Source of the DNA: Hyphomicrobiales bacterium
GTDB lineage: Bacteria > Pseudomonadota > Alphaproteobacteria > Rhizobiales > OSC116
Direction: 5' to 3'
DNA length: 64,000 nucleotides
Assembly (NCBI GenBank): GCA_013214705.1
Contig: JABSRZ010000004.1
Span: forward strand, 186,001-250,000
Both the position numbers and the translations under genes were made by a program. Every line of letters starts with the position of its first letter. The first letter of the stretch is position 1. The notes beneath the pieces are model-generated. The model was not told the origin of the DNA. It saw nothing but the letters and a program-made list of their open reading frames with translations, and searched no databases. This document shows positions 1 through 64,000 of this stretch, piece after piece.

Positions 1-105
1 CACGCGGTCCTCAAACCTGCCGAGCCAAAACACCGAACTGGCCAATACCCCAATCATAATCAGAACAAATAACCCAATAAAAATATGATGTGCTCTCGTT
101 TCCAT
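1..105 (-). CDS. mlaD: MlaD-like MCE-domain lipid-transport protein, N-terminal fragment
   Basis: Only the first 35 codons lie in the window; the gene runs off the left edge. The fragment starts METRAHHIFIGLFVL and holds one hydrophobic anchor (about residues 8-27) followed by FWLGRF, the usual opening of MlaD proteins, whose periplasmic MCE ring carries phospholipid between the membranes. It starts 15 bp after the stop of the MlaF-type ATPase and lies in the same direction as mlaE and mlaF, giving the conserved order mlaE-mlaF-mlaD. The MCE domain itself is not visible, so the name rests on the anchor and the context. Confidence 0.8.
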   Translation of the reverse strand, partial: METRAHHIFIGLFVLIMIGVLASSVFWLGRFEDRV

Positions 106-120
106 ATGGTCACAATTCCT

Positions 121-906
121 TTACTTATTTTGCTGTTGGGCTTGCACTTGCCGCCCTCTTGCGCCACCAAAATACTCTTGTACCCATGGGTGGTCAAATT
201 TTAAAATTTTATCTAATTTACCGTCTACAATAACTTTACCATCCGCCAACACCGCCACATTGCCACAGATTTTGAAAATACTGTCCAAATCATGGGTAAT
301 CATCACCACGCTAATGCCCAGCGCATGGGTAAGTTCAAGTAGCAATTCGTCAAATTTTTCTGCGCCTATCGGGTCTAAACCAGATGTTGGTTCATCTAAA
401 AATAATATTTCAGGGTCTAGCGCCAACGCCCGCGCCAACGCCACACGTTTGCGCATACCGCCCGATAATTCAGAAGGCATTAACTGCCCAACCGTCCAAT
501 CAAGCCCGACCAAAAACAATTTCATATATGCCAGTTCTTGTGCAAATTGGCCATGTATGCCCAACTGCTCTTTCATTGGCAACCTTATATTGTCCAATAC
601 CGATAGAGATGAGAACAAAGCCCCATCTTGAAACAAAACCCCCCATTTGCGCGCCAAACCTAGGCCGCCCTTGGTTTCGGAAAATGGGTTTACGCCCAAT
701 ATTTTGACACTACCCGCCTCGGGTTTTTTAAGCCCGGTCATGGTGCGCAATAACACAGATTTACCCGTACCAGAACCGCCAACAATTCCAGTGATGACGC
801 CTTTTTCTATGGTCAGATTTAAATCGTCATGCACCAAATTTGTGCCAAATTGGCTGCGCAAATTCTCAACCACAATAATCGCTTGGTTAGCGGGGATATC
901 AGTCAT
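121..906 (-). CDS. mlaF: MlaF-type ABC transporter ATPase (phospholipid transport)
   Basis: A 261-residue ABC ATPase. Walker A GGSGTGKS is at residues 43-50, the signature is LSGGMRKR, Walker B is LFLDEPTSGLDP, and the H-loop is MITHDLDS. The signature LSGGM(R/K)KR and the C-terminal tail (about residues 235-261) are typical of MlaF/Ttg2A. In the Mla system it powers phospholipid movement between the membranes together with MlaE and MlaD. The start lies 3 bp after the mlaE stop and mlaD follows 15 bp downstream, so the three genes form one operon. No unusual features are seen. Confidence 0.93.
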   Translation of the reverse strand: MTDIPANQAIIVVENLRSQFGTNLVHDDLNLTIEKGVITGIVGGSGTGKSVLLRTMTGLKKPEAGSVKILGVNPFSETKGGLGLARKWGVLFQDGALFSSLSVLDNIRLPMKEQLGIHGQFAQELAYMKLFLVGLDWTVGQLMPSELSGGMRKRVALARALALDPEILFLDEPTSGLDPIGAEKFDELLLELTHALGISVVMITHDLDSIFKICGNVAVLADGKVIVDGKLDKILKFDHPWVQEYFGGARGRQVQAQQQNK

Positions 907-909
907 AAT

Positions 910-2061
910 CTAGCTCCCCAACAAATTAACTTGAGTGAAATATATGGCAATAATGGCATCGATAATAATCACCAGAAACAGGCCCTTAACCACCGATACC
1001 GTGGTATGATAACCCAGAGATGCGGCGTTAGATTGCACCTTCATGCCTTCATTACATGCCACCAAAACCAGCATAACAGCCATAAATGGTGTTTTGACCA
1101 AGGCCGTGCCGATGTCATATATCGTCACCCCATCATATATACCGTCTATAAATACGCTTAGGCCAATGTCATATCTTACATAAAGTAAAAATGCGCTGCC
1201 CGCATAGCCAGCAAAAATACCAATCACCGTCAATATCGGGAAAGCGATCAGCATCGCCATAACCCGCGGCATCACCAAAAACCGCATCACATCAAGGCCA
1301 ATCACTTTCATGGCATCAATTTCTTCATTCATCCGCATAGAGCCAATTTCAGCGGTTATCGATGATGAGCTACGCCCGGCAATCAGCATTCCGGTTAGCA
1401 ATATACTGGTTTCGCGGGTCGTCACCATGCCGATAAACCCAACCACATATTCCTCTGCACCAAAAATAGACAGCCGCCAAGCCACTTGCTCGGTCAGCAC
1501 CGCACCAACCATAAAACTCACCGCAAAAACGATGGCAATCGCCGGAATGGTCATATATTGGATGTGATAAACCATCGAGGTGAAACGAAATTCAAATGGT
1601 TTGCGAAGGGTATGCAAAATGGCCATCAAAAACAAGCCAAGCAATTGCGGTGTTTCGGCAAAAGCCCGGTAAGATCGCAAACAGGCTTTGCCAAAAGCCT
1701 CTAACATATCCAACGGGCCGCGAATTTTAGATTGTTTTGGGTGCTTTTGTGTGATGTCAAAATCAGCCAGCTTTAAGCTCAAGCTGTTAAACTCATCCGG
1801 CATATCGGCAAGTTCAACATCCATATCCGTGGCAAAAATCTGCATTTTTTTAATCATCAATACGGCAGATGTATCGACAATATCTATGCCTCTGCCAGAT
1901 ATAATAACATTTAATTTGTATGGCTTGCGGCCAAGCGCAAGCTTGTAATCTTTAAACAATTGCCGCTCAATTGCGCCAATATGAGCCAAAGTCCAGCGGC
2001 CAAATAAAGCGATGTTTATGCGGTTGTTTTCAACTATAATACTGTATAAATCGCTTTTCAT
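910..2061 (-). CDS. mlaE: MlaE-type ABC permease with N-terminal STAS domain
   Basis: The inner-membrane permease of the lipid-transport operon. Residues 1 to about 95 form a STAS-like domain (a separate MlaB-like function in gammaproteobacteria) and the rest is the MlaE permease fold, with the conserved region around FIGMVTTRETSILLTGMLIAGRSSSSITAEI and EEIDAMKVIGLDV. Fusion of STAS to the permease is common in alphaproteobacteria. A longer frame begins at 2103, but the 14 extra residues look non-coding. The ATG at 2061 (MKSDLYSI) matches the STAS start and has AAGG just upstream, so I chose it. It is first in the mlaEFD operon. Confidence 0.92.
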   Translation of the reverse strand: MKSDLYSIIVENNRINIALFGRWTLAHIGAIERQLFKDYKLALGRKPYKLNVIISGRGIDIVDTSAVLMIKKMQIFATDMDVELADMPDEFNSLSLKLADFDITQKHPKQSKIRGPLDMLEAFGKACLRSYRAFAETPQLLGLFLMAILHTLRKPFEFRFTSMVYHIQYMTIPAIAIVFAVSFMVGAVLTEQVAWRLSIFGAEEYVVGFIGMVTTRETSILLTGMLIAGRSSSSITAEIGSMRMNEEIDAMKVIGLDVMRFLVMPRVMAMLIAFPILTVIGIFAGYAGSAFLLYVRYDIGLSVFIDGIYDGVTIYDIGTALVKTPFMAVMLVLVACNEGMKVQSNAASLGYHTTVSVVKGLFLVIIIDAIIAIYFTQVNLLGS

Positions 2062-2139
2062 AAGGCCTTGGATTAAAGGGTAAATATGGCAATTATATAA
2101 CATATATAATTATTCGTGCCAATATAACTAGGTTAATAA

Positions 2140-3372
2140 CTAATTTGTCGATTTCTGTTTTTGTTTTTGCGAAAAGTTTAGCGCCTCACCATTCCAAATG
2201 AATTTAAGCCCTAAAGCCATTATCAAGGCGATAAAGCCCAATAACGCCCCAAACCAATAGGTTAAATTTGCATAATCGGCATATAGCCAGCCACTAATAA
2301 CCAAAGCCACCGACATAAATACCCCGGTGTTTAAACTAAGGTTTATAGCCATAGCTGTGGATATTAAATTATCCGGCACACTTCTAGAAATTAGGTTTAA
2401 TGAGCCTAAATATACTGCACCAAAAGTTAAACCATGCAACGTTTGGGCAAAGAAAACCAACGGCAATATAGGGTCGAACGCCAATATAACCCAGCGCAGA
2501 ATAGCCGCAGCCGCCGCCAACATCAGCATCCTTCTCGGGCCAAATATACTTGTAATCCGCCCCGAATAGATAAATAACAGCACTTCGGCAAATACCCCGA
2601 TCGCCCACAATATGCCGATCAACTCACTCGAATATCCCAAACTCGCCCAATGAATGGCCGAAAAGCCATAAAAAACCGCGTGCGAGGCATGCACAAATGA
2701 CACCGTAACCAAAATGGTGATGAAAATAGGGTGTTTTATCATCATCATTGCACCAGTTAAGTCAAATTTTGGCGGCTTTGCTTGCTCAGAGTTTTCGCCA
2801 TCTTCTTGGTCATTAGCCGGCAAAACAGGCAGTATAAAACTGGCAATGGTCGAGGCAACGGCGCCCATTAACAGCCAAGTGATAAAGGCATCTAATCCAA
2901 AAGCGTCAATCGCCTTGCCGCAGGCATAGGATGAAATGATAAACGCCACGCTACCCCACAAACGCGTCCGGCCAAAATCAAAGCCAAATTTGTCAGCACC
3001 TTTTATCGCCAAGCCTTCCAAAATCGGCACGACCGCCGCCGTGGCGATGGAATAAAACATAACCACAATGAAAATACTGACATAATTATCGACAAAATAA
3101 AGCGCCACAGCAGACAAGCTAGTGAGTAGATTCATCAACACGAGCGGGGTTTTTTTATATTTGAACCCATCGGCAAGCAACGCCCCGATCGGCCCAAAAA
3201 TGCTTCTGACCACCAATGCGATCGCCAGTATAAACGCCACTTCTTCGGAGTCAAAGCCCCGCCCCTTTAACCAGGGCGCAAAAAACACCGCATAAGCGGC
3301 AAAACCCCAGAACAAACTGGCAAATGATACCGACATTTTGTTCGAAAATGCCTGACCGTGACTAATTTTCAT
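2140..3372 (-). CDS. MFS transporter, HcaT/MFS_1-like family
   Basis: A 410-residue major facilitator protein with about 12 hydrophobic segments. Family features are the N-terminal FASLFWGFAAYAVFFAPWLKGRGF, the RSIFGPIGALLADGFKYKK loop between helices 2 and 3, and FGRTRLWGSVAFI around helix 5. These resemble the phenylpropionate permease HcaT / MFS_1_like group; the substrate cannot be read from the sequence. A hydrophilic loop rich in Asp, Glu and Asn separates the two halves. It lies 78 bp upstream of mlaE on the same strand, so read-through is possible but not shown. It is divergent from the coiled-coil gene at 3506. Confidence 0.85.
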   Translation of the reverse strand: MKISHGQAFSNKMSVSFASLFWGFAAYAVFFAPWLKGRGFDSEEVAFILAIALVVRSIFGPIGALLADGFKYKKTPLVLMNLLTSLSAVALYFVDNYVSIFIVVMFYSIATAAVVPILEGLAIKGADKFGFDFGRTRLWGSVAFIISSYACGKAIDAFGLDAFITWLLMGAVASTIASFILPVLPANDQEDGENSEQAKPPKFDLTGAMMMIKHPIFITILVTVSFVHASHAVFYGFSAIHWASLGYSSELIGILWAIGVFAEVLLFIYSGRITSIFGPRRMLMLAAAAAILRWVILAFDPILPLVFFAQTLHGLTFGAVYLGSLNLISRSVPDNLISTAMAINLSLNTGVFMSVALVISGWLYADYANLTYWFGALLGFIALIMALGLKFIWNGEALNFSQKQKQKSTN

Positions 3373-3505
3373 ATAACCTCAGAAATTTCGGTGGCAGTGA
3401 GCAAACTAGCCAAATCAAATAAACGCTTCTAATATATGTACGAATCTGCCAAACTATTGCAAAGTAACCACAAGTTAGCGCAAATAATCGGTTTTAAATA
3501 GCAGT

Positions 3506-4828
3506 ATGAGTGATAATCTTAAAAATAAAGCTGTTATACAGAATGCTCAGAATCCTAAATCTGACCATGCCTATTCAGCGCGACAAAATCAACCAAATAT
3601 TAAACCAGAATATGCGGATGACTATGATAAAATTCATATGGCCGTGCTTGAAACCAAACGTGGCCGCTGGTTTATGGCCGAATACGCGCGCCGGAATAAA
3701 GTGGTCGAAAGTCAACTTATCATTGCTGCATTGGCTAAAGTCGAGGCCAAAATTGAGCTGAAATTATCAGCAAAAACTCAAAAATTAGAATCAGTTGCTG
3801 ATGCACCCGTTGCCGCACCAAAAACCTCGCCAATTTTGCCTAAAACAGATTTTGAGTCGGTTCAACAATCGACCCACTTTGGCCAGTTATTCGAACAGTT
3901 TAAACAAAAATCATGGCTATCTTTGCAGTGGGCAGGCATAAAAGCTTCCCTGCCGTTTGCTAAAATCCAAACAATCCTTAGTTTTGCCACCCAACAATCT
4001 AGCCTTAGCTTGCAAAAGCAAAAAACCGGTTTGCTCGACATTGTTGGCGATTTGGATGCGCAAAATGTCGATAAGAAATTGGTTAAAAAACTAGCCTATA
4101 TCGCCTCAGAACTTGGCAAATTAGAAAGTTTGCAGGGCAATCTAAATCTTCAACTTTCCGATGGCATAAAATTTATCAGCGAGCTTGAAAATTTGGCGCA
4201 TAATGCCGCACCAGAATTTGAAAAATTCACCCCAAAACCCACTGAAACGCTGCAAAACAATGCCGAAAAACAGCTAATAACCGCACAAAATGAGCTAAAA
4301 ACCGTTAAAAATGCCCTAAAAACCATCAAAAATGAGCTAGAAACGGTCAAAAACAAGCCAAAAACCAAACCAAATATCACCGAAACTCCTAATTTGGGCC
4401 CAGCTGGTCGGATTAAAAAAATGTTCAAAATTGAACACACTTTCCACGAGCAACAAGCCGAAACAACCTCAGAACCAGCGCAAGCGTTTGATGAAGCGTT
4501 TGGCGATGACAAATTAGAAGTTAAAAATAGCAAACTCAAAATAATTGCCAATACAAGGCAAATTTCGACCCCTAAAAACATCGAAAAAGACATCCAACCG
4601 CAGCCAAATACGCAATTATCAGCACAAACCCAAAAGCTTTCAAACCTCGGCAGTTTGATGAAAAACACCGATGCTGATGAAGCTAGTGGTTTTGATTTAG
4701 GCGATCAAGATATTGGCCAAACAGCTAGCAATCCGCGCATCATTGTCGAAAAAAAGTTTAACGCTCTAAACTCTTTAGCTCTGCTGTCTAAAACCGAGCG
4801 CACTATGTTATTCACCCTGCAAAATTAG
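3506..4828 (+). CDS. Conserved alphaproteobacterial coiled-coil protein of unknown function
   Basis: I do not assign a function. Residues about 39-68 contain the block DDYDKIHMAVLETKRGRWFMAEYARRN, an N-terminal motif I recall from hypothetical proteins across alphaproteobacteria. The rest is low in complexity and rich in Lys, Asn, Gln and Glu. A helical stretch (about 140-230) is followed by a tandem 7-residue repeat (LKTVKNA, LKTIKNE, LETVKNK, PKTKPNI) at about residues 263-292, encoded by near-identical 21-bp units around 4275-4370. The C-terminus (NPRIIVEKKFNALNSLALLSKTERTMLF) again looks conserved. There is no signal peptide or membrane segment, so it is probably cytosolic. It is divergent from the MFS gene. 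Confidence 0.75.
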   Translation: MSDNLKNKAVIQNAQNPKSDHAYSARQNQPNIKPEYADDYDKIHMAVLETKRGRWFMAEYARRNKVVESQLIIAALAKVEAKIELKLSAKTQKLESVADAPVAAPKTSPILPKTDFESVQQSTHFGQLFEQFKQKSWLSLQWAGIKASLPFAKIQTILSFATQQSSLSLQKQKTGLLDIVGDLDAQNVDKKLVKKLAYIASELGKLESLQGNLNLQLSDGIKFISELENLAHNAAPEFEKFTPKPTETLQNNAEKQLITAQNELKTVKNALKTIKNELETVKNKPKTKPNITETPNLGPAGRIKKMFKIEHTFHEQQAETTSEPAQAFDEAFGDDKLEVKNSKLKIIANTRQISTPKNIEKDIQPQPNTQLSAQTQKLSNLGSLMKNTDADEASGFDLGDQDIGQTASNPRIIVEKKFNALNSLALLSKTERTMLFTLQN

Positions 4829-4846
4829 CCGCTAAAGTGGCGACCA

Positions 4847-5263
4847 TCACAATTGTTTGATGAGGAATATTTTGTCAATATTTTTATCTTTCATCGCGAC
4901 ATAGCGCGCCACCTCTTCAAAACCTAGTTTTTTATAAAATTCTGGCGCTTGAAAACTGTAAGTATCCAAGTGAATTTCGGTTATACCGCGTTGTTTAAAC
5001 TCAGCTTCTAGTGTTTCAAATATTTGCCCGCCTATGCCTTGCCCGCGCAATTCATCTGCAATCCATAGATATCTAATCATCGCAATATTGCCAACCGTTA
5101 GCCCAGTGGCACCGCCTCTAATCTTGCCCTCATCATCGCGGCAAAAACAGGCAATATGGGTTAAATTATCGTCATTAAACACGGGCTTATTAAACTCGAC
5201 AAGCCCATTAAACACGGTTTTTACATCATTTTCATTAGGGTTGGTTTCAAAAACAATTTGCAT
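4847..5263 (-). CDS. GNAT family N-acetyltransferase
   Basis: A single-domain acetyltransferase of about 138 residues. The acetyl-CoA binding motif A is YLWIADELRGQGIGGQIF (R/Q-x-x-G-x-G/A type), followed by the typical C-terminal strand-loop YSFQAPEFYKKLGFEEVARY. A longer open frame begins at 5413 but runs into the upstream LysE gene. The ATG at 5263 (MQIVFETN) gives a normal GNAT length and begins 5 bp after the LysE stop, so I use it. It probably forms an operon with the exporter. The acceptor substrate is unknown. Confidence 0.85.
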   Translation of the reverse strand: MQIVFETNPNENDVKTVFNGLVEFNKPVFNDDNLTHIACFCRDDEGKIRGGATGLTVGNIAMIRYLWIADELRGQGIGGQIFETLEAEFKQRGITEIHLDTYSFQAPEFYKKLGFEEVARYVAMKDKNIDKIFLIKQL

Positions 5264-5268
5264 AATAT

Positions 5269-5871
5269 TTACCAAAATAATGTGAGTACAGAAATCGCCA
5301 ATAAGCTGGCCATAATATAATTGAATATGAGAAAAGCCCGTTCGGATTTTAAAAACCGACCAATTTCCCGCCCAAACAAGCACCAGGCAAAAATAAGCGG
5401 CAAGCCAACACAAAAATTCACCAGCACCATAATTCCTAATTCGGTAAACTTATCGCCACCAATGGAGATAAAAGTGGCGATGGCACCGATTATCATAACC
5501 CACGCTTTGGGGTTAACCCATTGAAATGCTGCGGCTTGTATAAATGTAAGTGGCGAACTTGTCGATTTTCCGGTGGCGCTTTTGCTTTTGGAGGTGGCAA
5601 TTTTAAACGCCAAATAAAGCAAAAATGCCGCGCCGACAAAGCGCATAATATCGTGAATAATCGGATAGGTGACGAATATTTGGCCGAGGCCTAAGCCCAC
5701 CATAACCAACATAAACACAAAACCCAAATTAACCCCTAAAGCGTGCGGAATGGAGCGTTTAAAGCCAAAATTTGCCCCAGATGATGCCAACATAATATTG
5801 TTAGGCCCCGGCGTGCCGACCGTTGCCAAAACATAAAAGGCATAACCAAATATCAAGCTAGAATATTCCAT
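5269..5871 (-). CDS. LysE/RhtB family amino-acid exporter
   Basis: A 200-residue inner-membrane protein with about six hydrophobic segments. The diagnostic N-terminus TVGTPGPNNIMLASSGANFGFKRSIPHALGVNLGF matches the LysE/RhtB GPN motif region, and FQWVNPKAWVM is the conserved mid-protein motif. Members export amino acids or derivatives; the substrate is not predictable. It is followed after 5 bp by a GNAT acetyltransferase, a common pairing that may link acetylation with export (inference). It is divergent from the kinase gene at 5956, with an 84-bp spacer. Confidence 0.9.
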   Translation of the reverse strand: MEYSSLIFGYAFYVLATVGTPGPNNIMLASSGANFGFKRSIPHALGVNLGFVFMLVMVGLGLGQIFVTYPIIHDIMRFVGAAFLLYLAFKIATSKSKSATGKSTSSPLTFIQAAAFQWVNPKAWVMIIGAIATFISIGGDKFTELGIMVLVNFCVGLPLIFAWCLFGREIGRFLKSERAFLIFNYIMASLLAISVLTLFW

Positions 5872-5955
5872 GACATCACTTCCAAATAGCGTTATCCTAC
5901 AATGAAATTGATGTAAGTCAACATGCCTGACCTATGATAATATTTGATGAAATAG

Positions 5956-6822
5956 ATGAATATGCTAGATGAGTTACACAAAGTGGCCGAAATTATCGGC
6001 GAAATGCCAGTAAAATCTGAGAAAATTGCCCAAAGTTACGACCTATCTATTTATAAATTAGAGTTTAAGCACCGCGCTGCCCTAGTGGCCAAACACGGCC
6101 ACCCCAAATTGCGCGACCATTTTGAAATCGAATTTAAAATGCTTAAGCAATTGAATGAATTCAATTTTTTACCCACTCCCCAAGCCATATATGTGAGTGA
6201 TGCACTATATTTGATGGATTATATAGACAATGTGGCGCTGGGGCACCACCAAGAGGCCGAGGCAAAGATAGCCCGAAAAATTGCCCAATTGCACGATGTA
6301 AAAGCTCAAAAATTTGGCTTTGAATATGACACATTAATCGGCTCGTTATTGCAACCCAACCGATTTAACACCAATTGGATTGAGTTTTTTAGAGACCAAA
6401 GACTTATATATTTTGCCGACCTTTGTTATCAGCAAAAACTAGTGAGCAGCGAATTTAGACACCAAATAGATAAAATTTCCGATAGGCTAGATGAATTATT
6501 GCTCGATAACCATAAGCCGACATTGATTCATGGCGATTTATGGTATGGCAATATATTGACCGATGGCAGCGCATTAAACGCCTTTATCGACCCAGCACTA
6601 TATTATGCCAACCCTGAAATTGAACTGGCTTATGTGACCATGCACAATAGTTTGGGTGATGATTTTTTTAATGAATATCAACAACATCACCAAATTGAAG
6701 ATGGCTTTTTTGACCTGCGCAAAGACATATATAACATCTACCCGCATTTGATACACATATTGCTGTGCGGCCCAGAATATGCCGTGCCAGTAGAAGCAGT
6801 GTTCAAACGCCACGGGGTTTGA
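5956..6822 (+). CDS. Fructosamine-kinase / APH-fold small-molecule kinase
   Basis: A 288-residue protein of the fructosamine kinase family. The catalytic loop is LIHGDLWYGNIL (HGDxxxxN, about residues 192-203) and the metal-binding Asp lies in AFIDPALYY. The C-terminus IYPHLIHILLCGPEYAVPVEAVFKR matches the family's last helix, so the end is genuine even though it abuts a repeat element. Family members phosphorylate ketosamines (deglycation) or related sugars; the substrate is inferred only from family. The ATG at 5956 is followed 6 bp later by a second one (MLDEL), which could be the true start. Confidence 0.85.
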   Translation: MNMLDELHKVAEIIGEMPVKSEKIAQSYDLSIYKLEFKHRAALVAKHGHPKLRDHFEIEFKMLKQLNEFNFLPTPQAIYVSDALYLMDYIDNVALGHHQEAEAKIARKIAQLHDVKAQKFGFEYDTLIGSLLQPNRFNTNWIEFFRDQRLIYFADLCYQQKLVSSEFRHQIDKISDRLDELLLDNHKPTLIHGDLWYGNILTDGSALNAFIDPALYYANPEIELAYVTMHNSLGDDFFNEYQQHHQIEDGFFDLRKDIYNIYPHLIHILLCGPEYAVPVEAVFKRHGV

Positions 6823-6846
6823 GACCCAACACACCACAACATTTCG

Positions 6847-7019
6847 CATGCCCCCAAGAACCCCTGCGATTCGGCGAGTGCGCCCAGAAGCCGCAAGGCA
6901 AACTCTGAGGCCACCGCGCGGAGGCTAGCTGACACTTGCAAAGCAAGTGGCTGCGCACGCAAGTGCCAACAGTGACAAGGCCGACAGGCCGCAGGAACGT
7001 ATAAATGAGACTTCCAGAG
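6847..7019 (-). repeat. Dispersed ~170-bp repeat, copy 1 (inverted relative to copies 2 and 3)
   Basis: Read on the minus strand, this segment matches 8301-8464 and 8522-8695. Shared blocks include CATTTATACGTTC, CACTTGCGTGCGC, GCTAGCCTCCGCGCG, CTTCTGGGCGCACTCGCCG and AATCGCAGGGGT. It is GC-rich against an AT-rich background, contains small inverted repeats around the CGGCC blocks and has no convincing ORF. It fills the 304-bp gap between the kinase gene and the TIR gene together with 7020-7126, which holds only the TIR gene's upstream region (AATAGGAATAAATA as a ribosome site). Confidence 0.85.
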
Positions 7020-7126
7020 TGTTGGCAGTAGTGGGGTGTGTAATTACAATTTTAACTTGTAGTCATGCCCTTTTTCAGCTATGAGTACATAACGTGTACA
7101 AACCAAGTAGGTAATAGGAATAAATA

Positions 7127-7651
7127 ATGGCTGCAATCAAACGAAAAGTGTTTATTAGTTATTACCATGCTGAAGACCAATGGTATAAAGAATATATCGA
7201 AACTAACTTCCAAGACCAAATAATTAATAAGTCTGTTGGTATGGGTGACATTGACACAGATAATAGTACAAATTATATTAAGAGGTTGATTCAGCAAGAT
7301 AATATATCCGACACCTCGGTTGTCATTGTATTAATAGGACCTAACACAAGAAAACGAAAGCATGTCGACTGGGAAATTTCTGCGGGTTTAATGGCAAAAG
7401 TTGGAGGCGTCTCTTCATTGATTGGCGTAATGTTACCGGAACTGGCGCAATCCGGCGAAAATAGGTGGTATTGGGATGACATGCCCGCTCGATTTGCAGA
7501 CAACGGGAAAACTGGTTATGCAATATTTTATAAATGGGATTATTTTATTAATAATTTCAGTTCGATTGTAAACACAGCATTCGAAAACAAAGCTGTTTTG
7601 AAAGATAAAATAGATAACTCCCGTATTCAAATGACAAGAAACCTCCCGTAA
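7127..7651 (+). CDS. TIR-like domain protein (MTH538/ThsB type), candidate defence effector or sensor
   Basis: A 174-residue protein. KRKVFISYYHAEDQWYKEYIE (residues 5-25), the Asp-rich GMGDIDTDN loop (39-46), the I-x-x-D-x-I-S-D-T-S-V-V-I-V-L-I-G strand (residues 56-71) and HVDWEISAG with Glu83 match the TIR-like fold of the Thoeris ThsB family. ThsB proteins make an NAD-derived signal on phage infection. No ThsA-type SIR2/SLOG NADase gene is adjacent. The stop overlaps the next ATG (TAATG at 7649-7653), so the two genes are translationally coupled. The cassette is more AT-rich than its neighbours and is bracketed by inverted repeats, suggesting acquisition. The C-terminal part (about 120-174) has no motif I recognise. 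Confidence 0.85.
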   Translation: MAAIKRKVFISYYHAEDQWYKEYIETNFQDQIINKSVGMGDIDTDNSTNYIKRLIQQDNISDTSVVIVLIGPNTRKRKHVDWEISAGLMAKVGGVSSLIGVMLPELAQSGENRWYWDDMPARFADNGKTGYAIFYKWDYFINNFSSIVNTAFENKAVLKDKIDNSRIQMTRNLP

Positions 7652-8277
7652 TGAAATCAGTATTCGAATTGAAAATTGATAATACTTGGAATTTATCTAT
7701 TTTTTTAGACCTTTCTTCCCTGCTGATCATCCTTCTAATTATGGTTTTCGTAATAGCATCTTATTTGTACATCAAGCATAAATTTTTGAGCGACGTTGTT
7801 ATTGATAAAGTCCATATCGGCCTTGGTTCAGGAAAAATCACCCTGAAAAACGACCCCATTGACAAGAATATCGCATACAAGATTTGGCTTGAATTAAAAA
7901 CTAGGAAAATAGGGCAGAAAATAGATTTTGAAAACGATGTTATTATTGAAATCTACAATTCATGGTATGATTTTTTTCAAATCACCCGGGAGCTTCTAAA
8001 AGATATCCCCTCAGATAAAGTCCATCGTTCACACACGAAAAAAATTATAAACTTATCTATCGAAGTTCTCAATGTTGGCATGAGGCCACATCTAACAGAA
8101 TGGCAAGCAAAATTCAGGCGGTGGTATGGAGTTGTTGAAGTAAATTACCCCGATTTATCACCGCAAGAAATACAAAAAAAATATCCTTATTTCGATGAAC
8201 TAACAGAGGAAATGACTAGAATTAACAATGAACTAATCATTTATTGTGATGAGTTATATAAGTTAGTTAGCAAATAA
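7651..8277 (+). CDS. Membrane-anchored helical protein, partner of the TIR protein
   Basis: 208 residues. One transmembrane segment (about 20-41) is followed by a cytosolic domain predicted to be mostly helical. The region KIWLELKTRKIGQKID, VIIEIYNSWYDFFQITRELLKDIP and IEVLNVGMRPHLTEWQAKFRRWY looks strongly conserved; I recall similar sequences in hypothetical proteins from defence-like loci but cannot name a family. It is coupled to the TIR gene by a TAATG overlap, so the products are probably made in fixed ratio. Inferred role: membrane-associated sensor, scaffold or effector answering the TIR protein, for example by disturbing the membrane. No nuclease or NADase motif is seen. Confidence 0.75.
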   Translation: MKSVFELKIDNTWNLSIFLDLSSLLIILLIMVFVIASYLYIKHKFLSDVVIDKVHIGLGSGKITLKNDPIDKNIAYKIWLELKTRKIGQKIDFENDVIIEIYNSWYDFFQITRELLKDIPSDKVHRSHTKKIINLSIEVLNVGMRPHLTEWQAKFRRWYGVVEVNYPDLSPQEIQKKYPYFDELTEEMTRINNELIIYCDELYKLVSK

Positions 8278-8300
8278 ACCCACCAGCAACCCCCACTCGG

Positions 8301-8464
8301 GTACTCCATTCATACGTTCCCACGGCCTAACGGCCTTGTCACTGTTGACACTTGCGTGCGCTCCACCCACTAAAGTAGGCTACGCTAGCCTCCGCGCGTT
8401 GGCCTCACGCTATGCCTTACAGCTTCTGGGCGCACTCACCGAATCGCTGGGATTCTTGCGGGCA
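8301..8464 (+). repeat. Dispersed ~170-bp repeat, copy 2
   Basis: This copy has the same block order as copy 1 but on the plus strand: CATTCATACGTTCC, GGCCTTGTCACTGTTGACAC, TTGCGTGCGC, GCTAGCCTCCGCGCG, CTTCTGGGCGCACTCACCG and AATCGCTGGGATTCTTGCGG. It begins 23 bp after the stop of the TIR partner gene. With copy 3 it forms a direct tandem pair on the right side of the TIR cassette, inverted relative to copy 1 on the left. It is non-coding. Confidence 0.85.
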
Positions 8465-8521
8465 GATGGAAAATCAGAATGTGTGTTTAGGGAGACATAG
8501 CCAGTTAGCACTCCTGCCGAT

Positions 8522-8695
8522 GCTCTGGAAGTTTGCATTTATACGTTCGGCTTCGCCTCTCTGTTGACACTTGCGTGCGCTCGACTGCGTCTCGCTAGCC
8601 GCCGCGCGGGTGGCCGCGGATTATGCCTTACGGCTTCTGGGCGCACTCGCCGAATCGCAGGGGTGCTTGTGGGCAAACGGAACTCACAATGCGCG
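8522..8695 (+). repeat. Dispersed ~170-bp repeat, copy 3
   Basis: This copy parallels copy 2 about 220 bp downstream and is closer to copy 1 in its 3' half (CTTCTGGGCGCACTCGCCG then AATCGCAGGGGTGCTTG). It lies between copy 2 and the end of aroA (8712). The 57-bp spacer 8465-8521 holds nothing recognisable. Short open frames across it on both strands are artefacts of the GC-rich repeat. Confidence 0.85.
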
Positions 8696-8711
8696 GCTAT
8701 CAACACTCCAC

Positions 8712-10043
8712 CTAAACCGCCACACTCCGCAAACCCACGCTGGACATGACTTCCCAATAATTTGGAAAAGTTTTTTCGACGCATTTGGGGTTTTCAATTG
8801 TGATGCCATCCAGCTTAATACCCGCCAAGGCGAAGCTCATGGCAATGCGGTGATCGCGCGCGGTTTTGATGAAGCTAACTTCACCATCTGGTCGTAAATT
8901 CGGGTCGGCATGGACAATTAAGTCATCACCCTCTATTGTCGCCAGGCCTTGCTTAATCGCGTTTAGACCTGCCGCCATCACTTCGACACGGTCGCACTCT
9001 TTAACCCGCAAATTGGCAATGCCGACAAACCGCACCGGCACATTGTTGAACGCCGCCACCACCGCCAAAGCTGGCACGGCATCTTGCATTTGTTCGCCAT
9101 TAATCACGCTCGGCATGTTGGGAAACATATCAAACAGGGTTTTGGATTTTGCATCTGGTTGGGCGGTGGTTTCAAGGCTTAAATTTTTAGCTTCGACATC
9201 GCCATTGGTTAAGGCATTTGCGCCCCAAATATAGGTGCAAGATGAGTAATCTGGCTCGACAATATAGGCGCTGCGGCCATATTCGGCAGGTTTTACCAGC
9301 CAACTATTGCCATTGGCCGATGTCACTTTCGCGCCAAATTCCTGCATCATTTTAGAAGTGATTTCGACATAGCCAAAACCGCCAATTTTCACATTGCCAG
9401 ACAGGCTGATTTTAAGCCCATTTTTAAGTTTTGGTGCCACCATCATCAGTGCCGAAACATATTGGCTAGACAAGCCGCCATCAATTTGGATCGCCGATTT
9501 TAGCGCGGCATTGGCTTGTCCATGCACAGTAACCGGCAGGCAACCGGTCGGACTGGTGGCTTTAATGCCCAAAGTGTTGAGCGCATCAATTAACGGCTTA
9601 ATCGGCCGTTTTTGCATATCTTCATCGCCATTTATCACCACTTTGCCATTGGCCAAGCTAGCCGCTGCGGTTAAAAACCGCGCCGCCGTGCCAGCATTGC
9701 CGACATATAATGGCTCATTAGGTGCGGATAATTTGCCGTTGCTTTGAATGGTTATTTTATCGGCGTTTAACTGGCTAATTTTTACGCCCATTTTGCGCAA
9801 TGCCGCGGCCATATAAATCGTATCATCACTTACCAAACAACCGCTTAGCTCTGTTGTGCCGTTAGACAATGCAGCCAGCAACAGCGCGCGGTTAGAAAGG
9901 GATTTAGAGCCTGAAATTGTGACCAAGCCATTTAATGATTGTGAAGGACGAACGATTTTTACAGCCTGTTGAGGTTCTGTAAGTTTGTTCAATTTTTTAT
10001 CTTTTCTACTTTTGATCGGTGTTTTACCGACCTGATTAGGCAA
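8712..10043 (-). CDS. aroA: 3-phosphoshikimate 1-carboxyvinyltransferase (EPSP synthase)
   Basis: Catalyses the sixth step of the shikimate pathway, joining PEP to shikimate-3-phosphate. Visible motifs are SGSKSLSNRALLLAAL (phosphate and PEP binding), GNAGTAARFLTAA, MQKRPIKPLIDAL, SSQYVSALMM, the catalytic-Asp region MQDAVPAL, LRVKECDR and DHRIAMSFAL. NAGTA-R-FLT, SSQYVS and RVKEC-R recall the EPSPS domain of fungal AROM proteins rather than a typical rhizobial AroA. The start is uncertain: no ATG occurs before the family-conserved region. TTG at 10043 lacks a clear ribosome site, and TTG at 9992 (AAAAAATTG) is an alternative giving 426 residues. The 3' end adjoins repeat copy 3. Confidence 0.92.
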   Translation of the reverse strand: MPNQVGKTPIKSRKDKKLNKLTEPQQAVKIVRPSQSLNGLVTISGSKSLSNRALLLAALSNGTTELSGCLVSDDTIYMAAALRKMGVKISQLNADKITIQSNGKLSAPNEPLYVGNAGTAARFLTAAASLANGKVVINGDEDMQKRPIKPLIDALNTLGIKATSPTGCLPVTVHGQANAALKSAIQIDGGLSSQYVSALMMVAPKLKNGLKISLSGNVKIGGFGYVEITSKMMQEFGAKVTSANGNSWLVKPAEYGRSAYIVEPDYSSCTYIWGANALTNGDVEAKNLSLETTAQPDAKSKTLFDMFPNMPSVINGEQMQDAVPALAVVAAFNNVPVRFVGIANLRVKECDRVEVMAAGLNAIKQGLATIEGDDLIVHADPNLRPDGEVSFIKTARDHRIAMSFALAGIKLDGITIENPKCVEKTFPNYWEVMSSVGLRSVAV

Positions 10044-10098
10044 TTGAGGTCAATTTATAGGATTATGCCCGATAAATCAACCTCAAAACCCAAACTCA

Positions 10099-13000
10099 TC
10101 AGCTGGCAACATCTATGGTTAGCACCAAGTCATGCGCCTCGACCCGCTTGCCTGCCGGCAATATAATATCGTTGACCACGCCATCGACCTCGGCGTAAAC
10201 CGCGGTTTCCATTTTCATCGCTTCCATGATGAATAACCGGTCGCCTTTGGCCACTATATCGCCTTTGTTAACCGCAAAATTGGCCACCAAACCTGGCATC
10301 GGCGCGCCGACATGGCCTGAATTGTTGGCATCGGCTTTGAGGGTTTTATGCACTTCGCCAATGCGCTCATGGTCCTCTAGCCGCACGGTGCGGGGTTGGC
10401 CATTTAACTCAAAAAACACTTTGCGCATGCCATCTTCATCGACATCACCTAACGCCAAATAACGGATGATGAGGGTTTTACCGCGCTCCATTTCGACCGA
10501 AACTTCGCGGCCAGACTCCAAACCATAGAAAAATACATCGGTCGGTAAGACAGATATATTGCCATAATCGCGTCTGCGCGCCATATAATCTTTAAACACT
10601 TGCGGATACATGAGATGCGAAGCCAGCTCGGCATCGCTGATTTTATAATCGACCAGCTCCTCGACCATTTTGCGTTCGGCAACCAAATCTACTGGTGCGA
10701 GTGACGCGCCCGGTCGCTCGGTAAGTGGGGTCTCGCCTTTAAGCACTTTTTTCTGCAAGGCTTTAGGAAAGCCGCCGACAGGTTGGCCTAAATCGCCTTT
10801 GAAAAACTCAATAACCGATGCGGGGAAGGCAATGTCCCTATCTGGATCTTGCACCTGTTCGACCGTTAGTTCGCTGGTCATCATATAAAGTGCCATATCG
10901 CCAACCACTTTAGAACTTGGTGTTACCTTGACAATATTGCCAAACATTTCGTTCACATCGGCGTACATTTTGGCGACTAAAGGCCATTTTTGCTCTAGCC
11001 CCAAACCGCGCGCTTGCTCTTTAAGGTTGGTATATTGGCCGCCCGGCATTTCATGTTTGTAAACATCTGACGCGCCAGATTTTATGCCCGCTTCAAACCC
11101 GGAATAATGGCGTCTTACGTCTTCCCAATAGTTGTTAATGCTAATTAACGCATCATCATTTAACCCTGTAGGGCGATCCGTGTGTTTTAATGCGCTATGA
11201 ATTGAGCCTAGATTAGGCTGGCTGGTGAGGCCAGACATGATATCAAATGCAACATCGACAGCATCGACCCCAGCATCGACCGCGGCCAACACACTAGCGG
11301 CCGCAATGCCGCTGGTATCATGGGTATGGAAGTGCAAAGGCAAGCTAATTTCTTGCTTTAAGGTGGTTATCAGCAACCGTGCGGCATCGGGTTTTACCAA
11401 GCCGGCCATGTCTTTAATGGCGATGATATGCGCGCCAGCAGCCTCGAGCTGTTTGGCCATATCGACATAATAATCTAATGTATATTTAACTTCTTTCGGG
11501 TTGGTTAAATCGCCACTATAGCAAATGGCGGCTTCGCATATTTTGCCACTTTCGACCACAGCGTCCATCGCCACCCGCATATTTTCGACCCAGTTTAAGC
11601 TATCAAACACCCTAAACACATCGACACCTTCTTTGGCGGCTTGTTGCACAAAATATTTAACCACATTATCCGGGTAGTTTTTATAGCCCACGCCATTGCT
11701 ACCGCGCAGCAACATTTGCAACATAACATTCGGCACGGCCTCGCGTAGCTCGTTCAAACGCCGCCATGGGCATTCGGTTAAAAACCGCATTGCCACGTCA
11801 AATGTCGCGCCGCCCCAACATTCGAGCGAAAATAAATTCGGCAAATGCTCGGCATAATAAGGCGCAATGGAGGTGATATCTTTTGAGCGCATACGCGTGG
11901 CAAACAGGCTTTGATGCGCATCACGCATGGTGGTGTCGGTAATCAGCGTATTGGTTTGCGCCAACATCCATTTAGACACCGCTTCTGCACCTTGGGTTTC
12001 GAGCAGGTTTTTTGTGCCATTGGCCAATACCGCACTGCGGGTGGATTTTGGCACTTTAATGGCCGGTGGGTTATTGGGCACAGGGCGGCCTTTGACCTCA
12101 TCATTGCCATTAACAATGACATTGCCCATAAAGTTTAACAACCTTGTGGCGCGGTCTTTGCGGGTTGGGAAATCGAACAAGCTCGGGGTCTGGTCGATAA
12201 ATCTGGTGGTATAATTGCCAGTGGCAAAATCTGGATGGTTTATGAGTTTTTCTAAAAACTGCAAATTGGTCGAAACGCCGCGAATTCTAAACTCACGCAA
12301 CGCCCTATCCATACGGCGGATGGTTTCTCTGGGCGTTGAGCCCCAAGCGGTTACTTTTTCGAGCATGCTATCGTAAAACGGGGTGATAACCGCGCCGGAA
12401 AACGCCGTGCCGCCATCTAACCGTATGCCAAAACCTGTGGCACCACGGTAGGCGGTGATGCGGCCATAATCTGGCACGAAATTCTGCAACGGGTCTTCGG
12501 TGGTTAAGCGGCATTGCAAGGCATGGCCATTTAATTTAATTTCGGCTTGCGGCGGCACACCGGTTTCTTTGACCTGCCCAACACGGCCGCCTTGGGCGAT
12601 GCGAATTTGTGCCTTAACAATGTCAATGCCGGTTACTTCTTCGGTAACTGTATGCTCCACCTGTACGCGCGGGTTGACCTCGATAAAATAGAATTGCCCA
12701 TCATCGACATCCCATAAAAATTCGACAGTGCCGGCATTTTCATAGCCCGCGCTTTTCATCAATTGATGTGCCGATGCGCAAATGGCTTCGCGTTCATCAT
12801 CACTTAAATAGGGTGCGGGGGCGCGTTCCACCACTTTTTGGTTACGGCGTTGCATCGAGCATTCGCGCTCGAACAAATGCACCACATTGCCATAATGGTC
12901 GGCCAAAATTTGCACTTCGATATGCCTTGCGCGGCGGATAAGTTTTTCCAAATAAACTTCATCATTGCCAAACGCTGCTTTGCTTTCGCGTTTGCCGCTT

Positions 13001-13560
13001 GCCACTTGCGCTTGCAATTCGCTGGCATTCTCGATAACCCGCATACCACGGCCACCGCCGCCCCATGAGGCTTTTAGCATGAGCGGATAGCCGACTTGTT
13101 CGGCCAGTTCGGCAATTTGTTCGATGGCATCAGGCAATGGCCCAGTGGCGGGTACGGTTGGCACTTTAGCCAAATCTGCTACATGCCGAGCGGAAATTTT
13201 ATTGCCAAATTTTTTCATGATGTCAGTTGAAGGGCCGATAAATTGGATGCCAGCTTGTTCGCAGGCTTCTACAAAATCGGGGTTTTCGGACAAGAAACCA
13301 TAACCCGGATGAATGGCATCGACACCAGACTCGAGTGCCAAGCGGATGATGTCTTCAATGTCTAGATAGGCTTGTACCGGGCGCTTACCCTCACCTACCA
13401 AATAGCTTTCATCGGCCTTAAACCTATGCAGCGCAAACCGATCTTCATGCGAATATATCGCCACGGTTTTGATGCCAAGTTCAGTGGCAGCGCGGCAAAT
13501 GCGAATGGCGATTTCGCTACGGTTGGCAACCAATAATTTGGAAAAAGGCTTAATAGACAT
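10099..13560 (-). CDS. pyc: Pyruvate carboxylase, single-chain
   Basis: A 1153-residue enzyme making oxaloacetate from pyruvate, ATP and bicarbonate. Domain order: biotin carboxylase (residues about 1-460; LLVANRSEIAIRI, GGGGRGMR ATP loop, EVNPRVQVEHTVTEE), carboxyltransferase (about 530-1000; DTTMRDAHQSLFATRMR, ECWGGATFD, HFHTHDTSGI), and biotinyl carrier domain (last 75 residues; FIMEAMKMET with the biotinylated Lys). The length is usual for bacterial PycA. A longer frame starts at 13593, but the ATG at 13560 (MSIKPFSK) has TTGGAGAGC upstream and matches the family start. It is transcribed alone. The 224-bp region upstream holds no gene. Confidence 0.97.
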   Translation of the reverse strand: MSIKPFSKLLVANRSEIAIRICRAATELGIKTVAIYSHEDRFALHRFKADESYLVGEGKRPVQAYLDIEDIIRLALESGVDAIHPGYGFLSENPDFVEACEQAGIQFIGPSTDIMKKFGNKISARHVADLAKVPTVPATGPLPDAIEQIAELAEQVGYPLMLKASWGGGGRGMRVIENASELQAQVASGKRESKAAFGNDEVYLEKLIRRARHIEVQILADHYGNVVHLFERECSMQRRNQKVVERAPAPYLSDDEREAICASAHQLMKSAGYENAGTVEFLWDVDDGQFYFIEVNPRVQVEHTVTEEVTGIDIVKAQIRIAQGGRVGQVKETGVPPQAEIKLNGHALQCRLTTEDPLQNFVPDYGRITAYRGATGFGIRLDGGTAFSGAVITPFYDSMLEKVTAWGSTPRETIRRMDRALREFRIRGVSTNLQFLEKLINHPDFATGNYTTRFIDQTPSLFDFPTRKDRATRLLNFMGNVIVNGNDEVKGRPVPNNPPAIKVPKSTRSAVLANGTKNLLETQGAEAVSKWMLAQTNTLITDTTMRDAHQSLFATRMRSKDITSIAPYYAEHLPNLFSLECWGGATFDVAMRFLTECPWRRLNELREAVPNVMLQMLLRGSNGVGYKNYPDNVVKYFVQQAAKEGVDVFRVFDSLNWVENMRVAMDAVVESGKICEAAICYSGDLTNPKEVKYTLDYYVDMAKQLEAAGAHIIAIKDMAGLVKPDAARLLITTLKQEISLPLHFHTHDTSGIAAASVLAAVDAGVDAVDVAFDIMSGLTSQPNLGSIHSALKHTDRPTGLNDDALISINNYWEDVRRHYSGFEAGIKSGASDVYKHEMPGGQYTNLKEQARGLGLEQKWPLVAKMYADVNEMFGNIVKVTPSSKVVGDMALYMMTSELTVEQVQDPDRDIAFPASVIEFFKGDLGQPVGGFPKALQKKVLKGETPLTERPGASLAPVDLVAERKMVEELVDYKISDAELASHLMYPQVFKDYMARRRDYGNISVLPTDVFFYGLESGREVSVEMERGKTLIIRYLALGDVDEDGMRKVFFELNGQPRTVRLEDHERIGEVHKTLKADANNSGHVGAPMPGLVANFAVNKGDIVAKGDRLFIMEAMKMETAVYAEVDGVVNDIILPAGKRVEAHDLVLTIDVAS

Positions 13561-13784
13561 ATGCTCTCCAATAAGTGTTTCGAAAAACACCAATCATCGC
13601 CAAATAAATTGACGACTATTAAAATAATTCTGTCAAATAAACCAACGTTTAGGTGACAAAACGGAATGCACTCGAACTCTTTAAATATGAGATTTAAAGA
13701 GTCTTCTCCTCAAGCAAGGCCAATGTGCAAAATGACAGCCAAAATGGCAAGCTATATTTTTATTTATATGTGTGTGGGGACAAC

Positions 13785-14786
13785 TTACAATAAGCCCTTT
13801 AGGCTTTGTCGTTTATGGCCGTTGCGGCCAATCACTGTTTCGGCGTGCAGCATGCTGTTAATGATGGCGTCTTCTATCGCGTCTATCGCGGCATCAAAAG
13901 CCGTGTCTATTTGATTTTCCGGAAAGCGTTTTATTGTGTCGATGGTTTCGACATCATGCTTTAGCTGATTGGCGGTCGAGAATGCCAAACATACATCGCC
14001 ACTGCCATGGCCTAAATGGCTGCCGGTTTTGGTCAGCCCAACCGTGGCGCGTTTGGCAAGCCGCTTTAACTGACGGGCATCCATCGGCAAATCTGTCGCC
14101 AAAATCATGATAATTGAGCCCTTATCAGCCTCATCCAGCTCAGCATTTTTAAATAATTTTTTCTTAAGCTCATCAGCCATTTTTTTACCCAGATAGGTAA
14201 AATCACGTAATCTGCCCATATTGGTTAGCACCAACGCGCCGATGGTGAAAACCTGTTCGCCAAATGTCACGATGCGGGAGGCCGAACCTATACCGCCTTT
14301 TAACTTATAAGCCGACATACCACGCCCTGCCCCAACTGAACCTTGCGAGAACGTATTTTGGGTTTTGGCCAAAGCTGCATAAACATGTTCAGCTGTTATA
14401 TGCTGGCCTCTAATGTCATTTAAATAGCCATCATTACATTCCATCACCACCGGGTTAACCGTCGCCATAGCATGAGTGCCATCGTCTGGGTTTTGCCTGA
14501 GCATATATTTAACCAAAGCATCACTTGCTATGCCGACGGACAATGTATTGGTCAGCAAAATGGGGGTTTCTAGTTGCCCCAATTCGTTAATTTGCATGCC
14601 CCCGACCGATTTACCGAACCCATTTATCACCTCGATTGCGGCCACACATTTGTTCAAAAACACATTGCCTTGATGCGGCAGCAAGGCTGTCACCCCGGTC
14701 TGCACATCGCCATTGGCCAGCGTCACATGGCCAACGCTTACGCCTTCAACATCGCTAATATTATTCAATTTACCTTTTAACATCAT
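13785..14786 (-). CDS. P1 family (DmpA/BapA-like) peptidase, self-processing Ntn hydrolase
   Basis: 333 residues. N-terminal ISDVEGVSVGHVTL, NGFGKSVGGMQINELGQLETPILLTNTLSVG, QGSVGAGRGMSAYKLKGGIGSASR and C-terminal HGSGDVCLAFSTAN are hallmarks of DmpA-type aminopeptidase/amidases. The Gly-Ser of KGSIIMILATD corresponds to the autocleavage site whose Ser becomes the N-terminal nucleophile (by family). There is no signal peptide. It starts 2 bp after the stop of the NagZ-like gene, so the pair is probably one transcript; a joint role in peptidoglycan turnover is inference. ATG at 14786 or the next codon could be the start. Confidence 0.88.
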   Translation of the reverse strand: MMLKGKLNNISDVEGVSVGHVTLANGDVQTGVTALLPHQGNVFLNKCVAAIEVINGFGKSVGGMQINELGQLETPILLTNTLSVGIASDALVKYMLRQNPDDGTHAMATVNPVVMECNDGYLNDIRGQHITAEHVYAALAKTQNTFSQGSVGAGRGMSAYKLKGGIGSASRIVTFGEQVFTIGALVLTNMGRLRDFTYLGKKMADELKKKLFKNAELDEADKGSIIMILATDLPMDARQLKRLAKRATVGLTKTGSHLGHGSGDVCLAFSTANQLKHDVETIDTIKRFPENQIDTAFDAAIDAIEDAIINSMLHAETVIGRNGHKRQSLKGLL

Positions 14787-14788
14787 CT

Positions 14789-15856
14789 TTATGGCAGTCT
14801 GTTTTTTAAGCTTTGGATACGGTTATAAGCGTTTATTATGGTTTGTTTTTCAATTTGGCCAGCCGCTACCGCTTGCTTAATGACCCCATGCACCCACGCG
14901 CCAAGCGAGCCTTTGGCGTCTTTGTTATAGGACATCATCAGCAAATCCGTACCAGCGTTTATGGCTTTAACGATGGCCACTTGTGCGGTGAAGTTTTTGG
15001 CAATCGCCCCCATCGCCATGTCATCGCTAACCACCACCCCTTCATAACCCAATTGTCCGCGCAGCACATCGGTTATGGCTTTGCGTGATAGTGAAGTTGG
15101 CACTTTGCCGTCATCACTCATGCTATCTAAAAACACATGCGCTATCATCACCATGTCGGCGGCTTGCCAGCCAATCATATAACCAAATGGGTCGAGTTCT
15201 TGGACGCGCCAACTTTGGCTGATGTCGACAAACCCGGTGTGGCTATCTTGCGCGCTGCTGCCATGACCGGGAAAATGCTTTAACGCGGTGAGCACGCCTG
15301 CCCGGTGATGTGCGTCGACAAACATAAACGCATACTGGCTGACCTGCAAAGGTTGCGCGCCGTAGGAACGCTCTAATTTGGCAATCACCGGATTGTTTAA
15401 ATTCACCTCTAAATCGACCACCGGGCCAAAATTTACATTAAACCCTACTTTTCGCAAATATTGCGCGGTTTCGAAATATTTATCATGCGCGGCTTCCTTG
15501 CTCAGCTTGGTCATTTGCTTGGCCGAAGCTAAATATGGCGCGCCAATGTCTGGCTTTAGCCGCGTCACCCGGCCGCCTTCTTGATCAATCGTCAGCAAGG
15601 TTTTGCTTGCAGATGCGGCCTGAAAAGCATTTGTGAGGCCAATAACCTGCGCCTGACTGCCAATATTATGGCCTAAAAATAACACACCACCGACTTTGCC
15701 GGCGGCAATGTCTTTAACCAAAGCCTTGGCGCTCAGCGTGTCTGCACTTTTGCCATCAAACCCGACCAGCACCATTTGGCCGATCATCTCATCTAAGCTA
15801 GCTGCGTAACTTGATGTGGTGAAAAACAACATTAAAATGATAATTAATTTGCGCAT
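14789..15856 (-). CDS. nagZ: Secreted beta-N-acetylhexosaminidase, GH3 NagZ-like
   Basis: 355 residues. The signal peptide MRKLIIILMLFFTTSSYA with an AA-S cleavage region (about residue 19) is followed by the GH3 domain. Family motifs: DQEGGRVTRLKP, the NagZ dyad loop ALKHFPGHGSSAQDSHTGF, and the nucleophile Asp in VVSDDMAMGAI. NagZ releases GlcNAc from muropeptides. The classic enzyme is cytosolic, so a clear signal peptide suggests periplasmic or lipoprotein-like placement here. TTG at 15868 would add four residues before the signal; ATG at 15856 with GGGG upstream is preferred. It is the first gene of a pair with the P1 peptidase. Confidence 0.9.
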   Translation of the reverse strand: MRKLIIILMLFFTTSSYAASLDEMIGQMVLVGFDGKSADTLSAKALVKDIAAGKVGGVLFLGHNIGSQAQVIGLTNAFQAASASKTLLTIDQEGGRVTRLKPDIGAPYLASAKQMTKLSKEAAHDKYFETAQYLRKVGFNVNFGPVVDLEVNLNNPVIAKLERSYGAQPLQVSQYAFMFVDAHHRAGVLTALKHFPGHGSSAQDSHTGFVDISQSWRVQELDPFGYMIGWQAADMVMIAHVFLDSMSDDGKVPTSLSRKAITDVLRGQLGYEGVVVSDDMAMGAIAKNFTAQVAIVKAINAGTDLLMMSYNKDAKGSLGAWVHGVIKQAVAAGQIEKQTIINAYNRIQSLKNRLP

Positions 15857-15927
15857 ATATAACCCCAATCTTCATGCCAAACGGTAGGGCAATAATGGTG
15901 ATTTGGCAACTCGTCATTCGGCAGATT

Positions 15928-16329
15928 TTATAATGCCAAACTTGGCCAAATGCCGACGAGCATCATCACCATGCCGCCCATGGCGATTGTCCAGACCAAT
16001 GAGCGCAAGCCAAAAACCGCACTCACATAAGCCGGGATATAAACCAAACGCGCCAGCACAAAAACCATGGCGCCCTGCACCGCCAAACCGCTGCTAATGC
16101 CATTCATTTCTGCCAATAATGCAAGGGCAAGAAATATCGGCATCGATTCTTTCATATTTTCGGCAGCGCGGGATAAGCGCGCATCAATAACAGAAGATTT
16201 GGCAGGTTTATCATGTGCGCCTAACCCATAGGCAATTTGTTTAATGCCGCCAGTTATGTAGCGCAAGCCTGGGGCTGACAATAATTGCACAATATAAAGT
16301 GCCAACGCCGCTAAAATCCAAAAAGTCAT
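15928..16329 (-). CDS. MAPEG family membrane protein
   Basis: 133 residues with four hydrophobic helices. The MAPEG pattern is visible: an N-terminal helix, the loop with ARLSRAAENMKESMPIFLALALLAEM (the conserved R-x-x-x-A-x-x-N-x-x-E glutathione-site pattern) and VFVLARLVYIPAYV in helix 3. Bacterial MAPEG proteins are poorly characterised relatives of microsomal glutathione transferases. It lies in the inner membrane and is a stand-alone gene by spacing. Confidence 0.85.
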   Translation of the reverse strand: MTFWILAALALYIVQLLSAPGLRYITGGIKQIAYGLGAHDKPAKSSVIDARLSRAAENMKESMPIFLALALLAEMNGISSGLAVQGAMVFVLARLVYIPAYVSAVFGLRSLVWTIAMGGMVMMLVGIWPSLAL

Positions 16330-16429
16330 ATAACATCCGATCTATTAAATTTATCTGCGTCTGCTGAAATTTTACTGACAATACACGATTTGCGAAAATA
16401 GTATAAGTGAAGCATGACCAAGATTGTAC

Positions 16430-17233
16430 CTAATCGCGCGCCGCCACCAGCGAATATAAATGGCTGGCTATTTCAAACCCAGCATCGCCATAAATCTTTG
16501 CCGCTTGGCTGCCATTTTCGGCAATGATGTATATTTCATCTGCGCCTTTATCTAGCGCATAATCGCGTATATGGGCGATCAGCGCCGAGGCATAACCCCT
16601 GCCCCGATAGGCTTTGCGGGTGGTGACCGACGCATAACGATAGATGCCGCCTTGCCAATATATGCCGGCAATGGCGGCGATTTCATCTCGATCGACATTC
16701 CAAATGGCGAAGAAATTGGCCTGTTTTGCCGCAATCGCATCCAACCTAGATTTTGTCGACCATTGGATAAATTCACGTTGTGCCTCGCCCGCATCGTCTA
16801 CATAAATATCGACCATTTGGCGAAAATCTGCGGCGATTATCGGTCTAACATTAAATTGCGGCCGCTCAATTTTAGCCGAATCTGCCACATGTTTAAGAAT
16901 CAGCTCGCACTGGAGTCCATATTTTTTATCGATATTGGGATAATTGATAAATCTTTCCGACTCCCACCGCACCACCTTTTTAACTGCCTTGGCGGCGTGC
17001 GGCGCAAGATATTGCCCCCACATAACTGCCAGCTTTTCGCCAGTTACATCTTCGCGCACATGATACAGGTCTAAACAATGGCCAAACCAATAATCGGTTT
17101 TTTCGGGGCAGACATAGCCAACTCCAAAATCATACTCGAACCAACACATGCTATCGACAAAATCGATATATTCGGTACACATGCCCCGGCTGAATTTACC
17201 CAATGCCGAAATTTCATTATAAAGTTTAAACAT
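16430..17233 (-). CDS. GNAT family N-acetyltransferase with long N-terminal domain
   Basis: 267 residues. The C-terminal half (about 130-260) is a GNAT domain with the acetyl-CoA motif VTTRKAYRGRGYASALIAHI and the terminal AAKIYGDAGFEIA strand-helix. The N-terminal 125 residues (Trp- and Tyr-rich, including VMWGQYLAPHAAKAVKKVVRWESERFI) do not match a family I know and may be a degenerate second GNAT domain. An upstream start at 17257 exists; ATG at 17233 (MFKLYNEIS) is a plausible shorter start. The substrate is unknown. Confidence 0.75.
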   Translation of the reverse strand: MFKLYNEISALGKFSRGMCTEYIDFVDSMCWFEYDFGVGYVCPEKTDYWFGHCLDLYHVREDVTGEKLAVMWGQYLAPHAAKAVKKVVRWESERFINYPNIDKKYGLQCELILKHVADSAKIERPQFNVRPIIAADFRQMVDIYVDDAGEAQREFIQWSTKSRLDAIAAKQANFFAIWNVDRDEIAAIAGIYWQGGIYRYASVTTRKAYRGRGYASALIAHIRDYALDKGADEIYIIAENGSQAAKIYGDAGFEIASHLYSLVAARD

Positions 17234-17435
17234 ATAAAAATTATAGGTGAAGACCACAACAAATCAATGCCCAAAAAGTAATCCACCACAACTCGGTTTA
17301 AACTAACCCCTCCCCGAACCAACGAAGTTGGTGAGATGGCCATTGAGGCCCGCCCGTTAGGGCGTAGCTAGAGAGCGGAGCGAACGCACGCAGTACAAGC
17401 AAAAAATCGCGCGCACAGTGTTAAAACATAAACCC

Positions 17436-17456
17436 AATAATTGCTCCGCAATTATT
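17436..17456 (-). terminator. Hairpin overlapping the leuA stop codon
   Basis: AATAATTGC, a 3-nt loop and GCAATTATT form a perfect 9-bp inverted repeat spanning the leuA stop (17452-17454). There is no strong T-run after it, so termination is plausible but not proven. The adjacent 17234-17435 spacer is GC-rich with small inverted repeats (ACCAAC-GAA-GTTGGT) and holds no gene. Confidence 0.45.
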
Positions 17457-19002
17457 GCGCATGCAATTGCTGGCGTTTTAGCATTAATTTATTCAATGCC
17501 GCAATATAGGCCTTCGCCGAGGCCACAATGGTGTCAGTATCTACGCCCTGGCCGATGACCTGTTTGCCATTCTCTTCCAACCGCACACTCACATGGGCTT
17601 GGGCATCCGTGCCTTCGGTGACCGCTTGCACTTGGTAGCGCAACAAGTTTTGGGTGTCGGTGGTTAAGGCCTTAATGGCGTTATAAGTGGCATCCACCCC
17701 GCCATCGCCAGTGGCAATGTGGTTTTTGTGCTTGCCGTCTATATTTAACACCAAAATAGCTTCGGCAGGCCGGTCTGAACTTACCGCCACCTCTAACGAC
17801 ACCAAGCTAATGCTTTTATTGGCCTCGCTAATTTCACTATCGACCAACGCAATAATGTCTTCATCATAAATGGTTTTCTTTTTATCGGCCAATTGTTTAA
17901 ACCGGGTGAACGCATCCAAAAATGCATTGTCGCCTAGTTCATAACCCAAATCGGATAATTTTTCTTTAAACGCATGGCGGCCAGAATGTTTGCCCATCAC
18001 CAAATTTGTGGCTTTCACACCCACGCTTTCGGGTGTCATAATCTCATAGGTTTCGGCATTTTTTAACATGCCATCTTGATGTATGCCGCTTTCATGCGCA
18101 AACGCATTTTTGCCAACAATGGCTTTGTTATATTGCACCGGAAACGCCGCAACCGCAGCCACCAAGTTAGACGCGCGCACCAATAGCTGGCTTTGGATGC
18201 CGGTATCAAACGGCAAAATATCTTGCCTTGTGCGCATGCTCATCACAATTTCTTCCAGCGCGGCATTGCCCGCCCGTTCGCCCAAGCCATTTATGGTGCA
18301 TTCCACTTGGCGCGCACCGCCAGCTATACCGGCCATGGTATTCGCAACTGCAAAGCCCAAATCATTATGGCAATGGGTCGAAAACACCACTTTATCGGCA
18401 TTTGGAACGCGGTTTAGCACCATTTCAAACATCGATTGATATTCATTAGGCAAGCTATAGCCAACGGTGTCTGGCAAATTAATGGTGGTTGCGCCAGCTT
18501 TAATGGCGGTTTCGACCACCCGACATAAAAAATCAGGCTCGGTGCGGGTGGCATCTTCGGCCGACCATTCGACATCATCAGTGAAGCTTTTTGCACGCGC
18601 CACGCTGGCGGCAATTTTTTCTAACACGTCATCTGGCGACATGTTTAATTTATACTTCATATGCAATGGGCTGGTGGCGATAAATGTATGAATGCGCGAT
18701 TTTGGCGCGTATTTTACGGCCTCACCCGCGCGGTCTATATCTTTAAAACTGGCACGTGCCAAGCCGCAAATTACTGCGTTTTTGGCATTTTTGGCAATTT
18801 CACTCACCGCTTCAAAATCACCATCTGAGGCGATGGGAAAACCGGCTTCAATTATATCCACGCCCATATCATCCAGCAACGCAGCAACTTCTACTTTTTG
18901 CTCTAATGTCATGGAGGCACCGGGGCTTTGTTCGCCATCGCGCAATGTCGTATCGAATATAACTATATTTTCTGGTATTTGCTGTGGGTTCATTTTTGTC
19001 AT
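17452..19002 (-). CDS. leuA: 2-isopropylmalate synthase
   Basis: 516 residues, the first committed enzyme of leucine synthesis (acetyl-CoA plus 2-oxoisovalerate). The catalytic TIM barrel carries FDTTLRDGEQSPGASM and HCHNDLGFAVANTMAGI (metal His pair). AFAHESGIHQDGMLKN and MGKHSGRHAF follow. The C-terminal regulatory LeuA domain (about 390-510) is present, so leucine feedback is expected by family. ATG at 19002 or the in-frame ATG nine bases later (MNPQQIPEN) may be the start; GAGG lies 14 bases before the first. The upstream leader peptide indicates leucine-responsive attenuation as well. Confidence 0.96.
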   Translation of the reverse strand: MTKMNPQQIPENIVIFDTTLRDGEQSPGASMTLEQKVEVAALLDDMGVDIIEAGFPIASDGDFEAVSEIAKNAKNAVICGLARASFKDIDRAGEAVKYAPKSRIHTFIATSPLHMKYKLNMSPDDVLEKIAASVARAKSFTDDVEWSAEDATRTEPDFLCRVVETAIKAGATTINLPDTVGYSLPNEYQSMFEMVLNRVPNADKVVFSTHCHNDLGFAVANTMAGIAGGARQVECTINGLGERAGNAALEEIVMSMRTRQDILPFDTGIQSQLLVRASNLVAAVAAFPVQYNKAIVGKNAFAHESGIHQDGMLKNAETYEIMTPESVGVKATNLVMGKHSGRHAFKEKLSDLGYELGDNAFLDAFTRFKQLADKKKTIYDEDIIALVDSEISEANKSISLVSLEVAVSSDRPAEAILVLNIDGKHKNHIATGDGGVDATYNAIKALTTDTQNLLRYQVQAVTEGTDAQAHVSVRLEENGKQVIGQGVDTDTIVASAKAYIAALNKLMLKRQQLHAQ

Positions 19003-19038
19003 TATAAATCTGCACCCTCAGGCCGAGCGGCGCAGTTC

Positions 19039-19175
19039 CTGCTTATTTAAATTATAATTTGGGTGAAAGGTGCCAGTAGGCCGCAGCTAAACATAGGTTT
19101 AACTGTCCCCTAAACATTGGCTTAAATTTATGAGGTAAATTTTCGCTTATCAAATGCCTAGGGGTTAATAAGCAG
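19039..19175 (-). promoter_or_regulatory. Putative leucine attenuator structures upstream of leuA
   Basis: Three pairings can be drawn in the transcript. First, 19153-19164 (containing the leader stop) pairs with 19107-19118 over 12 positions, including two G-U pairs. Second, 19084-19105 folds into a 9-bp hairpin with a 4-nt loop (CAGTTAAAC / GTTTAGCTG). Third, the last leucine codons of the leader (19167-19175, CTGCTTATT) are perfectly complementary to 19039-19047 just upstream of leuA. A ribosome stalled on the leucine codons would block the first and third pairings. No U-tract terminator is seen, so control may be Rho-dependent or translational. Confidence 0.5.
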
Positions 19176-19334
19176 CAGGAGCTCGTTTGCAAAGTTAAGT
19201 AGCAGTAAGGCAGAAATAGTGACAGTCGCGTATAGCGCTGTTTTGGTTAAAAAAGCTTGCTCGGCAGTTTGCGTAGCAGCAATTGCGCGGGCTTGTTTTT
19301 TATTTTGGTGGTTTCTATAATGATTGTTCATCAT
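19158..19334 (-). CDS. leuA leader peptide, 58 codons with two Leu runs
   Basis: This is a small ORF not in standard gene lists. It begins ATGATG at 19334, has AAAGGAAG about 8 bases upstream, and ends at TAG (19158). The encoded peptide ends with SALLLLNFANELLLLINP: four consecutive Leu codons (TTA CTG CTA CTT), then four more (CTC CTG CTG CTT) and Ile just before the stop. Runs of the regulating amino acid near the stop of a short ORF upstream of its biosynthetic gene are the signature of attenuation leaders. At 58 residues it is longer than classic enterobacterial leaders. A small membrane peptide is the alternative reading. Confidence 0.65.
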   Translation of the reverse strand: MMNNHYRNHQNKKQARAIAATQTAEQAFLTKTALYATVTISALLLLNFANELLLLINP

Positions 19335-19725
19335 GAAACTTCCTTTTGGCTCAGTTAGGGCTCAACTTCCGATATCTATAGCCTATTATAATATTTCTAT
19401 AAATCAACCTATAAATGGAAAATATTACCAATTAATAAAATATATGGTGAATCTGTTTCAAATCGATACAGGTTTTAAGCTTTATGCAAGGTTAACCGCG
19501 CAAACGGCTGCCGCCAAACAGATGCAGCGGCCAAAATATGCCGATGCAGCATTCGAAAAATGGGCATAATATCGCAATTAAATAGCAAATTAACAATGTG
19601 CCAAAGTTTTACCCAAAAAAACATTATAAAACTCAAAAAATCATTGGACAGAGACTTATTGCTGGCATATAACCCGCTTCAACAGACGCAAGCATAAAAG
19701 CCTCGTACTTTACTGCATTGCCGAT
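19335..19725. other. Intergenic region between the leuA leader and tRNA-Lys
   Basis: AT-rich, with no supported gene. On the minus strand a -10-like TATAAT (19385-19390) lies about 50 bases upstream of the leader ATG and may be the leuA promoter, although a matching -35 is not evident. A plus-strand open frame (19324-19569) overlaps the leader and shows no recognisable protein. Confidence 0.4.
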
Positions 19726-19801
19726 GGGCCCTTAGCTCAGCTGGTAGAGCAACTGACTTTTAATCAGTAGGTCGATGGTTCGAACCCATCAGGGCTCACC
19801 A
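19726..19801 (+). tRNA. tRNA-Lys (anticodon TTT)
   Basis: 76 nt with encoded CCA. The acceptor GGGCCCT pairs with AGGGCTC. The D-arm has AGCTCAGCTGGTAGAGC, the anticodon stem-loop is ACTGA-CTTTTAA-TCAGT giving anticodon TTT, and the T-arm has GGTTCGAACCC. A strong terminator follows. The 3' half is the attachment site of the downstream genomic islands. Confidence 0.97.
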
Positions 19802-19838
19802 AATTCAACCCCTTGTTAACGCAAGGGGTTTTTTGTTT
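19756..19838 (+). repeat. attL-like site: tRNA-Lys 3' half plus terminator (83-bp direct repeat)
   Basis: The 83 bp from the anticodon loop of tRNA-Lys through its terminator recur without a mismatch at 40218-40300. This is the expected outcome of site-specific integration into the tRNA 3' end, which leaves the functional tRNA at one end and a 3'-half copy at the other, and it defines a 20.5-kb island. Confidence 0.85.
19807..19838 (+). terminator. Rho-independent terminator of tRNA-Lys
   Basis: AACCCCTTG, a 6-nt loop and CAAGGGGTT form a 9-bp stem, followed by TTTTGTTTT. A textbook intrinsic terminator, copied with the att repeat at 40269. Confidence 0.9.
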
Positions 19839-20225
19839 TCTATGTTGGACAAATGGAAATAGATAAAATGCTGGGCGAGATTGAAAAACAAAAGAAACCA
19901 ATATACATTCATATCCAAGTCAAGTTAAAGAATAAATCTCTTTGATGTAACCACATGACTTTCTGTCCTAAAATGGCTTAATTTGGCAACCAAAACACTC
20001 GAATATTGACCTAACCTATTGATTTTACTATGAAAATTCTAACTTTTAATCAGTAGGTCAGGAGTTCGAGCCCCCTAACCGGAACCATTACAACCTAATG
20101 TTTTTATTATGTTTTTTGGGATTTTTGATTTAGACATCAACTAAAATACTTTTCATTAATTCAATTTGTAACCACATAGTAACCACGTGTTGAGAATTAA
20201 TTTAATTACTCGATGTACGTTCACA
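19839..20225. other. Left end of the island, no gene recognised
   Basis: The region holds only a degenerate tRNA-like fragment (listed separately), a short unsupported ORF at 19853-19945 and AT-rich sequence with repeated GTAACCAC words (around 19948, 20168 and 20178). No integrase gene is found here, where it would usually lie. Confidence 0.6.
20042..20087 (+). repeat. Degenerate tRNA-Lys 3'-half copy (older att scar)
   Basis: ACTTTTAATCAGTAGGTC is identical to the tRNA-Lys anticodon region; the T-arm and acceptor part differ (GAGTTCGAGCC, ending GGAACCA). Its 46-nt length, from loop to CCA, equals the 3' half of tRNA-Lys, so I read it as a diverged attachment scar or the tRNA end brought by another element, not as a tRNA gene. 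Confidence 0.6.
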
Positions 20226-21152
20226 TCACGATATATTTTTAATTTTGCTTTCCTGCCATTGCGCATAAGTTTTCTTTGTGCCTTTTATTTTCCACGATGT
20301 TCGCCCATTGTCCGCACGCCCAACTATAATAGCCGAAGCCGCGCTGGGGCTGGAAAAAGGAGTATCTTTTGTGAAAAAGGCAGTTTTTCCAGCATCTGAA
20401 ACTCTTATTGTTTGATTACCTAATAACTTGCCTTGTAACTTTGCATAACCTAAATTGTGATTGCCCTCCTGTCGCCAGTTAGGAGTAGTTATTGAGCCTT
20501 CTAGAACAATAAATTGGCCATCGATCTCTTGAGCAAACGCCTTTATACCAAGTTTTTCGGATGAAAACTCAAATGTAACGATTTCGAGCGAATTCTTTAG
20601 ATCGCCATCGACAATTATCGCCTTTGCCTTTGCCTGTGGCGTTAATGTATCAAAACCAATCACCGGCAATATCAATCTAATTTGTTCTATAAAATACTCC
20701 ATATCAGATACATCCGATTCGGGCAGTGTTTTCGGTACTGGGGTAGCCGAATTGGTTATTTTAGCTCTGCCGATTTTTGTGGCTATATTTATTAGCCTGG
20801 CTTCCAAATACCTAGCGTGAGCTTTTGTGATATTTTGGTCTTTACTGGTAACAATACAAGTTTGTGTCCAAAAATCCTTTTTGTCGTCATTGGAATGCTG
20901 TTTGAGGCGATTTTTAACATTGTCACTTTCACCAATATAAACCATTAGTTGGTCCAGATCATCGGGGTTCTGGCCGATCAAAAAATAGACTCCAGTTCTA
21001 TTAAGCTCTTCACGCACCAATAACTTTTCTAGTCTTACTCTGGCACCAGAAACTACATGTCCAGACCAGTTAATGACTTCGGCCGTCACAACGCCATTGA
21101 TAGATCCATCCACCAGAAAAAGCCTGACACTACGACCCTTTGTTTCTTGCAT
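20226..21152 (-). CDS. GIY-YIG nuclease domain protein with C-terminal DUF4357
   Basis: 308 residues. Residues about 50-140 form a GIY-YIG nuclease-like domain: TGVYFLIGQ...VYIGESDNVKNRLKQH, then FWTQTCIVTSKDQNITKAHARYLEARLI with the conserved Glu. The C-terminus (about 230-300) has the DUF4357 pattern SDAGKTAFFTKDTPFSSPSAASAIIVGRADNGRTSWK. Such proteins are frequent in islands and near restriction systems; the target is unknown. It is the first complete gene inside the tRNA-Lys island, and no partner methylase is adjacent. Confidence 0.88.
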   Translation of the reverse strand: MQETKGRSVRLFLVDGSINGVVTAEVINWSGHVVSGARVRLEKLLVREELNRTGVYFLIGQNPDDLDQLMVYIGESDNVKNRLKQHSNDDKKDFWTQTCIVTSKDQNITKAHARYLEARLINIATKIGRAKITNSATPVPKTLPESDVSDMEYFIEQIRLILPVIGFDTLTPQAKAKAIIVDGDLKNSLEIVTFEFSSEKLGIKAFAQEIDGQFIVLEGSITTPNWRQEGNHNLGYAKLQGKLLGNQTIRVSDAGKTAFFTKDTPFSSPSAASAIIVGRADNGRTSWKIKGTKKTYAQWQESKIKNIS

Positions 21153-21499
21153 AATTATGTCCCACCAATTTTGTCAGATAATAGATTCTGAATTATTTGT
21201 ATTTTGGCCACCTATTGTAACCAATTTCAGGGTTGTTCGATTCGTGTTCTTTTATAAGCTTCGATTCAATTTTATTGTAACGATTCGTCTATACGAGGTT
21301 GCATCGTAACTATAAGCTGACGAGCCGACAACGCCATAAGACGGCGAATTCGGTAAAAATAAGCGGAGTGAGATAAGTATCTAAAATTCTGGAATGGAAT
21401 CAGTAAATTCTAAATCTGAAATTTTCCTTATATTTCCGGTGCTTATAAGAATATGAATTTTATCATATATAGATTGAAATTATTTTCAACTTTATTAGC
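21153..21499. other. Intergenic region, no gene recognised
   Basis: AT-rich spacer between the divergent GIY-YIG and ArsR-type genes. I see no RNA gene or conserved ORF; the functional part is the promoter/operator at its right end (21500-21559). Confidence 0.5.
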
Positions 21500-21559
21500 T
21501 TGACATTAATTAGGAGAATGCCTAATTAATATTTAGTCATTTGCCTAATTAGGTATAAT
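21500..21559 (+). promoter_or_regulatory. Promoter and putative operator of the ArsR/SdpR-type gene
   Basis: A TTGACA box at 21500-21505 is followed by the inverted repeat ATTAATTAGG-N6-CCTAATTAAT (21505-21530), then a second palindrome CCTAATTAGG (21544-21553) overlapping a TATAAT box (21554-21559). The shared core CCTAAT/ATTAGG suggests two binding sites for a dimeric repressor, most simply the gene product at 21579 acting on itself. Confidence 0.6.
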
Positions 21560-21578
21560 GCTAAATAGAAAGTGAACT

Positions 21579-21797
21579 ATGCAAGAAGTGTTAAAGGCCC
21601 TCGCCCACCCGATGCGACGTGACATGCTCGCTATGTTACGCGCCGCACCATGTACAGCCGGAGCGATTGCTGAAAAATTTGATGTCACCAAGCCGACTAT
21701 ATCGGGACATCTAAATATATTGAAAGACGCAGATTTAATTAGCCAAGTGCGTAGCGGCACCACCTTGACCTATCACATAATCATAAGAAATAGATAA
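21579..21797 (+). CDS. ArsR/SdpR-family winged-helix repressor
   Basis: 72 residues, short for ArsR. LKALAHPMRRDMLAMLR is the typical first helix pair, CTAGAIAEKFDVTKPTISGHLNILKDADLI is the recognition helix-turn-helix, and VRSGTTLTYHI is the wing. The usual C-terminal dimerisation helix is nearly absent (the protein ends in NR), so it may be trimmed. Metal-binding Cys pairs are missing, favouring the SdpR autorepressor type. It sits 34 bp upstream of a secreted serine hydrolase and is probably co-transcribed and autoregulated through the palindromes upstream. Confidence 0.8.
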   Translation: MQEVLKALAHPMRRDMLAMLRAAPCTAGAIAEKFDVTKPTISGHLNILKDADLISQVRSGTTLTYHIIIRNR

Positions 21798-21831
21798 GCC
21801 GAATATATTCTACAAAATAAAGGAAAATAAA

Positions 21832-23589
21832 ATGACATATAGACCCAGAACGCGGCATTTCAGCCGCAATTTATTGGCCGGACTAATATTCGTTTATAGC
21901 GCCATATTTGCCCATGCTGGTGATGCTGAAATTAAAATGATTGGCAATATATTTAATGGCCAACCTGCGCAGGTAGACACATTTGAACCGACATTTTTGG
22001 CAGTCGCGCCACTGGCTAAAATTCGCGCCATGATAGGCGAAGTTTATGATTTGGTGGGCGCGCCGGTTGAAATCACTGGCGATGAGCTAGACTATGTTGT
22101 GACCACCGCAACCCATAAAATAAAGCTTAAAATTAGGCTCAGTGAGAACGGTGCGGTTGCTGGCTTGATGGTAAACCCACCGCAAAAACTGAGTGTTGAT
22201 ACAAGCGAGATGAATGTCGGCGAAATAACCGAAGCCGCCATTGATACGGGCAAAATTATTGGCAAATTTGCCATTTCTGCAGCGACGTTATCGCAAACCA
22301 CCATCGAGTTTTTGATGAAAGATGACGAGCTTTATTTTAGAAATCCTAATGGCAACCAAGTGCAATTGGTGCGAAAGAATAATAGTGAATTTTACATTTT
22401 AAATATGCAAGATATAATCTTCAGCTTTAAACCTGTTGGCGGTGTAGTTAATCAATTGACCTTGGATCAAAAAGGTCAGCTGATTGATTTTACGCGGCTA
22501 GATTTGATTTTAGACGAACAGAAAAAACTAGGCGATTTAAGTGAAGTTAGTTTGAGCTCGGTTGGCTACGCCGTACCAGAGGCGCAAAATGATGGCCTAG
22601 ACGTCGCAGCCCTTGCTGATTTGACCGCGCATGACAAAACAATCTATAAATTAATAGAGAATGTTGAGAATGGTGCCTACGGTAAGATTGACAGCTTGCT
22701 GATTGTCAAAAATGGTAAATTGGTGGTGGAGCAATATTATAACTATTTTGACCGCGCACAGGCGCATCAAATGCAATCTGTGAGCAAAAGCATCACATCT
22801 TTATTGGTCGGCAGTGCCATTAAGCAAGGCTATATTGACAGCGTTGAAGACCCAATAAGCAAATATCTACCCCAATATGGGCATTTACTAAAAGACCGTA
22901 AAGCGGGGATCACCATCCAGCATCTACTAACGATGAGTGCGGGTTTTGATTGGAATGAGCAGAACCCGCCCTATAGCAACCCGAAAAATATCCGCATGCA
23001 AGAAGCCACAAGTGAGGATGGTGTTGAGTTTACATTATCGCGTGCACTGATTAATAAACCCGGTGAAGTGTTCACCTATAGCGGTGGTTATGTGACGGTT
23101 ATCGGCGCAATTGTTAAAAACGCCACAGGTGCTGACAGTGTGCTGGACTATTTGCAAAAAACCAGCACATTGAAAGCTTTGAAATTTGAAAATTTACTTT
23201 GGCAAAAGCAAGCAGATGGCCGCATTAATACCGCTGGTGGTGTGATGCTACGGCCGCGAGATTTGGCTAAAATTGGCAAATTGATGTTAAATGACGGAGT
23301 TTGGAATGGCCAAGCCTTATTACCAAAAAATTGGGTTGAGGATTCATTGGCCAATCACACACCCACCAAAATGAACGCGCTTACCGATTATGGATATTTT
23401 TGGTGGGGCAAGGATTATGTGGTTGATGGCATCACTTACAGTCAGGACTCTGCAGAGGGCTACGGCGGGCAAGAATTGCTGTTATTTACCGAGCTAGACC
23501 TTGCGGTGATTATAACTGCCAATAATTTCAACCCCGGTGTGCCGACAACGGGAATGGTTGAAGATTTCATCATCCCTGCTTTTAAATAG
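21832..23589 (+). CDS. Secreted serine hydrolase, beta-lactamase class C-like
   Basis: 585 residues. The N-terminal signal region is NLLAGLIFVYSAIFAHAGDA (cleavage near 28). An N-terminal beta-rich domain (about 30-240) resembles the DUF3471-like or retinol-binding-like modules appended to such enzymes. The beta-lactamase/DD-peptidase domain (about 265-585) has SxxK in SVSKSITSLL, a Tyr motif in FTYSGGYVTVIGA and GYGGQELLLF near the C-terminal KTG position. Members include esterases, D-aminopeptidases and lactamases; resistance should not be assumed. It is probably an operon with the ArsR-type gene and with the broken small gene downstream. Confidence 0.85.
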   Translation: MTYRPRTRHFSRNLLAGLIFVYSAIFAHAGDAEIKMIGNIFNGQPAQVDTFEPTFLAVAPLAKIRAMIGEVYDLVGAPVEITGDELDYVVTTATHKIKLKIRLSENGAVAGLMVNPPQKLSVDTSEMNVGEITEAAIDTGKIIGKFAISAATLSQTTIEFLMKDDELYFRNPNGNQVQLVRKNNSEFYILNMQDIIFSFKPVGGVVNQLTLDQKGQLIDFTRLDLILDEQKKLGDLSEVSLSSVGYAVPEAQNDGLDVAALADLTAHDKTIYKLIENVENGAYGKIDSLLIVKNGKLVVEQYYNYFDRAQAHQMQSVSKSITSLLVGSAIKQGYIDSVEDPISKYLPQYGHLLKDRKAGITIQHLLTMSAGFDWNEQNPPYSNPKNIRMQEATSEDGVEFTLSRALINKPGEVFTYSGGYVTVIGAIVKNATGADSVLDYLQKTSTLKALKFENLLWQKQADGRINTAGGVMLRPRDLAKIGKLMLNDGVWNGQALLPKNWVEDSLANHTPTKMNALTDYGYFWWGKDYVVDGITYSQDSAEGYGGQELLLFTELDLAVIITANNFNPGVPTTGMVEDFIIPAFK

Positions 23590-23611
23590 ATAATTAATTG
23601 AGGACATTAAA

Positions 23612-23784
23612 ATGACAATTGACAAAAACTGAAACCTAAAAAAGACGAAGTAAATACTGGCCCCGGCGTGGGTGTCGGTATGGCGCTTGGCGTTGCCTTT
23701 GGAGTGGCTATTGACAATGTGGGGCTCGGCCTTTGCATCGGCCTTTGCATTGGTGCCGCCTATGACGCACGACATTTGAATTGA
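23612..23784 (+). pseudogene. Frameshifted small glycine-zipper membrane protein
   Basis: ATGACAATTGACAAAAACTG opens a frame that stops after six codons. Adding one A in the A-run restores KPKKDEVNTGPGVGVGMALG, continuing with VAFGVAIDNVGLGLCIG and ending DARHLN-stop. The second frame is a Gly-every-fourth-residue transmembrane hairpin typical of small glycine-zipper proteins. The one-base deletion suggests a recent pseudogene, or a sequencing error in the homopolymer. It begins 23 bp after the serine hydrolase stop. Confidence 0.6.
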
Positions 23785-23939
23785 TCCTACGGCGACAATT
23801 AGAATGATCCAAAATAGCACCATTAACGCATATAAATAATTTAATTTGATACCGTAGCGACACTTTGCTTGATACCAATTTTAGCAACATATTTTTATTT
23901 AAGGAGCTATTTAGTATCTTCTTAAATGTCGTTTCAGTA

Positions 23940-24235
23940 TCAATTCAAAAGTCGCGCTACACAATTCTTTGGGGATGGGTCGACTGAGCTTCCAGCCTTT
24001 ATCATCTTGGGGTCTTTTATGGCTTGATCTAGCGCCTCATAAGTTTGTTTTTGTGTATTGGGCACATCTAATAAAATATGATAATGCGGGTTAACTCCAT
24101 ATCGTCCCCATTTCATTATGCCAAAGCTGGTCATATAATCTTGCTGCTGAAACTTGTACCACCGCTTATTAACTAGCTTGGGGTTGATGTGGGACATCAG
24201 CCTTTGAAATCAAATTCACCCGCACATCTTTTGCT
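23940..24235 (-). pseudogene. HUH-endonuclease Rep-like gene remnant, copy 1
   Basis: The minus-strand frame SHINPKLVNKRWYKFQQQDY then FGIMKWGRYGVNPHYHILLDVP carries an HUH motif (HYH) of rolling-circle Rep/relaxase-like proteins. It matches copy 2 at 26936-27453 at the DNA level over about 190 bp (24006-24202 versus 27116-27305). Here the core frame is intact but both ends are gone: the 5' part is collapsed (about 35 bases missing near 24205) and the 3' part diverges after KDPK. Flanked on the right by a G9 tract and the autotransporter end. Confidence 0.6.
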
Positions 24236-24241
24236 CTGGTT

Positions 24242-24250
24242 GGGGGGGGG
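24242..24250. repeat. Nine-base G homopolymer next to the autotransporter stop
   Basis: G9 lies directly after the autotransporter stop codon (24251-24253 on the minus strand), at the junction with the Rep remnant. Slippage here would not change the autotransporter reading frame, so it is noted as a junction feature only. Confidence 0.6.
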
Positions 24251-26053
24251 TCAAAAGACCACTTTGAACCCGAGCTTGCCCTGCGCGTTGAAATAATCAT
24301 CGCTACCCAATGCGATGTCGCCAGAGGCGTTGAATGACAGGTTCTCTGTGATCTGTAAATAAAAGTCGATTCCGCCAATCACCGCGACAAGGGCGCTGCG
24401 GTCGGTGTCGGCATTTGTGAGCGTACCTATACCAGCAAAAGAAAGGGTCGGCACATCGTTATTGGGTGTTAAGCGCGCCAGAGCGCCAATACGCGCCGTG
24501 ACATGGCCGCCATAATGTTGGTCAGTCATCTCCAAATGACGGGTTATGCCAACCTCTGCTTTGGCCTCAAGCACACTGGCTTCGCCCGAGCCAACCGTCA
24601 GATTGGTCGTTGAACCGGTCTCTGTGTAGCCATCACTCCATTGATGGGCATAAAGCGCGGAAAAGGATCGGGTCAATGTGGTTTGTTCATCAAGAACAAA
24701 TCCTTTCGACAGGCCAATGCTGGGAGCAATGAATACGCTGCCATAGGAGGCGTTGGCGGTCTCAACAAAGGATGGAGCACCGGCATTGTTGTTGAAACTA
24801 CGTTCGCTGTCATTGTTCGTCCAGCCACCGATCAGCGAACCTGTTAGTTTCATTTGGTCAGCAAAATTACCCGAGCCATAAATCCCCGCAAAGCCGCCGC
24901 GGCTTTCGATCTCTTGAGAGACCGTAAACTGGCTTTCGGCTTTCATCTTACCTGCCAGATAACCACTCATCAGGCCGAAAGTTGTTGCAGCGCCATAATC
25001 CTGCTCAACCCCCAGGGCCAGACCATAGTATTGGTGGTCATAGCCAAGGGTAATGTTGGTTGCTCCATATTCCGACGTGAGACCAATTAGATCACCCCAG
25101 ATCCGGGTATCATCAGCGATAAAACCAAGATCTTTGTTAAGGCTGCCCGGGCCAGTTAGACTAAGGCGGGAAGCCGCGATACTTGAAAGCATTCCAGCTG
25201 TATCACCCAGCGCATCGGTGCGGTCAAAGAAACCGGTTGTATCGACGGAATAGAACACATTGCCATCGACAATATAGGCACCTGTTCCAGAAACCTGAAT
25301 GCCATTGATGATGTTAGAAGTCGCCCCAAAATCCCAGACCGCCGAATGGCCGGGTGTCGTGTCAATGTTGACGTTGTTACCACCAGTTCCCAGATCAATC
25401 GCCCCGCCGAGAAAGGCGCCTGTCGTCAGGTTCAGTCTGTTGATGAAGCTGGTGTTATCAAACAGGATGGCATTGGCTTGAGCTGAAGTGAGCAAGCCAG
25501 TGAAGTTGAGCGTGTTGTTGTCGCTCTTGACGAACAACAGCCCGATGGCACCAGCCCCTGTTGTTGAGGCGGCACCCGAAAAGTTGATGTCGTAGCTGCT
25601 GTGGCTGTCTACAAAAACGACCCCGTGGGAATTGGTCCCCGTTGTTGAGATGGTGCCCGACTCGGTGAGGCTGTTGTTGTTGCTGGTATTAAAATAGATT
25701 CCGACGGCAACAAACCCCGTTGTTGAAAGGGTACCTTGGTTGGTGATCGTATTGCCGTTACCAGTAGACCAGATTGCATGAATGCCCGTCGCGTTGATGC
25801 CTCCGTCCGGGGTGATAGTCAGACTGTCTGCCCCATCCAGCGGGTGCCCGCCATTTTGCAAAGTCACAATGGTTGAAATCACATTGTCATCGGCATGGGC
25901 TGTGGTGGCTCCAAAAGTGCTAGTCATCAACACCGACCCAAGCAATGCGGTAGCCAAAAAATTGCGTGTGCAGCGCGTTACAAGCCCGGTTGCTCTGTCC
26001 TCAACAGGTGCGGTGGATTTGTGTGGCGTATGTCTGGCAATCTTACAGTTCAT
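24251..26053 (-). CDS. Autotransporter (type Va) outer-membrane protein
   Basis: 600 residues. An extended signal region with a hydrophobic stretch (FLATALLGSVLMTSTFGATTAHA, cleavage near residue 54) is followed by a passenger of about 55-290, rich in Asn, Thr and Gly with repeated N-T-I/L-T motifs (GNGNTITNQGTLSTTG, SNNNSLTESGTISTTG) expected for a beta-helix. The last ~270 residues are a 12-strand beta-barrel ending in GFKVVF with the terminal Phe. The passenger is short, with no protease or adhesin motif. It reads more GC-rich than its island neighbours, suggesting a different origin. It lies between two Rep remnants. Confidence 0.88.
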   Translation of the reverse strand: MNCKIARHTPHKSTAPVEDRATGLVTRCTRNFLATALLGSVLMTSTFGATTAHADDNVISTIVTLQNGGHPLDGADSLTITPDGGINATGIHAIWSTGNGNTITNQGTLSTTGFVAVGIYFNTSNNNSLTESGTISTTGTNSHGVVFVDSHSSYDINFSGAASTTGAGAIGLLFVKSDNNTLNFTGLLTSAQANAILFDNTSFINRLNLTTGAFLGGAIDLGTGGNNVNIDTTPGHSAVWDFGATSNIINGIQVSGTGAYIVDGNVFYSVDTTGFFDRTDALGDTAGMLSSIAASRLSLTGPGSLNKDLGFIADDTRIWGDLIGLTSEYGATNITLGYDHQYYGLALGVEQDYGAATTFGLMSGYLAGKMKAESQFTVSQEIESRGGFAGIYGSGNFADQMKLTGSLIGGWTNNDSERSFNNNAGAPSFVETANASYGSVFIAPSIGLSKGFVLDEQTTLTRSFSALYAHQWSDGYTETGSTTNLTVGSGEASVLEAKAEVGITRHLEMTDQHYGGHVTARIGALARLTPNNDVPTLSFAGIGTLTNADTDRSALVAVIGGIDFYLQITENLSFNASGDIALGSDDYFNAQGKLGFKVVF

Positions 26054-26280
26054 GGTTTTTCCCAGTTAAATGGCTTCATGAACGGCATATTCCATGGCAG
26101 CAGGTAAAGAAATCTGACGCAAAACTGCGAATTTCTTGGGCTAAGCTACTAATTTTTATAATGAATGTCTAGTGGTTAACAAAGTTTGTTAGAGAGCACT
26201 AAACAAACGTCTGATCGCCACTAACCGAACCCGCCACGGCCCAATTGTTCAGCTCACTGAACCTATTTGTGGATTACCCA

Positions 26281-26811
26281 TTATTTGCGGATCACCCATT
26301 GCTTAAAGCTCAAATCCAGCTCTGTGCAAGGCACAAAAATCAGGTCACGCGATTGAAACGGGCCGGCGTTGCTAATGGTTTGTGCAACCGCGATACATTG
26401 AGTTGGGTCGGCTGCTATCCTAATTTCCATACTGCCAGCGTCATAGTCGAATTGCTGGGTTGAATCGCCATCGACGCAATCAAGCAAGCCGAATGGAATT
26501 TTGGCATTATCGGGGTCGCTTAGTGACATGCATTTATTTTCATAGGCAACAGAGCGGATCATTTTTGTCTCTACGTCGTATGAAAATTGGGTGTCACCAC
26601 CCCGCGGCTTGCAGGAATGAGCATGAAGTAGGTCGGTTAGACCTCTGCCTTTGGTATCGATACACCAACCAAGTTTGGCTTTTTCACTAAGATTATCCGC
26701 TAAAAATATAACACTGCCTTTGGTCTGGATAACAGGCGCTTCGGCCAACGCAGTTTGATGCATGGCGAAAACAAAAATAACCGCCATAATAGCCGTTTTA
26801 AGATAAGGCAT
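26281..26811 (-). CDS. Secreted ricin-type beta-trefoil lectin-like protein
   Basis: 176 residues. Signal peptide AIMAVIFVFAMHQTALA (cleavage near residue 23). The mature part shows three similar ~40-residue units, each with a Cys pair and a Q-x-F/W end (DTQFSYD, TQQFDYD, FKQWVIRK), matching the QxW pattern of beta-trefoil lectins. Six Cys (GWCID..HSCK, NKCMS..LLDC, TQCIA..VPC) probably form three intra-unit disulfides. Sugar binding is inferred by family. It is upstream of, and parallel to, the autotransporter, so a joint surface function is possible. Confidence 0.72.
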   Translation of the reverse strand: MPYLKTAIMAVIFVFAMHQTALAEAPVIQTKGSVIFLADNLSEKAKLGWCIDTKGRGLTDLLHAHSCKPRGGDTQFSYDVETKMIRSVAYENKCMSLSDPDNAKIPFGLLDCVDGDSTQQFDYDAGSMEIRIAADPTQCIAVAQTISNAGPFQSRDLIFVPCTELDLSFKQWVIRK

Positions 26812-26935
26812 GTAGGTTGTCCAGCTTCGTATTGTGCCCAGTGGTATCAGGCGGTCGGGTTACATCTAGCGGGAACGGAAAAACGTCTAGATAACAATCA
26901 TCATATCAGAAAATTAAAGTGTAAAGAATTTTTGT

Positions 26936-27453
26936 TCAAGCCTCAATTTGCCTACACCTACAATTTTTTACAATAATTTGCTTCTCGCGATGGTTTGCAC
27001 AAAAGGCATATATATGGCCATTCTGCCAATGATTTTCTTTCAACAGATAGTTTGCAAGTCGCTTTAATTCAGATGGCTTGGCAAGATGAAGCTTTTCAAA
27101 CCTTAGTGTAACCTTGGGGTCTTTTATGACTTGATTTAGCGCCTCATAAGTTTGTTTCTGTGTATCTGGCACATCTAGTAAAATATGATAATGTGGGTTA
27201 ACTCTATTTCGCCCCATTCCATAACGCCAAAGCTGGTCACATAATCTTGCTACTGAAACTTGTACCACCGCTTATTGACTAGCTTGCTGTTGATGTGGGA
27301 CATCAAGCTATCCAACGCGCTTAGTCTGTAATCTAATAAATCAGGCCTATATTCAAACTCACCATTAAAAGTAACGGTTATCATATAATTCCAGTTATCA
27401 CTTCTTAGAAACTTCAGCATGTCTAGTTTAGCCTGCTGCATCGCCTTCTCCAT
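26936..27453 (-). pseudogene. HUH-endonuclease Rep-like gene, copy 2, disrupted
   Basis: The N-terminal half (27453-27250; LKFLRSDNWNYMITVTFNGEFEYRP) ends at a TAG where copy 1 has CAG (KWRYKFQ region). After it a one-base deletion (GGGGCGA versus GGGGACGA in copy 1) shifts the frame, and the remainder continues as NPHYHILLDVPDTQKQTYEAL to LKRLANYLLKENHWQNGHIYAFC. The HYH motif marks a rolling-circle-type Rep. Copies 1 and 2 are in direct orientation and flank the lectin/autotransporter pair. Confidence 0.65.
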
Positions 27454-27563
27454 ATCTTTTAATTAGTACCAGCAAAGCTGAAACCATAATAAATTCACAA
27501 TAATAATAATTAAAACAAAGTGTTGATGGCCGACGGGCGCTCTCAAACTGAATGTTAAAATGG

Positions 27564-27767
27564 TTATAACGAAAAGGTTGCAGAACGTTTTAAGCTCTGA
27601 ACATATGTGTCCAAATCGGTGACCTCATAAAGGCCAGAACGGCCAATTTTGGCAAACGGTGGTGAAGTGCCAACCATTCACATTTTGGCAAGTGTAGAAT
27701 TTGCAATACCAAGATAACTGGCCGCATCAACACTTCTGATAAATTTTTGGCTGGATTGTGTTTCCAT
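27564..27767 (-). pseudogene. AlpA-like excisionase/regulator with internal stop
   Basis: A 68-codon frame missed by ORF finders because of TGA at 27678-27680. METQSSQKFIRSVDAASYLG then IANSTLAKM-stop-MVGTSPPFAKIGRSGLYEVTD DLDTYVQSL matches the AlpA/MerR-like helix-turn-helix of excisionases, where an Arg usually stands at the stop position (CGA to TGA is one change). It lies upstream of the Rep remnant in the same direction, the order seen in small integrative or satellite elements. Confidence 0.6.
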
Positions 27768-27924
27768 GTTTTTTCACTTTGGTGATATTAAGGTACATGG
27801 ACATATTACTAGATATATGAATTAATTTCGCGGTGGTTCTATGGGGTGTTTATTGGCCAAGCCTTGATCTAATGGATTTGTTTGATAAAAATGGACACGC
27901 CCTGTCAAACAATATAAAAATATC

Positions 27925-28063
27925 TTTGAAGGATATAGTGACCCGAAAGAAATTTCTCAAAAAGTGCCGCGATGAGGCGATTCAGCTTGCCATAAATAGC
28001 GATATACCACCGCGCCGACTTGCCCAAAATTTGGGTGTAGGCAAATCAACCCTGTTCAAATGA
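27925..28063 (+). pseudogene. IS3-type transposase OrfA remnant
   Basis: The tail TRKKFLKKCRDEAIQLAI then IPPRRLAQNLGVGKSTLFK resembles the N-terminal helix-turn-helix of IS3-group OrfA (DEAVRLAL..RVA..LGVG.STL.KW). The expected Trp codon after Lys is TGA, ending the frame, and the catalytic OrfB is absent. The open frame extends upstream to 27833 without similarity. Confidence 0.5.
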
Positions 28064-28164
28064 GTGCCAGATTAGTTTATGGATACACACGATGTCGCCA
28101 TAGAGAGAAAACATTGAACTGTTTATTTGATAAATTGGTAGAATTGCACTGATTTCTTATTGCC

Positions 28165-29022
28165 TCACTTTTTATGGGCTGGCGGTGCGGTATGCCCTTT
28201 TTGAGCCAGTATTTGTTTTGCTCGTTTCAATATAGGCAGGTCTACCATTTTATTTTCAAATATTGTCACGCCACCATCTTGTTCAGCTGCCTTTTTTAAC
28301 ACCTCATTGGCCCAATTGATTTCTTGCTCACTGGGTGCAAAATTTTCATTCAGTATGTTAATTGACGAGGGGTGAATGCAAGTTGCGCCATCAAATCCTA
28401 AATTTTTCGCTTCAAAAGCAGAAGCAGCAATTTGTTGTAAATCTGTGTAATCTGTGATGGTTCGGCATAAACCAAAGGACATTAAACCATTGGCTTTGGC
28501 CGCATAATGCACAGCTTGTTTTGGAAATCGAAGCATATCAGGGCTTGGAAAAGCGTTTAATGAAGTGGCTAGATCCTCACCTCCCACAAGCATCCCAAAC
28601 ATGTTGTTTTGCCTTCCGATGGCATTGGCATTCACCACAGCGGCAGCGTCTTCAATAAGGGCTATAAACTTTATGTCGTTCAGTTTTTTGTCTGCAAATG
28701 AACTAGATATACATTGGTTTAAATGTACAATTTTCTGTTCATTCGCTTTGGCGACCATTAACCCAAATGCGCCGCCCTGCAAGGCCGCAATTGCGTCTTT
28801 TCTTGCATTTTCTATATCGGCATTAATACGCACAAAGACCGTTGCACCAGATTGACCAACCTGCTTTATAGAATTTTCCAGTTGGTTTCGTGCCAATAAC
28901 TTTTCATTTGTTGGCACTGAATCTTCTAAATCTAAAATAATGGCATCAGCACCATAACTAGCAGCTTTGTCGATAAATCGCGCTATATTTGCAGGTACAT
29001 ATAACAATGATCTCAGCATCAT
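28165..29022 (-). CDS. HpcH/HpaI (CitE-like) CoA-ester lyase
   Basis: 285 residues. RSLLYVPANIARFIDKAASYGADAIILDLEDSVP is the N-terminal signature of CitE/malyl-CoA-lyase-like proteins; VFVRIN, FIALIEDAAAVVNANAI (metal Glu), LVGGEDLATSLN and GFDGATCIHPSSINILNENF are further family motifs. These enzymes cleave or form 3-hydroxyacyl-CoA esters such as malyl- or citramalyl-CoA. It is the last gene of the LacI-linked operon, its ATGATG overlapping the CaiB stop. With CaiB it could activate and split a dicarboxylic intermediate (inference). Confidence 0.88.
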   Translation of the reverse strand: MMLRSLLYVPANIARFIDKAASYGADAIILDLEDSVPTNEKLLARNQLENSIKQVGQSGATVFVRINADIENARKDAIAALQGGAFGLMVAKANEQKIVHLNQCISSSFADKKLNDIKFIALIEDAAAVVNANAIGRQNNMFGMLVGGEDLATSLNAFPSPDMLRFPKQAVHYAAKANGLMSFGLCRTITDYTDLQQIAASAFEAKNLGFDGATCIHPSSINILNENFAPSEQEINWANEVLKKAAEQDGGVTIFENKMVDLPILKRAKQILAQKGHTAPPAHKK

Positions 29023-30218
29023 AGTTTTTGCCTCAAAATTTCATCAATATCAACCCTAGCCACGCCCACTTCGTTCAAAATCTCTTCGGTATCTGCCCCT
29101 AAGTTTGGCGCAGATAGCCTGAATTCACCCGGTGTTTCAGATAATTTTGGAATGATATTATGCATAGGCACAGCGCCTAATTCAGGGTCTTCAACGTCCA
29201 AATATACCTTTCTTTGAATGAAATGCGGGTCTGCCACAGCATCTTCTATTGAGTATATCGGCCCGACAGTAGCCCCTGCTGCTTGCATCGCGACCATCAC
29301 TTCATCACTAGAATGTTTAGCGAACCAATCTCCAATAGCCTGATCGACCAGATCGCGATTTATGACCCGTTCACTATTGGTGATAAAACGCGGGTCATCA
29401 ATCATGTCTGCGCGCCCGATGACACGAAATATTCTTTCCGCAATATTCTGAGTGGAGCCAGATACGGTTAAGTATTTACCATCATTACATTCATAAACAT
29501 TACGGGGCGAAGATGTATTTGATGCGCTGCCAATTCTCTGTTTCACGTTGCCGGTTAGCTTATATATGGCAGCTTCTGGCCCCAACACCGAAACGATTGG
29601 TTCTAGCAAGGACAAGTCGATCACTTGGCCATTTGTTAAGCCTTTTTCTCGCGCAAATAGTGCCATTGATACAGCAGACGAACCATAAAGCCCGGCAATC
29701 ATATCAGCAAGTGCAAGAGGTGGTAGGATTGGTTGTTGATCTGCATATCCGGTTCGGTAAGCATAACCGCTCATACCTTCCACAATAGATCCGAAACCTG
29801 GTAAATTGGCGTTGGGCCCTGTTTGTCCATAACCGGTCACCCTTACAACGATTAGCCGTGGGTTGCGGGCATGTAATTTTTCTGGCGAAAGCCCCATTTT
29901 TTCTAACGTACCAGACCTATAATTTTCTATAAATACGTCGGCAGTATCGATTAACTTCCACAACGCATTCATGTCTGTTTTCTGCCGAAGGTTTAATTTA
30001 ACAGAACGCTTATTACGGCCATAAACTTTCCAATAAAGCGAGTGCCCTTCCTCTTTCCAAGCGCGCAAAGGGTCTCCTGCAGGAGGTTCTATTTTAATTA
30101 CATCGGCGCCAAAATCTGCCAATTGCAATGACAACATGTTGCCTGCAACCAGTCTCGATAAATCTAACACCCTAATATTATTTAACGGTCCTATCGCATT
30201 GGGGTTGAGTTTTTGCAT
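29019..30218 (-). CDS. CaiB/BaiF family (class III) CoA-transferase
   Basis: 399 residues. IRVLDLSRLVAGNMLSLQLADFGADVIKIEPPAGDPLR is the family's N-terminus, NKRSVKLNLRQ the CoA-binding loop, and VFIENYRSGTLEKMGLSPEKL and GYGQTGPNANLPGFGSIVEGMSG follow, with the catalytic Asp expected in PPLALADMIAGLYG. Class III enzymes move CoA between carboxylic acids. It overlaps the ribokinase-like stop by one base (TAATG) and the lyase start by four, so it is tightly coupled in the operon. The substrate is unknown. Confidence 0.9.
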   Translation of the reverse strand: MQKLNPNAIGPLNNIRVLDLSRLVAGNMLSLQLADFGADVIKIEPPAGDPLRAWKEEGHSLYWKVYGRNKRSVKLNLRQKTDMNALWKLIDTADVFIENYRSGTLEKMGLSPEKLHARNPRLIVVRVTGYGQTGPNANLPGFGSIVEGMSGYAYRTGYADQQPILPPLALADMIAGLYGSSAVSMALFAREKGLTNGQVIDLSLLEPIVSVLGPEAAIYKLTGNVKQRIGSASNTSSPRNVYECNDGKYLTVSGSTQNIAERIFRVIGRADMIDDPRFITNSERVINRDLVDQAIGDWFAKHSSDEVMVAMQAAGATVGPIYSIEDAVADPHFIQRKVYLDVEDPELGAVPMHNIIPKLSETPGEFRLSAPNLGADTEEILNEVGVARVDIDEILRQKL

Positions 30219-31150
30219 TAATCACTCTCGTTTAAAATTAATTCTTCAGCCGTTGGCATGGCTTCTTGTGCCCCCATTTTTAAGCATGCCAGCGCGCCGG
30301 CTTTGCAAGCAAACTTAAGCGCTTTGTCTAATGCTTCGCCCTCCGCAAGCTTTGTTGCCAATACACCAACAAATGTATCGCCCGCACCTGTTGTGTCGAT
30401 GGCAGCAATTTCAAAAGCTGGACTCAATATTATATTGTTATTAGTTGCGGTGATTGCCCCTTTTTTTCCTAAGGTAATAATTGAGATGATGTCAAATTTA
30501 TCGCTTAAAATTCTAGCTGTCTCCATGTCTGTTGCTGTCGATTTGCTATCAATAAGGTTTAGCACAGCTGCTGCCTCATGTTCATTCACAACTAAATAAT
30601 CTGAGATATCCAGCAATTCCAATGTTGCTAGTTTTTGCTTTATTGTGGGTACAGGAGCGACGTTAAAAAGAATTTTTCCATTCAGGTTTATTTTTTTATA
30701 GCGTTTCGCCAACTTTAACATCTGATCTAAGGGAACTTCCATCTGAAGAACCAAATAGGAAACCTCGCTTAACAAGCGATCAGGTAATAAACCTTCATCA
30801 ACACAGTCATTTGAACCTGCGACAATGGTAATGGCATTTTCTGCATCTGGATCAACAAAAATATATGCGGTTCCGGTCGGTGCGTTTACGTGCTGAATTA
30901 AATCTACATTTACACCATTATTGACAAAATTTTGTTTGACCCCTGTCGCCACCTCATCATCACCAATCGCACCTGCTATCAGTACGGCAATTCCAGAGCT
31001 GGCCCGAGCCGCAGCGGTCGCCTGATTGGCGCCTTTGCCACCGAAAAAACGTTTGATTTCATGTGCTTTATTGGTTTCACCTGGTCTAGAAATTCGTTCA
31101 ACCTGCATGACATAATCAACATTTATCGAGCCGAAAATTAGTATACTCAT
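30218..31150 (-). CDS. PfkB-family sugar kinase, ribokinase-like
   Basis: 310 residues. FGSINVDYVMQVERISRPGET, FFGGKGANQATAAAR (substrate-binding GGKGxNxA) and the C-terminal DTTGAGDTFVGVLA with the catalytic Asp match ribokinase more closely than fructokinase. It probably phosphorylates a pentose released in this pathway; ribose is my inference from the neighbouring ADP-ribosylglycohydrolases. It starts inside the ABC ATPase stop (4-bp overlap) and couples to CaiB downstream. Confidence 0.9.
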   Translation of the reverse strand: MSILIFGSINVDYVMQVERISRPGETNKAHEIKRFFGGKGANQATAAARASSGIAVLIAGAIGDDEVATGVKQNFVNNGVNVDLIQHVNAPTGTAYIFVDPDAENAITIVAGSNDCVDEGLLPDRLLSEVSYLVLQMEVPLDQMLKLAKRYKKINLNGKILFNVAPVPTIKQKLATLELLDISDYLVVNEHEAAAVLNLIDSKSTATDMETARILSDKFDIISIITLGKKGAITATNNNIILSPAFEIAAIDTTGAGDTFVGVLATKLAEGEALDKALKFACKAGALACLKMGAQEAMPTAEELILNESD

Positions 31151-32211
31151 AAAATTCTAGATCCAGTCTTCGAGTCAAATAATATTATTTTATGTGATTT
31201 TGGCATAATTTGAATCTGCTGACCCACTTCAAAACTTTGCTTGTCGCGCGCAACAACAACAATTTTTTGATCGCCCACACGCAATGTCAAACTTTGGTCT
31301 TCACCCGTTGGTTCTACTATTTCCACTTGCGCAGTAATTCCGACTTCTACAATATCTATATGTTGCGGCCGAATGCCATAAATCACTTTCGTTCCCTTGT
31401 TAATATTTATCGATTTATTCATTGGTAGTTCAACACCTTGGCTCAACGCCACAACATCAGAATTTTCGCCCATTGAAGTAACTTCAATTAAATTTATTTC
31501 GGGAGTTCCAATAAAACTAGCAACAAATGTCGAATTTGGGTTTTGATATACATCTAGTGGCGCGCCCATTTGGGCTATGACACCATCATTCAACACCACC
31601 ACTTTATCTGCCAAGGTCATCGCCTCAGTTTGGTCATGGGTTACATAAATCATTGTTTTGCCCAAATCACGGTGCAATTTTTTAATTTCGGAGCGCATTT
31701 TCACCCTTAGTTTTGCGTCCAAATTAGATAATGGTTCATCGAATAGAAAAGCCTTGGGATTTCGCACAATTGCGCGGCCCATGGCAACCCTCTGGCGTTG
31801 CCCGCCCGACAATTCACGCGGCAACCGTTCGAGCAGCTCGCTCAAGCCAAGTATATCTGCAGCTTCTGCTACCCTTTGTTCAATTTCAGGTTTGGGAATT
31901 TTTGCAAGTTTTAAAGCCAGACTCATGTTTTTAGCCACATTCATATGCGGATATAACGCATAAGATTGAAACACCATTGCCAAATCGCGCTGTTTCGCCG
32001 GCACCCTGTTCGCCACCTTTCCATCAATAAGAATCTCACCAGAGGTTGGGTCTTCAAGGCCCGCGACCATTCTGAGTAAAGTCGATTTTCCGCAACCAGA
32101 GGGGCCAATTAAAACAATAAATTCACCTTCTTCAAAGACAAAAGAAATGTCCTTTAACACCACAACTTTGCCAAAAGATTTGCTAATTTTTTTTAGCTCT
32201 ATTTTTACCAT
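31147..32211 (-). CDS. UgpC/MalK-type sugar ABC transporter ATPase
   Basis: 354 residues. Walker A GPSGCGKST, LSGGQRQRVAMGRAI signature, Walker B AFLFDEPLSNLDAKLR, H-loop YVTHDQTEAMT, then a C-terminal TOBE/MalK regulatory domain (about 240-354, IYGIRPQHIDIVE). It energises the permease pair encoded at 36948-38728, although separated from them by the two glycohydrolases and the binding protein. Five bases separate it from the upstream glycohydrolase stop. Confidence 0.93.
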   Translation of the reverse strand: MVKIELKKISKSFGKVVVLKDISFVFEEGEFIVLIGPSGCGKSTLLRMVAGLEDPTSGEILIDGKVANRVPAKQRDLAMVFQSYALYPHMNVAKNMSLALKLAKIPKPEIEQRVAEAADILGLSELLERLPRELSGGQRQRVAMGRAIVRNPKAFLFDEPLSNLDAKLRVKMRSEIKKLHRDLGKTMIYVTHDQTEAMTLADKVVVLNDGVIAQMGAPLDVYQNPNSTFVASFIGTPEINLIEVTSMGENSDVVALSQGVELPMNKSININKGTKVIYGIRPQHIDIVEVGITAQVEIVEPTGEDQSLTLRVGDQKIVVVARDKQSFEVGQQIQIMPKSHKIILFDSKTGSRIL

Positions 32212-32215
32212 TTAT

Positions 32216-34303
32216 TCAAACCTCTATGATTTCGAAAATGCCCGCAGACATACGCCCTGCCCCATTCATACGCAAACCACACATGCCATAAGCAAACTTA
32301 TTATCGGTGGCGCGTAACAGCTGTTTGCCATCAATCTTGACCGACAATTTATCACCAATAACGCTAAACGCTATCTGGTATGATTGCCCATGATTCATTT
32401 GAAAATCAATTTCTGCTAATATTTCAGTTCCAAAATTTTGTTTTACAATGACCAACTTTCCAGCTTCAAACCCGGCGGCATAAAAACCTGTCGCGCCTTG
32501 TGCCCTTGCGGTTAATAGATGTGAATGGCCAGCTAATGGCATTATATCTGCGCTAACAGTTAGATCTGTTGCATAAGCATGTCCTGTCCATAGATCGGCA
32601 TCCTTATCTGTCAAACCGATTATGCGACCATCTTTTAATTTCCAATAGCCTCTATTCCAAGTGAAGCGGGTTATGGCTTCCCATTCCTCGGCCTCTAAAC
32701 GAGGGTCAATATAAGTGTTGCCCAAGCCAGAAATTTCGAAACTGGTTAGATATAAATTTCCTAAATATAATTGCCGCCCGGTATATTCCACCAAAATACC
32801 AATCTCATCAATGGCCTCACCGCCCGTTTCAGGAACATCAAAACTTACCGTTTCCCATGCATCCGCTGACGGTTTTTTCCATTTGCCAATTTTATCAATC
32901 TGTTGGCTCATTGTGCGGCGTATATAAGGCACATAATATAAATCTTCATCGGCATCTATATGCTCGAGATTTATTTCAAAACTCACGGTTTGGCCGGTGG
33001 CAACCAGGGGCGAAAACATCGGGCGGTATCGATTGTCATCAAAATCTTCCCGACGGTAAAATGGTTTCCAAAATAAACTGATAACCTGATTCCGCCTAAT
33101 TCTATCTATATTCAGCTTTATAGCTTTTTTGTCTAAATCATCACTCCAATTTAAAGTTGCGCGGTTAACACCTTCAGCTTTAAATCCATGAGTTGAACCT
33201 TCTAACTCAAAATCGAAACGAACGCCGCGTCGTGTTAAATCAGTTTCCCAATTTTCAGGAACATTTTTTTGTTCTAACTTTAAACCCAAACTTGTGAGTT
33301 CGGTTGCAAATGTTGGTATATCGACAACATTCAAACTGCCTGTCACACCTGATGCGATGATAACATCATTAATGGGCTTTCTATATTTGTCCCAACTTGG
33401 ATTAAGCCCTTCAAATGTACCGATAATGGCGCCTGCATTGCCTGCATTGCAATCGGTATCCCAGCCACACATAGTGGCAATTTCAACGGTCAACGTTAGT
33501 TCACCTTTGCCATATATCATCGCCAGTGCTAACACGCCAGCATTGGGTATAATATGGCAAACACCGGGGTATCGGTCATAGCCAAAATCCTGCGCGAGCA
33601 TTTGACGACATGCACGCCAGTCATTAGGTTGTTTTTCATAAAAATCTAACACGGCATTCACCACACGTGCATATTCGGAACCTTTGGGAATTTCCGCCAA
33701 ACCAGTTGCAAATATTGCTGATACCGTTGGCGCTTCAAATGCCGCCGCTATCATCGCCGCCACAAAACGAGCTCCATAAAGCCCGTTGCCATCATGCGCG
33801 ACGCTTGCCGCCACTTCTGACATATCTGCGGCTCTCGTTGGGTTAGATGGGTTTACCCACCCCCAACTATCAATAAAAATTTGCCCGCCAATTTGTTCCG
33901 CTATATCGGCGCCATTTTGAGCAATAGAGCCCGATTTTGGCGCCTCAATTCCAGCTAACATATTTTTATAAGCAGTGTGCTCGGTGCTAACTCCAAAGCC
34001 GCCCCACCAATACATGCCATGGCCTTCGGCGGCGTAATTAAGCCACGTTTTACCAACTTGTTCAGCAGTTGGTTGGAGTTGGAAATCTCTCATCGCTCTG
34101 ATGAAATAAATCGGTCCATTGGTATCATCATCAGCTGCAAAATTTTTATAATCCCGCAGATAGGTGGTGATTTCACCATAAGTACGTTGAATACGTTCAT
34201 AGGTCCAAACTTCTGGCTCAACCGGTGTGCCATGTCGCACACCTATGGCTTTACCAATAAAGCCCGAATAAATTCGAAATCTAATTTCTTCTAGCGACAA
34301 CAT
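32216..34303 (-). CDS. ADP-ribosylglycohydrolase (DraG-type) with C-terminal sugar-binding-like domain
   Basis: 695 residues, about twice a usual DraG protein. Residues 1 to about 340 form the ADP-ribosylglycohydrolase fold, with metal-binding FAADDDTNGPIYFIRAM and MCGWDTDCNAGNAGAIIGT. The remaining 350 residues contain a beta-sandwich-like middle part and a LamG/DUF1080-like C-terminus (GYWKLKDGRIIGLTDKDADLW, HLLTARAQGATGFYAAGFE). There is no signal peptide, so it is cytosolic. Family members hydrolyse N-glycosidic bonds of ADP-ribosyl or ribosyl compounds; here it probably acts on an imported riboside (inference). Confidence 0.88.
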   Translation of the reverse strand: MLSLEEIRFRIYSGFIGKAIGVRHGTPVEPEVWTYERIQRTYGEITTYLRDYKNFAADDDTNGPIYFIRAMRDFQLQPTAEQVGKTWLNYAAEGHGMYWWGGFGVSTEHTAYKNMLAGIEAPKSGSIAQNGADIAEQIGGQIFIDSWGWVNPSNPTRAADMSEVAASVAHDGNGLYGARFVAAMIAAAFEAPTVSAIFATGLAEIPKGSEYARVVNAVLDFYEKQPNDWRACRQMLAQDFGYDRYPGVCHIIPNAGVLALAMIYGKGELTLTVEIATMCGWDTDCNAGNAGAIIGTFEGLNPSWDKYRKPINDVIIASGVTGSLNVVDIPTFATELTSLGLKLEQKNVPENWETDLTRRGVRFDFELEGSTHGFKAEGVNRATLNWSDDLDKKAIKLNIDRIRRNQVISLFWKPFYRREDFDDNRYRPMFSPLVATGQTVSFEINLEHIDADEDLYYVPYIRRTMSQQIDKIGKWKKPSADAWETVSFDVPETGGEAIDEIGILVEYTGRQLYLGNLYLTSFEISGLGNTYIDPRLEAEEWEAITRFTWNRGYWKLKDGRIIGLTDKDADLWTGHAYATDLTVSADIMPLAGHSHLLTARAQGATGFYAAGFEAGKLVIVKQNFGTEILAEIDFQMNHGQSYQIAFSVIGDKLSVKIDGKQLLRATDNKFAYGMCGLRMNGAGRMSAGIFEIIEV

Positions 34304-34314
34304 TTATATATTCC

Positions 34315-35505
34315 CTATAGGTCTTTTAACAATTTGAAACGCTGATTCTGAACAGCATGCAATCTTTTTTCATCATCCGTCAATATCGTTTGAGCGGTTC
34401 GCACAAAAGTTGCGGTCTCAGCGGCAATATCTAGCCTATTGGCTTCATTTAATTGGTGTTCATCTGCCTCATCTACAATAGATTGGCCATGCATTGCCCC
34501 TAATATTGCCCCAATCATAACCCCGATAGAGTCTGTATCACGACCAGAATTTATGCCGTCAACGATTGCCTTTTTAAACTCACCATTTGCAACCAAGCAA
34601 AAACCCAATGCCAAAGGCAATTCTTCAATGCTTAAAAAACGTGATGGCTGATAATTGGGCGATGCTTTACCCACTTTATTTACAGTGTGGTTAAGATCAT
34701 CGCCCATGGGGGAGAAGGGTGTTATTGTTTTCAGAAATACGTCGATGACTTCATCATTTTCAGCACCTTTTTGGCGCAAATCTTCCGCAACCTCTAAAAT
34801 TTCGTAAATGGCATTATGAGTGCCATCTTTGGCTAAAGAAAGCGCAATATTCGCAATTTCACTCACACTGATATTGGGTGTAAAAGCCGCAGCCACTGCA
34901 CCCGCCACCACGCCGGCAGCTTCTAAACCATAACTTTGTTGATGCCCAGAGGCAAAGGCGATGGCCTCATTATAAGCGTCTTGTGGGTTACACGCATTTA
35001 CAACGCCAATGGGCGCTATATACATAGCCGCACCGCAGTTGACCATATTGCCAATACCACCTTGTCGTGGGTCACAGGACGATAATTGATGTCGCTGAAA
35101 TATCCATTTTTCTGGATAGAATAATCGCTCTATTAATGCTGTTTCTTTTTGTAATTCAGGAATCCATCTTTGGCGCCAAGCTATTTCCCTGACCATTCCA
35201 TCAGCCATGTCCCACGCGTCTATATGTCTGTTCACATCGTTGTAAACTTCCATCAACGCTAGTGTCATTAAGGTGTCATCTGTCACGATGCCAGCACCAC
35301 GCACCCGTCCCTTTCGCATTTGCTCGCTTTGGCTGTCTCTATGCCATTTCGTGTTTAAATCATCAACGCGGCCATATCTTTTACGGATGTCCCCAGCTGA
35401 GAGTTTCTCAACTGGAGCCCCCATAGCGTCGCCAAATGCGACACCATGGACTAGTCCACGTACTTTTCCCGCAAAGGAAAAGTCTGTTTCCTGGGTTACG
35501 CTCAT
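34315..35505 (-). CDS. ADP-ribosylglycohydrolase (DraG-type), single domain
   Basis: 396 residues. VRGLVHGVAFGDAMGAPVEKLS is the family start, GIVTDDTLMTLALMEVY gives the first metal site and DGINSGRDTDSIGVMIGAILGAMHG the second. The helical DraG fold extends to about residue 360. It differs clearly from its 695-residue neighbour, so it is not a recent duplicate, suggesting two distinct N-glycoside substrates or two steps. It is 11 bp upstream of that gene and overlaps the binding-protein stop by 4 bp. Confidence 0.9.
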   Translation of the reverse strand: MSVTQETDFSFAGKVRGLVHGVAFGDAMGAPVEKLSAGDIRKRYGRVDDLNTKWHRDSQSEQMRKGRVRGAGIVTDDTLMTLALMEVYNDVNRHIDAWDMADGMVREIAWRQRWIPELQKETALIERLFYPEKWIFQRHQLSSCDPRQGGIGNMVNCGAAMYIAPIGVVNACNPQDAYNEAIAFASGHQQSYGLEAAGVVAGAVAAAFTPNISVSEIANIALSLAKDGTHNAIYEILEVAEDLRQKGAENDEVIDVFLKTITPFSPMGDDLNHTVNKVGKASPNYQPSRFLSIEELPLALGFCLVANGEFKKAIVDGINSGRDTDSIGVMIGAILGAMHGQSIVDEADEHQLNEANRLDIAAETATFVRTAQTILTDDEKRLHAVQNQRFKLLKDL

Positions 35506-36917
35506 TTTAAAACCTTTCGCGCATGTGCGATTAATTTTGCACCACCATTGGCATTAAATTCAGCAACATAATCATCCCAATCGTCTAGTGACGTTTCGCC
35601 TGAAACAAAACGATAAACCGCGGTGCGATAGAAATTTTCAGCTGCATCGACATCCACTGCTAAATCGGCAGGAAAGACAAACGAATTATCAGCACTAAAG
35701 AAGCGAACGCCTTGATCTAACGAAGCCTGCGCAACTGGTGAAAGCAAATTCACTGGTGGAGTCCAAGCATTTGGATTGGCAACCATAAAGCGTGGATACC
35801 AAGAACCAAGAGCATCATTAACGGTAATTTTGTCACCATCTTTGCTAAAATGCTTACCTTCAAAACCCATACGTTCCATCAATTGACCTTCAGGACTAGC
35901 AAGAAAATCGAGCAGTTCCATCACCATTTCTTTGTTTTCTGAAATTGATGAAAGTGCAAACCCGCGAGACTCTTTGCTCACACTAATGGCTTGTAAACCT
36001 TGTGCTACGCCTTTTGGAGGCAATAACAACGTAAGTTCGGTACCTGGGTGAACTTGGCGCATTTTTTCACGATATATGCCCACAACTGGACCGGCGGTAC
36101 CCATAACAACACCTACGCGACCTGCATATAAATCATCTTCTTTGACTTCCCAATTTTTGGTAATAAATTCGGAGTCTAGGATACCTTCAGCAAACAACAT
36201 CCGGTAATAAGTCAGTTTTGCACGTTCTTCTTTAGACACGCGCGCGTCAACCCATTCACCGTTATTCTGCATCCATGTACCAGTGATACCAAATGCTTGG
36301 TTGAAAATAGCATCAAGTTCTTTGGTATTGCCTGGTGCCATAATACCGAAGGTATTATTAGCTCCATCGCCATCAAAATCTGAAACAGAAATCGCTTTTA
36401 GCAATGCTGTAAATTCATCCAACGTATTGGGCGCAGCTAGCCCAGTTTTTTCTAGCCAATCTGTTCTAATTAATGGCGCTTTGCTGCGGGCAGCAAAAGG
36501 ATAGAGCAAATATGGGTAGTTTTTAAGACGCTCAACATTGTGAGGCCAAAGGGCATTTTGCAAATATTCCGTTTTGGCAATCCATGGCTGTAAATCTTCT
36601 AACAAGCCTTGATCGGCCATCTGCTCATCGCCGCCTTGGAAATATATTAGATCCGGCACATCGCCAGACAATAACATAAGTTTCAATTTGTCTGCGTAAC
36701 CAGAACTAGGCAAGTTGACCAATTGAATGTCAATTTCATGACCGTTTTTAGCCATTGCGGCTTCGATACGTTCCATATGTGCCATGTCTTCTGGATTTGT
36801 GGTTAACACATCCTTAATGACAATTCGCACTGGCACTGGTTCGGCATTTACTGCTCCTGCCATGCCCGTCAATAGCGCAAGCGCTGCAACGGTTGATATC
36901 AGTGTATTCTTAAGCAT
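35502..36917 (-). CDS. ABC transporter extracellular solute-binding protein, family 1 (LipO/YtcQ-like)
   Basis: 471 residues. Signal peptide MLKNTLISTVAALALLTGMAGAVNA (cleavage near 25). The periplasmic two-lobed binding protein has LMLLSGDVPDLIYFQGGDEQMADQGLLEDLQPWI, SDFDGDGANNTFGIMAPG and LLDFLASPEGQLMERMGFEG, matching binding proteins that work with LplB/YtcP permeases for oligosaccharides. It has a strong ribosome site CAGGAGATAAAT. It sits between the permeases and the glycohydrolases, so its ligand is probably the operon's substrate. Confidence 0.92.
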   Translation of the reverse strand: MLKNTLISTVAALALLTGMAGAVNAEPVPVRIVIKDVLTTNPEDMAHMERIEAAMAKNGHEIDIQLVNLPSSGYADKLKLMLLSGDVPDLIYFQGGDEQMADQGLLEDLQPWIAKTEYLQNALWPHNVERLKNYPYLLYPFAARSKAPLIRTDWLEKTGLAAPNTLDEFTALLKAISVSDFDGDGANNTFGIMAPGNTKELDAIFNQAFGITGTWMQNNGEWVDARVSKEERAKLTYYRMLFAEGILDSEFITKNWEVKEDDLYAGRVGVVMGTAGPVVGIYREKMRQVHPGTELTLLLPPKGVAQGLQAISVSKESRGFALSSISENKEMVMELLDFLASPEGQLMERMGFEGKHFSKDGDKITVNDALGSWYPRFMVANPNAWTPPVNLLSPVAQASLDQGVRFFSADNSFVFPADLAVDVDAAENFYRTAVYRFVSGETSLDDWDDYVAEFNANGGAKLIAHARKVLK

Positions 36918-36947
36918 ATTTATCTCCTGTGATTGTTAATGCTTCTT

Positions 36948-37841
36948 CTATTTCACTGCACCACTCATGGTGCCTTTAGTGAAAAACTTTAAAATTAGTG
37001 GATAGATAAAAAGTACCGGGGCGATGGTGAATATGATCATGCCGGCTTTAAGTGATCGCATGTTTATTTGGCTCGCGCCGTCATAATTTCCCATGGCTTC
37101 GATGCCGACCATGGCGGCTTTATCGCCCTCAACAACAAATTGACGCAAAACAACTTGTAATGGCCACATATCCTGGTCATTGAAATAAATCATCGGGCGT
37201 AAAAAATCGTTCCAGTGATACACCAAATAAAACAGTGTTATGGTTGCCAAAGCCGGCCTCGCGAGCGGCAATACAATAAGCCAAAGCACTTGAAAGGCAT
37301 TCGCTCCGTCCAGTTCGACAGCTTCAATGAGCTCATTTGGTATTTCTTCAAAAAACCGGATTAAAATAATTAAATACCAAGCGTTGACCATTTTATATAA
37401 AATTACCGACCAATAACTATCGATTAGCCCCAATTTTTTGACCACAAAGAAATCCGGAATGATACCTGGCTCAAAAACAATGGTTATCAAAACAAAAATA
37501 AATAAGATGCGCCGCCCTGGTAGTTTAGGCCTGGATAATGCCCACGCCATCAACGCGGTAAAAACAACATTTAATATAGTGCCAACAACCGCGATGAAAA
37601 CCGAGTTTGCCAAGCCAGTGAGAACTCTTGGATGTTGAAATAATATTGCCCAAACATCAAAAGACAGTTTTTCCGGAATAATGGTTAATCCGCTCATTAG
37701 CGGCACTTTTGAGCTGTCTGATAACGAAATTGCCAACAGGTTCAGTATCGGCTGAACAGTGATAACAACCAGCAGAAATAACGTAGATAATATTAGTATT
37801 TGTTCGACACGTTCAAACGAACTGGTATTTTTTCTCAACAT
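36948..37841 (-). CDS. Carbohydrate ABC permease, YtcP/MalG-like
   Basis: 297 residues with six hydrophobic segments. The EAA loop is ELIEAVELDGANAFQVLWLIVLPLARPALATI, and FIYPLILKFFTKGTMSGAVK is the typical YtcP C-terminus. TTG at 37847 would extend it by two codons, but ATG at 37841 overlaps the upstream permease stop (TAATG) and has AAGGGGG before it, so I choose ATG. It forms the heterodimeric channel with the next gene. Confidence 0.92.
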   Translation of the reverse strand: MLRKNTSSFERVEQILILSTLFLLVVITVQPILNLLAISLSDSSKVPLMSGLTIIPEKLSFDVWAILFQHPRVLTGLANSVFIAVVGTILNVVFTALMAWALSRPKLPGRRILFIFVLITIVFEPGIIPDFFVVKKLGLIDSYWSVILYKMVNAWYLIILIRFFEEIPNELIEAVELDGANAFQVLWLIVLPLARPALATITLFYLVYHWNDFLRPMIYFNDQDMWPLQVVLRQFVVEGDKAAMVGIEAMGNYDGASQINMRSLKAGMIIFTIAPVLFIYPLILKFFTKGTMSGAVK

Positions 37842-38728
37842 TACCAAACCCCCTTGCCAGTTAATTTTTTAGAAAAATTATGCGCGCCTACAATCATTAC
37901 CAAACCTATGAGGCCCTTAAATAGACCCGCAGCGGTGGCTAAAGAAAACTGACCCGTTTGCAGCCCAATGCGGTACACATAGGTATCGATAATGTCTATT
38001 TTGTCCCGTATCGCATCATTCGTCATGTTAAACACTTGGTCAAAACCAGCATTTAGAAACAACCCAATATTGAGAATAAATAAGGTAGCAATGGTCGGCA
38101 CAATACCGGGTATGGTTATGATGGTCATTTTCTGCCACCTGTTTGCGCCATCCATTTCAGCTGCTTCATAAAGCTGAGGGTCAATGGCCATAATGGCAGC
38201 AAAATATAGTAAGGAATCCCAGCCGGCGCTGCGCCATATTTCTGAAAATACTAACACCCAACGAATGGATCCCGCGTCTGTCATAAAGGAAATGGGAGCA
38301 AAACCTGCACCTTTTATTATGTCATTAACAGCGCCGTTAGAAGGCGACAAAGCCGCAATAAAAATACCCGCAATAACCACCCAAGATAAAAAATGTGGCA
38401 AATATATAGCTGATTGAATGAATTTTCTTAACCCAGTTGCTCGCACCTCATTTATCAACAATGCCAAAAAAATCGGTACCGGGAAAACAAACAGCATTTT
38501 CATTGCCGAAATGATCAAAGTATTGATAAGCACCTGCATGAATACCGGTGAAGTCATCAATCGAGAATAATGATCCAGCCCGACCCAAATATTGTCGCCA
38601 AATATACGAAAATTCTCAAATGCCAACTTTGCTTCATAAATAGGCAAATAGTGGAATAATATAAAATAGATGATGCCAGGCAATATCATTACATAATATG
38701 GCCACCAGGCTCTTAAGCTTATAAACAT
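37841..38728 (-). CDS. Carbohydrate ABC permease, LplB/MalF-like
   Basis: 295 residues, six transmembrane segments. YYVMILPGIIYFILFHYLPIYEAKLAFENF at the N-terminus and the EAA loop QLYEAAEMDGANRWQKMTIITIPGIVPTIATLFILN identify it as the MalF/LplB partner. NAGFDQVFNMTNDAIRDKIDIIDTYVYRIGL is typical of LplB. It is the first gene of the nine-gene operon and lies 26 bp downstream of the LacI palindrome. Confidence 0.92.
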   Translation of the reverse strand: MFISLRAWWPYYVMILPGIIYFILFHYLPIYEAKLAFENFRIFGDNIWVGLDHYSRLMTSPVFMQVLINTLIISAMKMLFVFPVPIFLALLINEVRATGLRKFIQSAIYLPHFLSWVVIAGIFIAALSPSNGAVNDIIKGAGFAPISFMTDAGSIRWVLVFSEIWRSAGWDSLLYFAAIMAIDPQLYEAAEMDGANRWQKMTIITIPGIVPTIATLFILNIGLFLNAGFDQVFNMTNDAIRDKIDIIDTYVYRIGLQTGQFSLATAAGLFKGLIGLVMIVGAHNFSKKLTGKGVW

Positions 38729-38754
38729 AAAACAACCCGTTTAATATAAATTAA

Positions 38755-38774
38755 TTTTGGGAACGTTCCCAAAA
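38755..38774. promoter_or_regulatory. LacI-type operator, perfect palindrome
   Basis: TTTTGGGAACGTTCCCAAAA is a perfect 20-bp palindrome with the central CG of LacI/GalR operators. It lies between the lacI-type gene and the first permease gene, where bound repressor would block the operon promoter. A related half-degenerate site lies upstream of the regulator itself (39901). Confidence 0.85.
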
Positions 38775-38825
38775 ATTGCCCTAATATAAATTTCTTCATA
38801 TTCATTCACCAATATTTGTAATAAG

Positions 38826-39860
38826 CTAAATCGCTTGATATCTCGCACTCGAAACATCTGCAAGCGATCCTCTAATTTTCAATTCGCACGGCAAAACTAT
38901 ACGTTCATTGCCTTCATTGCCATTTATATTGCCCAACAATAAATCTACCGCGCGGCGGCCAATTTTACGGGCAGGTTTTACAACAGTGCTTAAACCTGGA
39001 TACGAAATTTCGCCGCTAAATATACCATCAAATCCTAAAATCGAAACATCATCTGGGCAATTTAAACCGGACTCGCGAACTGCCAACAGTGCACCAAATG
39101 CCATCAAATCATTGGTGGTGAAAATGCACAACGGCTTGGAACCAGCTCTAGAAAGCAGTTTCAGCGCCGCTTCACGTCCTGAATCTATTGTATATTCGGC
39201 TTCTTCCACCAGCAGCTCACCTTGGTCAATATTTTGGATAGAATAATATTCATTAACCGCGGCTAAGAATCTCGCCCTTGCAAGCTTACCGCTTGGCCCT
39301 ACAATAAATGCAGGTTGCGTATGGCCAAGCGAAGTCAATAAATCCAAGCCAATATGAACGCCTTGTTTAATGTCACTGCCGACGCTCGAAAGCTGCGGGA
39401 ATAATTCTGCACTTGAGCCAATCAACACCACGGGCATTCCAAAACGATCGAGACCGTCAATGCTATCTTCGACAGGGTTTACGATGGCGCCATCAACACG
39501 AGCTTGACGTAATGATTTAAGATGGTCTTTTTCTCGCTTCGGATCCCAGTTAGAGCTGAAAACAAGCAAGGACGCGTTAGCGTCTGAAGCGCGATCTTGC
39601 GCACCAGCAGCAACCTCTGCCCAGAAAGGGTTGGCAATATCTGGAATTAAGAGTCCAAGCATGCCTGTACGACCGGATCGCAATGACTTTGCTAAATGAT
39701 TACGCTCATAACCTATTGATTTTGCGACATTTAAAACTTTTTCACGCGTCGATTTTTTTACGTTTTCGTCGTCAGACAAGACCCTTGCCACGGTAGATTT
39801 AGACACACCTGCTAAATCCGCAATGTTAATTATCGTTGGTCTGTTCGCGCTTGGCTTCAT
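38826..39860 (-). CDS. LacI-family transcriptional regulator of the catabolic operon
   Basis: 344 residues. The N-terminal helix-turn-helix is TIINIADLAGVSKSTVARVLSDDENVKKSTREKVLNVAKSIGYERN with the hinge LAKSLRSGRTGMLGLLIPDIANPFWAEV, followed by a periplasmic-binding-protein-like effector domain (about 65-340). It lies just upstream of the ABC/glycohydrolase operon on the same strand. Matching palindromes at 38755 and 39901 suggest it represses both the operon and itself until a sugar-like inducer binds. Confidence 0.92.
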   Translation of the reverse strand: MKPSANRPTIINIADLAGVSKSTVARVLSDDENVKKSTREKVLNVAKSIGYERNHLAKSLRSGRTGMLGLLIPDIANPFWAEVAAGAQDRASDANASLLVFSSNWDPKREKDHLKSLRQARVDGAIVNPVEDSIDGLDRFGMPVVLIGSSAELFPQLSSVGSDIKQGVHIGLDLLTSLGHTQPAFIVGPSGKLARARFLAAVNEYYSIQNIDQGELLVEEAEYTIDSGREAALKLLSRAGSKPLCIFTTNDLMAFGALLAVRESGLNCPDDVSILGFDGIFSGEISYPGLSTVVKPARKIGRRAVDLLLGNINGNEGNERIVLPCELKIRGSLADVSSARYQAI

Positions 39861-39900
39861 TGTTTTTCAACCGATCCCACAAAGTCGTAACCATTAATTT

Positions 39901-39914
39901 TGGGAACGTTACCA
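39901..39914. promoter_or_regulatory. Second LacI-type operator upstream of lacI-type gene
   Basis: TGGGAACGTTACCA, preceded by TTT, shares 13 of 14 bases with the centre of the operator at 38755. Position 41 bp upstream of the regulator's ATG fits autoregulation. Confidence 0.65.
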
Positions 39915-40217
39915 TTGATTCATTTTTGAGTCAATGGTCAACATCAAGGTTAAACCCTAACTGTTAAAACAACTCAAATCCAACCCGCCTTATTGGGATT
40001 CAAAACAGTCTCATATCAAATGCATGTAAGCCGTCCGAATGTATAGCTGAAATAAACGTGGGGTGAAACAGTCTGGTCTGGTTAGATATGCTATTGATGG
40101 CTTTGGAATATTTGGTTCAAAAGACAATGCGGGAAAAGTGACTCACTTTTGGCGCAATATGGCGCGTTTTGGCGCATATAACGCTTGTAAGCCGTTGATC
40201 TATAACAGTAGCTATTA
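39915..40217. other. Intergenic region at the right end of the island
   Basis: No supported gene. A short repeated word (TTTTGGCGCA, ATATGGCGCG, TTTTGGCGCA at about 40147-40178) is the only structure seen, and no integrase remnant is recognisable. Confidence 0.5.
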
Positions 40218-40300
40218 ACTTTTAATCAGTAGGTCGATGGTTCGAACCCATCAGGGCTCACCAAATTCAACCCCTTGTTAACGCAAGGGGTTTTTTGTTT
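40218..40300 (+). repeat. attR-like site: 83-bp perfect copy of tRNA-Lys 3' half and terminator
   Basis: Identical over 83 bp to 19756-19838, including the terminator hairpin (40269-40296). It lacks the 5' half of a tRNA, so it is not a tRNA gene. It marks the right boundary of the 20.5-kb island and the left boundary of a second element ending near 43199. Confidence 0.88.
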
Positions 40301-40552
40301 ATGGAGCATAAGAATTTCCTTCAAGCACCTCTAAATACCCGAGTGGCAACCACATTGGTAACCGCATCTGAACTGTTAATAGCTTTTCCGGAGTGTAGTC
40401 TTTAGAGCTATTTGAGGTGGACTGAGGGCGCATTAGGAGGCATTTTAGGAGCCTCTGAGGGAATCATTTGATGTTATACAGATGATCTATGGACGCATCT
40501 AAAGAGCACCCGTAGGCTCTCCGCAGAAACAACCACAGATGAGCTGCTCAAA
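40301..40552. other. Intergenic region, no gene recognised
   Basis: Contains GAGG/GGAG-rich short words (AGGAGGCATTTTAGGAGCC) and no ORF with recognisable protein features. Confidence 0.4.
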
Positions 40553-40768
40553 ATGTCCCTAGAAAAAGCCAAAGAAGCTCGCAAGCTACGCGACTATCAT
40601 CTTGCATATAACATCTGCTATGACTTCTCAAAAGAAGGCAAAGGGGCCGCAATATATCAGATGGCGAATTACCATGAGAGCGGCATGGGAGTTTCTAACG
40701 ATCGTGAGGCTGCTAGGCAGAAGCGAGAGCTTATTGAGATGAATCTTGAGGTTTGCTTGCGAAGGTAA
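40553..40768 (+). CDS. Small Sel1-repeat-like protein, possibly a fragment
   Basis: 71 residues. LAYNICYDFSKEGKGAAIYQMANYHESGMGVSNDREAARQ resembles one and a half Sel1-like helical repeats (A-x-Y-x-M-A-x-x-x-x-x-G-x-G-V). It is too short for a functional solenoid, so it may be the remnant of a longer gene. There is no clear ribosome site. Its neighbours are AT-rich island genes. Confidence 0.4.
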   Translation: MSLEKAKEARKLRDYHLAYNICYDFSKEGKGAAIYQMANYHESGMGVSNDREAARQKRELIEMNLEVCLRR

Positions 40769-40991
40769 TTTAAATTTTCTTTATCAAGTAAATCTTACCG
40801 CGAGTGGGTGGTGCAAAATCACTTGTGGCGTATCATAAGTCATGAAAATATAATCCAGAATAGCTCGATAGCCTATATAATCTGCTCCATTGCACTGCAT
40901 GATCTAAAAACGTGCCAACATATAGAGATTACTTTTTAAAGATGATCTGTTAATGTAGGGGAGTTGAAGTTTCCAATCTTGGGGGTAGGTC

Positions 40992-41801
40992 ATGACACAA
41001 AGTGGTTTTCAATTGGCTGGAAATGCAGCCGCATTATATGAAGAGCAAAAAGTACCTGCAATGTTTGCACCGTTAGCGGATGCTACTTTGGCATCCCTTA
41101 ACTTATCACCCGATGAAGACGTAATTGACATTGCTTGCGGAACAGGAATAGTAGCTCGCAAGATACGTGAATTATTAGGGACTAATTCTAGGGTCGTGGG
41201 TGTTGATTTAAACGAACCAATGATCGAGATAGCCAGAAATCTCCAAGATGTTTATTCTCAATCCTGTGAATGGCATATTTCTGATGCTACTGATCTGCCT
41301 TTCAAAGATAATGAGTTCTCTATTGCTTTTTGCCAACAAGGCATTCAATTCATTCCAGATAAAAAGGGTGTTTTGAGAGAAGCCTACAGAGTTTTACAGC
41401 CAAATGGGCGGATTGTGCTTACGGTCTGGGATGGAATAGCTGAATTTATGCTACCTATGGTCGATTCCCTTTCTCGGAACGTGAGTTCGGAAGTGTCAAA
41501 TATAGCGAAAGCCCCATTTGCTTATGATGCAAGGAGATTGCTCCCTCTTATTGAGAACACTGGGTTTAAGAATATTATAATTGATAGTATAACGATAAAC
41601 AGAACGATTGCTTCCACAGAACAAGCCATTCGAAATGAAATTATGGGTATGCCATTCGGCCATTTGGTTAAGGCAAAAGGGGATGAAATACTGAACAATG
41701 TCATCCACGAAACTCTGATCGGTCTGTCCAAGTTCCAGTTAGACGATAATTTTGTTATCCCTCAACAAACATATTTGATACAGGCAACTCTTAGAGATTA
41801 A
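40992..41801 (+). CDS. Class I SAM-dependent methyltransferase
   Basis: 269 residues. Motif I is VIDIACGTGIVARKI (residues about 42-56), the acidic motif II VVGVDLNEPMIEIA, and the post-motif EWHISDATDLPFKDNEFSIAFCQQGIQFIPDKKGVLREAYRVLQPNGRIVLTVW is typical of UbiE/Methyltransf_11-type small-molecule enzymes. GGGGGTAGGTC precedes the ATG. The substrate cannot be predicted. It lies alone between two tRNA-Lys 3' scars. Confidence 0.88.
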   Translation: MTQSGFQLAGNAAALYEEQKVPAMFAPLADATLASLNLSPDEDVIDIACGTGIVARKIRELLGTNSRVVGVDLNEPMIEIARNLQDVYSQSCEWHISDATDLPFKDNEFSIAFCQQGIQFIPDKKGVLREAYRVLQPNGRIVLTVWDGIAEFMLPMVDSLSRNVSSEVSNIAKAPFAYDARRLLPLIENTGFKNIIIDSITINRTIASTEQAIRNEIMGMPFGHLVKAKGDEILNNVIHETLIGLSKFQLDDNFVIPQQTYLIQATLRD

Positions 41802-41820
41802 ATAAATTATTTGATATTTC

Positions 41821-41955
41821 TCACTTCAGAACCCTATAAACACTCGCTTTAGATAGCCCTAGATCCTGCATAACCTCTCTCACAAGCTTGCCCTCAGCCC
41901 TCATGAGAGTCGCCTGAGCCTGAATCGCCCGTAATTTGCTAGACACATCAGGGGC
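41821..41955 (-). pseudogene. Serine recombinase (resolvase/invertase) C-terminal remnant
   Basis: Read on the minus strand, the end of this segment encodes SSKLRAIQAQATLMRAEGKL then VREVMQDLGLSKASVYRVLK-stop, the HTH_7 DNA-binding tail of Hin/Tn3-type recombinases. The catalytic domain is missing: upstream the frame closes within 45 codons. It is evidence of past mobile activity in this segment. The rest of 41802-42156 holds no gene. Confidence 0.6.
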
Positions 41956-42156
41956 GATTCATAACCCAAAAGATCCCTTATTGTATTTTCAGAATTGTAT
42001 CTTCAGAGAAGCGTGGGCGTTTTTTTCGATTTATTTGGCTTCGGCTTAGGCAATTTGGGTGAACACTGGTAATGCAAAAACAGAACTCATATACAAATCA
42101 TTTAATTACCTATATATCTTGAATTTAGCTGCAACGATGATTCTGGGATTTTATAG

Positions 42157-42468
42157 ATGACTATTCAACCAAACGCCGAAACGCTTTCTAAAATAATCGC
42201 GGGTCTTGCGAATTTCCAAACCGAAACTGATAACATGACGTTTATTCAGCTCATTATCTTGCTTGAGATTGGTAAGTTTCCTCAGGGTGCTCCTTACGAT
42301 GATATTGTTAAAGCTTTAAATACTCCCCGTAGTGGTGTAGCTAGCACCGTAAAGAAGTATGATAAGTTTGTATCACGCGTTATGCGACTAGATCGGAGTG
42401 TTGCCTTCAAATTGACGCCGTTAGGTAATGAACTCATAGGTCGTTTTAGTCATATGTTATCTGACTAA
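42157..42468 (+). CDS. Small winged-helix (MarR-like) protein
   Basis: 103 residues. MTFIQLIILLEIGKFPQGAPYDDIVKALNTPRSGVASTVKKYDKF fits a winged-helix DNA-binding core, and RVMRLDRSVAFKLTPLGNELIGRF the wing and last helix as in MarR/PadR-like proteins. The predicted DNA-binding role rests on this pattern only; no target is evident. It is an isolated gene in an AT-rich segment. Confidence 0.6.
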   Translation: MTIQPNAETLSKIIAGLANFQTETDNMTFIQLIILLEIGKFPQGAPYDDIVKALNTPRSGVASTVKKYDKFVSRVMRLDRSVAFKLTPLGNELIGRFSHMLSD

Positions 42469-42661
42469 CAAATTGATGTATGTGGCAGTGCTTTAATCAG
42501 CTCTGAAAAAATGAGGGCAAATATCAGCCAATATCGCCTCTTAATTAGATGCAAAACCGCAAATTATTCTTCTATTCAATGACAAGTTCCACATTGTTTA
42601 CAATTCAGCCGAAATTTGATATTTTACTCTTGTATACCAATTAGAATGAGAGGAACATCAG

Positions 42662-43045
42662 GTGAAATCAGATAATCATAAGGCTGTTGAGTTCTTTTTT
42701 GGTCAGTATAAGCTTGATGATATCGGCCTTAGAGAAGACATGGTGACTTCTGATTTTGTTTTTTATAGTGCGCTTGAGGGTGACCTTAGCTTTCAAGATT
42801 ATTTCGAATTTACCTTAAAGATGCGCTCCAGTATAGAGAACACTGAATTTGCCGTGACAGATGATGGCGACAATCGATATGTGGTTTCTGCAAAATACTT
42901 GGTGATAGATTTTATGTCGGGTTTTAGCCACGAAATCTACGCAGTCTTGGATGTATTATTTGAGCGTGGCTTGATTAAATCTGTGAAAACACAGCATGAT
43001 TTAGATGTCGAAACTATTCACAAAATAAACCATTTGATTTCCTAA
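42662..43045 (+). CDS. NTF2/SnoaL-like protein
   Basis: 127 residues starting at GTG with GAGAGGAACATCAG upstream. Pattern: HKAVEFFFGQYKLDD, FVFYSALEGDLSFQDYFEFTLKMRSSI and RYVVSAKYLVIDFMSGFSHEIYAVLDVLFERGLIKSVKTQHD fit the helix-plus-sheet cone of the NTF2-like superfamily. Such proteins are isomerases, hydrolases or unknown; no catalytic residues can be assigned. The next structure downstream is the degenerate tRNA-Lys scar. Confidence 0.55.
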   Translation: MKSDNHKAVEFFFGQYKLDDIGLREDMVTSDFVFYSALEGDLSFQDYFEFTLKMRSSIENTEFAVTDDGDNRYVVSAKYLVIDFMSGFSHEIYAVLDVLFERGLIKSVKTQHDLDVETIHKINHLIS

Positions 43046-43155
43046 TTAACTATTTACTAATTCAGCTTTGAATAAATGCGGCGACTATCAGAGTGGGTAT
43101 CATACATAAGTTACTGCGTGGATTTCCACCCGTGCCCCCAACATATCTACACCCG

Positions 43156-43199
43156 ACTTTTAATCAGCTGGTCTATGGTTCGAACCCATCCGGGCTCAC
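43156..43199 (+). repeat. Degenerate tRNA-Lys 3'-half copy, right end of second element
   Basis: ACTTTTAATCAG-TGG then GTTCGAACCCATC-GGGCTCAC matches the tRNA-Lys 3' half with a few substitutions and without the terminator. It lies 2.9 kb beyond the 40218 copy and right before the alginate locus, so it probably marks the outer limit of an older integration at the same tRNA. Confidence 0.75.
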
Positions 43200-43283
43200 A
43201 AAAAACCGTTTTAAATTGAAAATCAAAATAGAAACCTGCCTTTCAAAAACTTCTAACCATCTCATATATAACAGCTAATTTTC

Positions 43284-43299
43284 TGGCGCGATGTTTGCT
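43284..43299 (+). promoter_or_regulatory. Sigma54 promoter of the alg44-alg8 unit
   Basis: TGGCGCGATGTTTGCT matches the -24/-12 consensus (TGGCAC-N5-TTGC) with exact GG-N10-GC spacing. It lies 28 bp upstream of the Alg44-like ATG. A sigma54-dependent activator is encoded at 53708. Confidence 0.75.
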
Positions 43300-43326
43300 C
43301 CTTATAAGTAAAGCGAGGAGTCGGTT

Positions 43327-44946
43327 ATGAAAATTATGCGCGAAAAGGCTAGCCAACGGCGGCACCACCGTCTGAATGCGCCCTTAACCGTGCTTTTTAA
43401 ACAACAAGCCTACCTTGTGCATGACTGGAGCATAGGCGGCCTTAGTGTTTACATTGACAGCGCCAAAGGCCCGCAAGTTGGTAAACATTTCGATGCCAAA
43501 TTATCGCTGCCGTTTCAGGGCTATGACATTCAATTCGATGTCGAGCTGAGTGTCGTCAGATTTGATAAGATTGCGAGTCTGGCTGGGTTTGAATTCGTAA
43601 ATTTATCCGAACGTTCAACCGACTTACTCAGCTATTTTAGCGAAGAGCTGATCCGCGGGCATATGGGCAGTTTTGAAGACAGCATTTGCCGCATAGATGT
43701 GCCGGTAACGCCGATCTCTACCCAACCAACCACCAGCCATATTTCTGAAACACCTATCCGTCGACTGCCATTTAGAACCATATTTATGACCATTATTTAT
43801 GTGATTTTTGGCTTGGCGATATTCGGCTATTTAGGCATTTTATTCTATTCTAACTTCTTACGTTTAGAAGTCACAAGCTCGGTTATTTCAACCGAAATGA
43901 GAACCCTCAAAATGCCCGTGGATGGCATTGTTAACGCTGTACATCTAAAAATTGGCGACCAATTTGATAGCGGACAACAGATATTTGGCTATGCAGATGC
44001 CAAGCTTGAAAAACAAATAGAACAGATGAATCTTAACATTAGCCAAGCTCAAAAAAACCTCTGGCGGATGAAACAAAAGCATAACATCGAACAACAACGC
44101 ATGAGCCTTTATCAAATTGTTAGCCGCACCGATAGAAGCATTACCGAAGCAAAATTAGCCGCGGCTCGTGTGGTTTTGTCCGCTGCTGATGCCAAAGTCA
44201 TCCGTTTGCAAAAACTGCATTTATCCAATTCGGCTCTGCACAGCAGTTATGAAAATGCCGTCGCAGAACAAGCCGAAGCCGCATCGCGGGTGAAACAAAC
44301 CGAATTGTTGCTGGAGAAAAACACCGCGATGGAGGCCGCATCATCCAGACGTTATTACAACCAGATAGAATTTGTCACTGATCTAGACTTGCTCACGATT
44401 GATCTTGAAATGGCCTATAACCATTTGAAAGTTGAACTTGAAAAACTGGACATTCTGCAAGACATCAAATCCAACACAATTATCAAAGCGCCGTTCCGTG
44501 GCCGGGTAACCCAAGTTTATCATGCCTCCTTGGGCAAGGTCGCAAAAAATGAACCCATTTTATTGTTTGAGCGTAGTGATCAGATTTCCGTTACCGCCTT
44601 TTTAACCCAAAAAGAAATATTACAAATTAGCCTGAATGACACCGCCAATATTTACATTCCGGCCATCAATAAGAACATTCCGGCCATCGTCACAAGGATA
44701 GATAGAAACTCATTATTTTTGAACAATACGTCAACTCATTATGTGTGGCGTGATGATAAAGCGCGTAGTGGCGCGGTTATTTTGACGCTCAACATGACTG
44801 ACATCCATGAAAAAACCATCAATACCGGCTTGCCTGTGGTGGCCATTTTTAACCGCAAATCAACCAGCAATTTATGGTCTAGTTTGAGTGGTTTTTTCCC
44901 CTCCAAAGCTGATAAAATAGAATTGAGAGATGATGCCAAAATCTGA
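43327..44946 (+). CDS. alg44: Alg44-like PilZ / HlyD-fold inner-membrane protein
   Basis: 539 residues. The N-terminal PilZ domain (about 7-110) has both c-di-GMP motifs: RRHHR (RxxxR) and DWSIGG (DxSxxG). One transmembrane segment (about 155-178) follows, then a periplasmic HlyD/membrane-fusion part with coiled coil (about 235-355) and barrel strands (KMPVDGIVNAVHLKIGDQ, IKAPFRGRVTQVYHASLGK). This order matches Alg44, the c-di-GMP-activated co-polymerase of alginate synthase. GAGGAG precedes the ATG. It overlaps the Alg8 gene by 17 bp. By analogy it switches on Alg8 when c-di-GMP is high. Confidence 0.9.
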   Translation: MKIMREKASQRRHHRLNAPLTVLFKQQAYLVHDWSIGGLSVYIDSAKGPQVGKHFDAKLSLPFQGYDIQFDVELSVVRFDKIASLAGFEFVNLSERSTDLLSYFSEELIRGHMGSFEDSICRIDVPVTPISTQPTTSHISETPIRRLPFRTIFMTIIYVIFGLAIFGYLGILFYSNFLRLEVTSSVISTEMRTLKMPVDGIVNAVHLKIGDQFDSGQQIFGYADAKLEKQIEQMNLNISQAQKNLWRMKQKHNIEQQRMSLYQIVSRTDRSITEAKLAAARVVLSAADAKVIRLQKLHLSNSALHSSYENAVAEQAEAASRVKQTELLLEKNTAMEAASSRRYYNQIEFVTDLDLLTIDLEMAYNHLKVELEKLDILQDIKSNTIIKAPFRGRVTQVYHASLGKVAKNEPILLFERSDQISVTAFLTQKEILQISLNDTANIYIPAINKNIPAIVTRIDRNSLFLNNTSTHYVWRDDKARSGAVILTLNMTDIHEKTINTGLPVVAIFNRKSTSNLWSSLSGFFPSKADKIELRDDAKI

Positions 44947-46522
44947 CCGCCGCGATTATATTGACGAACCGACCCATTGGCCAACCGGCTTTGACAAATG
45001 GAACCGCCTTGGTCTGTTAAACATAAGCATTTATCTGGCCACCTGTGTTTTATTGCTAATTTTAATTCCCAATAGGATTTTTGACCCATCAGTTAGCCAA
45101 ATCACTTTTGTCATCGGCACGCTGGGTATATGGCGTTATGGCTGGTGGTTTACCCATGCCGTCCGGGCATTTATTTATGGCAAATTTGTCTATCCCAACA
45201 TTCGCCAACACGCCGATAAAATCTGGCAAGATGGCTGGCGACCGCGCCATTTACATTTCATGATGACCACATTTAGAGAGAATCGCGGAATTTCAGAAAA
45301 AGTGGTGCGCTCCATATTGCGCGAAATTAAAACTGCGGGCGTATCAGGTACCATATGGCTTGGCTCTGCAGAAAGACGTGATGAAGACATTATCACTAAT
45401 TTTATCCGCCGCGAAGGTGCAGATCTAGACATCACTTTACGCATAATTCGGCAAAATGTAGCTGGCAAACGCGCGGCCATTGGCCTGGTTTTACGGGCGA
45501 TGAGCCGCTCGTCAGTGCATAAAAACGATTTGGTGGTATTTATGGATGGTGACTTTATTTTGGCCAAAGGCGCCATTCGCCGTTGCATGCCATTGTTTAA
45601 ATATGATGAAAAATTGCAAGCCTGCACCACCGATGAAGAAGTGATTTGCATCGGCCCGAAATGGATTGAAAAATGGTTGCAAATGCGGTTTGCGCAGCGG
45701 CGGCTGGCAATGCAATCTCACGCGCTTTCAGGCCGGGTTTTAACCCTTACCGGGCGCATGTCGGTGTTTCGTGCCTCTCACCTGTTAACCCTAGAATTCA
45801 TCAGGTTGCTAGAAGCCGACCATTTAAACCATTGGCTCTGGGGCGATTTTAGGTTTTTATCTGGCGATGACAAAAGCACATGGTATTATATGTTAAAACA
45901 CAATGCCCACATGTTATATGTGCCAGATGCCTTGGGCTACACGGTAGAATTTGTCACCGATTTGGGCTTAGACCGGATGGTGCATAATTTTCGGCGATGG
46001 TCTGGCAATATGCTTAGAAATGGCGCGCGTGCCATTGCATTGGGGCCAACAAAAATGCCATTTTTCATTTGGTGGTGTTTAATAGATCAGCGCCTTTCAA
46101 TGTGGACAATGTTGTTCAGCCCGGTGTTGGCATTGTTAGGCACACTTATAATTGGGTTGAATTATTTCATATCTTACCTGATATTCATCGCCATATCGCG
46201 GATGTTTTTGTCATTATTCTTATTTGGCTATGCCCGCAAGATAGAAATGTCTTTCCCGTGGATTTTATACCTTAACCAATTGATCAATGCTGCGGTTAAA
46301 GTTTATTGTGTTTTTAGATTGGCAAAACAGAAATGGTCAAACCGCGGCGATCAATCTTCTGACTTAACTGGTAGCCGCTGGCTACAGACATTCCGCAATA
46401 CCATGGCGGTTTGGTGTACATCTGTCGCGTTAATCGCTTTGGTGCTGGTGACATTACACTATTCAAACATGGTCGAAATTCCCTCATCGACGCTAATGTC
46501 TAGTTTTTTTCAATTTGGCTAA
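44930..46522 (+). CDS. alg8: Alg8-like glycosyltransferase (mannuronan synthase)
   Basis: 530 residues, GT2 family. N-terminal membrane helices (about 29-48, 57-80); the cytosolic catalytic domain has FMDGDF (DxD-like, 205-209), TDEE (234-237), LTLTGRMSVFRA (272-282), SGDDKSTWYY (311-320) and a QxxRW-like NFRRWSGNMLRNGARAI; C-terminal membrane helices follow (about 375-425 and 490-510). LTGRMS-FRA and the GDDKS-W motif are specific to Alg8-type enzymes rather than cellulose or curdlan synthases. It polymerises GDP-mannuronate. Overlap with the Alg44-like gene suggests a tightly coupled complex. Confidence 0.92.
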   Translation: MMPKSDRRDYIDEPTHWPTGFDKWNRLGLLNISIYLATCVLLLILIPNRIFDPSVSQITFVIGTLGIWRYGWWFTHAVRAFIYGKFVYPNIRQHADKIWQDGWRPRHLHFMMTTFRENRGISEKVVRSILREIKTAGVSGTIWLGSAERRDEDIITNFIRREGADLDITLRIIRQNVAGKRAAIGLVLRAMSRSSVHKNDLVVFMDGDFILAKGAIRRCMPLFKYDEKLQACTTDEEVICIGPKWIEKWLQMRFAQRRLAMQSHALSGRVLTLTGRMSVFRASHLLTLEFIRLLEADHLNHWLWGDFRFLSGDDKSTWYYMLKHNAHMLYVPDALGYTVEFVTDLGLDRMVHNFRRWSGNMLRNGARAIALGPTKMPFFIWWCLIDQRLSMWTMLFSPVLALLGTLIIGLNYFISYLIFIAISRMFLSLFLFGYARKIEMSFPWILYLNQLINAAVKVYCVFRLAKQKWSNRGDQSSDLTGSRWLQTFRNTMAVWCTSVALIALVLVTLHYSNMVEIPSSTLMSSFFQFG

Positions 46523-46616
46523 TCCGCAATTCGAAACTCAATATGGCAACCATAATCTCCGATTCAAACCATCTGCCATAACACCCTATATTATATAGAT
46601 AATTTTACCTTACGTC

Positions 46617-46633
46617 TGGCACAATCTTTGCAT
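46617..46633 (+). promoter_or_regulatory. Sigma54 promoter of the SGNH-Sel1-algI unit
   Basis: TGGCACAATCTTTGCAT matches the -24/-12 consensus nearly perfectly, with GG-N10-GC spacing. It lies 23 bp upstream of the GTG start; the AAGGAG ribosome site follows at 46644-46649. Confidence 0.82.
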
Positions 46634-46655
46634 TTTATATAGCAAGGAGCGCAAA

Positions 46656-47942
46656 GTGACTAAAATTAGTAAACTAGGTATTTTTTATTGTTATGCAATT
46701 TCAGCCACATTTGCGGTTGCGTCACTGCCCATTTGGTTAAACATCATCGTCGATCCTTACGACTTAAATAATCTGGTGAGCCTGAATATAAACAAGACAT
46801 CTATCAGTGAAAAAGCCAATAACCCATTGTGGAAAATTGGTCATTTCACCCCCAATGATACCGATTTAGTTATATTTGGCGACAGCCGAACCAAGGCGCT
46901 CAAAATCAAATATTGGCAACAATTAGGGGCAACGGCGGCTTATAATTTTTCTTATAGTGGCGCGACCATGTTTGAGATTTATGACAGTTTTAGGTTTATA
47001 AAAACCAACCATAAACTTAAAACATTGGTCATCGGCGTTCAGCTACGCAGCTTTGATGAAAAGTTCAAACGCGGCATGAACCGCGTGCCCGAAGCGTTGC
47101 GGCTTTATAACAGCCCCATCGCCTATAATAGCAATTGGTTCATATCACAAGTCGGGTTTAAATTACTTAAGGACAATTATTTCAAACAACTTAATTTCAA
47201 TTTTTGGCAACAATTATTTGTAACCAAAGCCCATGCAGTGAGTTTATTTGCCAAATCTGCGCCTTCTACCCAACAATTATTAAACGCCAATATTTGCAAA
47301 AATTGTAAATTACCCCCAGATGTCGCGCCACAGGCACACCCGATATATATCGAAAAATATCGTCACTTTTTTGCCGACGATTTTGGCATTTGGAACGAAT
47401 TATGGCTACAAAACCAACCCAACCCAGATTTGAACCCAAAATTCAAACAACAAGTTGCCAGAAATGGCGCGGCGGACTGGCGCAATTATGAATTTTCTGA
47501 AAAACTTTGGAATTATATCGAAGAAATATCCATTTGGTGCCGAAACAATGGCGTCGAACTAATTTTAATTGCCCCGCCCACCATTGTCGAACTGCAACAC
47601 CGGGCCAACGATTTTGGTTTTGGCAAGTTAAACCATATATTGCGCATGCGGCTGGCAAAATTGGCCACATTTGTCGATTTTGATTACTCAAATGGACTCA
47701 CCCAAAACCCCGATAATTTTAATGATGCCTATCATTTCAATAGAGCAATCTCGCAAAATATCATCAGTGAAATTATACGGCTAGCTCAACCGAGCCGATT
47801 ACAAACACTTGAAAAATACCCAACAAACTTTATTCAATGCCCGATTGATGACGAAAATATCCGTAGTAAAATTACCGATGGCAAAATCACCGTATTGACT
47901 GGTAAATCTTGTCGAATTTGGAGGCAAAATGACGACGCCTAA
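46656..47942 (+). CDS. SGNH-hydrolase-like membrane protein (AlgJ/AlgX-like position)
   Basis: 428 residues. GTG start with AAGGAGCGCAAA upstream. An N-terminal signal anchor (about 8-30) is followed by a periplasmic SGNH-like domain: VIFGDSRTKALK holds the Ser block and FNDAYHFN the D-x-x-H block near the C-terminus, with GAT and APP segments between. In alginate loci the SGNH proteins AlgJ and AlgX O-acetylate the polymer with AlgI. Overall similarity to either is not obvious, so an acetyltransferase role is inferred from the motif and the neighbouring AlgI. It overlaps the Sel1 gene by 14 bp. Confidence 0.72.
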   Translation: MTKISKLGIFYCYAISATFAVASLPIWLNIIVDPYDLNNLVSLNINKTSISEKANNPLWKIGHFTPNDTDLVIFGDSRTKALKIKYWQQLGATAAYNFSYSGATMFEIYDSFRFIKTNHKLKTLVIGVQLRSFDEKFKRGMNRVPEALRLYNSPIAYNSNWFISQVGFKLLKDNYFKQLNFNFWQQLFVTKAHAVSLFAKSAPSTQQLLNANICKNCKLPPDVAPQAHPIYIEKYRHFFADDFGIWNELWLQNQPNPDLNPKFKQQVARNGAADWRNYEFSEKLWNYIEEISIWCRNNGVELILIAPPTIVELQHRANDFGFGKLNHILRMRLAKLATFVDFDYSNGLTQNPDNFNDAYHFNRAISQNIISEIIRLAQPSRLQTLEKYPTNFIQCPIDDENIRSKITDGKITVLTGKSCRIWRQNDDA

Positions 47943-49119
47943 ATTTATTAAAATCATGAAAACCAATTTTTTCCTATGCGTGAGTGTTGTTTTAATGCTG
48001 GCAGTAATTTTTATGTGGCTGGACCGAGAAAACATCTTGGTAAAGAGCGCGCCGCTCGACCCTGAAGTCAATGAAATGATATCCCAAGCGCGTGCCTTAC
48101 AAAAAAAAGGCGAGTTAGAAAACGCTCTCATCACTTTTGAGAAATATGCCATGCGCGGTCACCCTGTGGCTATGTATCATGTTGGCAGAGCCTATGCCCG
48201 CGGTTGGGGCACCAAACCAGATTTAGACAAAGCCCGGCACTTTTTTTTATTGGCCGCCAGTTATAGTTTTGCCTATCGGGCTGAAACTGCCTACGAATTG
48301 GGCCGGCTTTATCAACGAGCAATTGGCCCAGAATGCAACAAAATGGCCATCGGCTGGTTTTTAAAATCACTCGAATGGAATCATTTCAAAGCCGCCATGC
48401 AATTGGCCGTGCATCATGAAAAAGGCCTTGGCACGCCGCAAAATATGGCACAAGCCATATATTATTACAAAATTGCCGCCTCGCACGGCAACGAGCAGGC
48501 CTTGCTAAAATATGCCCGTGTGGTTCTGACCGGACGTTATGGGGTCACAGCCGACCCAGAACACGCCTATATTCTGGTGAACCGCGCCCTAGATTCATTA
48601 TTGCACCGCGCCCGAAATGGGTCTGCAGGTTCAGCAAAACAACTCGGACGGCTTTATCGGGATGGTGAATTGTTACCGTTAGATTATGAACAAGCCAAAT
48701 ATTGGCTGCTACATGCAGCCGAGCTTGGCAACACCGGCGGCATGCATGATTATGCACGTTTGATGCTCACCATAAGTGAACAAGCGGCCGACCATAAAGA
48801 GGCACTTGAATGGCTGCGGCGTGCCGCCACTAAAGGCCATGGCGGCGCTATGAACAGCCTCGGAAAATTTCACCTAACCCAAAAGTATGGCCTCGAAAAA
48901 GCCGGCGCGGTGGCGTGGTTTAAAATGGGCATTGGCGTATCGCATGGCGCGGCAATCGAACAAATGGCCAAACTATATTTGCAAGGTGAATTGGTGGCAA
49001 AAAACATCGAAGCGGCGCTAAAATTGTTAGAAAAAGGTGTTTTACTAGGCCATTCTGGTTCTGAACGCTTGTTAAAAAGAACCCAAAAATCTCTAACCGA
49101 AACGCCAAAATCATCGTGA
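47929..49119 (+). CDS. Sel1-repeat (AlgK-like) membrane-anchored scaffold
   Basis: 396 residues. A signal anchor (about 15-35) is followed by eight or so Sel1-like repeats, for example GHPVAMYHVGRAYARGWGTKPDLDKARHFF, NHFKAAMQLAVHHEKGLGTPQNMAQAIYYY and GHGGAMNSLGKFHLTQKYGL. AlgK, the outer-membrane scaffold of alginate export, is a Sel1/TPR lipoprotein. Here there is a membrane anchor and no lipobox, so it may tie the inner-membrane complex to an exporter not found in this window. It lies between the SGNH gene and algI. Confidence 0.8.
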   Translation: MTTPKFIKIMKTNFFLCVSVVLMLAVIFMWLDRENILVKSAPLDPEVNEMISQARALQKKGELENALITFEKYAMRGHPVAMYHVGRAYARGWGTKPDLDKARHFFLLAASYSFAYRAETAYELGRLYQRAIGPECNKMAIGWFLKSLEWNHFKAAMQLAVHHEKGLGTPQNMAQAIYYYKIAASHGNEQALLKYARVVLTGRYGVTADPEHAYILVNRALDSLLHRARNGSAGSAKQLGRLYRDGELLPLDYEQAKYWLLHAAELGNTGGMHDYARLMLTISEQAADHKEALEWLRRAATKGHGGAMNSLGKFHLTQKYGLEKAGAVAWFKMGIGVSHGAAIEQMAKLYLQGELVAKNIEAALKLLEKGVLLGHSGSERLLKRTQKSLTETPKSS

Positions 49120-49137
49120 TGTTTGAAAGTAGGACCC

Positions 49138-50646
49138 ATGCTATTTAATTCATTAGAATTTATCTATTTATTTATGCCGTTGGTATTGGTGGTGTTTTAT
49201 TGCCTTAAATATTATCACTGGGAGAACGCCACCATATGGTGGCTCATCATTGCCTCGCTGTCTTTTTACGCATGGTGGAGCCCGCCTCATCTAGTGTTAT
49301 TAATTGGCTCGGTTATTTTTAATTTCTTAATTCACAAATTAATTTTACGCAGCTATAGCCTGGTCATTCTAACGTTTGGCATCATCATAAACTTAAGCCT
49401 ATTAGGCTATTTCAAATATGCCGATTTTCTAATTGGCAATTTCAATCTCGTCACTGGTGATGATGTGCCTGCACTGCAAATTATATTGCCGTTGGCCATT
49501 TCTTTTTTCACCTTCCAACAAATTTCATTTTTACTCGATACCCATAACCGCAAAATTACAAAATGTGATTTCTCTAAATATTGTTTGTTTGTGGTGTTTT
49601 TTCCGCAATTAATTGCCGGGCCAATTGTGTTGCAAAAACACACCATCAATCAATTTAATATATCGCATTTCTACCGAAAAATATTCGCCAACTTTTCGGT
49701 CGGCATCACATTATTCATCATCGGTCTGTTTAAAAAAATAGTCATAGCCGATAGTATGTCACCCATTGTGGGCGGTGTATTTTCGCTGGCCGAAGCGGGT
49801 GAACCGGTGCCATTTGCCGCCGCTTGGATGGGCAGCATTGCTTATACATTTCAAATTTATTTTGACTTTTCGGGCTATTGTGACATGGCATTAGGCCTCG
49901 CGCGGATGTTTGGCATTCGCTTGCCGATTAATTTCAATTCGCCATATAAAGCCATAAATATTGTGGATTTTTGGCGACGTTGGCACATAACCCTATCATT
50001 ATTTTTAAGAAATTACCTATATTTCCCGTTGGGCGGCAATCGCCACGGCATTGCGCGCCGATATCTCAACCTGACCATCACCATGGTGCTCGGCGGCCTG
50101 TGGCATGGTGCAAGTTGGAACTTTGTATTTTGGGGGTTTTTGCATGGCTTATTCTTGACCATAAATCATGCTTGGAATTTTTTTATACCCAAGGACAATT
50201 TCATGCCTAATTTTATCGCCAAATGCCTATCTCACTCCGTCACCATGTTTGGCGTCATCATCGCTTGGGTATTTTTCAGAGCCGAATCCTTTAGCGCCGC
50301 CCAAGCCATTTTAAAAGGTATGTTTGGCTATGAAGAGGTTTATCAATATAAATTATGGGAAAATATTTACGCTGAGAACCTGTATTTTTGGTATTTTGCA
50401 CCCGCCATCGCCGCTATAATTTACCTAACCCCAAATGCCGCCGAACTGGCGCGAAAATACCGACCCGCCATTGAATTCAGCTACAATTTTACCCGGCTGA
50501 CATGGCTTACCAGATCTATATTCAATTTTTTAGCTTGGCGACCGACTTTGATTTGGGGCGTTGCCTTTGGCGTTTTGGGTTTGGCGAGCCTGATGCAAGT
50601 CTATCGGTTAGATGAATTGACGGAATTTATCTATTTTAACTTTTAG
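49138..50646 (+). CDS. algI: MBOAT O-acetyltransferase, AlgI-like
   Basis: 502 residues, 10 or more membrane segments. MLFNSLEFIYLFMPLVLVVFY is the classic AlgI opening; INFNSPYKAINIVDFWRRWHITLSLFLRNYLYFPLGGNRHG and LGGLWHGASWNFVFWG carry the conserved MBOAT signatures with the catalytic His. It moves acetyl groups across the inner membrane for polymer O-acetylation. A TTG at 49123 would add five codons, but the ATG at 49138 has AGTAGGACCC before it and fits the family start. Confidence 0.92.
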   Translation: MLFNSLEFIYLFMPLVLVVFYCLKYYHWENATIWWLIIASLSFYAWWSPPHLVLLIGSVIFNFLIHKLILRSYSLVILTFGIIINLSLLGYFKYADFLIGNFNLVTGDDVPALQIILPLAISFFTFQQISFLLDTHNRKITKCDFSKYCLFVVFFPQLIAGPIVLQKHTINQFNISHFYRKIFANFSVGITLFIIGLFKKIVIADSMSPIVGGVFSLAEAGEPVPFAAAWMGSIAYTFQIYFDFSGYCDMALGLARMFGIRLPINFNSPYKAINIVDFWRRWHITLSLFLRNYLYFPLGGNRHGIARRYLNLTITMVLGGLWHGASWNFVFWGFLHGLFLTINHAWNFFIPKDNFMPNFIAKCLSHSVTMFGVIIAWVFFRAESFSAAQAILKGMFGYEEVYQYKLWENIYAENLYFWYFAPAIAAIIYLTPNAAELARKYRPAIEFSYNFTRLTWLTRSIFNFLAWRPTLIWGVAFGVLGLASLMQVYRLDELTEFIYFNF

Positions 50647-50847
50647 CCTTGCCCAAACATGCCAACAAACCAGTAACAAACCGATTGGCCTCTGCTCCTT
50701 TCAGATGTTCACTGAGCCACGCGTATAGACCATGCCATTTTGGTTGGCTTTTTTTGCAAATTGCAAATGAAATTGCAAAAACTCAACCACTCCACCTCAT
50801 CAACCAGTTAAGGCCTTGAGTTATAACACCTAAATACAGGTTTAATT
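50647..50847. other. Intergenic region upstream of the sensory genes
   Basis: About 200 bp. It contains three TTGCAAA-type words (around 50755-50780: TTTGCAAATTGCAAATG then AATTGCAAAAAC), about 80 bp before the sigma54-like promoter, a plausible enhancer position for the response regulator. Otherwise there is no gene. Confidence 0.4.
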
Positions 50848-50863
50848 TGGCATATAAACTGCG
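50848..50863 (+). promoter_or_regulatory. Sigma54-like promoter of the sensory operon
   Basis: TGGCATATAAACTGCG keeps the GG-N10-GC spacing; the -12 half (CTGC) deviates by one base. It lies 35 bp upstream of the PhnD-like ATG. If used, the regulator would activate its own operon. Confidence 0.55.
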
Positions 50864-50897
50864 TTGTTTTTAATAGCAAATTTATAAAGGCAACATC

Positions 50898-51737
50898 ATG
50901 AAAAATATTTTAATCATATTCATTGTAATTTTAAATTTAAATAGCGTTTCACAAGCAAAAATAAAAATTTCATTCGGACTTTATAGTTCTGACAAACCAA
51001 GTCTGATGGTTCAACAATTTCGACCGCTGTTAAATTATCTCGAAACCGCATTGTCTATAAAATTACGCGATGATGTGAAAATCAAAACTCAAGTTTTCGC
51101 CACCTACGAATTGGGCATCAACGCCATTGCAACGGGCATGGTTGACTTTTCCCGGCTTGGCCCCGCCTCTTATGTTTTTGCCAAAAGCCAACAGCCAGAC
51201 CTGTCGATACTTGCGGTTGAAAACCAAAAAGGGCGGACATTTTTTTATGGCATTATCGCCATTGCGGAAGACAGCGACATCGTTGCCGTTAACGATTTAA
51301 ATGGAAGAAGCTTTGCTTTTGGCGATGAAAGATCTACAATTGGTAGATATCTATCCCAGAATTACTTGGTCACCTACGGAATTAAAGCCGGTGATCTTGC
51401 AAATTATAGCTATCTGGGACGCCACGACAAAGTCGGAATGGCCGTTGCCGCCAAAGCATTTGATGCTGGCGCACTCAAACAAAGCACTTTTAAAAAGCTA
51501 GTTGCAAATGGCCATAAAATTAAAAAACTCGCCGATTTTAAAAATGTTACCAAACCCTGGGTTGCCAGTAAAAACTTAAATGTTGCGATTAAAGCCGCGC
51601 TGGTAGACGCTCTCTTATCTCTTAAAGACCAAAAAATCTTAACCCAGTTTGGCAAAAGCGGTTTCTCAATTGTTACAGACAGTCACTTTGATGTCATCCG
51701 CACGGCAATTTTCAAGAATAGTCACTTTTTCGAGTGA
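50898..51737 (+). CDS. PhnD-like periplasmic substrate-binding protein, orphan
   Basis: 279 residues. Signal peptide MKNILIIFIVILNLNSVSQA (cleavage near 20). KISFGLYSSDKPSLMVQQFRPLLNYLETAL, FATYELGINAIATGMVDFSRLGPASYVFAKSQQPDLSIL and GRSFAFGDERSTIGRYLSQNYL match the PhnD/phosphate-phosphonate binding family. No ABC permease or ATPase is nearby. It is instead followed after 23 bp by a hybrid histidine kinase, so it is likely a periplasmic co-sensor presenting a ligand to the kinase (inference). The ligand is unknown; oxyanions and other small molecules are both reported in the family. Confidence 0.85.
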   Translation: MKNILIIFIVILNLNSVSQAKIKISFGLYSSDKPSLMVQQFRPLLNYLETALSIKLRDDVKIKTQVFATYELGINAIATGMVDFSRLGPASYVFAKSQQPDLSILAVENQKGRTFFYGIIAIAEDSDIVAVNDLNGRSFAFGDERSTIGRYLSQNYLVTYGIKAGDLANYSYLGRHDKVGMAVAAKAFDAGALKQSTFKKLVANGHKIKKLADFKNVTKPWVASKNLNVAIKAALVDALLSLKDQKILTQFGKSGFSIVTDSHFDVIRTAIFKNSHFFE

Positions 51738-51760
51738 ACCAACGTTAGGAGTAATTTTTT

Positions 51761-53695
51761 ATGACCTTAACATATAGCATACCCAGTTTTAAAAAAATTG
51801 AATCCTTCAATCTGTGGCAACAAGTGTCCGGCGCGCTCATTTTGCTCGGCTTGGTCATTGGTGGCTTGTCGCTTTATTTGTCCAACATATATGTTAAGCA
51901 AAGCGCAGAAAGCATTATCATTGATCAGAACGAGAGAGTGTTAAATTTTCTCACCGCTGGCAGTATCGATGCCATAATTTCTGAAGATAGACCGGTGCTT
52001 GAAACCTTAATAACTCAAATTATTTACACAGACCCGTTCATTCAAAAAATCACCCTGATGAATGAATCGGGCGAAATTTTAGTTGCCAAGGCCAATGAAC
52101 AACATGCCACCGCCGCACAACCGGCCATTTATTTTCAGGACATTATATTTGAAGGTGAAAAATTTGGCTCGATTGAAATTTGTTGGAATATTGAAGCCTA
52201 TTTGGGTCAAATTTTAAAGCAAACCAACCGGATCATGTTCATTATGGGCGCGGTTGTGTTGGTGCTGGCGCTGTCTTTCTACTTCCTCACCAAGCATTTC
52301 ATCGTGCGGCCAATTGCCATCGTCAACCAAAAAATCGCCGAAATATCAAACGGTAAACCGTTTAGAGATATAAAATTCAATGCTGGCACAGCGGTTGAAT
52401 TGAAAAATCTGGCCGAGGCGGTCAACGACTTGCAAAAATCAAACGCCCAGCGGGCAAAAATATTGCTTGATTTAGAAGACGCAAAAGAAACAGCGGTGGC
52501 ATCTAACAAAGCTAAAAACAAATTTCTGGCTTTAATGAGCCATGAAATTAGGACGCCCATCAATGGCATTATTGGCATGACAGAAACCCTAAAGGACGAA
52601 AATACAAAACTAGACCATGGGAAATATATCCAAATTATTTTGGACAGCACCGAAAATCTAATTCGCATCATTGATGACATTTTGGATTTTTCTAGAATTG
52701 AAAAAAACAAACTTTTATTGGTGGATAAACCATTTAATTTGGCACAATTGATTGAGCAAACCAAAAGCCAATTTGAAATTTTGGCCCAAAGTATGCATTT
52801 GAAATTTGAAATCATTAGCCATGGAGATCTGGAAATGCAGCTGCTTGGCGACTTCACCCACCTTAAGCAAGTAACCGACAATCTGTTATCTAACGCGTTT
52901 AAATTCACCGAAAAGGGCGGCGTGAAGCTAACCATCGTCATAACCGATTTGAATGCGACCGAAAAACGAATTCAATTTTGCATTCAGGACACGGGAATTG
53001 GCATCGATCCAAAAAATCATGCCAAAATATTTAAAGAATTTAAACAATTGGACGAAGGCTATGACCGGGCTTATATGGGGCTAGGTTTGGGGCTAACTTT
53101 GTCGCAACGCATTATACGCAAAATGGCCAGTGAGATATTTGTCAAAAGCCAACAAGGTTTTGGCACTCAGTTTACTTTTGGCATAAAGCTAAAAAAAGCC
53201 ACCCAAAAAGCCGATCAATATTGCGTTGCCAAAACAGCTATGGTGCCAAATCTAGGCCAATTAGACGGCCGGCAATTTGAAATTTTATTGGTTGAGGACA
53301 GCATTATCAACCAGCAAGTTGTATGTGCAATGTTAAAAGATACGGCTTTTAACCTGTCAATCGTCGACAATGGACAACAGAGCGTCGAGCTGATGAAACA
53401 AATGGGAGAGGAAAAATTTGATGCCATCTTGATGGACATTTCAACCCCCAAAATGGACGGCGTCACCGCCACCAAATTAATACGTAAATTACCCTCTAAA
53501 TATAAAAACATACCCATTATTGCGCTCACCGCTCATGCTTATTCGGCAGATAAACAGCAGTTTTTAGCGGCCGGGATGAATGATTATATAGCCAAACCTG
53601 CGCGCAAAAATCAATTGATTGCAACCTTATATAAATGGGTAGATACACCTGATTGGCTGGACCATTCAAACACTGAATTACCGCAATATCACTAG
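51761..53695 (+). CDS. Hybrid histidine kinase with periplasmic sensor and C-terminal receiver
   Basis: 644 residues. TM1 at about 23-43, periplasmic sensor 44-157, TM2 158-177, HAMP about 178-232. HisKA has phospho-His261 in [15 protein letters not shown]; the ATPase has N-box [11 protein letters not shown]1 DTGIGID and G2 GLGLGLTLS. The C-terminal receiver (about 505-630) has VEDSIINQQ, phospho-Asp in [11 protein letters not shown] and Lys in YIAKPARK. A hybrid kinase needs an Hpt carrier to reach a DNA-binding regulator; both are encoded right downstream. GGAG precedes the start. It probably reads the PhnD-like protein. Confidence 0.92.
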
Positions 53696-53707
53696 AAAGG
53701 AAGAACC

Positions 53708-55156
53708 ATGAATCACCTTGATATATTGATAATTGAAGATTCTTGCTCCTTGACGCAAACCTATATCGAATATTTAAAACCAACGGGTTTTAACGTCATT
53801 CATTGCGCCAATGGCACTGATGCCTTGAAATTAATTGATAGCCAATCCCCTTCATTGGTATTGCTAGATTTAAAATTGCCCGACATGCCGGGCATGAGAA
53901 TATTGGACCATATTCAAGCTTGCACCTCGCCGGCCAACGTCATCATCATCACCGCGCATGGCAGTGTTGAAATTGCGGTGGAGGCCATGCAAAAAGGCGC
54001 GTTTGATTTTCTGCTCAAGCCGTTCAGTGCAAATCGCTTGCGCACCACCGTGACCAATGCCTTCAACAACCGAAAATTGGTGCAAATTGTCAAAACTTTT
54101 GAAGCCGCTGTGCCCAATTATGCTTCCGATAGTTTTATTGGCCAAAGCCCGGCGATGAAAGCCATTTATCACATGATAAAAAATGCCGCCGCCAGCGACG
54201 CTGCGGTGTTCATCACCGGCGAAAGTGGCACTGGCAAAGAATTATGTGCCGAGGCATTGCATTCTAAGAGCAAACGTAACGCCCGGCCATTTGTGGTGGT
54301 CAATTGTGGCGCCATACCGCGCGAATTGCTCGAAAGCGAAATTTTTGGCCATAAAAAAGGCGCCTTCACTGGAGCCATTTCCGAGCGCGATGGCTTGGCT
54401 TCCACGGCCAATGGGGGTACGTTATTTTTAGATGAAATAGCCGAACTTGATATTAATCTGCAAATCAAATTACTTCGGTTTATCCAAACAAAAACTTTTA
54501 GAAAAGTTGGAGGAAATAAAGACATAACGGTCGACATTCGGTTTATCTGCGCCACAAATCGCAACCCTATTGAGCAAGTGCGTCTGGGCAAATTTAGAGA
54601 AGATTTATATTATCGGCTTAATGTCATCCCGATAGAAATGCCGCCATTGCGGCAACGCGAGGGCGATGTGTTGCTGTTGCTCAACCATTTTTTAAAATTG
54701 TTCAATGCCCAAGAAAATAAAGATTTTTTAAAATTTAGCGATGCCGCCCTTATGCAGTTGACCAACCACCCATGGCCGGGCAATGTGCGCGAATTACAAA
54801 ACGTAATTCAGCGGACGGTGGTTATGAATAACGGTGGGTTAATAACCAGCAATATGTTGCCGGCTTTAACGGCGCGCAGCACTGCAACGAGCACCCCAAT
54901 GAGCAACCAAGTGAACCAAATTGCCAACCCCACTTCGGCAAATTGGTTTGTACCAGATGGTAGCGAGGCTGATGGTGAACAGCCAAATTCTTCATCTGTC
55001 ATCAGTGCCGCAACGCCGTTGTGGATGATTGAAAAAAATGCCATTCAGCAAACCATCGATATATGCAAAGGCAATGTGGTGAAAGCGGCGGCATGTCTTG
55101 AATTAAGCCCATCTACCGTATACCGAAAAATGCGCAATTGGGGCATTGAATTATAA
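53708..55156 (+). CDS. Sigma54-dependent response regulator (NtrC/AlgB-type)
   Basis: 482 residues. Receiver with phospho-Asp54 in LVLLDLKLPDMPG; AAA+ domain with Walker A GESGTGKE (about 170), the sigma54-contact loop KKGAFTGAISERDG, Walker B GGTLFLDEI and LRQREGDVLLLLNHFL; a linker of about 50 low-complexity residues; C-terminal Fis-type HTH (QQTIDICKGNVVKAAACLELSPSTVYRKMRNW). It directly activates sigma54 promoters. The GG-N10-GC promoters before each alginate-locus unit are its likely targets. It begins 12 bp after the kinase and overlaps the Hpt gene end by 6 bp, convergent. Confidence 0.94.
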   Translation: MNHLDILIIEDSCSLTQTYIEYLKPTGFNVIHCANGTDALKLIDSQSPSLVLLDLKLPDMPGMRILDHIQACTSPANVIIITAHGSVEIAVEAMQKGAFDFLLKPFSANRLRTTVTNAFNNRKLVQIVKTFEAAVPNYASDSFIGQSPAMKAIYHMIKNAAASDAAVFITGESGTGKELCAEALHSKSKRNARPFVVVNCGAIPRELLESEIFGHKKGAFTGAISERDGLASTANGGTLFLDEIAELDINLQIKLLRFIQTKTFRKVGGNKDITVDIRFICATNRNPIEQVRLGKFREDLYYRLNVIPIEMPPLRQREGDVLLLLNHFLKLFNAQENKDFLKFSDAALMQLTNHPWPGNVRELQNVIQRTVVMNNGGLITSNMLPALTARSTATSTPMSNQVNQIANPTSANWFVPDGSEADGEQPNSSSVISAATPLWMIEKNAIQQTIDICKGNVVKAAACLELSPSTVYRKMRNWGIEL

Positions 55157-55474
55157 AATTCTAATTTTTGAAATTTCAGTTTTGTAGAAATTTGATACGT
55201 CGGCAATTATGTCAACAATCTGCTCGGAATTTTTACGCCGAGCGGCTTTTTCGACCAAAGCCATTGCGTCGCCTATTTGGGTTAAACCAAAATTATAGGA
55301 GGCGCTTTTTAAGGCGTGGCTTTCATTTTCAATTAAGTCAAAATCATCACAATCTAACCCCTTGGCAATATTGTCCAGATGGTATGTGGCTTCAGTTTTA
55401 TAAATTTCAAAAATTCGATGCGCAGCCGATTCTCCAATATCGAAAATCAAATTTTGTAGGATATTATTGTCCAT
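55151..55474 (-). CDS. Hpt-domain phosphotransfer protein
   Basis: 107 residues, a single four-helix Hpt domain. The phospho-accepting His53 lies in LIENESHALKSASYNFGLTQIGDAM, matching H-x-(L/I)-K-(G/S)-x-(S/A)-x-x-(F/L)-G. It is the expected middle carrier between the hybrid kinase and the sigma54 regulator. An upstream ATG (55486) lacks a ribosome site; ATG at 55474 has GGAG eight bases before it. It lies between the regulator (convergent, 6-bp overlap) and algD on the same strand (23 bp after the algD stop), so it may be co-transcribed with algD. Confidence 0.88.
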   Translation of the reverse strand: MDNNILQNLIFDIGESAAHRIFEIYKTEATYHLDNIAKGLDCDDFDLIENESHALKSASYNFGLTQIGDAMALVEKAARRKNSEQIVDIIADVSNFYKTEISKIRIL

Positions 55475-55497
55475 ATCAGTCTCCATTTATATTTTCA

Positions 55498-56871
55498 TTA
55501 CCAGCATATGCCTTGATATAGCGCGGTGTCACGTATTTTTGCATTCAACCTTACCAAATCAACGATAATTTTTTTCTGTGAAAAATTTTCAATTAAATCT
55601 TGATATTGTTTTAAATGATGGGTCACCACAATCACCTCAGACGCCTCACACACCTCCAAGGCCGTGTGGTTGTTTGGCGTCAATAGATCGGCGATAATTG
55701 AGTTGCTTTGGCCGTTCAGCGCTGATTTATGGGGTAAGTTGCCATCATGCACAACAATTGTTTTACCCCTATCTAACAATTGTTCGATGACAGCAATTAT
55801 AGGGCTTTCGCGCAAATCATCAGTACCAGATTTAAAAGTCACCCCCAAAAAACCGATTTTTTGGCAATGATTTTTACATATTAAATTGGTTATATAATTA
55901 ATATGCGCTTGGTTGCTGTTTATTATGCTGTTCAATACCGGTAAATTCAGATTGTAATAACCTGCCAAATTTTGAATCGCCCGCACATCTTTGGGCAAAC
56001 AAGAGCCACCAAAGGCCGTGCCGGGAGTTAAATATTTTCTGGATATATTTAGCTTATCGTCACTGCAAAAAATATTCATCACCTCATGGCTGTCGATTTT
56101 CGCAACCTTACACAACCGGCCAATTTCATTGGCAAATGACACTTTTAAAGCGTGCCATGTATTGTCGGTATATTTAATAAATTCTGCCACTTCAGTGTCA
56201 CATACAAAAACATGCCCTTGCATATCTTCATATAATTTACAGGCAATTTTGGCGGCTTTTTTGTCTTGGCTGCCAATGACCGTCTTGGGCGGGTTGAAAA
56301 AGTCTTTAATCGCGGTGGATTCTCTTAAAAATTCTGGGTTGAAACACACGCCAAAATCTAATGTATTTTTTTTACCCGATGCTTTTTCGATAATGGGTAT
56401 CAATATATCTTGGGTGGTGCCGGGTGGAATTGTGCTGCGAAATATAATCAGATGATAGGTATTTTTTTGTTTAAGTGCGATGCCGATTGTTTCTGCAACC
56501 GCTTTCAAGTGGCTGATGTCACAACTGCCATCACTATGACCGGGGGTGCACACGCTCACTAAACTTATATCCGAATTGATAACCGCAGTTTTGGCGTTGG
56601 TGGTTGCCTTAAAATTTTTCCGCTTTAAAGCTTCGGCCAGTTTTTCAGTTAACAAGGTTTCTGTAATCGGCGAAATGCCAGAATTCATTTGAGCGATTTT
56701 TAAAACGTCAAGGTCTACCCCAATCACATTATAGCCCATATTTGCAAAACAGACCGAGGTCACCGCGCCGACATAGCCCAAGCCGAAAACACTTAATTTG
56801 GGTCGGTCTATTACCTCTGTGGTGCTAAATCTTTTGGCTGTAATAGTTTCGAATTTTTCAAATTTTGTCAT
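55498..56871 (-). CDS. algD: GDP-mannose 6-dehydrogenase, AlgD-like
   Basis: 457 residues. N-terminal Rossmann FGLGYVGAVTSVCFANMGYNVIGVD; RSTIPPGTT and FNPEFLRESTAIKDFFNPPKTVIG; catalytic Cys in GTAFGGSCLPKDVRAI; C-terminal FKSGTDDLRESPIIAVIE. Features such as VCTPGHSDGSCD point to GDP-mannose dehydrogenases over UDP-glucose enzymes. It makes GDP-mannuronate, the Alg8 substrate. An upstream frame to 56922 exists; ATG at 56871 has GGAGGAAAAT and is chosen. A sigma54-like promoter lies 25 bp upstream. Confidence 0.9.
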   Translation of the reverse strand: MTKFEKFETITAKRFSTTEVIDRPKLSVFGLGYVGAVTSVCFANMGYNVIGVDLDVLKIAQMNSGISPITETLLTEKLAEALKRKNFKATTNAKTAVINSDISLVSVCTPGHSDGSCDISHLKAVAETIGIALKQKNTYHLIIFRSTIPPGTTQDILIPIIEKASGKKNTLDFGVCFNPEFLRESTAIKDFFNPPKTVIGSQDKKAAKIACKLYEDMQGHVFVCDTEVAEFIKYTDNTWHALKVSFANEIGRLCKVAKIDSHEVMNIFCSDDKLNISRKYLTPGTAFGGSCLPKDVRAIQNLAGYYNLNLPVLNSIINSNQAHINYITNLICKNHCQKIGFLGVTFKSGTDDLRESPIIAVIEQLLDRGKTIVVHDGNLPHKSALNGQSNSIIADLLTPNNHTALEVCEASEVIVVTHHLKQYQDLIENFSQKKIIVDLVRLNAKIRDTALYQGICW

Positions 56872-56895
56872 ATTTTCCTCCATACTCATATATTT

Positions 56896-56911
56896 TGCAG
56901 GATGCATGCCA
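56896..56911 (-). promoter_or_regulatory. Sigma54-like promoter of algD
   Basis: On the minus strand, TGGCATGCATCCTGCA shows GG-N10-GC with one mismatch in the -12 half. It is nearly the same as the algA site (TGGCATGGATTCTGCA), which argues against chance. Confidence 0.7.
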
Positions 56912-57030
56912 TGTTTGATCACATTTTAAGCATTTGATTTAATTGCCTATTTTTATATTTTTGAAAAACTATGCCACCGTTTGTGAGTTATTTCTAAAAC
57001 AAAACTCATTTTGCTTTTCCGCATAAAACA

Positions 57031-57051
57031 CGCCTCGATAAAATCAAGGCG
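57031..57051 (-). terminator. Hairpin downstream of algA
   Basis: CGCCTCGAT-AAA-ATCAAGGCG forms an 8-pair stem with one mismatch between algA (ending 57090) and algD. T-runs flank it on the plus-strand side, so it may act in both directions; it separates algA from algD transcription. Confidence 0.5.
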
Positions 57052-57089
57052 GTTTTTACAAGCGGTTTTTTTGACTGGTTGGCAAATCA

Positions 57090-58523
57090 TCAGGCGATGC
57101 GGTCGTAAATATCATCTAGCCTTACAATGTCATCTTCACCCAGATAATCACCAAATTGGACTTCTATAAATTCTACATCTTCATCAAACGGGTTGGCAAT
57201 CCGATGCACAGTTTCAACCGGTATATAGACCGCGTCATTCTCGCCCAGTATTTTTACCTCTCGCCCAACTGTAACTTCGGCTTTGCCTTTTACGATGGTC
57301 CAATGTTCGGCACGGTGGTGATGCAATTGCAGCGAAAGTTTTTGACCAGGATACACAGTGATATGCTTTAACTGAAACTTTTCGCCACTTTCGACCATTT
57401 TATAATTGCCCCAAGGCCGTTCTATATTTGAATGTGCAACGGTTTCTTTGCACTTTTCTGCCTTTAATTTGTCGATTAATTGTTTCAGATTGTCGGCTTG
57501 CGACTTGTCGGCAACCAACACCGCATCATCCATCGTAATCACCACCAGATTGTCAACTCCCAACACCGCCACAAGTTGCCCTTCGCTTCTTATATAGGAG
57601 TTTTTCGCTTTACTGGTAATCACTTTGCCTATTTTGACATTGCCAAACTCATCATGTTCACTACATTCCCAAACCGCCGCCCACGAGCCAATGTCGTGCC
57701 ATTGTGGATCTATTTCAAGCACTTTGGCCAGCTTGGTTTTTTCCATCAACGCATGATCAATTGATATCTTTCTAGTGTGTTGATAGGAATATTTATTGAG
57801 AAATAAATAATTGTTAGGCGCATCGCCGAGGAATATCGCCGCCTGACAATGTTTCACCATATTTGGTTCGAATTTTTTCAATTCGCTGATCAGTAATTTG
57901 GCCGGAAAAAGATACATACCGATATTCCATAAATAGTTTCCGGCTTCAATATATGCCTCGGCGAGTTTTTTTAACGGTTTTTCTTTAAACGCGATAATGG
58001 TTCTCAATTCATTTGCATTGCCTTCGCCAGCTTTTATATAGCCATAGGCTGATGAAGCCAAACGAGGTGATATGCCGAAGGCCACGAATGCTTTACCGTC
58101 AAGTGTATTTGAAGTTATGGCAGCTTTAATGGTCGATATTTTATCAATCAAGTGATCGCACGGAAATGTCAAAATATATATTTTGGGGTCGCGTTTAATG
58201 GCCTGAAGCGCGGCAATCAACATGGCTGGTCCGGTATCGCGCCCGCTGGGTTCTAAAATGACATCAATATCTAATGTGGTAATTTCTAACAATTGTTTTT
58301 TAACCAGATGTAGATGCTCCCGGTTGGTCATGATTAATGGTTTTTGTTCAAAATTCATTTCTAAGACACGTGAAATGGTTTGTTGAAACATGGTTTCTGA
58401 ACCGACCATAGGCTGAAACTGCTTTGGCAAATCTGGCCTAGAAATTGGCCATAGCCGACTGCCAGTGCCACCAGCAAGAATAACCGGAACTATGTTTTTT
58501 ATCGCTTTAGATTTAATTGACAT
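57090..58523 (-). CDS. algA: Mannose-1-phosphate guanylyltransferase / mannose-6-phosphate isomerase, AlgA-like
   Basis: 477 residues. N-terminal nucleotidyltransferase: PVILAGGTGSRLWPISRPDLPKQF, LEPSGRDTGPAMLIAA and FKEKP; C-terminal type II PMI cupin (about 360-477): NIERPWGNYKMVESGEKFQLKHI, LSLQLHHHRAEHWTIVKG, DEDVEFIEVQFGDYLGEDDIVRL. It supplies GDP-mannose for AlgD. A frame start at 58541 exists; ATG at 58523 (MSIKSK) has GTGGAGTTAAAA before it and is chosen. It is probably a single-gene unit, with its own sigma54-like promoter and a terminator hairpin. Confidence 0.94.
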   Translation of the reverse strand: MSIKSKAIKNIVPVILAGGTGSRLWPISRPDLPKQFQPMVGSETMFQQTISRVLEMNFEQKPLIMTNREHLHLVKKQLLEITTLDIDVILEPSGRDTGPAMLIAALQAIKRDPKIYILTFPCDHLIDKISTIKAAITSNTLDGKAFVAFGISPRLASSAYGYIKAGEGNANELRTIIAFKEKPLKKLAEAYIEAGNYLWNIGMYLFPAKLLISELKKFEPNMVKHCQAAIFLGDAPNNYLFLNKYSYQHTRKISIDHALMEKTKLAKVLEIDPQWHDIGSWAAVWECSEHDEFGNVKIGKVITSKAKNSYIRSEGQLVAVLGVDNLVVITMDDAVLVADKSQADNLKQLIDKLKAEKCKETVAHSNIERPWGNYKMVESGEKFQLKHITVYPGQKLSLQLHHHRAEHWTIVKGKAEVTVGREVKILGENDAVYIPVETVHRIANPFDEDVEFIEVQFGDYLGEDDIVRLDDIYDRIA

Positions 58524-58582
58524 TTTTAACTCCACAAACAAGGTTTACATGCTTAAAAGTTTGCACGCTCACTAGTTCATGT

Positions 58583-58600
58583 TTGCAGAATCCATGCCAC
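58583..58600 (-). promoter_or_regulatory. Sigma54-like promoter of algA
   Basis: On the minus strand, TGGCATGGATTCTGCAAA has GG-N10-GC spacing and nearly matches the algD site. It lies about 60 bp upstream of the algA ATG. Confidence 0.7.
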
Positions 58601-58749
58601 GCAGATATTATTGTATAAAAACAATGTCTTAACAATAATCAAAGCATAATTTATTGGCTCAGATCTAAACTTTTTTCATTTTAAATTGTAAAATAAAATA
58701 CTATTAGACTCTAAACGGGTTTGTCATCACAAGTGGCGCTGGTTTTACA

Positions 58750-60198
58750 TCAGGCATAGCGTTTAACATCGTCTTGTGGGTCATTTTGCAAAAAGTCAGC
58801 TAAATTAGTGGCCAGCATATCAACACTATCAATTATAAATTTGGCGGTTTTATCATCCATTAAATAGCTAAAGTTAAGCCGTATCCAACCGGGTTTCTCT
58901 ACTTTTTCGCCGTTTAATAATGCGTGCCTTATGGTTTCGGATTGGGCTTTATTCACCCCCAATAATCTGTGCCCATAGGGGCCAGCACACGCACAGCCGC
59001 CGCGCGCTTGGATGCCGGAATAATCACTAAGCAGTTTAGTGAAAACATCATGGCTGACAAATTCACCTTTGCCATTATCGACTAAAAATGAAAATATTGG
59101 TATTCTTTCACATTTGTCAGCGGCGAGTATTTTGATTTTGGAATTTTTGCTCCAAACCAAAAAAGCCAGTTCGCAAAGCTGTTTCTCACGCTTGTCAATA
59201 TATTCCTGCCCAATTGATTGTTTGACTAAAAATACCAAGGCAGCTCTAATGTCGCCAATAATATTGGGCGTGCCAGATTCTTCCCGTTCTGCAATTGAAT
59301 CCAGATAATCATGCCCCCAAGATGAAACATAAGCTACAGAGCCACCGCCCGGCCATGTGGGTTTATGGGTTTTTATCGCAGAATTTCTAATCACCAATAT
59401 GCCAGAAGCGCCCGGCCCACCCGGAAATTTATGTGGCGATAAAAATATAGCATCTAAGCCATGACCATCTTCTGGGTTCATATCCATCGGCATATAAGGG
59501 CCGCCACCCGCATAGTCCCAAAAAGCCAAAGCCCCATATTGCTTTAACAATCTAGTCACCGCGCTCACATCGGTTAAAACCCCAGAAACATTTGATGCCG
59601 CCGAAAAAGACCCAATCAGTAATTTTCGGGTTGATCTAGCCACTAACTCACGCTCTAAATGTTCAAGATCGGGGCCGCCATTTGGGTCTTCGTCAATTTC
59701 TACGATTTCAGCGCCACTTTCTCGCCAAGGCAAAATGTTGGAATGATGCTCATAAGGGCCAATAAACACCACCGCCTGTTCGGCTTGGTTATGGTTAGAA
59801 AAGTCTGCAACACCAGACAAAGCGACGGCGCGGTTAATGGCGGCAGTGGCGCCGGAGCCTGAAAATATGACCGTACAATCCTCGCCAACATTCAGCGCTT
59901 TATCAATAATTTGCCGGGCTTCTGCGCGCAACGCGGTTATGTAAGCCCCGCAATGAGATGCCTCGGAATGGCTATTGGCATAAAATGGCAAAACATGCTC
60001 AAGCACAAAACCTTCGATTTGCTTTAACGCCCGCCCAGAGGCAGTATAATCGGCATATACCAGCTTTTTAAGGCCATAGGGGGTCGAGAATTCTTTGCCT
60101 TCGCCAATGAGCCCAGCTCTTATGTCCGCGACAATATCAGTGTCCGCGACAATATCAGTTTTCTTCAATTCATCTGCAAATTGACTAAGAACTCCCAT
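58750..60198 (-). CDS. Aminotransferase class V (cysteine-desulfurase-like)
   Basis: 482 residues. PLP enzyme of the SufS/NifS superfamily: VYADYTASGRALKQIE, FSGSGATAAINRAV, YEHHSNILPWRESG, WDYAGGGPYMPMDMN and FLSPHKFPGGPGASG with the PLP Lys. ARGGCACAGPYGHRLL carries Cys residues where desulfurases have the active Cys. Length exceeds SufS because of a C-terminal extension. The N-terminus contains an exact 18-bp tandem duplication (DIVADTDIVAD, near 60125-60160). It is divergent from an Lrp regulator sharing a 30-bp inverted repeat. The substrate is not certain. Confidence 0.87.
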   Translation of the reverse strand: MGVLSQFADELKKTDIVADTDIVADIRAGLIGEGKEFSTPYGLKKLVYADYTASGRALKQIEGFVLEHVLPFYANSHSEASHCGAYITALRAEARQIIDKALNVGEDCTVIFSGSGATAAINRAVALSGVADFSNHNQAEQAVVFIGPYEHHSNILPWRESGAEIVEIDEDPNGGPDLEHLERELVARSTRKLLIGSFSAASNVSGVLTDVSAVTRLLKQYGALAFWDYAGGGPYMPMDMNPEDGHGLDAIFLSPHKFPGGPGASGILVIRNSAIKTHKPTWPGGGSVAYVSSWGHDYLDSIAEREESGTPNIIGDIRAALVFLVKQSIGQEYIDKREKQLCELAFLVWSKNSKIKILAADKCERIPIFSFLVDNGKGEFVSHDVFTKLLSDYSGIQARGGCACAGPYGHRLLGVNKAQSETIRHALLNGEKVEKPGWIRLNFSYLMDDKTAKFIIDSVDMLATNLADFLQNDPQDDVKRYA

Positions 60199-60250
60199 GA
60201 TATTCTCCTCACCTAATGATTAAAATTCTAACTCCATAATATATTGACAA

Positions 60251-60280
60251 TTACCGATATATTTTTAATAATATGGGTAA
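60251..60280. promoter_or_regulatory. Inverted repeat between the divergent aminotransferase and Lrp genes
   Basis: TTACCGATAT-N10-ATATGGGTAA has arms matching at 9 of 10 positions around an AT-rich centre. It overlaps the promoter region (a TTGACA at 60244 and TATAAT at 60287-60292 on the plus strand), a position suited to Lrp-type control of both genes. Confidence 0.6.
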
Positions 60281-60318
60281 ATTCGCTATAATTAAATAGT
60301 TTTGATAGATATTACCGT

Positions 60319-60774
60319 ATGAAAATCGATAAATTTAACATTGAAATATTGAAAGCCATTCAATCTAACCAATCACTTGCCCAACGAGAATTGGCCGAAA
60401 TGGTCAATCTTTCGCCCAACGCCTGCTGGCACCGGGTGCAGAGTTTAAAAGATCAAGGCATAATTATCGGCCAATCGATTAGGCTTGACCGAAAGAAGCT
60501 AGATTTGGGCTTGGTGGTATTTGTGATGATAAAAACCCGTCATCATTCAGCTGAGTGGTTAGAATCTTTCAGAAAACATGTTTCAAAAATTCCCGAAGTT
60601 ATCGATTTTTATAGAATTGGTGGCGATTATGATTATTTTTTAAAAATAATCACCCGCGACATCGAAACCTACGACAATGTATACCAGAAATTAATTTCGG
60701 AGGTCGAGCTTGACTCCGTGACCTCATATTTTGCCATGGAAGCCATAGAAGAGCAGCGGCCATTGCCATTATAA
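60319..60774 (+). CDS. Lrp/AsnC-family transcriptional regulator
   Basis: 151 residues. N-terminal HTH NIEILKAIQSNQSLAQRELAEMVNLSPNACWHRVQSLKDQGIIIGQSIRLDRKKLDLGL, then the RAM ligand-binding domain (about 70-145) ending VTSYFAMEAIEEQRPLPL. The SPNACWHRV recognition helix is typical of amino-acid-responsive Lrp proteins. It is divergent from the aminotransferase and probably controls it. Confidence 0.92.
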   Translation: MKIDKFNIEILKAIQSNQSLAQRELAEMVNLSPNACWHRVQSLKDQGIIIGQSIRLDRKKLDLGLVVFVMIKTRHHSAEWLESFRKHVSKIPEVIDFYRIGGDYDYFLKIITRDIETYDNVYQKLISEVELDSVTSYFAMEAIEEQRPLPL

Positions 60775-60803
60775 TTTAGCCAAAATCAATATTAGGAAAT
60801 GTT

Positions 60804-61277
60804 ATGTCCAAATCTATAATCTGCACTGAGCTGGTGCAACAAGCGTTTAAAATGGCATCGCCGCACATTGCGCAAATGCTAAAAGACCACGCCAACCAAA
60901 CAGATATGGCGGTGGTTATTTCGGCCACTGAGGTCATTAACCGCCATAACCCCGACAAATCATTTAAACATAATTGCTATTTGGTCACCGGGTTTGGAGA
61001 CCAAGCTAAATGGCAACTCGACTATGAGGCTATGGCGCTATCTAAGGCCGAAAAATCTGTCCGCACCGGGAAAAGCTCGGTAAATATAGAGGCACATTAT
61101 TTGCGCGAAGGTGATACGCCTTACTGGGGTTCAGTGGTATTAGATGACATTGTGGTCGCCTGTTCAGGCGTTGAATCGCATTATGATGAAATGTTTTCAA
61201 TGTGGATAGCTTCTACAATCAAAGCATTGTGCAAACAACGCGTTAGCCAACTCCCGCAAGGCCAGCATTTTATCTAA
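60804..61277 (+). CDS. GlcG/HbpS-like domain protein
   Basis: 157 residues. HIAQMLKDHANQTDMAVVISATEVINRH followed by a PAS-like fold with GDTPYWGSVVLDDIVVACSGVESHYDEMFSMWIASTIKALC resembles the HbpS/GlcG heme-binding-associated domain. There is no signal peptide and no clear heme ligand motif. It starts 29 bp after the Lrp gene, so the two may be co-transcribed. Function unknown. Confidence 0.65.
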   Translation: MSKSIICTELVQQAFKMASPHIAQMLKDHANQTDMAVVISATEVINRHNPDKSFKHNCYLVTGFGDQAKWQLDYEAMALSKAEKSVRTGKSSVNIEAHYLREGDTPYWGSVVLDDIVVACSGVESHYDEMFSMWIASTIKALCKQRVSQLPQGQHFI

Positions 61278-61293
61278 TGAAGGCAAGCCAAGG

Positions 61294-61992
61294 CTATAGT
61301 TGCGGATTAAGCTCAAAACGATAGCCCGCGCCACGAATTGTGCTTATCGGGTTCGGCAAATCAGCATTCACTTTTAAGGATTTTCGCAACCGGCCAATAT
61401 GCACATCGACAGTGCGTTCGTCGATATAAACCTCCCGCCCCCAGACATTATCTAACAATTGCTCGCGCGACAATACGCGCCCTTGGCGTTGCATGAAATA
61501 ATGTAGCAATTTAAATTCGGTTGGCCCTAAATTTATATTTATAGTGCCGCGTTCAACTTTATGGGTGGCGGCGTTAAGTGTAATATCACCAACCATTAAC
61601 TGTTCGGCCATTTGGCTTGGGGCTGTGCGTTTTAGCACCGCTTTCACCCGCGCCACCAGCTCTTTCATGGCAAATGGTTTCACCATATAATCATCCGCGC
61701 CTTCTTCAAACCCTCTTAAACGCTCCTCTTCTTCGCCCCGCGCTGTGGCCATAATAATCGGTATATTTTGGGTTTGTTTGTTTTTGCGCAACCGCCGGCA
61801 AATCTCTATGCCAGAGGCACCGGGCAACATCCAATCCAATAATATTAAATCTGGCTGTTTTTCACTTATAAAGGTTTCTACCAGATCACCACGGGTGCAC
61901 AATCTCACGGCAAAACCTGCCGCTTCTAAATTATAGGTCAGCAATATACCTAAACTGTCTTCATCTTCGACAATAAGAATGGCTGGTTTCAT
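61294..61992 (-). CDS. phoB: PhoB phosphate-regulon response regulator
   Basis: 232 residues. Receiver with acidic VEDEDSL, phospho-Asp in LILLDWMLPGASGIEICRRLR and Lys in DYMVKPFAMKELVARVKAVL. C-terminal OmpR-type winged helix: INLGPTEFKLLHYFMQRQGRVLSREQLLDNVWGREVYIDERTVDVHIGRLRKSL, diagnostic for PhoB. An upstream frame to 62067 exists; ATG at 61992 (MKPAILIVEDE) fits PhoB starts. It lies 184 bp downstream of phoR. Confidence 0.92.
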   Translation of the reverse strand: MKPAILIVEDEDSLGILLTYNLEAAGFAVRLCTRGDLVETFISEKQPDLILLDWMLPGASGIEICRRLRKNKQTQNIPIIMATARGEEEERLRGFEEGADDYMVKPFAMKELVARVKAVLKRTAPSQMAEQLMVGDITLNAATHKVERGTININLGPTEFKLLHYFMQRQGRVLSREQLLDNVWGREVYIDERTVDVHIGRLRKSLKVNADLPNPISTIRGAGYRFELNPQL

Positions 61993-62176
61993 AGCTAATT
62001 TCCGCTGTTCATTAAATTTATAGTTAGAAATGCTGGTAAGGTCTAGTTTTGCGCACTCATCATTCAATAGCTCGCCTTCAATTATGTCATGGCGATATTT
62101 CCTACAACATTTGAGTCTAATAACTTACAAAAATTGTATAAGCGGCTTATGTTACAGTTTTGTGACAGTGGATTTG

Positions 62177-63235
62177 CTAAATTTTATCAAACGTCAGAAA
62201 CACCTGTGTGCCTTCATTCACTTGGCTTTCAAAGTTTAAAACCGCATCATGATGTTGGGCGATATGTTTAACAATTGCCAAGCCAAGGCCAGTGCCCCTT
62301 ACTTTTTGCGAATGTTTCACCCGGTAAAATCGCTCGGTTAGACGCGGTAAATCTTCCTCCTCTATGCCATCGCCAAAATCGATAATAGATAAAATTATTT
62401 TATCGGCCGCATCATTTTCAGTAAGCCGCAATATAATTTCATTTTCGGCTTGGTTTTTCATGCCATATTTGAGTGCGTTGTTTAACAAGTTGGTTAGCAA
62501 TTGGATAAGCTGATCTCTATCCCCATAAATATGGGCTTTTTCGAGCTTATTTTCTAATTTCAACACCACTTTTTGTGCCTTTGCCAATGGCTCGAATGTA
62601 TGAAAACAATGCTCAATAATGTCGTTCAAATTAACCATGTCTGTCGGCTTCATATGTTGATTAAGTTCAATTTTACTCAGGCTCAACAAATCGTCAATCA
62701 ATCGGGTCATTCGGCCGGATTGTTCCTGCATAATATTTAGAAATTTATGATGCGAGGCGATGTCATCCTTGGCCGGGCCTTGCAAAGTTTCTATAAACCC
62801 CGCGATAGAGGCCAGAGGGGTGCGCAATTCATGGCTGGCATTGGCAATAAAATCTGCCCGCATCCGCTCAAGCACAATTTCTTGGGTCAAATCTCGAAAT
62901 GAAAACCAATAATTATAGCTTTTATCATCGACAGAAATTGGCGATATGCTGAACCTAAAATGCCTAACGCCGTTGTCAAAATATTCAAATTTAGATTGCG
63001 TGGCTTGTTTGGATTGCTTAACCTGTTCAAAAACCTCAGCAATTTCAGGAATGTGGATTAACCTCCAAATATCTGCGCCGATATGGCTGGCATGGTTTTG
63101 TGAGCTGAAATTATTTAGCAAATCGATCATCGGTTGATTGTGATAGCCCACCAGATCATTTTGCCCCAATATCAGCGTGGGAAATATTTGTGCGTCAATA
63201 ATTTTGTCTATGTCTAATTCGGCTTGGTGCGGCAT
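62177..63235 (-). CDS. phoR: PhoR-like histidine kinase, apparently lacking membrane segments
   Basis: 352 residues. PAS domain (about 10-125), HisKA with ADFIANASHELRTPLASIAGFIETL, ATPase N-box QLLTNLLNNALKYG, G1 IDFGDGIEEEDLPRLTERFYRVKHSQKVRGTGLGLAIVKHI. This core matches PhoR, but the usual N-terminal transmembrane helix pair is missing and the start MPHQAELDIDKI has no hydrophobic stretch. It is therefore soluble or the anchor is encoded elsewhere. Placed upstream of phoB in the same direction, it is its likely partner. Confidence 0.88.
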   Translation of the reverse strand: MPHQAELDIDKIIDAQIFPTLILGQNDLVGYHNQPMIDLLNNFSSQNHASHIGADIWRLIHIPEIAEVFEQVKQSKQATQSKFEYFDNGVRHFRFSISPISVDDKSYNYWFSFRDLTQEIVLERMRADFIANASHELRTPLASIAGFIETLQGPAKDDIASHHKFLNIMQEQSGRMTRLIDDLLSLSKIELNQHMKPTDMVNLNDIIEHCFHTFEPLAKAQKVVLKLENKLEKAHIYGDRDQLIQLLTNLLNNALKYGMKNQAENEIILRLTENDAADKIILSIIDFGDGIEEEDLPRLTERFYRVKHSQKVRGTGLGLAIVKHIAQHHDAVLNFESQVNEGTQVFLTFDKI

Positions 63236-63484
63236 TGATTATAGCTCATTAATTGGTTTAAAATGCTGGTTATTTGCCATTCATTAAATCATATCATTTT
63301 ATATAGGGTAAATATCTACAAATATTGCCATATTATTTAGGCTGTTGGTTTGCGGGCGATGAATTGATAGATTTTCATCAAACCAATTGACAAAGGCCGG
63401 GGCGAAGTTATACGGTTTTAGCCAGACTATAGACTGCGCAAAAACAAATCTAAACCTGTTTGAACCGATATGCAAGGTGCGGAT

Positions 63485-63940
63485 ATGAGTGTATTTAAAA
63501 ACGTTATTTGCCCAATTTCGAACCAACGTGTCGATGGCAACATCAACCGTTTGACGGTGTTTTTGAACGCCGTTTTTTTGGCTTTATATCTGATGACAGG
63601 AATGCCTATTTTTATGACCATTGTGGCCATTGATGCTGGCATTAAAGCTATTTTCCCGCCCATTTACAGCCCGGTTAATTGGGTTTCATCACGCATGGCG
63701 CCATTGGTTAAAATGCCAGTAAAAATGGTGGACGAAGCGCCCAAGATTTTTGCCTATCGGGTTGGTTTTTTATTGGCTCTCATCAGCCTGCTACTATACC
63801 AGCCCTATCTAGCGGCTAGCTATGTATTGGCCACAAACTTGCTGCTGTTGGCGCTGCTAGACAGCGTGTTTAATTTCTGCGTAGGCTGCCTGACCTATCA
63901 TTATATTGTTTTTCCGCTGTTAGGAAAAAACCGCTCCTAG
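63485..63940 (+). CDS. DUF4395 integral membrane protein
   Basis: 151 residues with four hydrophobic segments. CPISNQRVDGNINRLTVFLNAVFLALYL opens the family pattern and FNFCVGCLTYHYIVFPLL closes it; the Cys pair CVGC is conserved in DUF4395 and may bind a metal or act in thiol chemistry (inference). ATG at 63470 is a possible longer start; ATG at 63485 has AAGGTGCGG upstream and is preferred. It is often found near thioredoxin-like or rhodanese genes, none of which is visible here. Confidence 0.8.
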   Translation: MSVFKNVICPISNQRVDGNINRLTVFLNAVFLALYLMTGMPIFMTIVAIDAGIKAIFPPIYSPVNWVSSRMAPLVKMPVKMVDEAPKIFAYRVGFLLALISLLLYQPYLAASYVLATNLLLLALLDSVFNFCVGCLTYHYIVFPLLGKNRS

Positions 63941-63950
63941 CTAACCGCCC

Positions 63951-64000
63951 GCCCCCAAGCACCCCGGTGATTCGGCGAGTGCGCCCAGAAGCCGAAAGGC
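63951..64000 (-). repeat. Dispersed ~170-bp repeat, copy 4, cut by the window end
   Basis: The last 50 bases match the end of copy 1 in the same orientation: GCCCCCAAG, then GATTCGGCGAGTGCGCCCAG and AAGCCG-AAGGC. It lies 11 bp after the DUF4395 stop, so copies sit just downstream of genes. Confidence 0.75.

Follow-up and report, generated by a model that had tools for sequence, protein, structure and literature searches.

The leuA gene in the window (the whole stretch of 64,000 nucleotides that was analysed) is preceded by a short leader reading frame that ends in leucine codons, and this leader belongs to an RNA element that recurs upstream of leuA across the Alphaproteobacteria. As delineated from the sequences, the element consists of the leucine codons, a near-invariant CUUA, and then a hairpin, P1, whose 5' arm usually contains the stop codon of the leader. 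Computation establishes that the leader is conserved, that P1 covaries, and that the leucine codons are complementary to the start region of leuA in a locus-specific way (the pairing called P0). We read the element as a leucine switch that acts in cis on leuA, is operated by the ribosome and exerts its effect mainly on translation initiation, and we give this reading a probability of about 0.6. If it is true, one old RNA switch that uses translation, not a terminator, governs leucine synthesis in much of the Alphaproteobacteria, and it offers a clean test case of sensor codons that double as the mask of the target gene's start. The features in the window are collected in Table 1.

Table 1. Features of the leuA leader region, in positions of the window.
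Feature	Position	Strand	Remarks
Ribosome site AAGGA of leader ORF	19341..19345	minus	read directly; AGGA in 5/5 congeneric sequences
Leader ORF	19158..19334	minus	58 codons; ends LLLLINP-stop, SALLLLNFANELLLLINP
Leader ORF from conserved second ATG	start 19331	minus	57 codons
Terminal Leu codons CTC CTG CTG CTT (sensor codons)	19170..19181	minus	from the sequence and the codon table of relatives
P0 5' strand, UCCUGCUGCUUAUU	19167..19180	minus	Leu codons
CUUA, near-invariant	19169..19172	minus	last Leu codon CTT and first A of the next codon
P1 5' arm, CCCCUAGGCAUU	19153..19164	minus	contains leader stop codon
P1 3' arm, AAUGUUUAGGGG	19107..19118	minus	
P2 5' arm, CAGUUAAAC	19097..19105	minus	seen in this genus; same in 5/5 congeneric sequences
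P2 3' arm, GUUUAGCUG	19084..19092	minus	seen in this genus
P0 3' strand, AAUAAGCAGGA	19037..19047	minus	CAGGA in 5/5 congeneric sequences
P3 5' arm, CUGCGCC	19029..19035	minus	adjoins P0
P3 3' arm, GGUGCAG	19010..19016	minus	overlaps leuA ribosome site
leuA ribosome site UGAGGG	19015..19020	minus	read directly; 12 bases before ATG
leuA, 2-isopropylmalate synthase	17452..19002	minus	Pfam PF00682, PF08502, PF22617

An initial annotation of the window had proposed a 58-codon frame with a good ribosome site. The frame is there, on the minus strand and directly before leuA, with AAGGA 6 nt 5' of its ATG. The leuA product has the Pfam HMGL-like, LeuA_dimer and HCS_D2 domains and scores above the NCBIfam cut-offs for NF002087 and TIGR00973 (2-isopropylmalate synthase). 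In the window's own genome, a single leuA passes the threshold used and a single match to the element is convincing; two further model matches have E above 1. The leader folds more stably than its shuffles (z -4.07 over 371 nt, z -3.34 over 221 nt). In the window and 20 relatives, no Rfam 15 family other than tRNA reached the gathering threshold, and a promoter scan around the leader returned a count equal to chance. A tRNA gene lies divergently upstream of the leader, at window 19726-19798 on the plus strand; a tRNA is likewise found upstream of leuA at the congeneric locus L004.

In our collection, the family consists of this genus only, with six genomes, five of which have leuA at threshold. 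Conservation in close relatives had been set beforehand as the check on the leader, and the ORF, the Leu run and P1 are all found in the congeners with leuA. The leader frame is open in all five leuA-bearing genomes, the window's own included, and is 51-53 codons long in the congeners. The second ATG is shared by all five sequences, while TTG replaces the first ATG in two. The congeners have an unbroken Leu run followed by INP; in the window, inserted residues that all four congeners lack divide the run. Within the genus, TAG or TAA serves as the stop codon in P1. P1 (with 12 pairs), P2 and a CAGGAACUGC block are common to the five genomes. P1 and P2 account for the two stems that the initial annotation had placed between leader and leuA, and a third, P3, is predicted to cover the leuA ribosome site. 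Since the ORF, the Leu run and P1 are conserved in the congeners and across the window's order, the leader is far beyond chance.

The wider distribution was followed first in 112 loci of the genus and its relatives (L003-L114). A leader ending in Leu codons and Pro-stop stands upstream of leuA in 88 of these, traits that are partly built in because loci entered the first set only with a final Pro and with three or more Leu among the 11 terminal codons. Twenty-one of the other 24 loci are titled Pelagibacteraceae, and two of these 21 have short upstream sequence. No element was seen at the SAR11 (Pelagibacteraceae) loci, where the sequence 5' of leuA is as short as 158 bases in L059 and 244 in L066. 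A loose pattern had picked up two SAR11 ORFs (L072, L082), which were false matches and were dropped before counting. A model of the element, R1, was then built from 41 sequences. It matches 209/249 genomes of the window's order, nearly always once per genome, and 81/289 genomes of a draw from the class, 4 of the 81 belonging to the window's order. A draw from the phylum, class members included, gave matches in 46/299 genomes. Forty-four of these belong to the class, and the remaining two matches are weak (E 0.002 and 0.004). Among the genomes listed, family f24 has none with a model match and 13 without, and the four genomes of family f4 (1.3-1.4 Mb) have no match.

The better-scoring matches were read individually, namely 110 of the 209 order genomes and 70 from the class list, which is not a random sample; leuA lies downstream on the same strand in 179 of these 180. 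A script had seen it in 176 (173 of the usual type and 3 of another form), and reading the remaining matches added L224, L316 and L192. For the sets retrieved with R1, which came from listed matches only, CT[TA]A was a requirement. Eleven genomes are listed with two matches. In nine of them, both matches are one hairpin, taken once from each strand; in G199, the second match is an unrelated inverted repeat. In G170 it is real: this genome has two leuA genes, each with its own element (L159, L160), and there the leader passes the usual stop (TGG) with P1 kept.

P1 has eleven pairs in the model alignment of 41 sequences, with 95.8% of the cells paired. Thirty-five cells are changed on both sides, against 12.4 +/- 3.1 in shuffles, and 0/500 shuffles were as high; the number of pairs that have a two-sided change (5) is not above that of shuffles (4.4). 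Pairing falls to 59% when the partner is slid by one column. The leader stop codon covaries along with the rest of the stem, UGA going with UCA, UAA with UUA, and UAG with UUA or CUA. The alignment of relatives suggested at the outset comes out with a conserved Leu run and with P1 pairing conserved through covariation. The CCCC/GGGG base of P1 is invariant among the 41 sequences, in part as a consequence of the search pattern, which demanded GGGG in the 3' arm. In family f74, the base is CCUC in all 12 loci examined, opposite GAGG in seven and opposite GGGG, with a U-G pair, in five. Apart from the pairing and the CCCC/GGGG base, the letters of the P1 stem and loop vary. The model still matches P1 where the usual stop is read through as TGG, at L159, L160, L176, L287 and L347-L349.

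The codons leading into P1 are constrained as letters. In a table of 84 loci, CTT at codon -5, an initial A at codon -4 and CCC at codon -2 each hold in 83, and NRC at codon -3 holds in all 84; neither CTT, the A-first codon, NRC nor the third base of CCC had been selected for in the first set, and L052, L055, L076 and L085 were set aside from the table because their 3' arm was missed by the pattern. By comparison, CTT makes up 4% of the Leu codons in leuA itself. At sensor codons -8 to -6, CTC/CTT account for 78% of Leu codons, against 32% in leuA (134 loci). In the first part of the leader (39 codons), variable columns number 20, 14 and 28 at codon positions 1, 2 and 3, and the many amino-acid changes there indicate that selection at the peptide level is at most weak in that part.

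Selection on the end of the peptide would be expected if the nascent leader peptide sensed free leucine and halted at its Pro-stop end in the manner of TnaC. The leaders of the relatives nearly always end L-x-x-P-stop, and TnaC, which senses tryptophan, likewise has Pro beside its stop. However, the Pro codon is CCC or CCT, which P1 pairing explains; f74 has CTC (Leu) in the place of Pro in 12/12 loci examined; several leaders pass the usual stop (TGG) with P1 still found by the model; and the amino acids encoded at -4 and -3 vary although the A-first and NRC letters stay the same. The C-terminal amino acids are not conserved in the way of TnaC, with Leu for Pro in f74 and the usual stop missed elsewhere. 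The change of Pro to Leu, the missed stops and the retained codon letters point to the RNA, not the peptide, as the thing selected, and we regard a leucine-sensing peptide as highly improbable.

The 9-base complement between the Leu codons and the stretch before leuA, claimed in the initial annotation, is exact in the window (CTGCTTATT/AATAAGCAG). Taken alone it is just modestly beyond chance, since at least 9 contiguous complementary bases occur in 1.4% of 2000 dinucleotide shuffles of the 104-nt stretch from P1 to leuA. It is not fully kept within the genus: the match is reduced to 5 (UCCUG/CAGGA) in L004-L006, and in L007 to 5 with a U-G pair, so that UCCUG/CAGGA is exact in 4/5 congeneric sequences. 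The full length is not conserved, yet the parent helix, P0, recurs in other lineages.

When the Leu region was compared with the leuA start region by a simple ungapped score, the signal over 88 loci was only modest (mean swap percentile 0.38). Duplex energies, controlled by permutation and for base composition, were used in its place. The Leu region pairs with its own leuA start region at -18.3 kcal/mol and with permuted partners at -16.6, with 0/5000 permutations as strong (n = 207); a coding-sequence control on the first 80 loci gave 391/5000. With composition controlled, the values are -2.06 for own and -0.33 for swapped partners (Wilcoxon p 4e-11, n = 240), where the p-values for P0 are not those of independent samples because the loci are related. 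The composition-controlled excess is large in leaders of the LRL type (CUU CGA CUU A; 42 loci; -5.4 vs -0.6) and small in the LLL set (198 loci; -1.34 vs -0.27). Contiguous pairing of 7 bases through the variable codon -4 occurs in 31/240 loci with their own partners, about double the 6.5% with swapped ones; at 8 bases, the LRL set has no excess of contiguous pairing through that codon. In f74, at least 7 perfect pairs cross codons -5/-4 in 8 of 12 loci, mostly at the ribosome site; shuffles give a mean of 0.2 loci and a maximum of 2 in 1000 rounds. One of the remaining loci has 6 perfect pairs and three have none. Both CUAA variants among the eight are matched on the opposite strand, in L192 (UCCUAAUC/GAUUAGGA) and L344 (UAAGCCG/CGGCUUA), while a third CUAA leader, L319, has no match. 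P0 is strong in the f74 and LRL lineages and weak in the window's order.

In whole-leader folds of 190 loci, the predicted pairing of the leuA ribosome site by the Leu region is 0.43, against 0.30 with swapped tails, and exceeds one half in 83/190 loci, against 29% when swapped. Masking the Leu region raises the predicted exposure of the ribosome site from 0.23 to 0.43 (190 loci, window's genus excluded), and swapped tails gain nearly as much, from 0.29 to 0.44. The leuA start codons were picked by ribosome-site score; L005 and L007 were assigned a wrong upstream start, which puts slight noise in the duplex-energy, contiguous-pairing, whole-leader fold and TAAGGA figures.

P0 by itself does not explain why CUUA is near-invariant. 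CUUA is kept even where the leuA start region is without its complement, and a single fixed partner for it in all lineages was not found (TAAGGA occurs in 17/207 leuA start regions). Invariance beyond what P0 explains could mean that P1 and CUUA together form the binding site of an RNA-binding protein, with the leader ORF secondary, and a protein has likewise been proposed for an actinobacterial leuA element in the available excerpt of its description (PMC1262725). Against such a binding site, the reading frame, the Leu codons and the codon bias are all kept, and the P1 loop and stem letters vary except for the pairing and the CCCC/GGGG base. We consider it very unlikely. Many leaders outside the window's order have few Leu codons, placed around Arg CGA, which is lean for a leucine sensor. 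At class level, an Arg codon, nearly always CGA, stands between the last two Leu codons in 13/15 of L185-L199 and in 26 of the 39 placed loci of L281-L320.

P0 is weak in the window's genus, where it falls 35-45 bases 5' of the leuA ATG and misses the ribosome site. The occluding element there would be P3, which is predicted to cover the ribosome site; two of its pairs are changed on both sides among the five congeneric sequences, which is thin evidence. Since the ribosome site is in P3 and not in P0, the genus may use a relay.

A ribosome-operated switch at translation initiation would work as follows. In the resting state, P1 would be formed and the Leu-codon strand would pair with the leuA start region, leaving leuA poorly translated; in the window's genus, the resting P0 would abut P3, which would cover the ribosome site. 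Under a shortage of charged tRNA-Leu, the leader ribosome would halt at the Leu codons, a few bases short of P1, and would keep the P0 strand within it; the start region of leuA would then be open, and LeuA would be produced. With ample leucine, the ribosome would run on to the stop codon within P1 and leave, and P1 and P0 would re-form. Because P1 lies a few bases past the sensor codons and P0 is made of the sensor codons, a ribosome stalled for leucine would remove P0. That the Leu codons pair with the start region of leuA speaks for control at the level of translation. We infer that the leader is translated, that the ribosome stalls, that control has this direction and that its target is translation, not transcription, as we do every dynamic step above; translational attenuation follows most simply.

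The same anatomy, a Leu-rich leader and then competing helices, is that of known transcription attenuators, in which the stall would choose between P1 and a downstream hairpin and so control termination, whether intrinsic or Rho-dependent. When the 5' arm of P1 is masked, as by a ribosome on the stop codon, the 3' arm finds partners downstream with a mean probability of 0.45, a small gain over swapped controls (0.39). Terminator-like structures are present in 29/240 leaders, more than in each of five mononucleotide shuffles (10, 22, 25, 14, 15), and the congeneric loci L004, L005 and L007 each have a weak T-rich candidate; however, the excess is slight and most leaders are without any. An intrinsic U-tract terminator as a general feature is rejected on these counts (29/240 vs 10-25). 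Untranslated leuA RNA could also be exposed to Rho. We judge control by termination unlikely. The initial annotation had called the element a leucine attenuation leader and had remarked on the missing U-tract terminator: the leucine leader is well supported, classical transcription attenuation is unsupported, and terminator-like structures between leader and leuA are indeed little above chance.

Translational attenuation by sensor codons can be placed among known systems. The leuL and trpL leaders of E. coli are ribosome-mediated transcription attenuators. They share with the element an end-product-rich leader peptide, competing helices and the position of a ribosome as the signal, and the putative leader ORF here is likewise rich in the end product and stands before a biosynthetic gene. 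Unlike in the leuL/trpL type, U-tract terminators are little above chance and the Leu codons have the start region of the target gene as their pairing partner. In translational attenuators of the ermC type, the signal is a drug. The likeness is that a ribosome stalled on the leader would expose a masked ribosome site, whereas the signal here would be a hungry codon.

The nearest known thing, as far as the available excerpt describes it, is the LEU element of actinobacterial leuA genes (Seliverstov et al. 2005, PMC1262725). It too has a leader ORF with a run of Leu codons upstream of leuA. It can fold as a pseudoknot or an alternative hairpin, its base stem joining the Leu codons to the ribosome site of leuA, and the excerpt does not describe classical terminator parts. 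One part of it states that Leu-codon mutations were without influence on regulation and proposes a protein; elsewhere in it, leader mutations had some effect, inconsistent with classical attenuation. Going by that description, the element here differs in its covarying hairpin, the stop codon in the 5' arm, the fixed distance, CUUA and CCCC. Pairing of the kind that makes up the LEU base stem is strong in the f74 and LRL lineages and weak in the order of the window; in the window itself it lies 5' of the ribosome site. We put at somewhat less than even odds the larger proposal that this is an unnamed, Alphaproteobacteria-wide RNA family, in which sensor codons hide the leuA start and the stop codon sits in a covarying hairpin at a fixed distance, which is independent of the LEU element, which has moved onto a distantly related form of leuA, and in which CUUA has a second purpose.

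For the Alphaproteobacteria themselves, PMC1273637 found five other motifs and names an ilvB leader peptide as previously described, with Vitreschak et al. 2004 as the source. The ilvB case is alike in being an amino-acid leader peptide of the branched-chain pathway in the same bacterial class; it differs in the gene, and the available excerpt gives no structure. The accessible parts of PMC10117765 (ribosome profiling of Sinorhizobium meliloti), PMC4833913, PMC2965389 and PMC2573895 hold nothing on a leuA leader. Among the matches listed, from an incomplete coverage of the literature, there was no report of an alphaproteobacterial leuA leader, and the novelty of the bare leader is not certain.

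The link to leucine is strengthened by a distantly related form of leuA (KYRPWPP...DLRDGNQ), which the element precedes in G055, G091, G072, G124, G152 and G198 (L154, L155, L157, L229, L232, L238). The L155 product is a 2-isopropylmalate synthase above the NCBIfam cut-off for NF002991 and is 28% identical to the window's LeuA over 327 residues; the other five genes were recognised by motif alone. Finding the element on two distantly related enzymes of the same step is good evidence that it answers to leucine, and model R1 provides an annotation rule that marks leuA, this form included. In f74, there are loci where another gene intervenes. At L310, a small cupin gene begins directly after the element, and the fetched stretch ends before leuA could appear. 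At L192, a small cupin gene (Pfam Cupin_2) directly follows the element, with leuA about 480 bases on, and this cupin may be part of a leucine-controlled operon.
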